A stretch of DNA of 26,797 nucleotides from a virus. Below are positions 1 to 26,797 of this stretch, one piece after another. Under the pieces are notes generated by a model, which saw nothing but the letters and a program-made list of their open reading frames with translations, did not search any database and was not told where the DNA came from. The DNA lies in IMG/VR virus record IMGVR_UViG_3300040806_000498, positions 1 to 26,797 of that record. One strand, written 5' to 3'. Numbering within the stretch: the stretch's first letter is position 1; the number at the start of each line of letters is the position of its first letter. A program made the translations under genes and the position numbers.

Positions 1-680
1 GGCGACGATGCTCCAAGAAATGCTGTTATTCTGTCTTGAAAGTTATATAGATTATAACTTGAAACATAATCGATTAAACCTCTGACGTTAACAAGTGTAT
101 CATCGTCAAAACTAGCTGCTCTAGCTAGTCTGTCTGTTTCGCCTATGTCTTCTGGTATTGTTGCGCCATTTCCAGCATAATTCCAAATTTGTGATTCGTA
201 ATTATTTGTGCCAGTAACAGTAACAACACCTGTGCTTGAACCTATAAGATATAAATCTTCACCGCCGGTTAACATACCGCTTGCATATAAACTAAACAGA
301 GCTAAATTGCTAGGGGTTGCAGTTGCATCTTGAAAAACGTATGCACCTGTAACAGAAGCACCTGCTCTAGTTGAGTTTTTGCTTTCGTCAAAAAATAGGT
401 AAGCATCATCACGTGTACCGCGATCAATTTTTAATCCTGCTGTTGTTGCACTAACACCCGAGCCTGTTTCACCTGCATTTAAGGTAATAGTGTTATCATA
501 AATTACAAGATCTTCTCGATCAATAACAGTGCTTGAACCAGCAGTTAACGAACCGGCAATGTCAACATCGCCATTAATGGTAACGGCGCCTGCTAATCCA
601 GGATTGAGAACTATTTCTCCGCCTTCGTTAATTTGTATGGTATATTTGTCTACACCTATTTTATTGACTTGAATTGCCAT
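1..680 (-). CDS. Fibre-like virion structural protein (partial, C-terminus off the left edge)
   Basis: The frame begins with ATG at 680, preceded by a strong AAGGAGAG ribosome site about 6 bases upstream, and stays open to base 1, giving 226 codons. The N-terminus starts MAIQVNKIGVDKY. Residues 30-60 contain a hydrophobic-alternating segment (VTINGDVDIAGSL, then VIDREDLVIYDNTITLN). It is followed by GETGSGVS and LKIDRGTRDDAYLFFDES. This pattern is typical of phage fibre and appendage proteins with beta-strand-rich repeats, but I cannot name a T4 equivalent. It lies 10 bases behind the MGRPL gene and shares its late transcript. The attached function (fibre, neck whisker or decoration) is inference; that it is a late structural protein is likely from context. 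Confidence 0.7.
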   Translation of the reverse strand, partial: MAIQVNKIGVDKYTIQINEGGEIVLNPGLAGAVTINGDVDIAGSLTAGSSTVIDREDLVIYDNTITLNAGETGSGVSATTAGLKIDRGTRDDAYLFFDESKNSTRAGASVTGAYVFQDATATPSNLALFSLYASGMLTGGEDLYLIGSSTGVVTVTGTNNYESQIWNYAGNGATIPEDIGETDRLARAASFDDDTLVNVRGLIDYVSSYNLYNFQDRITAFLGASS

Positions 681-690
681 TTAACTCTCC

Positions 691-1092
691 TTAGACGGCA
701 GTTAATACAATATAGTCGTTTGTCGAATCGTTTTCTAGTGCCCAAGTATATCTGTTACCTGAAAAGTCAGTTGCAACACGCTTTGTGATTTTTGCAATGT
801 TTACTTCAGTACCTGAGTTTGAACCAATATAACCCCAAAGTCTCATTTCGCCATCTGCACTAGGTGCACCATCTTTTAGTACCGCAGTTGTTGTGCTTGT
901 TGAATCTTTTAAGTTTGTAGTATCTAGATTAGCTTCTTGTGCAACAACAAAAGTTTTTGCACCGCGTTGCTTAACAATACCGCCATCTGTTCTTAATGAC
1001 GTATCGTAAAATTCTATTCTCACACCGGTGTTCGATGTTGCTTCACCGATTACATTAACACCAAGTATATCTTTCTTTAGTGGACGTCCCAT
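691..1092 (-). CDS. Small MGRPL-type phage structural protein
   Basis: 133 residues beginning MGRPLKKDILG. The frame extends upstream to an ATG at 1173, but I chose ATG 1092. It has AAAGGAGA 6 bases upstream, and the likely late promoter at 1177-1184 would start the transcript at about 1171, past the upstream ATG. The C-terminus (TDFSGNRYTWALENDSTNDYIVLTAV) is rich in beta-prone and aromatic residues. Proteins with an MGRPL start occur among virion structural proteins of marine T4-like phages; this is a recollection of the family, not a search result. No catalytic motif is visible. It forms a two-gene unit with the fibre-like gene downstream. Likely role: minor capsid, neck or decoration protein. 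Confidence 0.65.
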   Translation of the reverse strand: MGRPLKKDILGVNVIGEATSNTGVRIEFYDTSLRTDGGIVKQRGAKTFVVAQEANLDTTNLKDSTSTTTAVLKDGAPSADGEMRLWGYIGSNSGTEVNIAKITKRVATDFSGNRYTWALENDSTNDYIVLTAV

Positions 1093-1124
1093 TGTTTTCT
1101 CCTTTGTTGACGTTCTAGGTCTAC

Positions 1125-1158
1125 GCGGTGGGTACCGCATAAGTCCTCTTTCGAGAGG
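1125..1158 (-). other. Two-hairpin 5' leader of the MGRPL transcript
   Basis: The roughly 79-base leader between the presumed start of late transcription (about 1171) and ATG 1092 holds two perfect hairpins. One, at 1145-1158, is a 5-bp stem with a CGAA loop on the minus strand. The other, at 1125-1138, is a GCGGT/ACCGC stem with a 4-base loop. The ribosome site lies beyond both. The leader may set mRNA stability or translation; this is inferred from structure only. Confidence 0.4.
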
Positions 1159-1176
1159 CTCTCCTCTTGACATATG

Positions 1177-1184
1177 TATTTATC
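1177..1184 (-). promoter_or_regulatory. T4-type late promoter (GATAAATA)
   Basis: GATAAATAC on the minus strand differs from the T4 late box TATAAATA at one base. It lies about 85 bases upstream of ATG 1092 and would serve the MGRPL and fibre-like genes. Confidence 0.6.
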
Positions 1185-1204
1185 CTTTTCGATAAAATGG
1201 GTTA

Positions 1205-1402
1205 TTATGTGTCAAGTTTTTGTATGGTTTTAGTATAACGTCTTCCTTTGTTTTCGTATTGTTCATACACTACTCGGTCACCGATTTTAAAATCATAATC
1301 TGCTTTGATAAACAGTACATCTCTACGATTAATACCCCATGTATCGGGTCTAATGATACCGTATATTCCTGTAAATTTGTATACTTTGCCTTTGTGTTCC
1401 AT
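1205..1402 (-). CDS. Cold-shock-domain-like small protein
   Basis: 65 residues starting MEHKGKVYKFTG. ATG 1402 is preferred over the in-frame ATG at 1429 because AAGGAG lies 7 bases before it and the late-type box AGTAAATA (1419-1426) would start the RNA near 1413, after the upstream ATG. The sequence follows the cold-shock/OB outline: GKVYKFTGIYGIIRPD near the N-terminus, DVLFIKADY in the middle, then KIGDRVVYEQY. The usual RNP1 aromatic pattern (GFGFI) is degenerate here (YGIIR), so nucleic-acid binding is plausible but not proven. It sits immediately behind the capsid terminator with its own promoter, separate from the head operon. A role as late RNA chaperone or single-strand binder is inference. 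Confidence 0.6.
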   Translation of the reverse strand: MEHKGKVYKFTGIYGIIRPDTWGINRRDVLFIKADYDFKIGDRVVYEQYENKGRRYTKTIQKLDT

Positions 1403-1418
1403 AGCAATCTCCTTGCAG

Positions 1419-1426
1419 TATTTACT
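1419..1426 (-). promoter_or_regulatory. T4-type late promoter (AGTAAATA)
   Basis: AGTAAATACTG on the minus strand lies 16 bases upstream of ATG 1402 and just downstream of the gp23 terminator, so it restarts transcription for the cold-shock-like gene. Confidence 0.55.
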
Positions 1427-1429
1427 CAT

Positions 1430-1454
1430 AAAAAAAGGGCCCGAAGGCCCTTTT
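1430..1454 (-). terminator. Rho-independent terminator after the capsid gene
   Basis: On the minus strand AAAAGGGCC, a TTCG loop and GGCCCTTTT form a 9-bp stem followed by seven T residues. The C(UUCG)G tetraloop is exceptionally stable. The hairpin starts about 20 bases after the gp23 stop codon. Confidence 0.92.
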
Positions 1455-1473
1455 CTATTAGTTTTAGTAAAAC

Positions 1474-2646
1474 TTAGCTGAAGCTTAGGTTTGCAGAAGT
1501 TACTTCTACCTTCTCGAGGTAGTCTGCTGCGTTACCTAGCGACGATGCTGTGTTCGATAGTTCAACATAGCCGTAACGTGTCATAAACGATACAGTTGGT
1601 TCAAATGTTGATGGATCTAGAACAACACCACTGCTCATTAGTGGGATGTATGGGCAGTAGAACGCTGCTGCGTCTGATTCGCTAGTACCTTTGTAACCAA
1701 CTAGTACATCGTCGTCTGCTGCATATGTGTTTACATATACTTTCATTGCATTGTTCAATGTACCAACCATTTTAGTGTTAGTTGGTGCTTCAAATGTACC
1801 TTCAGTAGTACGTGCAAATGCACTAGTTGTAGCACTTTGTAGTACAGTTAGGATTGCTGGTGAAACAACAGCCCAGTTACCTGCGCCACGGCGTGTACGC
1901 TGTGCGATTCTGTTTGCTGCACGGTTGATTAGAACTGCAAGAGCTGCGTGTTCGTCACCAACGAATGTAGCTGTACCTGATACTGCTGCTTGGTTGAAAG
2001 TATCAGTACCTGTACCTGCTAGAGTTGATAGAGAAGAAAGAACTTCTTGATCAATTTCAGCAGTGATTTCTTGTGCAAGAGCAGCCATGATTTCTGCTTC
2101 TACATCGATGCCGTGCTGTGACTGAGCGTCTTGAGCAGCTTCAAAAGTCCAACGTGCGCTTAGTTTGCGTGTTTTGGCTTCTACAGTTTGCTTCAAGATT
2201 TGGATGCTTAGTCTGTTACCAGCTGCACCTTCAAGTGCCGCAGTTGCATCTGCTTTTGCAGTTGTAGCGTTACCTGAATATGCTTCAGCAATTTTAAATG
2301 GGCTTAGTGCTTCAGTACCTGCTACTGCTCCACTTGAGCCTGTCCCTGCTGTGTCGCTGTAGCGAACACGTAGAGTGTGAATCTGGCCAACTGGGCCAGT
2401 CATTGGTTGTACACCAACAAGTTCGTTTGCAATAACTGTTGGCATTACACGTCTAATCACTGGTAGGATTACACGGTTTAGTGTTGCGATGTTACCAGCT
2501 GAAGTAGCACCTGCTGTAGCAGTCTCTGCGAGATACCTACGGGTATTCTCAAGAGTAGTTGCCATAACGGCTTTCTTGTTGCCTCCTAGGCCTTCAAGAA
2601 GTGCTGACTTGGTATCATTCCAACGGCTTTCTAATAGTTCTGACAT
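1474..2646 (-). CDS. 23: Major capsid protein gp23
   Basis: 390 residues, the T4-type major head protein that forms the hexamers of the prohead lattice. The diagnostic segment is GVQPMTGPVGQIHTLRVRYS at about residues 78-97, corresponding to the conserved GVQPM region of T4 gp23. LAE at residues 39-41 matches the (L/I)xE consensus cut by the prohead protease gp21, so the mature chain probably begins at Thr42. T4 gp23 has 521 residues, so this is a short version lacking much of the T4 insertion regions. ATG 2646 has AAGGAG 7 bases upstream. It follows gp22 after a 10-base gap and is closed by a strong terminator. No late box lies directly before it, so it probably shares the gp22 transcript. 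Confidence 0.95.
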   Translation of the reverse strand: MSELLESRWNDTKSALLEGLGGNKKAVMATTLENTRRYLAETATAGATSAGNIATLNRVILPVIRRVMPTVIANELVGVQPMTGPVGQIHTLRVRYSDTAGTGSSGAVAGTEALSPFKIAEAYSGNATTAKADATAALEGAAGNRLSIQILKQTVEAKTRKLSARWTFEAAQDAQSQHGIDVEAEIMAALAQEITAEIDQEVLSSLSTLAGTGTDTFNQAAVSGTATFVGDEHAALAVLINRAANRIAQRTRRGAGNWAVVSPAILTVLQSATTSAFARTTEGTFEAPTNTKMVGTLNNAMKVYVNTYAADDDVLVGYKGTSESDAAAFYCPYIPLMSSGVVLDPSTFEPTVSFMTRYGYVELSNTASSLGNAADYLEKVEVTSANLSFS

Positions 2647-2656
2647 TGGTTTCTCC

Positions 2657-3751
2657 TTAACTCAATCCAGCAAGGCGCTTTATATCTATGACATTATTGT
2701 CATCGCCTGCTTGTTTAACGTCATTGTTTGTTCTGTTGCCTGTAATTTCTTTTGCCTCTGATAACACAGCCTTCTGCTTTGCTGGACCTTTGCCGTCGAT
2801 GACTGCAGGTAGGTATTTGTCAAATGCGGTCTGTAACTTTGAAGTTTGAACCGATTCCAGTAAGTCTGTCATTATATTTTGTTGATCTTTGCTTAGTGGC
2901 GCAATCAACTTGTTTAGTTTATCGTTGCGAGCAACTGACTCGTTGATCATTTTAATCTCGTTTGTCTTTGACTCTGCAAGTTTAATAGCTTTCAACGCGG
3001 CGTTCTTTGCTTCTGCAAGTTGACGATCTTTAGCATCGACTACTTTTAGTAGTTTAGAAGTTTCGCTTTTTTCATTTAGATAGCTATGTGAATATTCGTT
3101 TGCAAATGCTTCGAATAGTTTACGACCGAAGTCGTTTTTACGTGCTGCTTCAATATCTTCTTTAAGTGCTGAGATCTCTTTTGTAAGACCCTTTGCAACT
3201 GTTTCAGATACTAGTGCAGCAGATTTTGTAATAAAGTCTTTTTTAACTCTATTAACATGTGCTTTGCCTTCACGTACTAGACGTACTTTTGTTTCGGCAA
3301 GATCTTTTTTGTCTTCGTAGAACTCAGCAAGTTCTTTAGCAAGTGATTCAACTACAAACTCTTCTAGAGCAACAAACTTGTCAGCCATTGCTTTTTGATC
3401 TGAATGCAGTTCTTTAATTTCTTTAGCTAGTGCTTCAGAAACAAAGTTTTTCATCAAGTTTGCATTTTGGCGCTGTGCAACTGCAAATTTAGCTTTTGCT
3501 TCTGCAAGTTGGGTACGGTCTTCGTGGAATTCTGCAATTTCTTCTGCTAATTTTTCTGAAACAAGACTATCAATGGCTTCTACCATTGTAGTTTTATCAT
3601 GCTCATATTTTTTAGCAAATTCTTCACGTAATTCCGCTGTTGCCGCAAGGCGGTTTTCTTTTACCTTAGCGTTCCATGCTTCCTCTAGTTCTGTGCGAAC
3701 TTCCTCTGATAGTGCTGAGTTTTCGAAGAGTGATTTGAGTGCTTCTAACAT
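2657..3751 (-). CDS. 22: Prohead core scaffolding protein gp22-like
   Basis: 364 residues, highly charged (Glu, Lys, Ala) and predicted almost entirely coiled coil, located exactly where T4 has gene 22, between the protease and the capsid gene. T4 gp22 has 269 residues; the enlargement here comes from at least four imperfect repeats with the pattern VSExLAKEI..., near residues 63-89, 103-126, 132-158 and 180-203. The last residues (NVIDIKRLAGLS) resemble a capped C-terminus that could contact the shell. The scaffold is built inside the prohead, directs shell size and is degraded by gp21. ATG 3751 has GAGGAG upstream. Assignment rests on position, composition and coiled-coil character, not on a catalytic motif. 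Confidence 0.8.
   Translation of the reverse strand: MLEALKSLFENSALSEEVRTELEEAWNAKVKENRLAATAELREEFAKKYEHDKTTMVEAIDSLVSEKLAEEIAEFHEDRTQLAEAKAKFAVAQRQNANLMKNFVSEALAKEIKELHSDQKAMADKFVALEEFVVESLAKELAEFYEDKKDLAETKVRLVREGKAHVNRVKKDFITKSAALVSETVAKGLTKEISALKEDIEAARKNDFGRKLFEAFANEYSHSYLNEKSETSKLLKVVDAKDRQLAEAKNAALKAIKLAESKTNEIKMINESVARNDKLNKLIAPLSKDQQNIMTDLLESVQTSKLQTAFDKYLPAVIDGKGPAKQKAVLSEAKEITGNRTNNDVKQAGDDNNVIDIKRLAGLS
2688..2703 (-). repeat. Inverted repeat at the end of the scaffold gene
   Basis: ATGACA and TGTCAT form a perfect 6-bp stem with a 4-base loop inside the last codons of gp22, about 40 bases before the capsid start. It has no T tract, so it is not a classical terminator. It might slow decay or processing between scaffold and capsid cistrons; speculative. 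Confidence 0.3.
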
Positions 3752-3764
3752 TTCATTCTCCTCG

Positions 3765-4388
3765 TTATCGGAGCCTGTCTATTATATTTAATAGACTCTC
3801 TTTTAAGTATTTCTGTGCCTGTTTATCGCCTTGAACTTCCCTAGCTGTCTGGAACGCCCTATATCCACCATGTGAATTCATAAGGTGTTCGTAAATTGGT
3901 GTAGGATAAGCACCTGGAGCACTTGGTTGTGCTACTACATCTACGGTGATTATCTCAAAATCTGATACTTCACCACTACCATCTTCCATAACGTTGCCGC
4001 TACCACGCGACGAGACGCCTAGTTTAACGCCGCTTTCAAGCATTGTTTTAACTAGGCCTCCCATCGGTGTTGGTAGTACTTTTAGTTTACCGTATCCGTT
4101 TGGTCCATCCATCCACATTTCTGTAATCATATGGCTCACACGGTCTAGGTTAATATTAAGTCCTTCTGGATGATCTACTTCGCCTAACACAGAGTATCCT
4201 CCGGCTATCTGCTCGCCGAGCGTTTTGACAGCCCTGCCAATCTCGTTAACGGGATAAACACGCTGATTTGCGTTGCGTACACCGCCTTGAATACAAATAC
4301 CTTTCATAAAAAGATCTTTGCCTTCATTGGCAGACTCAACGACAATCCTAGCCTGGTCGAAACTCAAATGTTCACGTAGGTAACTCAT
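3765..4388 (-). CDS. 21: Prohead core protein and maturation protease gp21
   Basis: 207 residues from ATG 4388, close to the 212 of T4 gp21, the serine protease that cleaves scaffold and capsid proteins during head maturation. Visible active-site candidates, numbered from ATG 4388, are His73 in GEVDHPEG, Ser126 or Ser127 in GVSSRGSG, and Asp150 in TVDVVAQPSAPGA, the order His-Ser-Asp expected for the family. A TTG at 4391 would add one residue, but AAGGA lies 7 bases before the ATG and only 4 before the TTG. It follows the gp67-like gene after 11 bases. Its last codons contain the late promoter of gp22. Confidence 0.95.
   Translation of the reverse strand: MSYLREHLSFDQARIVVESANEGKDLFMKGICIQGGVRNANQRVYPVNEIGRAVKTLGEQIAGGYSVLGEVDHPEGLNINLDRVSHMITEMWMDGPNGYGKLKVLPTPMGGLVKTMLESGVKLGVSSRGSGNVMEDGSGEVSDFEIITVDVVAQPSAPGAYPTPIYEHLMNSHGGYRAFQTAREVQGDKQAQKYLKESLLNIIDRLR
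3775..3792 (-). promoter_or_regulatory. Late promoter of the gp22-gp23 unit with an extended shared sequence
   Basis: The minus-strand box ATTAAATA (3785-3792) lies within the 3' end of gp21, about 33 bases before ATG 3751. The 16 bases TAAATATAATAGACAG recur exactly upstream of the gp67-like gene (5432-5447). Confidence 0.6.
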
Positions 4389-4399
4389 CAATCAGTCCT

Positions 4400-5407
4400 T
4401 TACTTTGCTCTTTTAGGAGCACCGTTTAATGGTGAACCAGCGCCTTTGTCAGCAGTCTCTGGTTTACCTTTCTTCTCGGCACCGTGGCCGGGTTGTGATG
4501 CCATCTTAGTAGCACCTTTAGCACCAGGAACGTTTACGTTCTTGGTATTCATGTCCTTTGGGTTCTGATCACTTAGTGCTGAACCTTTTAGGTTACCTTT
4601 GTTAGCTTCTACGCCTGCTTCTGTACCGCCTTTTGCGATATTAGCAGTTGTTCCGCCCATGTTGTTTGGTTTTGCAACAGTTGATTTTGCGTTTGCACCG
4701 TTGTCGCCCATTTTTGCTGGAGCAACTTTGTCTGCATATTCACGCATCATTTCTGCGCTTGACTGAGCTAATTTTGATTCTGCTTTGAATGGCATTTCTT
4801 CTTCGCCTTCTTCATCGCCTTCTTCGTCACCTTCTTCGTCACCCATGTCCATATCCATGTCCATGTCCATTTCGTCGCCGTGCTCTTCTTCACCAGCTTC
4901 GTCGCCCATTAGTGCTTCGAATTCTGCTTTAAGTGCTTCTAGTTCATCTTCTAGGTCTGCTACACGATCTTCAACGTCACCGTCTTCGTCGCCCATACCC
5001 ATGTCGTCGTCACCGCCCATGTCCATATCCATGTCCATGTCGCCTTCGTCGCCTGGCATTGCAATGTCGCCCATCATATCATCAGTTGGGTCGCCTTCTC
5101 CAAAGAAGCCTTCTTCTACTTCTTCTTCTGATTCGTCTAGATCTTCGTCGTCTGACTCGTCTAAATCTTCATCGTCTGATTCTTCTAGATCGTCATCTTC
5201 TGACTCGTCTAGGTCTTCTTCTGACTCATCTACTTCTTCATCTGTAGTTTCGTCTAGATCTTCGTCCTCTGCTTCTTCAGCTAGTAGGTTTTCATAAATG
5301 TCACGTGATTTTTCTACCACGATCTCGTGGAAAAGCTCTTCTGCACCTGAACGATCTTCGTTCACTAGGCGCTCAAGCATTTCTTCAAACTTGTTGCGGT
5401 CTGCCAT
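4400..5407 (-). CDS. 67: Acidic prohead core protein, gp67-like, enlarged
   Basis: 335 residues. The first 50 (FEEMLERLVNEDR, GAEELFHEIVVEKSRDIYENLL, then a run of Asp and Glu) follow the outline of T4 gp67: an N-terminal helix followed by a strongly acidic tail. The gene occupies the gene 67 region between gp20 and gp21. T4 gp67 has 80 residues. Here the acidic part (about 45-205) is expanded by DLDES/DDED repeats, two DMDMDM runs and EEGDEEG repeats, interrupted by a short coiled coil (VADLEDELEALKAEF, 149-163). The C-terminal 120 residues are Gly/Asn/Lys-rich and probably disordered. The likely role is a core component beneath the shell, cleaved or expelled at maturation. ATG 5407 has AAGGAG upstream and its own late promoter. 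Confidence 0.75.
   Translation of the reverse strand: MADRNKFEEMLERLVNEDRSGAEELFHEIVVEKSRDIYENLLAEEAEDEDLDETTDEEVDESEEDLDESEDDDLEESDDEDLDESDDEDLDESEEEVEEGFFGEGDPTDDMMGDIAMPGDEGDMDMDMDMGGDDDMGMGDEDGDVEDRVADLEDELEALKAEFEALMGDEAGEEEHGDEMDMDMDMDMGDEEGDEEGDEEGEEEMPFKAESKLAQSSAEMMREYADKVAPAKMGDNGANAKSTVAKPNNMGGTTANIAKGGTEAGVEANKGNLKGSALSDQNPKDMNTKNVNVPGAKGATKMASQPGHGAEKKGKPETADKGAGSPLNGAPKRAK
4843..5041. repeat. Duplicated hexamer-repeat tracts in the acidic gene
   Basis: Runs of ccatgt/ccatat hexamers at 4843-4867 and 5017-5041 are nearly identical and encode the two Asp-Met runs. They sit within the gp67-like reading frame and keep it in frame, suggesting growth by slippage or unequal recombination. 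Confidence 0.75.
5110..5275. repeat. Imperfect short tandem repeats encoding Asp/Glu/Ser
   Basis: Degenerate copies of a unit like tcgtctgactcgtctagatc recur through this stretch and encode DLDESDDE-type repeats. Period is about 21-27 bases, always in multiples of three. Part of the coding region, not a CRISPR or iteron array. Confidence 0.65.
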
Positions 5408-5431
5408 TGTCTATCTCCTTCATTGTCAAGG

Positions 5432-5449
5432 CTGTCTATTATATTTACA
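5432..5449 (-). promoter_or_regulatory. Late promoter of the gp67-gp21 unit
   Basis: The minus-strand box TGTAAATA (5442-5449) is followed by TAATAGACAG, identical to the sequence before gp22. It lies 35 bases before ATG 5407 and just downstream of a terminator-like hairpin, so it starts a new unit. Confidence 0.65.
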
Positions 5450-5481
5450 CTTTATTCAAAATATACGCTTAAAACGGGGTC

Positions 5482-5509
5482 AAAACTGCACATTTTTATA
5501 TATGTGCAG
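5482..5509 (-). terminator. Probable terminator after the Rossmann-like gene
   Basis: CTGCACAT and ATGTGCAG form a perfect 8-bp stem with an 8-base loop (5486-5509), followed on the minus strand by TTTTG. It begins 4 bases after the stop at 5513. The T tract is short, so efficiency is uncertain. Confidence 0.55.
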
Positions 5510-5512
5510 ATA

Positions 5513-6106
5513 TCAATTGAAATTTTTCTTAAAAACTTCAACGTTTTGATGTGAAAAATTTTGCAATCCTTTTAAATAGTCTGGTACAAAAAAGTCTTCT
5601 TTTGGTATTACTCTAACGTATTTAGTCTTTGGAAATAGATTTGCACACATCATAGTTTGTCTAGTCCAGTTGCCATAATATGTTGCTCTATCTTCGTTTC
5701 TTTTGTAATTTTTTGATCCAGCGTATATATTGTTTACTTTTTCTTGGTCTACTCCAAGTCCTACATAATCAAAACCTAAGAGATAAACTTCTTTATGATT
5801 ATGCTGACTTGCTAACAACATTGCAGTAGGTCCACTACTCCAACCTTTGTTTGGATTCATTATATTAATATTAGGAGTGTTATTTGTTAGTTTATTTGGA
5901 TTGCTCCATACACTATACTGTTGGTTGTATTTTGCATCACTAACTTCGATTATCATTTTAGTATCAACACATACTAAATGATCTGGTACAAATTCTCTGT
6001 ACAAAGCATTACAACCATAAATTGTGCCATGCTTTTTAAGTTTATCTAAATTGATATGTTTTCGACTAATGCCGTTGCCTAAAACAAAAGCTATTTTTTG
6101 GGTCAT
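5513..6106 (-). CDS. Rossmann-like (DUF115/sialyltransferase-like) accessory protein
   Basis: 197 residues without a T4 counterpart. The N-terminus has a nucleotide-binding-like loop (AFVLGNGISRKHI, 6-18), then YGCNALYREF and PDHLVCVD (about 30-48). A later stretch reads GWSSGPTAMLLAS...KEVYLLGFDY. The combination GNGxSR, G-CNA, and SGPTA with LLGFDY is reminiscent of DUF115/MptE-like and family-42 glycosyltransferase-like Rossmann proteins, which bind nucleotide-activated sugars or pterin substrates; the resemblance is by eye. The start overlaps the upstream stop by one base (TAATG), implying translational coupling. It lies inside the head operon between portal and core genes, an odd place for an enzyme, so it may modify a virion component or host surface, or be a structural co-option. 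Confidence 0.55.
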   Translation of the reverse strand: MTQKIAFVLGNGISRKHINLDKLKKHGTIYGCNALYREFVPDHLVCVDTKMIIEVSDAKYNQQYSVWSNPNKLTNNTPNINIMNPNKGWSSGPTAMLLASQHNHKEVYLLGFDYVGLGVDQEKVNNIYAGSKNYKRNEDRATYYGNWTRQTMMCANLFPKTKYVRVIPKEDFFVPDYLKGLQNFSHQNVEVFKKNFN

Positions 6107-6357
6107 TACATTCCGCCGGCTGCTGCTGCTTGTGCTGCTAATCCGTACATTTGTCTAACAAAATTAAGTTCTTTTGCTGCGTCCTTTGTGTGAACGTCAC
6201 TGGCTTTACGTGCTTTATTAATGTCTTTTAGAGATAAACGACTTTTACGACTGTTATCTACTTTGATTATAGATGTGTCGTCTTGAGGTTCGTAACGGTT
6301 GTCTTCAACCGGTTCCATTGTTTTTTCATCGAAGTAATAAAGTTCACGTAGTATCAT
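6106..6357 (-). CDS. Small conserved protein between portal and core genes
   Basis: 83 residues: MILRELYYFDEKTMEPVEDNRYEPQDDTSI, then a basic middle (KSRLSLKDINKARKAS) and a C-terminus FVRQMYGLAAQAAAAGGM. Proteins of this kind are found just downstream of gene 20 in marine T4-like phages (recollection). Position suggests a head-assembly or core role comparable to T4 gp68, but sequence does not prove that. There is no Shine-Dalgarno sequence before ATG 6357. A perfect late box ends 6 bases upstream, so an RNA started there would begin at or next to the ATG. Confidence 0.7.
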   Translation of the reverse strand: MILRELYYFDEKTMEPVEDNRYEPQDDTSIIKVDNSRKSRLSLKDINKARKASDVHTKDAAKELNFVRQMYGLAAQAAAAGGM

Positions 6358-6362
6358 ATTAT

Positions 6363-6370
6363 TATTTATA
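6363..6370 (-). promoter_or_regulatory. Consensus T4 late promoter TATAAATA
   Basis: A perfect TATAAATA on the minus strand overlaps the gp20 stop codon (6366-6368). Transcription would start near 6357, the first base of the next gene. Confidence 0.75.
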
Positions 6371-8117
6371 TAGTTTGTGCCGGATTTGCCGCAGGTGCTG
6401 CTCCTAAGTCTTCACCTGTATTTGTTTCTGGTGGTTCTCCAGTGCCGCCGTCAATGCCGCCTAAATCACCGCCTAAGTCTGTTTCTAATCCGCCAGCGTC
6501 TCCTGCAAGGTCAGCGCCGCTAAGTCCTGCCATACGCATTTCGCCAGCTAAATCATCTGTAACTAGATCAGTTAGGTTTTCATCGTTTTCTTCTCTCCAT
6601 AAACGTTCATTCTCTGCAATTTCTTCTTCACTAAGACCTAAGAAACGACTCATTGCAAAACGATTTGAAATATACGGAATTGCTGCCATTTGTGTAAATG
6701 TACCAATTCTATTGTTATCAAGTTCTGCTTGTCTATATGCTGCAAAGTTTTGCGGAGGTGTTAATTTAAGATTAAACATTGCAAAATCAATGTTTGCACC
6801 TTTTGAATTTAGATATAGTTTAAATTCTTGATTGAAGACTTCTTCAACCATAGATTGCAAACGTTGGCAATAGTTGTTGAAGCGAAGTTCTTGGATGTAT
6901 GCTGTTCCTACACGCCCGTCATTGTATTGACTAGCGCCGTCATCTGCACCAGTTGGTAGATACGAACTTGGAATACGTAGTCCACGTACTAGTTTGTTGG
7001 TAAAATATCTAAGGTCGTCAATTTCACCTAAGTTAGTACCGCCTGGTAGTGTTTCAACTTTAGAACCACGTCCTTCGGCTGTTTGTGGGAAGAAGTAGTC
7101 TTCATTGATTGACAACGGATTGTAACTACTGTCAATAACATTAGTGCCGCCACCTGTCTTGCTTGGAATACGTCTTTGGTGTATTTCTGTTTTAACACGC
7201 TCAACAAACTGCATAGCAAGGTGACTTGGCATGTTACCTACGTCAACATAAAATACTCTGCGTTCTGGCGCACGTTGTACACGATAGATAATAATAGCAT
7301 CTTCAAGCAATTCTTTTTGCTTGTATACTTTGAAGATTGTTTCAAGTAAACTGTTACCAAACGGAAAGTTTTGATCAAGTCCTTCGCTCATTGACAAATG
7401 TACTACATGTTGTGCATCAACATATGTTTCGTCAGTTTCTTGTGCAAATCTACTAGATCCACTTGCTGGAGTATGCCCGCCTGTCATACTTTGATTTGTA
7501 ATAGTTTGGTAACCAGGTGTTGTGCCGCCTGGGCCGTAACTGTTATTTGTGTTCAGTGGTGTTGCACTTAGTGGTCCAAATGCAAAGTTTAAATTTTTAA
7601 CAACATACTGTTCAGGACGTTTACCTTCGCTTTCGTTAACAATGATTTTTGTAACTTGACTAGGATCAACATGAAACCATTTTTGTGTTTCGGGATCTCT
7701 AATAAAGAACTGATCGCCATATTTAAAAGTGTTTCTTAATATACGAAACATTCTTGTTTCAAATTTATTTAATTTACACCACTGCTGTAAATATTGTCCA
7801 ATAACTTGAACTTCACTGTTAGTAGGATTTCCTTTAAAATCAATTTTAAAGTGTGTATCGTTTTGCTTGTTCTTTTGGGTTGTAAACTCGCCTAAAATGT
7901 CGAGTGCGGCATTTACTTCACTATCACTATCCATAGTGTTATATTGATTGTAACGTTCGATACGATTTGGCGAGCCAACATATACATCTGGCAAGTGACT
8001 ACTGTAATTAGCGGCAGCCGGTCCCATGCCGTTTGTACCTTTTAAACTAAAAGGTGAATAACTTCCACTTCTATTGTCCGCAGTTGGAACTGGTGTAAAA
8101 TATTTTTTCCAACTCAT
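6366..8117 (-). CDS. 20: Portal vertex protein gp20
   Basis: 583 residues (T4 gp20 has 524). The dodecameric portal is the initiator of head assembly, the DNA-packaging channel and the neck attachment point. Recognisable portal stretches are DSEVNAALDILGEFTTQ near 63-79, GDQFFIRDPETQKWFHVDP near 133, and RAPERRVFYVDVGNMP with FVERVKTEIHQRR near 280-315. The extra length is mainly a flexible C-terminus rich in Gly, Asp, Pro and Glu (from about residue 530). The start ATG overlaps the stop of the tape-measure gene (ATGA), so the two are translationally coupled. Followed by a late promoter inside its own stop codon. Confidence 0.95.
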   Translation of the reverse strand: MSWKKYFTPVPTADNRSGSYSPFSLKGTNGMGPAAANYSSHLPDVYVGSPNRIERYNQYNTMDSDSEVNAALDILGEFTTQKNKQNDTHFKIDFKGNPTNSEVQVIGQYLQQWCKLNKFETRMFRILRNTFKYGDQFFIRDPETQKWFHVDPSQVTKIIVNESEGKRPEQYVVKNLNFAFGPLSATPLNTNNSYGPGGTTPGYQTITNQSMTGGHTPASGSSRFAQETDETYVDAQHVVHLSMSEGLDQNFPFGNSLLETIFKVYKQKELLEDAIIIYRVQRAPERRVFYVDVGNMPSHLAMQFVERVKTEIHQRRIPSKTGGGTNVIDSSYNPLSINEDYFFPQTAEGRGSKVETLPGGTNLGEIDDLRYFTNKLVRGLRIPSSYLPTGADDGASQYNDGRVGTAYIQELRFNNYCQRLQSMVEEVFNQEFKLYLNSKGANIDFAMFNLKLTPPQNFAAYRQAELDNNRIGTFTQMAAIPYISNRFAMSRFLGLSEEEIAENERLWREENDENLTDLVTDDLAGEMRMAGLSGADLAGDAGGLETDLGGDLGGIDGGTGEPPETNTGEDLGAAPAANPAQTI

Positions 8118-10300
8118 ACGCCTAATCCTCTTAACATATTTCCTTGTAACCCTCTAGTTGCTTTATACGTTCTTTGTGCTGTACTTGCTGCACCGGCTTC
8201 TACATTTACTAATTGAGAAAGCAATGCTATCATTGCATCAACTTTTGGATCTAAACTATTGTAATCATTTCTACTATTACTTATACTGTTTGTGGTACTT
8301 TGTGTTTGAGTTTGAACTGATTCGTCGAGTGTTTTAATGCCTTGTAGTAAATTTTTTAGAACGCTCATACTTTCTTTAGCACTTGTAACATTAGCAGGTC
8401 CGTTAATAAATTCTATGCCTGCTTCGCCTACCATGCCAAATTCATTAGCACCAATTGCGCCGCCTTCGGCAAACCCTCCGGTAAATCTTGGACCACCTGC
8501 TAGAGACGATTGATATCGTTGTACTTGACTACTTGTGTATGCATCAGCTTGCGCTTGTACAGCTTGCATTACACGGTTATTGCCTTCTGCAATAGTTGCT
8601 TCTAGTGCTGCTTCTGCTTGTTCTACTCGTTGTCTAGCTGCTTCTATAGGACCTTCCATTTCGGTAAATCCTTGAGAAGTTAATGACGATAACTCGCCTT
8701 GTGCAGTAGCTAGTGCTGCTTCTGCTTCTGCTCTAGCTGCATCTGATTCAGCTTGTGCTGTTTGTAATTCACTAGTTGCTGTATCTAGTTCACTAGTAAC
8801 AGTATCTGTAGTTTCGGCTGCTGTTTCTTCAACTCCGGCGCCAATTGCTCCAGCAGATTCAGAGACAGCATCAACTATTGCTCCGTCACCAGCAGTTGGC
8901 GTTGCATTAAAATCAAAATTATAGGGATTACTAGTTCTTTCGTCAATCCTGTCAAACAATTGATCAACTCCGCCTGCAAGTTGTGCAGCTATTTGTTCTG
9001 CAGGTGGCAGTCTTTCTAAGAACATATCGATACCACGAACTGCCATTGCTTCAAGTCTAGGTAACACTTCAGTGGTTGCAGCAATTGTAAATTCTCTTAA
9101 CGATTCTTGCATTTGGATTGTTTTGTCTAACAGTCCGCCTGTAGTTTCCATTTGATTTAATTGCTCTTCAGAAATTTGTGCTTGTATTCTTTGAATTGTA
9201 GCTTGGGCGTTTTCTTGCCCTTCAGCACTAGCATCAACTGCATTGGCAAAATCATAACTGCTCTGATAGGCTTGAGCCATAGCGTCTGCAACACCACTTA
9301 GTCCACTTTGCATAGCCATTGTTCTAGCTTCGTCTGTTTTTAAGTTTTCTAGGAAAGCACCTTGTGCTCCTGTAACACTATCATTAAAGGCATCAAAGTT
9401 GTTGGATTGCATACCTTGACGGAAATTAGCAACTGTAGATTCAAATTCATCTGCGCTACCACCAAGTGCAATAAATGCGTTGCGTGTATCTTCTGTAATA
9501 GGCGCACCACGTATCAACAAATCTTGGAACAATGCTTCAAACTGTGGACCCATTGTGTCTTTGATTTGCTGTGTAGCTAAACTAAATGCTTCTTGTGCTT
9601 CGGCACTTTGACCCATTAAGAATGCCTGTACATCGCCTTCTCTGCGTCTTGCTTTCATATCATCAGCAAGTTCTTTGCGTTGTTTGCCTGTGAGTTTTGC
9701 TAACCCATCTAGCTGAACTGCAAAATCTTTAGCACTAGCAACTTGATCAGCAGTGCTTCTAGTTCTGTTAAGACCATCTTGCTGTGCTAGTTCGTTGTAT
9801 GTTAACAACGTTTCGTTAATGTCAGCTGCTGTATATCCTAGTCTACGTAGCTCAGTACCAGCAGGACTGTCTAGCATTGCTTTGCTAAATCTAGTAAAGT
9901 TTGCAATAGCAACATCTGTGGTTCCGCCAAATGTTCTTAATGAATCTGTGTTTTTCATTATTAGGTCTGTCATGTCTTTGACACTCAGTCCCATTTCGGC
10001 AGCACTAATTTTTATATTTGACATTTCTTTGCCAAACGTTGCGCCAATACCACTTAGTGTTTGGTACTCTTGTAAACTTTCTTCGGCAAATTTTGTTAAA
10101 CCATTGACAACTTTGCCAAATCGTCCTAAAATACCTGTATTGTCGGCAATAGCTGAGGTATATGCACTTAGGCTTTGATTAGCATTAAGAAGTTCGCCTG
10201 CCATACCGATACCGGCATTTGCAACTGTTTTAAATTCTCTACCAAGAAATTGAGTTGCTCCACCGAGATCTCGTAAAATACTGTCTGCATCTGCTGCCAA
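8114..10300 (-). CDS. Tail tape-measure-like protein
   Basis: 728 residues. It is mostly helical, with an Ala/Glu-rich coiled coil at roughly 500-600, then a C-terminal segment FAEGGAIGANEFGMVGEAGIEFINGP at about 610-635. GEAGxE preceded by a Gly-rich FAxGG stretch is a recurring C-terminal motif of tape-measure proteins. The T4 equivalent in function would be gp29 (590 residues), but I see no clear gp29 signature. The start is TTG at 10300: GGAG lies 8 bases before it, no in-frame ATG precedes it, and the first internal ATG is at residue 33. A late box (10345-10352) provides a leader of about 39 bases. Overlaps gp20 by 4 bases, linking tail-length and portal expression. Confidence 0.7.
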   Translation of the reverse strand: MAADADSILRDLGGATQFLGREFKTVANAGIGMAGELLNANQSLSAYTSAIADNTGILGRFGKVVNGLTKFAEESLQEYQTLSGIGATFGKEMSNIKISAAEMGLSVKDMTDLIMKNTDSLRTFGGTTDVAIANFTRFSKAMLDSPAGTELRRLGYTAADINETLLTYNELAQQDGLNRTRSTADQVASAKDFAVQLDGLAKLTGKQRKELADDMKARRREGDVQAFLMGQSAEAQEAFSLATQQIKDTMGPQFEALFQDLLIRGAPITEDTRNAFIALGGSADEFESTVANFRQGMQSNNFDAFNDSVTGAQGAFLENLKTDEARTMAMQSGLSGVADAMAQAYQSSYDFANAVDASAEGQENAQATIQRIQAQISEEQLNQMETTGGLLDKTIQMQESLREFTIAATTEVLPRLEAMAVRGIDMFLERLPPAEQIAAQLAGGVDQLFDRIDERTSNPYNFDFNATPTAGDGAIVDAVSESAGAIGAGVEETAAETTDTVTSELDTATSELQTAQAESDAARAEAEAALATAQGELSSLTSQGFTEMEGPIEAARQRVEQAEAALEATIAEGNNRVMQAVQAQADAYTSSQVQRYQSSLAGGPRFTGGFAEGGAIGANEFGMVGEAGIEFINGPANVTSAKESMSVLKNLLQGIKTLDESVQTQTQSTTNSISNSRNDYNSLDPKVDAMIALLSQLVNVEAGAASTAQRTYKATRGLQGNMLRGLGV

Positions 10301-10326
10301 AAGTAAAACTCCAGAAATAATCTACC

Positions 10327-10334
10327 CATAAATA
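10327..10334 (+). promoter_or_regulatory. Late promoter of the gp26-like unit (CATAAATA)
   Basis: CATAAATATT lies 33 bases before ATG 10367 on the plus strand, one mismatch from the T4 late consensus. Confidence 0.65.
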
Positions 10335-10344
10335 TTGGGTATTG

Positions 10345-10352
10345 TATTTACC
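10345..10352 (-). promoter_or_regulatory. Late promoter of the tape-measure-gp20 unit (GGTAAATA)
   Basis: GGTAAATAC on the minus strand lies 45 bases before the TTG start at 10300. It faces the plus-strand box at 10327-10334; only ten bases separate them. Confidence 0.5.
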
Positions 10353-10366
10353 TTAAGGAAAAATCT

Positions 10367-11215
10367 ATGGAAACTCCTCGCGAAAGTCCACTAAAAAAAT
10401 ATAAAAGACAACCTAAGTTGTATATCGACTTGCCATCAAAAGGAAAATATTCCGAATCAGGAGTATTACTAAACGATGTGTACACACAGCTTGCAGTGTT
10501 TAGTATGACACCAAGTGATGAAATTTTATTCAAAACACCAGATGCATTAATAAATGGTGAAGCTACAGCAGCAAATATAAAAAGTTGTATTCCTAGTATT
10601 GTTAATCCCTGGGGCATTGCAACAATAGATATAGATACAATATTAATTGGCATACGAATGGCCACATACGGAACAAGTATGTCTGTAAATGCAACTTGCC
10701 CGCATTGCAAGGAAAAAAATACATACGACATTGATTTACAAAACTTAATCAATTACTATGCTGGACTAAACTACAGAGATACAATTCAAATTGATAATTT
10801 TAAAATTAAATTAAAACCGTTGACTTATAAACAGCTTACTGAAAATCAAAAACGCAGTGTTCAGTATAGCCGTGCAATACAGATTCAAGCGGCTAATATC
10901 AAAGACGAAGAAGAAAAAAATAAATTTGTAGATGACATACTTCAAAAGATTGCTGCTCACGGTATTAACATTATTTTTGACACAATTGAAAGTGTTGAAG
11001 TCGACGGTCAAGTCGAAACAGACAGATCAGAAATTATGGAATTTATGAGCGGCAACGATGTGCATATCTTTAAAAAAGTAAAAGCACATATTGAGTCTAA
11101 TAGTATTTTTTGGAGAGCACCGACTCAAAAAGTTTCATGCGGTATTGAAGAATGCGGTAAAGAACATAAAATTAATATTTCACTGGATCAATCGGATTTT
11201 TTCGGCTTAGGCTAG
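10367..11215 (+). CDS. 26: Baseplate hub protein gp26-like, with Zn-ribbon cysteines
   Basis: 282 residues (T4 gp26: 208). The N-terminal KLYIDLPSKGKYSE and the overall outline match the T4 baseplate protein family that contains gp26, a component of the baseplate central hub. Two cysteine pairs, CPHC (111 and 114) and CGIEEC (258 and 263), look like the halves of a structural zinc ribbon at the two ends of the helical middle domain. ATG 10367 has AAGGA 7 bases upstream. The stop codon TAG shares its last base with the GTG start of the next gene. The family call is by motif and length; it could be a related hub chaperone. Confidence 0.75.
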   Translation: METPRESPLKKYKRQPKLYIDLPSKGKYSESGVLLNDVYTQLAVFSMTPSDEILFKTPDALINGEATAANIKSCIPSIVNPWGIATIDIDTILIGIRMATYGTSMSVNATCPHCKEKNTYDIDLQNLINYYAGLNYRDTIQIDNFKIKLKPLTYKQLTENQKRSVQYSRAIQIQAANIKDEEEKNKFVDDILQKIAAHGINIIFDTIESVEVDGQVETDRSEIMEFMSGNDVHIFKKVKAHIESNSIFWRAPTQKVSCGIEECGKEHKINISLDQSDFFGLG

Positions 11216-11436
11216 TGGGTCTTACCGATGTTGAAATTAACTCACTAGCCGGTGAACTTGAAAACGAAATAAAACAAATAAAAGATATGTGCTATCGATT
11301 AAGTTGGTACATGCGTGGCGGAGTGAGTGTTGAACAAATTTTATATGACACCGACATTGAAGATCAAGAAATAATGAACCGGATCATCAAAGAAAATATC
11401 GAACATACTAAAAACGCTAAAATGCCGTTGCTGTAA
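11215..11436 (+). CDS. Small conserved protein coupled to the gp26-like gene
   Basis: 73 residues starting at GTG 11215, overlapping the preceding TAG by one base (TAGTG). There is no separate Shine-Dalgarno sequence, so expression depends on translation of the upstream cistron. The sequence is helical and charged: LTDVEINSLAGELENEIKQI, then RLSWYMRGGVSVEQI and a C-terminal KENIEHTKNAKMPLL. I recognise no catalytic motif. T4 also has a small hub-assembly gene (51) overlapping gene 26, and the tight coupling suggests a similar job in hub assembly; that is inference. Its stop abuts the stop of the convergent gene with no base between. Confidence 0.75.
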   Translation: MGLTDVEINSLAGELENEIKQIKDMCYRLSWYMRGGVSVEQILYDTDIEDQEIMNRIIKENIEHTKNAKMPLL

Positions 11437-12750
11437 TTATTGAGGCTGAGGCGCATCCTCAGCAGGAGGTGTAGTATCGCTAGGCGGTGCTGCTTCAGGT
11501 GCTTCTTCTTCAAGGCCCATTGATTGTCTAAGCAATGCTGCTCGCTGTTCAGGAGAAATATACGGTACTAATAGTTGTTCCTTGCCTGGAGGAAACAACA
11601 GTCCATGGAAAACTAATTTTGCCCATTCGCTACTGGTAGAATATTCTCCTTCAGGTGCTTCGGCAGCATCACTTCTTTCCCAACCAAGTGCTCTTCTAAA
11701 CGCTCCTGATCCGTACTGCCCATCAAGTGCAATATCTAATGCTGTAGCTGCCATTGTAACGCCTGCTCCAACTGCGCCTAAAAAGACGCCCATTATATTT
11801 CCATGAAACCACTCGGCTAAACTGCGTTGTACAGTAGGACTAGAAATAATCAATCCAGCAATCAACCAAGCAGATTCTGTAACTAATAATGACAGCAATG
11901 ACGGAAAAGTTCCAACAACAGTTGCTGCCGCTGCGCCTTGAGCTGCTCGAACAGTCCATTTAATCCAACGCAATGCCCTGTTAAACAAACTAGCATTACG
12001 CATTATTTGTAGTAATACAAACATGAGTTGAGCACTTATTTGTCCAACAACTATGTTTCTTAACTCCATATTTTCTTCAAGAACATTAGGGTCGTCTTCG
12101 GCTTCGATCTCAAGATCGTTGATAATTTCTATTCCACTAACTATCAGCGAATAGGCCACGCCTGTGGCACCTAGAATTCTAACAGCTCCTCTAGCAAATG
12201 GATTTTGTAACCATGCTTGAAGTGTTGGACCTACTCTTGTTATGTTACCCAGTGCTTCAAATGATGTAGCACTAGCTTGTGCTGCTCTACGAGCTAATCC
12301 TTGAGTTAATCTACTAATATCACGTATAGTAGCACCTTGAGTTCTTGCAGCGGCACGTCTTAGTTTTGTAGCATTGGTTCTGTCAGCTTCAGGTAAATTA
12401 TCTAAAAAGTTTCTTGCAGCAGATAATGCCGAGTCACTTCTTCGAGTATTGTCACCAACAAATTCTATTATTTCGTCAGTGCTGTCTAGTCCAATGCCCC
12501 ACTTACTAGCGCCTAATTCAAATAGTTCACCAGCAATAAACTGCCCTGGAGCTCTAGTTGGAGTTGGAGTTGCAGCTTCAGTCAAGGTGTGTACTGGTAA
12601 TTGAACAGAAGACAGTGCAGTTGATTTAGTTACATGTTTTTCAATAACACGATTTGTCGATTCGTCAACAACTAACCATCTACTTCCATCAGAAGATGTT
12701 TTGTCATACTTCAAGGTACGTTTGTTTATTAATACTTCACTTAATTTCAT
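11437..12750 (-). CDS. Phage protein with several hydrophobic segments, function unknown
   Basis: 437 residues. After a soluble N-terminal third (MKLSEVLINKRTLKYD, then an Arg-rich helical region at 100-165) there are membrane-like stretches at about 188-211, 232-250, 272-303 and 319-342, with Ala/Gly-rich content. The C-terminus (about 410-437) is Pro/Ala/Glu-rich and probably disordered. No signal peptide and no enzyme motif is visible. A late-type box lies 26 bases upstream, so it is probably made late. It may be an internal virion protein that inserts in the host membrane during DNA entry, or a membrane protein acting at lysis or superinfection exclusion; the sequence cannot decide. ATG 12750 has only a weak ribosome site (GGAA). 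Confidence 0.7.
   Translation of the reverse strand: MKLSEVLINKRTLKYDKTSSDGSRWLVVDESTNRVIEKHVTKSTALSSVQLPVHTLTEAATPTPTRAPGQFIAGELFELGASKWGIGLDSTDEIIEFVGDNTRRSDSALSAARNFLDNLPEADRTNATKLRRAAARTQGATIRDISRLTQGLARRAAQASATSFEALGNITRVGPTLQAWLQNPFARGAVRILGATGVAYSLIVSGIEIINDLEIEAEDDPNVLEENMELRNIVVGQISAQLMFVLLQIMRNASLFNRALRWIKWTVRAAQGAAAATVVGTFPSLLSLLVTESAWLIAGLIISSPTVQRSLAEWFHGNIMGVFLGAVGAGVTMAATALDIALDGQYGSGAFRRALGWERSDAAEAPEGEYSTSSEWAKLVFHGLLFPPGKEQLLVPYISPEQRAALLRQSMGLEEEAPEAAPPSDTTPPAEDAPQPQ
11445..11463. repeat. Hairpin at the convergent gene junction
   Basis: GCTGAGG and CCTCAGC form a perfect 7-bp stem with a 5-base loop just inside the 3' end of the minus-strand gene. The only sequence between two converging late units is this hairpin, but neither strand has a T tract. 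It may block transcription from both sides or protect 3' ends. Confidence 0.4.
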
Positions 12751-12775
12751 CTAGAATTGTTCCAACTGTATAATG

Positions 12776-12783
12776 TATTTATT
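12776..12783 (-). promoter_or_regulatory. Late-type promoter (AATAAATA)
   Basis: AATAAATACATT on the minus strand, one mismatch from the late consensus, is 26 bases before ATG 12750 of the hydrophobic-segment protein. Confidence 0.55.
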
Positions 12784-12791
12784 TAATTATT

Positions 12792-12810
12792 AGTTGAACT
12801 ACGTTCAACT
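12792..12810. repeat. Perfect inverted repeat, 8-bp stem
   Basis: AGTTGAAC, a 3-base loop and GTTCAACT. It lies immediately upstream of the late-type box for the 11437-12750 gene. Confidence 0.7.
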
Positions 12811-12864
12811 GTGTTATCGCTATCGCTCAACACGAACTATTTGTTTGTGATTATAGTATTAATT

Positions 12865-12890
12865 AAGGCATATGCAAAGCATATGCTTTT
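12865..12890 (+). terminator. Possible terminator-like hairpin with palindromic arms
   Basis: GCATATGC, AAA, GCATATGC (12868-12886) followed by TTTT on the plus strand. Each arm is itself palindromic, so the site can also form alternative dimeric structures. On the minus strand the following tract is TTAATTAAT, a poor terminator. No plus-strand gene lies just upstream, so the role is unclear. Confidence 0.4.
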
Positions 12891-12917
12891 AGTATTATTC
12901 AGATTGTGAAGTCATAA

Positions 12918-12937
12918 TTCGCCCGTTGCCGGGCGAA
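12918..12937 (-). other. GC-rich stem with GNRA tetraloop on the minus strand
   Basis: TTCGCCCG, loop GCAA, CGGGCGAA on the minus strand is a perfect 8-bp stem closed by a GNRA loop; the plus strand gives loop TTGC instead. GNRA loops are common tertiary-contact elements in structured RNAs, which favours a minus-strand RNA. Confidence 0.6.
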
Positions 12938-12990
12938 CATGGTTTAGCGCATTATTCGAGTCGCTTCAGCCATCTTGTTAAAAGAGATTC

Positions 12991-13046
12991 TAATGTTATC
13001 TCAACGTTACATTAAACTAATTAATGTTACCTTGACTTAACATTAA
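12991..13046. repeat. Iterated TAATGTTA inverted repeats
   Basis: A perfect 9-bp inverted repeat TTAATGTTA/TAACATTAA with an 8-base spacer (13021-13046) follows a second stem TAATGT/ACATTA (12991-13014). The octamer TAATGTTA appears twice in direct orientation, and its inverse TAACATTA once exactly plus once as the variant TTACATTA. Confidence 0.65.
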
Positions 13047-13080
13047 GTGGAGGCGGTTGACCTGTATCCCCCTACTCTAG

Positions 13081-13230
13081 CTTCGTCGTATCAACGGAAG
13101 GCAGTTATTCCCTAACAAGCGAAAACACTTACCATGTGGTTGCTTTTTCTCAGAGCCACTATCTTTTAAAGCCTGCGTATGCTTCTGCACGGGGACTCTC
13201 CACACCACCGGCTACGAGCATTACCTCGGC
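13081..13230 (-). ncRNA. Candidate structured RNA block downstream of the GIY-YIG gene
   Basis: Minus-strand RNA from here can form CTTC/GAAG with an internal CGT/ACG (13081-13100), AAGTG-TTTT-CGCTT (13117-13130), GTGG/CCAC (13136-13159) and CGAG/CTCG (13215-13228). Individually these are short; their density and the higher GC content are what suggest a folded RNA. I could not match a known family and see no dedicated promoter, so it may be the 3' tail of the gp46-GIY-YIG message. Confidence 0.3.
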
Positions 13231-13257
13231 TGATTCTTGGAGTTTTATCAGTGTCCC

Positions 13258-13689
13258 TTATATTGCCTTTTGATTTTTTAGATTTTCTATTAGTGTTTTA
13301 CTACCGCCTACACGAACGTTAATGATACCGTTATAATATTCATCTGTCTCTAGGACTTTACGTTCGAATTGTTCTCGTGCCTCAAGGTAACTCATTTCGG
13401 CTCTACTTTTACAAAAGTAAAGTATTTCGCGAGTAAATTTGTCAGTGCCTAATGCTGTTACGTCTTCATTTAATCTATCTGACGATCCCCAATAGTCTCG
13501 CCAATCTGATTCTTTGTAGCCTCTGCGTTTATTCTTTTTGCCTTTGAGTGGTGGCTTGGTAGTTTTAAATTTTGCTAATTTTTTGCCTACGTATTTTTTA
13601 TTATTTGTTAAATTTGTAATTAGATATACAAAGCCTTCATACTCGTCTGATATTTCAGTAACAGCTTTTCCATTATACATCCAACTCAT
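13258..13689 (-). CDS. GIY-YIG family putative endonuclease
   Basis: 143 residues. The GIY half is in GFVYLITNLTNNKKYVGKK (19-37), with YVG as the YIG half. YWGSSDRL near 66-73 and a Glu in YLEAREQFE (101-109) occupy the places of the later conserved elements of the domain. GIY-YIG proteins cut DNA with a single catalytic domain; phage members include homing enzymes such as the T4 Seg and I-TevI families. This one has no recognisable DNA-binding extension and no intron around it, so it could be a free-standing homing endonuclease or a repair or degradation nuclease resident in marine T4-like phages. ATG 13689 lies 3 bases after the stop of the preceding gene, without a clear ribosome site, implying coupling. 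It is followed by the structured gene-free region. Confidence 0.8.
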   Translation of the reverse strand: MSWMYNGKAVTEISDEYEGFVYLITNLTNNKKYVGKKLAKFKTTKPPLKGKKNKRRGYKESDWRDYWGSSDRLNEDVTALGTDKFTREILYFCKSRAEMSYLEAREQFERKVLETDEYYNGIINVRVGGSKTLIENLKNQKAI

Positions 13690-13692
13690 ACA

Positions 13693-13929
13693 TTATGTAG
13701 TTGAATTTTTTTTATTGTGCTGCCACTTTTGGTTTTGTTCTAAGCCTTTTAATTTTTCTTCTAGTTTATTGCTTATTTCTTGTTGCCTATCTTTTGCCAA
13801 GTATATTAACTTTCTCAACTCGCGTCTTGCGTTGCGCTTTGTACGATGACTTGGCTTTCGTTCAAACTCTTCACTAGATTTTAAATAATCTAGTACTGCT
13901 TTCATGATTTGGTCGTGTGTATCGTTCAT
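13693..13929 (-). CDS. Small basic protein of the gp46 operon
   Basis: 78 residues, strongly charged: MNDTHDQIMKAVLDYLKSSEEFE, then a Lys/Arg-rich helix (KPSHRTKRNARRELRKLIYLAKDRQQEISNK written here as positions 25-55) and a Lys/Gln-rich tail. It starts within the last codons of gp46 (ATGA overlap) and is translationally coupled to it. Its composition fits a nucleic-acid-binding or recombination accessory protein, but no domain is recognised. The placement between gp46 and the GIY-YIG gene suggests expression with early recombination functions. Confidence 0.7.
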   Translation of the reverse strand: MNDTHDQIMKAVLDYLKSSEEFERKPSHRTKRNARRELRKLIYLAKDRQQEISNKLEEKLKGLEQNQKWQHNKKNSTT

Positions 13930-15704
13930 TCTACTATGTCTATATCGTTTTCATATGATGTAAAGCCGTTTTCTTTAATAACCTTCATTACATGATTGAC
14001 TCTGCCTACTAGTTCGTCTTTGTGACTGATGAGGAAAACGTTTTTACTACGCTCTCTGCCCATCTTCTTAAGAACACTTAGTGAATTTTCAACACCAGCA
14101 GTGTCCATGCCACTGTCAATCAACTCGTCGATGAACAACAAGTTAATGCCTTGATAAAGACTTTCCCATACGTCACGGAACGCAAAACTCATACCTAATA
14201 TGAGTCTGTTGCGTTCGCCTCTAGAAAGGTTATCAAAATCTAAGTCTTGGCCTAATTGTGTAATTTCTACATTGAGATCGTTCTGAAACTTAACCTGATG
14301 AGGCAAGCCTAGCCTGTCTAAATAATATGTGAGCCTGTTGTTCAAGTACGCTAAGTTTTGATCAATGATCTTTTTGCGAATGAACGAGTCTTTGTTTGTC
14401 AAAAGTTTAAGGAGAAACTCTTGGTGTTCTTTTAATCCTGTTAATTGATTAACATTATCCCAGTCGATCTGTTGTATCGCTGTATGGTTTAAGTCATCAA
14501 TCTGTTCTTGATATGGATCTTGTTCTTGTGTTTTACTTATCAGTGCCGCACGTAAATTATCTACGTTGTTTCTGTGTTCGTATGCTTCTTTAGCACTTTC
14601 GTAAAATGTATTAGGCTTGCCGTTGATGTCACCAATTTCTTCAAGTGCTTTCATTACTTCAACTATTTTACCTGCAATCTCTTTTTGGTATATAGTTGCA
14701 TCAAGTAGTTCTTTGTCTTTGCGAGCTGCAATCTCTGCTTTTTTATCTGCGTGTAGTTCTTGACCACAAGTGTAGCAAGTTGCATCTTCGAGTTCTGCAA
14801 TGTCTTTAACAGCTTTTTCAACACTCTTATCAGCACGTATTAGTGCAGGCTCTAGTGTGCTCAACTCTTTCCTTAAAGAGTTTATTTTGTTGTTGTGTTC
14901 GGTCCAGTTAGCCAACTGTTCATGTGCTTCGAGTTCTGTTTCGATGTCTAGTTTTTCTAATTCTTCGATGCCTGCAGACAATCTTTCTTGATCCTGCCTG
15001 CATTTACTTTGCCAAGCACGTTGTCTACCAGCAAGTGTTTCAATACTTTGTTGAATTTTTTTATTGCTAGTTTCGATAGCATTAATCTTTAGTGTCTCTT
15101 CTGTAATAAAGTCTTTGGTTTGCCGAACTTTTTCTTTTAGCAGTTCTGCTTTTTCAGTTAAGATAGTAATACCAAGTAGCTGTTCAATGATTGCACGTTG
15201 ATCATTTGCACGAAGATTAAGAAACGGCTCAGTGTATGTGTTTAATGCCACAATGTGTTTAAACATATCATGACTCATGCCTAGTAGTTCGCCAATGGAC
15301 TTTTGAGTTTCTCTACTGTCGCCTTGGCTTTCGTCAACGTCTTTGTCTAGTTGCTCGTGCTCGTTGATGTAAAATCTAAGCACATTAGGTGAGCGACCAC
15401 GTTCGATGCGATACTTGTTGCCATCTTTTTCAAAATTTAACGTAACTAACATGCCTTTTGAATTGGTTTTGTTAATCAAGTTGTTGCGTTTGATGTTAGT
15501 GAGTGCTGTGCCAAACAGTGCATATGACAACGCATTGATAATTGTTGTCTTACCGGTACCGTTACGTGATCCAGTATCGTCACCGCCCTGGTCTAAATTT
15601 TCTCCAAGCACAAGTGTTAACTGTTCTTTGTTAAAGTCTACGGCTTGGGTAACATTACCCACACTCATAAAGTTTTTTACTGTTAGGTCTTTAATTTTAA
15701 TCAT
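13926..15704 (-). CDS. 46: Recombination endonuclease subunit gp46 (Rad50/SbcC-like ATPase)
   Basis: 592 residues (T4 gp46: 560). It forms with gp47 the complex that resects DNA ends for recombination-dependent replication and degrades host DNA. Walker A is GSRNGTGKTT at 45-54, preceded by a small Gly/Asp-rich insertion (37-44). A zinc hook CYTC (310-313) lies between two coiled-coil arms. The ABC signature LSRGERNR is at 493-500 and Walker B LLFIDE at 522-527, so all ATPase elements are intact. The start overlaps the gp47 stop by 4 bases (ATGA) and the end overlaps the next small gene. Transcribed from the sigma70-type promoter before gp47. Confidence 0.95.
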   Translation of the reverse strand: MIKIKDLTVKNFMSVGNVTQAVDFNKEQLTLVLGENLDQGGDDTGSRNGTGKTTIINALSYALFGTALTNIKRNNLINKTNSKGMLVTLNFEKDGNKYRIERGRSPNVLRFYINEHEQLDKDVDESQGDSRETQKSIGELLGMSHDMFKHIVALNTYTEPFLNLRANDQRAIIEQLLGITILTEKAELLKEKVRQTKDFITEETLKINAIETSNKKIQQSIETLAGRQRAWQSKCRQDQERLSAGIEELEKLDIETELEAHEQLANWTEHNNKINSLRKELSTLEPALIRADKSVEKAVKDIAELEDATCYTCGQELHADKKAEIAARKDKELLDATIYQKEIAGKIVEVMKALEEIGDINGKPNTFYESAKEAYEHRNNVDNLRAALISKTQEQDPYQEQIDDLNHTAIQQIDWDNVNQLTGLKEHQEFLLKLLTNKDSFIRKKIIDQNLAYLNNRLTYYLDRLGLPHQVKFQNDLNVEITQLGQDLDFDNLSRGERNRLILGMSFAFRDVWESLYQGINLLFIDELIDSGMDTAGVENSLSVLKKMGRERSKNVFLISHKDELVGRVNHVMKVIKENGFTSYENDIDIVE

Positions 15705-16714
15705 GTTAGCTCATTATAAATGTCAAGTAAAAGTTTTTTGTTAAACGATTCAGTATCAATAGCTTGTATTTCTTTGCTTACAATTTGATCTACACTTTCA
15801 AATTGTGCAATATCAAGGTCGGTATTGATTTCTTCAAGTTGCTTTTGCGGAATTAGTGTTATTTCTCTGCAACCGTACTGTTCCATAAAGGTTTCTTTAA
15901 CATAACTTGCTTCTTCGTAGCTGATATCGATGTCTAAATTAACACGAAGATACATTTTGCTTTTTAACAAACTATCCTTCTCGTCAATTAATTGCGATAG
16001 CTTAACTGTACGATACTTAGGACAGTCTGACCAATTAATGTATTCAGGCTCTGCATCGTTTTCTCGATCAAGAATCATCATCCCACGATCATCATCCCAC
16101 GCATCTGCATAGTTGTGCGGAAAAGCATTACCAATGTAGTGTACCTTGCCTTGTTTCTGCCGCTTGTGGAAGTGACCCGAGAACACATACTCTTGATTCT
16201 TGAAGTGTTCGGCTTTAAGCTCACCATGGTCGGGCATTTGTACCATAGCGTTCATATAGAAAGATGGAAGTTCAAAGTGACCAAACAGGTATTTTGCTTT
16301 TAACTTTTCGATCTTCTTCCACTCATCGCCAACCAACCACGGAACTAATGCTACATCGTCAACAACTTGCATATCTTCGACAACAGTTATACCAGGAATA
16401 TGTCTTGCAAACTCAGTTGAACTAACATCACGTTTGTCTTTGTAGTACAAGTCGTGGTTACCAGCAAACATATAGAAGTTTTCAAAGGATGCACCTAGTT
16501 TTTCTAGTAGTCGTATGGTTGTATCCATAGTTGTTAAGTTAAGACTGTTGCGATTATGGTGCCAGTCGCCGCAAAAGATGCCTGTTTCGCATCCGTGTTC
16601 CTTTGACTGTTCAATATACCAATCGATAAATTCTTCACAGTCCTGATTATGAACACGACTGTTACCTTTCATACCTAAGTGTATGTCGGTAAACACTGCT
16701 GCCTTTTTAAACAA
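15701..16714 (-). CDS. 47: Recombination endonuclease subunit gp47 (Mre11/SbcD-like)
   Basis: 337 residues (T4: 339), the nuclease partner of gp46. Metal-binding motifs of the calcineurin-like phosphoesterase fold are present in order: TDIH (9-12), GDWHHN (49-54), GNHD (85-88), a GHFE segment near 170 and SGHFH near 205. I chose the TTG at 16714, giving MFKKAAVFTDIH, because GGAG lies 7 bases upstream; the frame opens 18 bases earlier at another TTG with no ribosome site. The upstream sigma70-type promoter would begin the RNA at about 16731, leaving just enough leader for this ribosome site. Overlap with gp46 implies stoichiometric coupled synthesis. Confidence 0.93.
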   Translation of the reverse strand: MFKKAAVFTDIHLGMKGNSRVHNQDCEEFIDWYIEQSKEHGCETGIFCGDWHHNRNSLNLTTMDTTIRLLEKLGASFENFYMFAGNHDLYYKDKRDVSSTEFARHIPGITVVEDMQVVDDVALVPWLVGDEWKKIEKLKAKYLFGHFELPSFYMNAMVQMPDHGELKAEHFKNQEYVFSGHFHKRQKQGKVHYIGNAFPHNYADAWDDDRGMMILDRENDAEPEYINWSDCPKYRTVKLSQLIDEKDSLLKSKMYLRVNLDIDISYEEASYVKETFMEQYGCREITLIPQKQLEEINTDLDIAQFESVDQIVSKEIQAIDTESFNKKLLLDIYNELT

Positions 16715-16737
16715 TATAGATCTCCATTTCAACTACA

Positions 16738-16766
16738 AGTATAACAACAAAACTTTTTAAAAGCAA
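16738..16766 (-). promoter_or_regulatory. Host sigma70-type early promoter for gp47-gp46
   Basis: On the minus strand TTGCTT (16761-16766), a 17-base spacer and TATACT (16738-16743). The -10 matches five of six consensus bases. It lies entirely between the gp55 stop codon and the gp47 start. Confidence 0.6.
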
Positions 16767-16767
16767 C

Positions 16768-17592
16768 CTATTTTGCTTCTTCGTTGCGTTTTAGTGCAGC
16801 TTCCCACTCGCCTTCGTGCAATCTTGTGTAACTTGGATTTAAATCATTCATTTCGAGTATGTCGTCACGTATGTTTTGATTGCGTTTCTCTAAGTTGATA
16901 ACACGCACAAAGCTATTGGTAACTGCCGCAGTATAATATGCAAATGGATTATTGGACTTTGATTCATCAAATTGCAGTCCAATCTGCGCAAGTTGGAGTA
17001 TTGCTTGGCCTTTCATCTCGTCTTTATAGGTGTATCCACGTACATTGCCACGAGTTGAATATCGATCTACAAGTTTAAGCCACATCATTGCAAGTTTGTT
17101 AGTTGCTTTGCCATGGTCTTTGTTAAAGTGACCATTTTCCATGCCGCCTTCCCAATGACTTTTGCCTACACAAACAAGATTGTCGTCGTCGTCGAACTTG
17201 TAATGCTGGAATGGAGGAAAATTAAGTTTTACTTTATGGTCTGCAACTGTTTTTGGATTCTTTTTACGACCAGGCTCGTCTGGAATGTGATCAAACATCA
17301 TAACTCTAAATATAATGTCTGTTTTTTCAATCTTTTTATAATCTACTTCAAACTCTGCCATCTTAACCTTTTGTCCAGCAGCTTTAGCAGCTTCGTATGC
17401 TAGTTGGCCTTGTTTTTTTGCTTTGTTCTTTTTAGCTTCTGCTGTTGTTCTAATGTTTATTTTATCAACACTTGGTAATATTATATCATAGTCAGCATAT
17501 TCTTTTGCAACATAACTACAGAATGTACTTTTTGACTTGTGTATTTCTATTAGCATGTCTTTGTTATTTAAATAATTTACTTTTCTAGCCAA
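16768..17592 (-). CDS. 55: Late transcription sigma factor gp55
   Basis: 274 residues (T4 gp55: 185). gp55 directs host RNA polymerase core to TATAAATA late promoters together with the sliding clamp. The sigma region-2-like core is at about 160-245: WLKLVDRYSTRGNVRGYTYK, DEMKGQAILQLAQIG, FDESKSNNPFAYYT and RVINLEKRNQNIRDDIL. About 110 residues (45-155) containing LNFPPFQHYKF and VCVGKSHWEGG precede it and have no T4 match by eye; the same arrangement is familiar from marine relatives. The start is TTG at 17592, fixed by AAAGGAG 7 bases upstream. The C-terminus (GEWEAALKRNEEAK) lacks an obvious hydrophobic-acidic clamp-binding tail. It has its own strong sigma70-type promoter. Confidence 0.9.
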   Translation of the reverse strand: MARKVNYLNNKDMLIEIHKSKSTFCSYVAKEYADYDIILPSVDKINIRTTAEAKKNKAKKQGQLAYEAAKAAGQKVKMAEFEVDYKKIEKTDIIFRVMMFDHIPDEPGRKKNPKTVADHKVKLNFPPFQHYKFDDDDNLVCVGKSHWEGGMENGHFNKDHGKATNKLAMMWLKLVDRYSTRGNVRGYTYKDEMKGQAILQLAQIGLQFDESKSNNPFAYYTAAVTNSFVRVINLEKRNQNIRDDILEMNDLNPSYTRLHEGEWEAALKRNEEAK

Positions 17593-17612
17593 TTTTTGAC
17601 TCCTTTTAACTT

Positions 17613-17641
17613 ATAATAAACTACACACTTAATTTTGTCAA
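17613..17641 (-). promoter_or_regulatory. Strong host sigma70-type promoter for gp55
   Basis: On the minus strand a perfect TTGACA (17636-17641), 17-base spacer and TATTAT (17613-17618). Transcription would start near 17606, shortly before the AAAGGAG of gp55. Confidence 0.85.
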
Positions 17642-17648
17642 CTAAATA
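17641..17648 (+). promoter_or_regulatory. Late-type box before the baseplate operon (ACTAAATA)
   Basis: ACTAAATAATG on the plus strand is 18 bases before ATG 17666 and retains the TAAATA core of the late consensus. It touches the -35 element of the oppositely directed gp55 promoter. Confidence 0.5.
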
Positions 17649-17665
17649 ATGTATAGGAGAACTCA

Positions 17666-18499
17666 ATGGTAAACGATCCTCGACAAACAAGTCCGATATC
17701 ACAAGGAAGCGATCTAAACAGAATTGCTAACCCAGGAAATAAAAAACAAAACTTGTCTGATTTGACAGGATCTAATGCTCGTATGCTTATGAGTAATCAA
17801 CGATCAAGAAATATTCCTCCAGGTGCTGAAATACAAAAAAGAGAGTTTGCTATTGCAAGCATAGCACCAAATGCTTCGAACGCAGGCGACGATTGGCGTG
17901 TAAAAATTAGTGTTCCTAATCTATCAACCTTTAGATCAAGTCCTTTGCTGTCTCCTCTAATTGATACTGGAAACCAATGTGTGTTTCCAATTGTTCCTAC
18001 CATTATGGTTCAGTACCTTGCAAATTACGGCAGTGTTGAACCAGTTCATACTAATTATACTTATCCTCAATATATTAATAGTTCGATAAACGAGATTGCA
18101 ATTACTGGCGAGTTTCCGGTACAAAACGAAGAAGACGGTAGGTATTGGTTAGCAGCAACACACTTTTTCCGCAGTTTAACAAAAATGTTCTATGGAGATA
18201 GCAGTAACAAAGGGGCTCCACCGCCTTTAGTGAAGTTAAACGGATATGGAGACTACGTTTTTAACAATGTTCCTGTTGTAGTAACTAGTTTTGCTAGTGA
18301 TTTACCAAATAATGTAGATTATATACGTGTTCCTATATATACAAGTGTAACAGGACAGTATGAACAGCAGTATCAAATGGTTCCTACCAACAGCACAATA
18401 GCAATTACAGTACGCCCAGCATATAGCAGAAGCAAAATTTCAACATTTAGCTTGGACAAATATATAAACGGCGAATTATCAGACAAAGGATTTATCTAA
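17666..18499 (+). CDS. 48: Baseplate tail-tube junction protein, gp48-like
   Basis: 277 residues (T4 gp48: 364; gp54: 320). After a disordered, Asn/Ser-rich N-terminus (1-55) there is a tube-like domain with WRVKISVPNLSTF (77-89), FPIVPTIMVQYLANYG and NEIAITGEFPVQNEEDGRYWLAATHFF. The order gp48-like then gp53 at the head of a baseplate operon is as in T4-type phages. gp48 and gp54 are homologous tube-initiator proteins, so gp54 is the main alternative. ATG 17666 has AGGAGA upstream. Its TAA overlaps the next ATG (TAATG), so it is coupled with gp53. Confidence 0.65.
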   Translation: MVNDPRQTSPISQGSDLNRIANPGNKKQNLSDLTGSNARMLMSNQRSRNIPPGAEIQKREFAIASIAPNASNAGDDWRVKISVPNLSTFRSSPLLSPLIDTGNQCVFPIVPTIMVQYLANYGSVEPVHTNYTYPQYINSSINEIAITGEFPVQNEEDGRYWLAATHFFRSLTKMFYGDSSNKGAPPPLVKLNGYGDYVFNNVPVVVTSFASDLPNNVDYIRVPIYTSVTGQYEQQYQMVPTNSTIAITVRPAYSRSKISTFSLDKYINGELSDKGFI

Positions 18500-18801
18500 T
18501 GGCAACATATGTTAAGACAAGTCCGTATGCAAACACGGTAATTAGCACAAGCGGCGAGCTTGAACTTCTCAAAATACGCCCTGTACCTGCAGATGATGAC
18601 GATTACCTTTATGAAATTGAACCGCAATATACTCATCGCCCCGATCTATTAGCATTTGATGTTTACGGTTCAAGTAAACTTTGGTGGGTGTTTGCACAAC
18701 GTAATATGGATATACTAAAAGATCCAGTTTTTGATATGAAAGCCGGAGTAAAAATTTTCTTGCCTAAAAGCAGTGAATTGAAAAAAACGTTAGGATTATA
18801 A
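18499..18801 (+). CDS. 53: Baseplate wedge protein gp53 (LysM-like)
   Basis: 100 residues; T4 gp53 has 196, so this is a minimal form. The conserved run YEIEPQYTHRPDLLAFDVYGS followed by LWWVFAQRNMDILKDPVF and a C-terminal GVKIFLP is the gp53/LysM-like pattern of T4-type and related contractile baseplates, where the protein clamps the wedge gp6-gp25 core. Start overlaps the gp48-like stop by one base, with AGGA 8 bases upstream, and its stop overlaps the next start in the same way. Confidence 0.85.
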   Translation: MATYVKTSPYANTVISTSGELELLKIRPVPADDDDYLYEIEPQYTHRPDLLAFDVYGSSKLWWVFAQRNMDILKDPVFDMKAGVKIFLPKSSELKKTLGL

Positions 18802-21137
18802 TGGCAATCAAACCAAATATGCTACATCAGTTTGCTTCGTACAACTGTATTTTTACCTTGTCGGTACTAACAGTTGACGAAGTCAACATGCCTGACGAAA
18901 CATATCGTGTTCAAGAGCCTCTTTTACAAATTTTCCGTAGTGGCGGTGGTGCAGAGAACAAAGTAACAACAGCATATGAAGATGCTATTGGTAAAAAGTT
19001 AGAATATTTTATAGATAATGTAACCGTTGAAGGTATTATGGTTCCTAACAGTAAAACTAGAACAACAAATGCTACATTTTTAGAATTTGAAGTTACAGAA
19101 CCATATAGCATGGGGTTGTTTTTACAAACATTGCAAATTGCTGCTACTACAGCTGGGTATACAAACTATATTCAGGCACCTTATCTATTAACAGTTGAAT
19201 TTATAGGCTATGATGACGACGGAGACATATTAGTTGTCGAAGATGGACGCAATCTTAAAAGAATGTTTCCTTTAAAGTTTACAAATATTGAATTTCAAGT
19301 AAACGAACAAGGAACTTCGTATGCAATTGAAGCTATACCGTGGAACGAACAAGCATTTTTAGATAATGTAGAAGCAGTAAAGACAGATATTGCAATTAAA
19401 GGAAATACAGTTGTTAGTTTGCTTCAAAATGGCGAACAAAGTCTTACAACTGTTATGAATGGACGATTTGAAGAACTAAGAAAACAAAATAGTTTGCAAT
19501 CAGCAGATGAAATTGTTATTAGTTTTCCTAAAGAGTTTGCAACATCTCTTCAACAAGCACAAAAGCCTGGTAATACTGATCAAGGTGCAACTACACCTGG
19601 AAAAAAGAAAAAAGGCGGCGGCCTTTTAGGTAAAGTTGTTGCTGGAGCAGTTGGAGGCATTATTGGCGGTGCTTTAAACGGAAATAAAAATATCGGACAG
19701 GCTGCATTAGGCGGCGCATTAGGAGGTGCCTTCGGCGGCGGCCTTGCTGGAGGGTTGCTCGGCGGAGCAGGAATAGGCAGTTTGCTTACATCTTTTAAAG
19801 AAGGTGACATTAACGGACTGTTTCAAGGCATTACAGGATTCTTAGGAGCTCAAGCCCCACAAGACTTTGAAGCATTTATTAGTATGATTACTGGACAGGT
19901 GTTTACTCGTAGCAGCATAGGCGAAGGACTAAGTCAGTTGTCGCAAGATCCTGCTAGTTTAAACGGATTAGGCGGCGCAAGTATCATTGATAGTTTTACT
20001 GACATGGGTCAAGCACCAATGGCCCAAACAGGACAAGTTTACGATAGTAAAAACAAAGTTATGACTCGTGGTAAAAATGTTATTAGCAATGACGAACGTG
20101 TGTTTAGTTTTGGCGCTAGTACAAAAGTTACTAGAATTATCGAAGAAGTAATCTTAACTAGCGAATGGGCAAAAACTGTAAAAGATCGAGCACCTGATGA
20201 AAACGGAATGATCGAATGGTTTAAAATAATTAGTGAAGTTTTTGTTAAACCCGGGGCACAAGCAGAACAATTAAACGGTGAACCTTCAAAAACATATCAT
20301 TATAAAATAGTTCCTTATCTAGTGCATACTAGTCATTTACAAAAGCCAACAGATCCTGGTTTAAAATATGAAAATTTAAAAGAAACTGCATTAAAAGAAT
20401 ACAATTATATCTACACAGGCGAAAATAATGATATTATAAACTTTGATATTAATATTAATGCTGCATTTTTTACCGCAGCAATGACAGACGCTGGTCAAAA
20501 CAATATGAGTTTTAAAACTGGCGGCACACAAATGAAAGCAATACAAGAAAAAGACGGGCAACTAACTTTAAATGATCCTTCGAGTGCTATTAGTAGTACA
20601 GGACAGATATTACAAGTTGATCAAGTTAAATTAAGTACTCAAGGCGGCGGCGGCGCTGGTATAGATAACAGTAAAATACGTACAGCACGTATGTTCCATG
20701 ATATTATTATCAATAGTAATGTTGATCTTGTCTCTCTCGAGCTTGAAATATTAGGAGATCCTTATTTTATATTTGATAGTGGTATGGGAAATTATACTGC
20801 AAAGGATATTGACGCTAATGAAACAGAAAATGGCGACATTGAATATCAGAGAGGCGAAGTTGATATAGTTGTTAACTTTAGAACACCGGTAGACTATAAT
20901 GACGAAACAGGAACAATGGATTTTCCAGAAGATACAGTACCGGTTGATGCATTTAGTGGATTATACAGAGTAACAAATCTTGTAAACCAATTTAGAGGCG
21001 GTAAATTTACACAACGATTAACATTACTACGTAGGCGCAACCAAGAGATTGATACTAAAGTTCCTGCAAGTGATGACAAAGCAATTAAGATCAAAGATGC
21101 GTCTCCTCAAGGAACGGCATACACCCCTTATGGATAA
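18801..21137 (+). CDS. Large baseplate hub-type structural protein with a glycine-rich segment
   Basis: 778 residues, no direct T4 match by eye. N-terminal domain (about 1-190) with NCIFTLSVLTVDEVNMPDET and EFEVTEPYSMGLFLQTLQ. A basic KKKK patch (268-271) leads into a hydrophobic Gly/Ala-rich stretch with GG repeats (272-328). The C-terminal domain (about 430-770) has FVKPGAQAEQ, YHYKIVPYLVHTSHLQ and FSGLYRVTNLVNQFRGGKF. The C-terminal outline and position before the gp5-like spike suggest a hub protein in the role of T4 gp27, much enlarged. The Gly-rich segment resembles glycine-zipper membrane-active regions and may be delivered to the host envelope. ATG shares a base with the gp53 stop; AGGA is 6 bases upstream. 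Confidence 0.6.
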   Translation: MAIKPNMLHQFASYNCIFTLSVLTVDEVNMPDETYRVQEPLLQIFRSGGGAENKVTTAYEDAIGKKLEYFIDNVTVEGIMVPNSKTRTTNATFLEFEVTEPYSMGLFLQTLQIAATTAGYTNYIQAPYLLTVEFIGYDDDGDILVVEDGRNLKRMFPLKFTNIEFQVNEQGTSYAIEAIPWNEQAFLDNVEAVKTDIAIKGNTVVSLLQNGEQSLTTVMNGRFEELRKQNSLQSADEIVISFPKEFATSLQQAQKPGNTDQGATTPGKKKKGGGLLGKVVAGAVGGIIGGALNGNKNIGQAALGGALGGAFGGGLAGGLLGGAGIGSLLTSFKEGDINGLFQGITGFLGAQAPQDFEAFISMITGQVFTRSSIGEGLSQLSQDPASLNGLGGASIIDSFTDMGQAPMAQTGQVYDSKNKVMTRGKNVISNDERVFSFGASTKVTRIIEEVILTSEWAKTVKDRAPDENGMIEWFKIISEVFVKPGAQAEQLNGEPSKTYHYKIVPYLVHTSHLQKPTDPGLKYENLKETALKEYNYIYTGENNDIINFDININAAFFTAAMTDAGQNNMSFKTGGTQMKAIQEKDGQLTLNDPSSAISSTGQILQVDQVKLSTQGGGGAGIDNSKIRTARMFHDIIINSNVDLVSLELEILGDPYFIFDSGMGNYTAKDIDANETENGDIEYQRGEVDIVVNFRTPVDYNDETGTMDFPEDTVPVDAFSGLYRVTNLVNQFRGGKFTQRLTLLRRRNQEIDTKVPASDDKAIKIKDASPQGTAYTPYG

Positions 21138-21143
21138 TAAAAC

Positions 21144-22640
21144 ATGGTAGATACAACAGGACAAACAGAACATCAACGTACAGCAGACAGCGGCGCCCAA
21201 GAAAGAAATCCTGGGCCGTATATTGCTAGAGTACTAAAACATGCCGATCCTTACTATCTCGGAGGACTCGAAGTTGAATTACTTAAAACAACAGAAGCAG
21301 GCAACGTTGGCGAAACACTAGGACAAACTGCTATTGTTTATTATGCTAGTCCGTTTTACGGTATTACACAGAGTACTAGTATTGGAAAAAACGATACATA
21401 CAGTTCAACACAAAAAAGCTATGGGTTTTGGGCTATTCCTCCAGATCCGGGCAGCTTAGTTCTTTGTACATTTGTTGAAGGTAGTAGAGAATTTGGTTAT
21501 TGGTTTGCCTGTGTTCCAGAAAAAGGCATGACATATATGTTGCCTGCTGGACAACCTGCAACTGAACAATTAAGTGGACCAGTTCCTAGCGAATTAAAAG
21601 GAAAAAGACTACCTGCAGGTGAATACAATAAAGTTATTACCAAACCGCAAACTAATAATGTTATTAAATATAAAAGACCTGTAAACGAAGACTTTGTAAA
21701 TCAACTCAAAGAACAAGGATTAGTCGAAGACGATATTAGAGGCATTACTAGCAGTAGTGCTCAACGAGAATTTCCTAGTGCTGTAATTGGTATTAGCAGT
21801 CCAGGACCTGTTGACAAACGAGGAGGATCGCCACAAGGCGAAATAGGCTTAAAAGAATCTAAAGCTACTGTTCATACAAGTCGTTTAGGTAGCAGTAGCT
21901 TTGTAATCGACGATGGTGATGACAAATTAATTCGTAAAGGATCACCTAAAGATACTCCTTATGAATACATTAACAAAGAAGCCAGCGGCAAGGGCGGCGA
22001 TGTAACAAGACCGCACAACGAAATGATACGTTTGCGTACAAGAACTGGCGCTCAAATTGTTATGCATACTAGCGAAGACTTGATTTATATTAATAACAGT
22101 CGAGGAACTTGTTGGATTGAAATGAGCAGCAACGGAAAGTTAGATGTTTATGCACAAGATAGTATTAGTTTTCACACCGAAGTAGATATGAATTTTACAG
22201 CAGATAGAGATATTAACTTTGAAGCTGGTAGAAATATCAATATGATTGTAAATGAATCAATTTATCAAGCAGCAGGCGCAAATTTAGAAATAAAAGTTGG
22301 TGCAAATGGCAATATTACAACTGGTGCCGAAATAAACATTAAAAGTGGTAGTACATTTAAAAATACTGCTGGCGGCAACTTCTCTATTGGCGCAACAAAT
22401 ACAACAATCAAAGGCGGCGATATACATCTTAACGGACCCGATGCACCAGAAGCAGCAGAAGCAATAAAAGCCAAGTTTCCGCAACGTGTTCCACAACACG
22501 AACCTTGGAACGGACACGAAAACTGGAACCCGGCCGAGACAGAACCAGAAAAAACCGAAGCAGTTGAAACCGAAAGCCAGGATGTACACCTTGAAGACAG
22601 AACTGTGCAGACAGATAGAACTACTATGAACGAACTATAA
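21144..22640 (+). CDS. 5: Baseplate central spike protein gp5-like, without lysozyme domain
   Basis: 498 residues (T4 gp5: 575). The N-terminal OB-like domain is at about 25-125 (PGPYIARVLKHADPYYLGGLEVEL to GSREFGYWFACVP). The middle (about 130-290) lacks the T4-lysozyme catalytic pattern. From about 300 to 433 short strands with alternating hydrophobic residues (GKLDVYAQDSISF, DINFEAGRNINM, EINIKSGSTF) form the intertwined beta-helix needle typical of gp5/VgrG spikes. The C-terminus has PQHEPWNGHENWNP and then a charged tail rich in Glu and Thr. The spike punctures the outer membrane; cell-wall digestion must come from another protein. Ribosome site is weak (GGA, 9 bases before ATG). The stop lies in a perfect late promoter. 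Confidence 0.8.
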   Translation: MVDTTGQTEHQRTADSGAQERNPGPYIARVLKHADPYYLGGLEVELLKTTEAGNVGETLGQTAIVYYASPFYGITQSTSIGKNDTYSSTQKSYGFWAIPPDPGSLVLCTFVEGSREFGYWFACVPEKGMTYMLPAGQPATEQLSGPVPSELKGKRLPAGEYNKVITKPQTNNVIKYKRPVNEDFVNQLKEQGLVEDDIRGITSSSAQREFPSAVIGISSPGPVDKRGGSPQGEIGLKESKATVHTSRLGSSSFVIDDGDDKLIRKGSPKDTPYEYINKEASGKGGDVTRPHNEMIRLRTRTGAQIVMHTSEDLIYINNSRGTCWIEMSSNGKLDVYAQDSISFHTEVDMNFTADRDINFEAGRNINMIVNESIYQAAGANLEIKVGANGNITTGAEINIKSGSTFKNTAGGNFSIGATNTTIKGGDIHLNGPDAPEAAEAIKAKFPQRVPQHEPWNGHENWNPAETEPEKTEAVETESQDVHLEDRTVQTDRTTMNEL

Positions 22641-22643
22641 ATA
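22636..22643 (+). promoter_or_regulatory. Consensus T4 late promoter TATAAATA
   Basis: Perfect TATAAATA overlapping the gp5-like stop codon; GGGAGGG and ATG 22662 follow 19 bases downstream. It gives extra late transcription to the Ala/Gly-rich gene and the wedge genes. Confidence 0.8.
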
Positions 22644-22661
22644 CTGTATAGGGAGGGCTCC

Positions 22662-24263
22662 ATGACTAATGCTACTATAAATTTCGGAGATTTAGAAGAA
22701 CGTGCGTTAAGAGCTCAGCGATCTCTAGCACAAACCGGGCAACAACTTCTTCAAACTCCTTTGAGCTTTGCTGGCGATAGCAATAGAACGTTTAGTGTAA
22801 CAAATGGCGCATTTGATGCACCCGGCGCAGCTGAACGATTTGTTTCGGGTATAGCATCAGGACAGGTAGCACCGGCTATTAGAGATGCTAGTAGCGTAAT
22901 TAGCGCAGCAACAGGGTTTAATTCTATTGCATCAGGCGCTATTGCTGGAGGACTACAGGCAGCTTTGAGCGGAAGCAGCATACAAGGAGCACTTCAAGGA
23001 GCAGTTTCTGGTGCATTAAATAATGCTATTGCTACTTCTGGAATAGGAGATGCTTTAAACAATGCTGCATCGCAGCTCGGTGTTGCATTGCCTGCTGTTC
23101 CTGGATTGCCTGCACTAGGCGGCGGATTTAGTGTTAGTGGTGCAAGCGGAGGAGCCGCTGCAAGTGCTAGAGGAGGCATTACTAGATCAGGAACAGCGCC
23201 AACTAATGCACCTGCTCCGGCGAGGTCTAGTATTCAAGATGCTTCAACACAAGATGTTACTATAACTGTTGATAGTTTCTTACAAGGACTACAAGGTAGT
23301 TTGAGTTCTACAGGCGGAGATCTGGGTGCTGCACTAGGCGGCATGTTGAATCAGCTGTTAAGTTCTACAGGGTTATCTGGCGCATTAGGCGGTTTAGTTT
23401 CTGGACTAAGCGAAGGTTTAAGTAATGCACTCGGAGGATTAACTAATGCACTAGGACAGGCTGCAACCGGATTAATGCAAGGGTTAGGAAATGCTATACA
23501 AAGTATTCCAGGAGTGGGTCCAGTAATAACAGGCATGACAACTGCAATAGGCGATTTTGCTGGTAACTTGAGCAGCGCATACAATGGATTAAGTCCAGGA
23601 TTAAAAGCAGGAGTAGACGGTGCAATTGCAGCCGTTGGCGCAAATGTTGTTAATAGACTAGATATTCCAGGTGTACCAAGAATTAATCCTGCAATAGCTG
23701 GTGCTGCAACAGCCGCAGTTAGTTTTTCAAGCAATCCAGTAACACAATTAAATGATATTGCAACTGCCGCTAGAAATCTAGATAAAAGAACTTTTAAAGA
23801 AACAAGAGATCCGGCGTTTGCAAATCTTGCAAGTGCTGCATCACGTGCAGCACAAGAAATGCAACAAAACGTTCAAAGAACAGAAGATGGAAACTATCAA
23901 TTAATCAAAGACCCGGATGATGCAAAAGCAAGTGTTACAAAAACAGGTGTTATTTCAAACGGAGAAATACAGCCTACTTCGAATACATTTGTTGACAGTT
24001 TAAATGATATTCAATTACAGAGTTATCAAACATATGAAAGAATTTTAAGAAATAAATTTTTATCTTATGATGCACCGGCACCGGCTCTTGCAGTACAAGC
24101 ATACAGCGAATACATTGAATTTAATAGTTTAAGAACGCCTGAAACTAAAAACTTTATTAACGTTATAGAAATTAAAGATGCTAATTTAATTAAACAATTG
24201 GCAGATAGATTTTTAACATTTTATCGTAGTAGTAAAAGTCGATACACCCTGTCAAACCTCTAA
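22662..24263 (+). CDS. Ala/Gly-rich baseplate-operon protein, function unknown
   Basis: 533 residues. From about 50 to 350 it is dominated by Ala, Gly, Ser and Leu with repeated LGG/LSG/ALN units (GMLNQLLSSTGLSGALGGLV, LSNALGGLTNALG), suggesting amphipathic helices. A Pro/Ala linker lies near 175-190. The last 150 residues look like an ordinary folded domain (SYQTYERILRNKFLSYD, KNFINVIEIKDANLIKQLADRFLTFYR). No T4 counterpart is recognised. Its place between spike and wedge genes and its own consensus late promoter argue for an abundant virion or baseplate component, possibly ejected with DNA or contacting the membrane. Ribosome site GGGAGG is strong. Confidence 0.65.
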   Translation: MTNATINFGDLEERALRAQRSLAQTGQQLLQTPLSFAGDSNRTFSVTNGAFDAPGAAERFVSGIASGQVAPAIRDASSVISAATGFNSIASGAIAGGLQAALSGSSIQGALQGAVSGALNNAIATSGIGDALNNAASQLGVALPAVPGLPALGGGFSVSGASGGAAASARGGITRSGTAPTNAPAPARSSIQDASTQDVTITVDSFLQGLQGSLSSTGGDLGAALGGMLNQLLSSTGLSGALGGLVSGLSEGLSNALGGLTNALGQAATGLMQGLGNAIQSIPGVGPVITGMTTAIGDFAGNLSSAYNGLSPGLKAGVDGAIAAVGANVVNRLDIPGVPRINPAIAGAATAAVSFSSNPVTQLNDIATAARNLDKRTFKETRDPAFANLASAASRAAQEMQQNVQRTEDGNYQLIKDPDDAKASVTKTGVISNGEIQPTSNTFVDSLNDIQLQSYQTYERILRNKFLSYDAPAPALAVQAYSEYIEFNSLRTPETKNFINVIEIKDANLIKQLADRFLTFYRSSKSRYTLSNL

Positions 24264-24275
24264 GGTAAATACGTT

Positions 24276-24716
24276 ATGGCTACAAATGACAAATCTTTAT
24301 ATAAAAATATCACAGTGAGTGCTCAAAACTCGCAAACGCCTGTGACTAGTAAACAGTACAGAGGTATCAGTACTGTTGATCCTGATAAAAGTAGTTTTAA
24401 CCTATACGACATTAATTTAATCAAGCAGGATATTATAAATCATTTTCATATACGCCAAGGTGAAAAACTTGAAAATCCTACATTTGGTACTATTGTTTGG
24501 GATATTCTGTTTGAACCGTTAACAGATAGTTTACGTGATGCTATTATTCAAAACGTAACTGAAATTGTTAATTATGACCCGCGTGTTAGTGTAGATAGTA
24601 TCACTGTTGATACATATGAAAGTGGTATACAAATTGACTGTTCATTGACATATTTGCCATACAGCATTAGCGAAACAATGAGATTAAAGTTTGATCAAAG
24701 TGCAGGTTTAATTTAA
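24276..24716 (+). CDS. 25: Baseplate wedge protein gp25
   Basis: 146 residues (T4: 132). The gp25 fold is indicated by DINLIKQDIINHFHIRQGEKLENPTFGTIVWDILFEP (positions about 47-83, where RQGE, PTFG and W are the conserved elements) followed by ITVDTYESGIQIDCSLTYLP. gp25 binds the gp6 dimer in the wedge core and is the most conserved baseplate protein in contractile systems. An N-terminal extension of about 45 residues carries SKQYRGISTVD. The ribosome site AAGG is 10 bases from the ATG. Followed by gp6, as in T4-like phages. Confidence 0.93.
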   Translation: MATNDKSLYKNITVSAQNSQTPVTSKQYRGISTVDPDKSSFNLYDINLIKQDIINHFHIRQGEKLENPTFGTIVWDILFEPLTDSLRDAIIQNVTEIVNYDPRVSVDSITVDTYESGIQIDCSLTYLPYSISETMRLKFDQSAGLI

Positions 24717-24736
24717 GTACGCACTTTATGAAATCA

Positions 24737-24744
24737 CATAAATA
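24737..24744 (+). promoter_or_regulatory. Late promoter of gp6 (CATAAATA)
   Basis: CATAAATATTAC, one mismatch from consensus, in the 52-base gap between gp25 and gp6 and 25 bases before ATG 24769. Confidence 0.65.
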
Positions 24745-24768
24745 TTACAAAGTGAGGACAGGTGCACC

Positions 24769-26797
24769 ATGTCAAGTACAGAACGTCAAAATAGACTTCT
24801 TCTAGCAGAAGATTGGAAAACAGTATATCAGAGTTTCAAGTACGCTGATTTTCAAAGTTACGACTTTGATAATCTACGTCGAACAATGATAAATTATATT
24901 CGTCAGAATTATCCCGAAGATTTCAATGACTACATTGAAAGCAGCGAATATCTTGCACTAATTGATCTCATTGCATTCCTTGGACAAAACCTTGCATATC
25001 GTACTGACTTAAATGCTCGTGAAAACTTTATCGAAACTGCTGAACGTAGAGAAAGTATTCTCCGTTTAGCACGTTTAATTAGTTATAACCCTAAGCGTAA
25101 CCAATCTGCAAACGGTTTGCTAAAAATTGAAAGTGTTAATACCACTGAAGACATATTTGATAGTAATGGAAACAATTTAAGCAATCAAAGTATTATTTGG
25201 AACGACGGTACTAACCCTAATTGGTATGAACAATTTATTAAAGTTTTAAATGCATCGTTGCCTGTAAATGCTACATTTGGTCGTCCTATTAAAAAATCAA
25301 CAATAAACGGAATCTCTACAGAACAATATAGATTTAATGGTATTAATACAGACATTCCAAGTTTTAGTTTTAATAAAACAATTAACAGTGTAGGTACTCA
25401 ATTTGAAATTGTTAGTACTGGCATTGATTCGAATAACAACGAAATTTACGAAGAAGAACCGCTACCAGGAAACAAAATGGCTTTTGTTTATAGAGACAGT
25501 GGACAAGGTGCAGGATCGAGCAACACAGGGTTCTTTATGCACTTCCGTCAAGGTTCGTTAAAAAGTAACGTTTTTGAAATAGCTAACAATGCACCTAACA
25601 CAGTTGTAAACATAGATACCGATAATGTTAATAACAGCGATGTGTGGCTTTACAAGTTAGATAGTTCTAGCAACGAAGATACATTATGGACAAAAGTTGA
25701 TGCTATAGAAGGTAACAATATTATCTATAACAGTGTCTCTAAAGGTGTACGAGATATCTACAGTGTATTGACTCGTATAAACGATCGTATTAGTTTAATT
25801 TTTAGCGATGGTGTATTTGGTTCATTACCAAAAGGAAAATTTAGAGTTTATTACAGAACAAGTAATAATAAAAACTTTAGGATAAATCCTGCAGATTTAA
25901 TCGGTATCAACGTACAGATTCCGTATATTAGTCGTAATGGAAAACAAGAAACACTAAACATCATACTTGAATTAAAAACAGTAGTTGAAAATTCAAGTGT
26001 TAGTGAAGATAATGCAAGTATCAAAACAAATGCTCCTGCAACATATTACACTCAAAATAGGTTAATTACTGGTGAAGATTATAATATTGGTACACTAGGA
26101 ATTAGTCAACAGATTATTAAAACAAAAGCAATAAACAGAACTAGCAGTGGTATTAGTAGATATTACGATCTTCGTGATGCTACAGGAAAATACAGTAATA
26201 CACTAATGTACGGTAGTGATGGTATAATATTTAGAGAAGAATATGATCAATTAGACAGTTTTGAATTTAGTACCAAAACAGATATTGAAGCAGTTATTAA
26301 TAACTTAATAATTCCAAAAATTAAAACAAGTTCTGTAAAGAACTTTTATCAAACAAAATATCCTAGAAATACTGAAATACAAGATTTAAATATCAATTGG
26401 AAATTAGTTACTAGCGAAACTAACTTGAGCTCTGGTTATTTTGAAGACCAGTATGATATTCCAGTTAGTATATCAAGTTATACACAAAGTTTGCCTAAAT
26501 ACATTGAACCAGAATCGTTATTAAAGTTTTTAGCACCTAGTGGTTCGTACTTTGATAAAAACAATCAAATTAAAGTAGGATCTCCAAGTGTTAAAGGAGA
26601 CAAATTATACATTTGGACAAAGGTTGTTAGTGTTGTAGAAGATGGCACCGAAATAAATGCAGATACAGGACTAGGACCTGTTATACTAAATGACTTTGTA
26701 CCCGATAGTGTTCAGTTAGTTGAAATAATTTCTCCGATTGTTGGAGCATTAACAAGTGATGTAATAATTCAACTTGTTGATCAGATATTTGCATTTA
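24769..26797 (+). CDS. 6: Baseplate wedge protein gp6 (partial, right edge)
   Basis: The frame opens at ATG 24769 (GAGG and AGGTG upstream) and stays open to the end, 676 codons so far; T4 gp6 has 660 in total, so this homologue is longer. Recognisable gp6 features are the N-terminal YPEDFNDYIESSEYLALIDL, IAFLGQNLAYRTDLNARENF and RRESILRLARLISYNPKRNQ, and the central IFSDGVFGSLPKGKFRVYYR. gp6 dimers form the ring that ties the wedges together and signals sheath contraction, with gp25 and gp53 as core partners. The C-terminal dimerisation domain is presumably only partly inside the window. Confidence 0.93.
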   Translation, partial: MSSTERQNRLLLAEDWKTVYQSFKYADFQSYDFDNLRRTMINYIRQNYPEDFNDYIESSEYLALIDLIAFLGQNLAYRTDLNARENFIETAERRESILRLARLISYNPKRNQSANGLLKIESVNTTEDIFDSNGNNLSNQSIIWNDGTNPNWYEQFIKVLNASLPVNATFGRPIKKSTINGISTEQYRFNGINTDIPSFSFNKTINSVGTQFEIVSTGIDSNNNEIYEEEPLPGNKMAFVYRDSGQGAGSSNTGFFMHFRQGSLKSNVFEIANNAPNTVVNIDTDNVNNSDVWLYKLDSSSNEDTLWTKVDAIEGNNIIYNSVSKGVRDIYSVLTRINDRISLIFSDGVFGSLPKGKFRVYYRTSNNKNFRINPADLIGINVQIPYISRNGKQETLNIILELKTVVENSSVSEDNASIKTNAPATYYTQNRLITGEDYNIGTLGISQQIIKTKAINRTSSGISRYYDLRDATGKYSNTLMYGSDGIIFREEYDQLDSFEFSTKTDIEAVINNLIIPKIKTSSVKNFYQTKYPRNTEIQDLNINWKLVTSETNLSSGYFEDQYDIPVSISSYTQSLPKYIEPESLLKFLAPSGSYFDKNNQIKVGSPSVKGDKLYIWTKVVSVVEDGTEINADTGLGPVILNDFVPDSVQLVEIISPIVGALTSDVIIQLVDQIFAF

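Follow-up and report, generated by a model that had tools for sequence, protein, structure and literature searches.

Cryo-EM structures have been described for the GOLLD and ROOL RNAs (PMC12286853). Both RNAs are present in phages. Methylophilales phage Melnitz has a phage permuted tmRNA with a glutamine riboswitch (PMC9004378). RNAs of the CsrB/RsmZ type sequester a dimeric protein using repeated short unpaired motifs beside hairpins. Here, we investigated a 26,797-nt stretch of viral DNA (IMG/VR record IMGVR_UViG_3300040806_000498, positions 1 to 26,797), hereafter the window. Sequence comparison shows that one intergenic region is non-coding and conserved, with covarying helices, modular domains, and twin elements that remain identical while changing. 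No expression data are available, and on the present evidence this is very likely an RNA gene of ~466 nt that is non-coding, structured, and absent from Rfam. Our search of the literature found no such RNA.

Genomic context of the RNA

The RNA lies on the minus strand between the GIY-YIG gene and ORF437. RNA position p corresponds to window position 13258-p. The locus contains the following features:

17592-16768, minus strand: late sigma factor gene
16732-15701, minus strand: gp47
15704-13926, minus strand: gp46
Between gp46 and the GIY-YIG gene, minus strand: 78-aa ORF
13258-13689, minus strand: GIY-YIG protein of the SegE type, 143 aa (Pfam PF19835, 118 bits), upstream neighbour of the RNA
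13257-13268, minus strand: AGGCAATATAAG at the 5' boundary of the RNA, overlapping the GIY-YIG stop codon
12792-13257, minus strand: structured RNA of ~466 nt (P1-P19), conserved as intergenic sequence in relatives, with covariation
12776-12783, minus strand: late-promoter-like AATAAATA between the RNA and ORF437, one mismatch to TATAAATA (consensus match only)
11437-12750, minus strand: ORF437, no known family, downstream neighbour of the RNA

Beyond ORF437 is a baseplate gene on the opposite strand. Relatives also have TAAATA at the place of AATAAATA. No promoter was identified for the RNA, and no U run follows its last hairpin, P19; therefore, the 3' end given here is a guess. Elsewhere in the window, positions 1090-1159 (minus strand) match the Rfam freshwater-2 RNA (RF02980) at 51.9 bits against a cut-off of 49.9. 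It overlaps the start listed for ORF 1173-691, which may really begin further in.

An earlier note, made from sequence alone, had described 12751-13257 as free of credible genes, dense in inverted repeats, and marked by a sharp shift from AT-rich to GC-richer DNA. The absence of a gene held, as stop-free frames run to at most 65 codons (plus) or 44 codons (minus). The inverted repeats were confirmed; they include, among others, 12991-13015/13021-13045 (25 nt, 84%), 12857-12875/12879-12897 (19 nt, 79%), and the perfect 8-nt repeats 12792-12799/12803-12810 and 12918-12925/12930-12937. The stretch folds with z-scores of -4.0 (minus) and -5.0 (plus), and none of 100 shuffles was as good. The claim about composition held only in part, since GC content (~0.26-0.32 over 12751-12920 and 0.40-0.55 over 12921-13257) forms a gradient and not a sharp step. 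The extent needed correction: the RNA spans ~12792-13257 on the minus strand, and 12751-12791 is the ORF437 start region, outside the RNA. Furthermore, the most conspicuous hairpin (12991-13045) is a variable insert missing in many relatives, and the conserved part lies elsewhere.

Distribution in uncultured phages

Scanning with the GIY-YIG protein as query, we retrieved 80 viral loci. At most loci with enough sequence, a gap of ~330-560 nt follows the GIY-YIG gene, even where the sequence has diverged; in a few, this gap is longer or an additional small ORF is present. The nearest relatives align with the window across the entire gap. Among relatives aligning over most of its length, the noncoding DNA is 73-92% identical, whereas the ORF437 protein is mostly 23-51% identical. 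In remoter loci, the gaps contain variant forms of a single RNA whose domains are exchangeable.

Two pattern scans of viral contigs found the window's core variant 77 times and a second variant at a minimum of 113 loci. The GIY-YIG gene lies upstream in every first-variant match whose contig extends that far and in 105 of the 113 second-variant matches, with 7 others ending at a contig edge. The RNA starts almost directly after the GIY-YIG stop codon. The gene that follows shares its orientation at 110 of 113 testable loci and is inverted in a few relatives. The RNA occupies one genome position in uncultured T4-like phages, most of them marine, that number well over a hundred. Given enough contig, the sole exception to the position downstream of GIY-YIG is L189 (L189:6640-7130), where the RNA core is upstream of a terminase gene, the neighbours are different, and no GIY-YIG gene occurs within its 8.6 kb. 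Therefore, the RNA can do without the GIY-YIG gene. The L189 twin element is also different (shared 10-mer AUCAUCAAGU).

Some loci (L005, L022, L037, L038, L075, and L114) have extra sequence or ORFs on one side of GIY-YIG, towards either gp46 or the RNA. The RNA core also occurs in 335-kb and 153-kb contigs (L274 and L275) of a Red Sea MAG labelled Neomarinimicrobiota, one of which has the same gp46/GIY-YIG neighbourhood. These contigs are likely misbinned phage, so we draw no host from them.

Secondary structure and covariation

The helices of the RNA, all on the minus strand, are listed below in 5' to 3' order; pair counts come from a 35-sequence alignment of the window's variant.

13192-13257, minus strand: 5' domain (P1, P2, P3/P3a)
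13257-13253/13196-13192, minus strand: P1, whose pairs change in step
13241-13238/13202-13199, minus strand: P2, with pair counts over the alignment
13233-13208, minus strand: P3/P3a, with pair counts over the alignment for P3
13079-13191, minus strand: central domain (P4, P5, P6, P7/P8, P10)
13191-13176, minus strand: P4
13173-13169/13083-13079, minus strand: P5
13159-13136, minus strand: P6, around invariant CUCUGAGAAAAAGC; 99.3% paired, 3 of 4 pairs doubly changed
13133-13100, minus strand: P7/P8; P7 100% paired
13096-13084, minus strand: P10
13078-13075/12986-12983 (12983-13078), minus strand: P12, enclosing P11 and P13; 100% paired
13049-13072, minus strand: P11 hairpin, conserved loop with AGGUCA; 5 pairs, 100% paired
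12991-13045, minus strand: P13, long AT-rich hairpin, a variable insert absent or of different length in relatives
12918-12937, minus strand: P16 hairpin UUCGCCCG-GCAA-CGGGCGAA with a GNRA loop, between the twin elements
12868-12886, minus strand: P17 hairpin GCAUAUGC/GCAUAUGC
12811-12833, minus strand: P18 hairpin with a tandem G-A opposition and a GNNA loop
12792-12810, minus strand: P19, 8-bp 3'-terminal hairpin; 8 pairs, 100% paired, 7 changed on both sides

The counted structure has 73 pairs in 15 helices and was hand-written. Over the 35 sequences, 95.5% of its cells are paired. These sequences also served to draw the structure, which inflates the percentage; the evidence lies in the double changes. 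Changes on both sides occur at 29 pairs against a shuffle mean of 14.8 (0 of 500 shuffles as high), and the covariation score is 0.194, whereas shuffles give 0.081 and slid structures no more than 0.069. P1 and P12, counted outside the 73 pairs, covary strongly. P1 takes the forms TGAGC/GCTCA (11 sequences), CGAGC/GCTCG (6), CGGAC/GTCCG (5), GGGAC/GTCCC (3), and CTGAC/GTCAG (2). P12 appears as AGAG/CUCU, GGAG/CUCC, UGAG/CUCA, and AGAA/UUCU, one pair being A-T in 29, G-C in 4, and T-A in 2 sequences and another G-C in 34 and A-T in 1. P11 changes from G-C to A-U and from G-U to A-U. The inner pair of P18 is C-G in 18 and U-A in 17 sequences, closed by GAUA, GUAA, GUUA, GCAA, GACA, or GAAA loops.

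We also applied a tree-based test of our own, corrected for all column pairs. Within the window variant only 2 pairs were significant, both complementary, because the sequences are close; P6 pair 100-121 is significant under this tree-based null. For the second variant, 19 column pairs passed a conservative null, 11 of them complementary, and most of the non-complementary pairs are neighbours of one misaligned helix.

The minus strand is likely the one transcribed, given the direction of the neighbouring genes, the GNNA loops and G-A opposition of P18, the GCAA loop of P16, and consensus folding, in which the minus-strand alignment is better than its reverse by 7-22 kcal/mol in three alignments. 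This is not proven, as these features are indirect and both strands fold well. Counts of G-U versus A-C did not separate the strands, being equally biased on both.

Twin elements

Two copies of one 7-mer stand on either side of P16:

12951-12957 (RNA 301-307), minus strand: twin element 1, GAAUAAU
12894-12900 (RNA 358-364), minus strand: twin element 2, GAAUAAU

Of 163 distinct RNAs, 157 carry the same 7-mer at both sites, and at least 13 versions of it exist, among them ACAUGAA, ACAUAAU, ACAUGAU, AGAUGAU, GAAUGAU, ACGUGAA, GCAUAAA, and ACAGGAA. That count is biased, as the search picks the best-matching pair. The alignment-based count is unbiased, and in aligned columns the twins are identical in 33 of 35 sequences of the window variant and 104 of 108 of the second. 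By parsimony, 8 and 13 identical changes (21 in total) fall on the same branches. In consensus models of the window variant the twins are largely unpaired (0.70 and 0.79), and models of the second variant disagree on their pairing. We found no consistent internal pairing partner; internal complements of GAAUAAU occur at 0.17 in its own RNAs versus 0.49 in other RNAs. By inference, the coupling would be explained most simply if both copies bound a common partner. Gene conversion between the two copies is possible but would need to stop at the 7-mers.

Proposed role and alternative explanations

In the explanation we favour, the minus-strand RNA would be read after the GIY-YIG gene and end at P19, before the ORF437 start region. 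It would act in trans as a scaffold on which the twins stand exposed next to hairpins. During infection it would bind two partners of one kind, which might be the two subunits of a protein dimer or a pair of identical nucleic-acid targets. Taken as a whole, an RNA gene plus a trans scaffold with two-site docking is the likely account. Trans action with two-site docking is our preferred mechanism; on its own we hold it tentatively, with doubt slightly outweighing belief, as it is inferred and no partner was found.

It is unlikely that the RNA is a cis-acting element, either a leader or attenuator of ORF437 or a 3' stabiliser or processing element of the gp47-gp46-GIY-YIG transcript. The co-direction of the following gene (at 110 of 113 loci that could be assessed) and the position almost directly behind the GIY-YIG stop codon speak for it. 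However, the late-promoter-like site in the window lies between P19 and ORF437, and therefore a late ORF437 message would exclude the RNA; conservation of the downstream protein is weak, a few relatives have an oppositely oriented gene after the RNA, L189 has other neighbours, and the size and number of domains are beyond the usual leader. We also doubt that the RNA is the partner or guide of the adjacent GIY-YIG nuclease. The gene is upstream of the RNA in nearly all testable loci, its catalytic domain (residues 3-123 of 143) fills most of the protein and therefore leaves little space for a DNA-binding domain, and the twin elements look guide-like. But L189 carries the RNA with no GIY-YIG gene in 8.6 kb, the related nuclease genes of Melnitz, S-SRM01, RHph_I1_18, and ACG-2014f lack a comparable gap alongside, the 7-mers show no clear enrichment within ~10 kb per locus, and the linkage could come from fixed gene order alone. 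Were this an RNA-guided nuclease, RNA and nuclease should always occur together, which is not met, given L189 and the several GIY-YIG isolates without the RNA. A bolder version, in which two matched recognition elements, re-programmed between phages, would guide some effector of the phage (conceivably the GIY-YIG nuclease) to its target, is very unlikely.

The earlier note had left a structured RNA and a replication or recombination element side by side. The RNA reading held, and the checks proposed in that note support it: relatives conserve the element at the corresponding position, base changes are compensatory, a coding signal is lacking (in most relatives the gap contains no RNA-strand ORF reaching 90 aa), and no Rfam family matches. 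A DNA element, be it a replication origin, recombination hot spot, or cruciform, found no support and is very unlikely: the region is hairpin-rich, AT-rich in its left part, and close to the gp46/gp47 recombination genes, but the covarying helices have features of RNA (G-U exchanges, GNNA loops, a tandem G-A opposition, and the long-range helices P5 and P12) on the strand of the neighbouring genes. A known RNA, such as a group I intron, tmRNA, riboswitch, GOLLD/ROOL, or self-cleaving ribozyme, is all but excluded. No Rfam family, with GOLLD, ROOL, and group I introns among the models, scored above chance in the gene-free region or seven relatives, whether at gathering or at relaxed thresholds and filters. 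ARAGORN detected neither a tRNA nor a tmRNA, in the window as in 28 relatives. Group I introns can host GIY-YIG genes, but the flanking genes here are separate reading frames and no split gene is present.

Candidate counterparts in isolates and comparison with known systems

By portal and gp46, the nearest isolates are the jumbo phages Phosso (469 kb), Atu_ph07 (490 kb), and PA5oct (287 kb), at ~49-54% identity. Pseudomonas phage PA5oct has a gap of ~663 nt (L284:7868-8530; NC_071039 76517-77179) with no CDS annotated, between gp46 and a baseplate hub gene, a position corresponding to that of the window RNA. It has a fold z-score of -11.9, opens with the same 12-mer AGGCAATATAAG, and has the collinear 9-mer TTATGACTT in common with the window; no twin elements were found in it. 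Some near-identical records call hypothetical proteins in this gap, and a 32-nt piece of it, part of a long 3' hairpin, is exactly repeated at 246786-246817. Sinorhizobium phage Phosso has an unannotated 1,014-nt gap near gp46 (L283:7411-8424; z-score -5.4). Our RNA model R1 matched neither gap, so homology to the RNA is possible, a suggestive lead that is not shown. Nor did R1 give a convincing match in seven isolate whole genomes, the best being in ACG-2014f (E = 0.03), elsewhere in that genome. R1 was built from the second variant and recovers the window itself only at E = 0.86; therefore, it is a weak test for distant relatives. A DNA similarity search against 50,697 phage records gave only short chance matches. 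Should the PA5oct gap prove to be this RNA, an established laboratory phage would be available for its study.

Like Melnitz, the window comes from a marine T4-like phage with a structured non-coding RNA and a related GIY-YIG gene. In contrast, ARAGORN detected no tmRNA in it or in 28 relatives, and Melnitz has no significant RNA-model match. The likeness to CsrB/RsmZ is one of working principle only, with no membership claimed: repeated motifs stand beside hairpins, and binding by the twins is inferred. Unlike those RNAs, the window RNA has only two copies of a motif that is not fixed, and the partner is unknown. GOLLD and ROOL resemble it as large structured non-coding RNAs linked to phages, with unknown function. 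It differs from them in having no Rfam match, making it a large RNA family new to Rfam for an abundant group of T4-like viruses that are uncultured and have jumbo phages as their closest isolates, and in having identical twin elements that change in step. Binding partners are a long-standing gap for large phage RNAs, and these co-evolving elements provide a concrete handle on what such RNAs bind.
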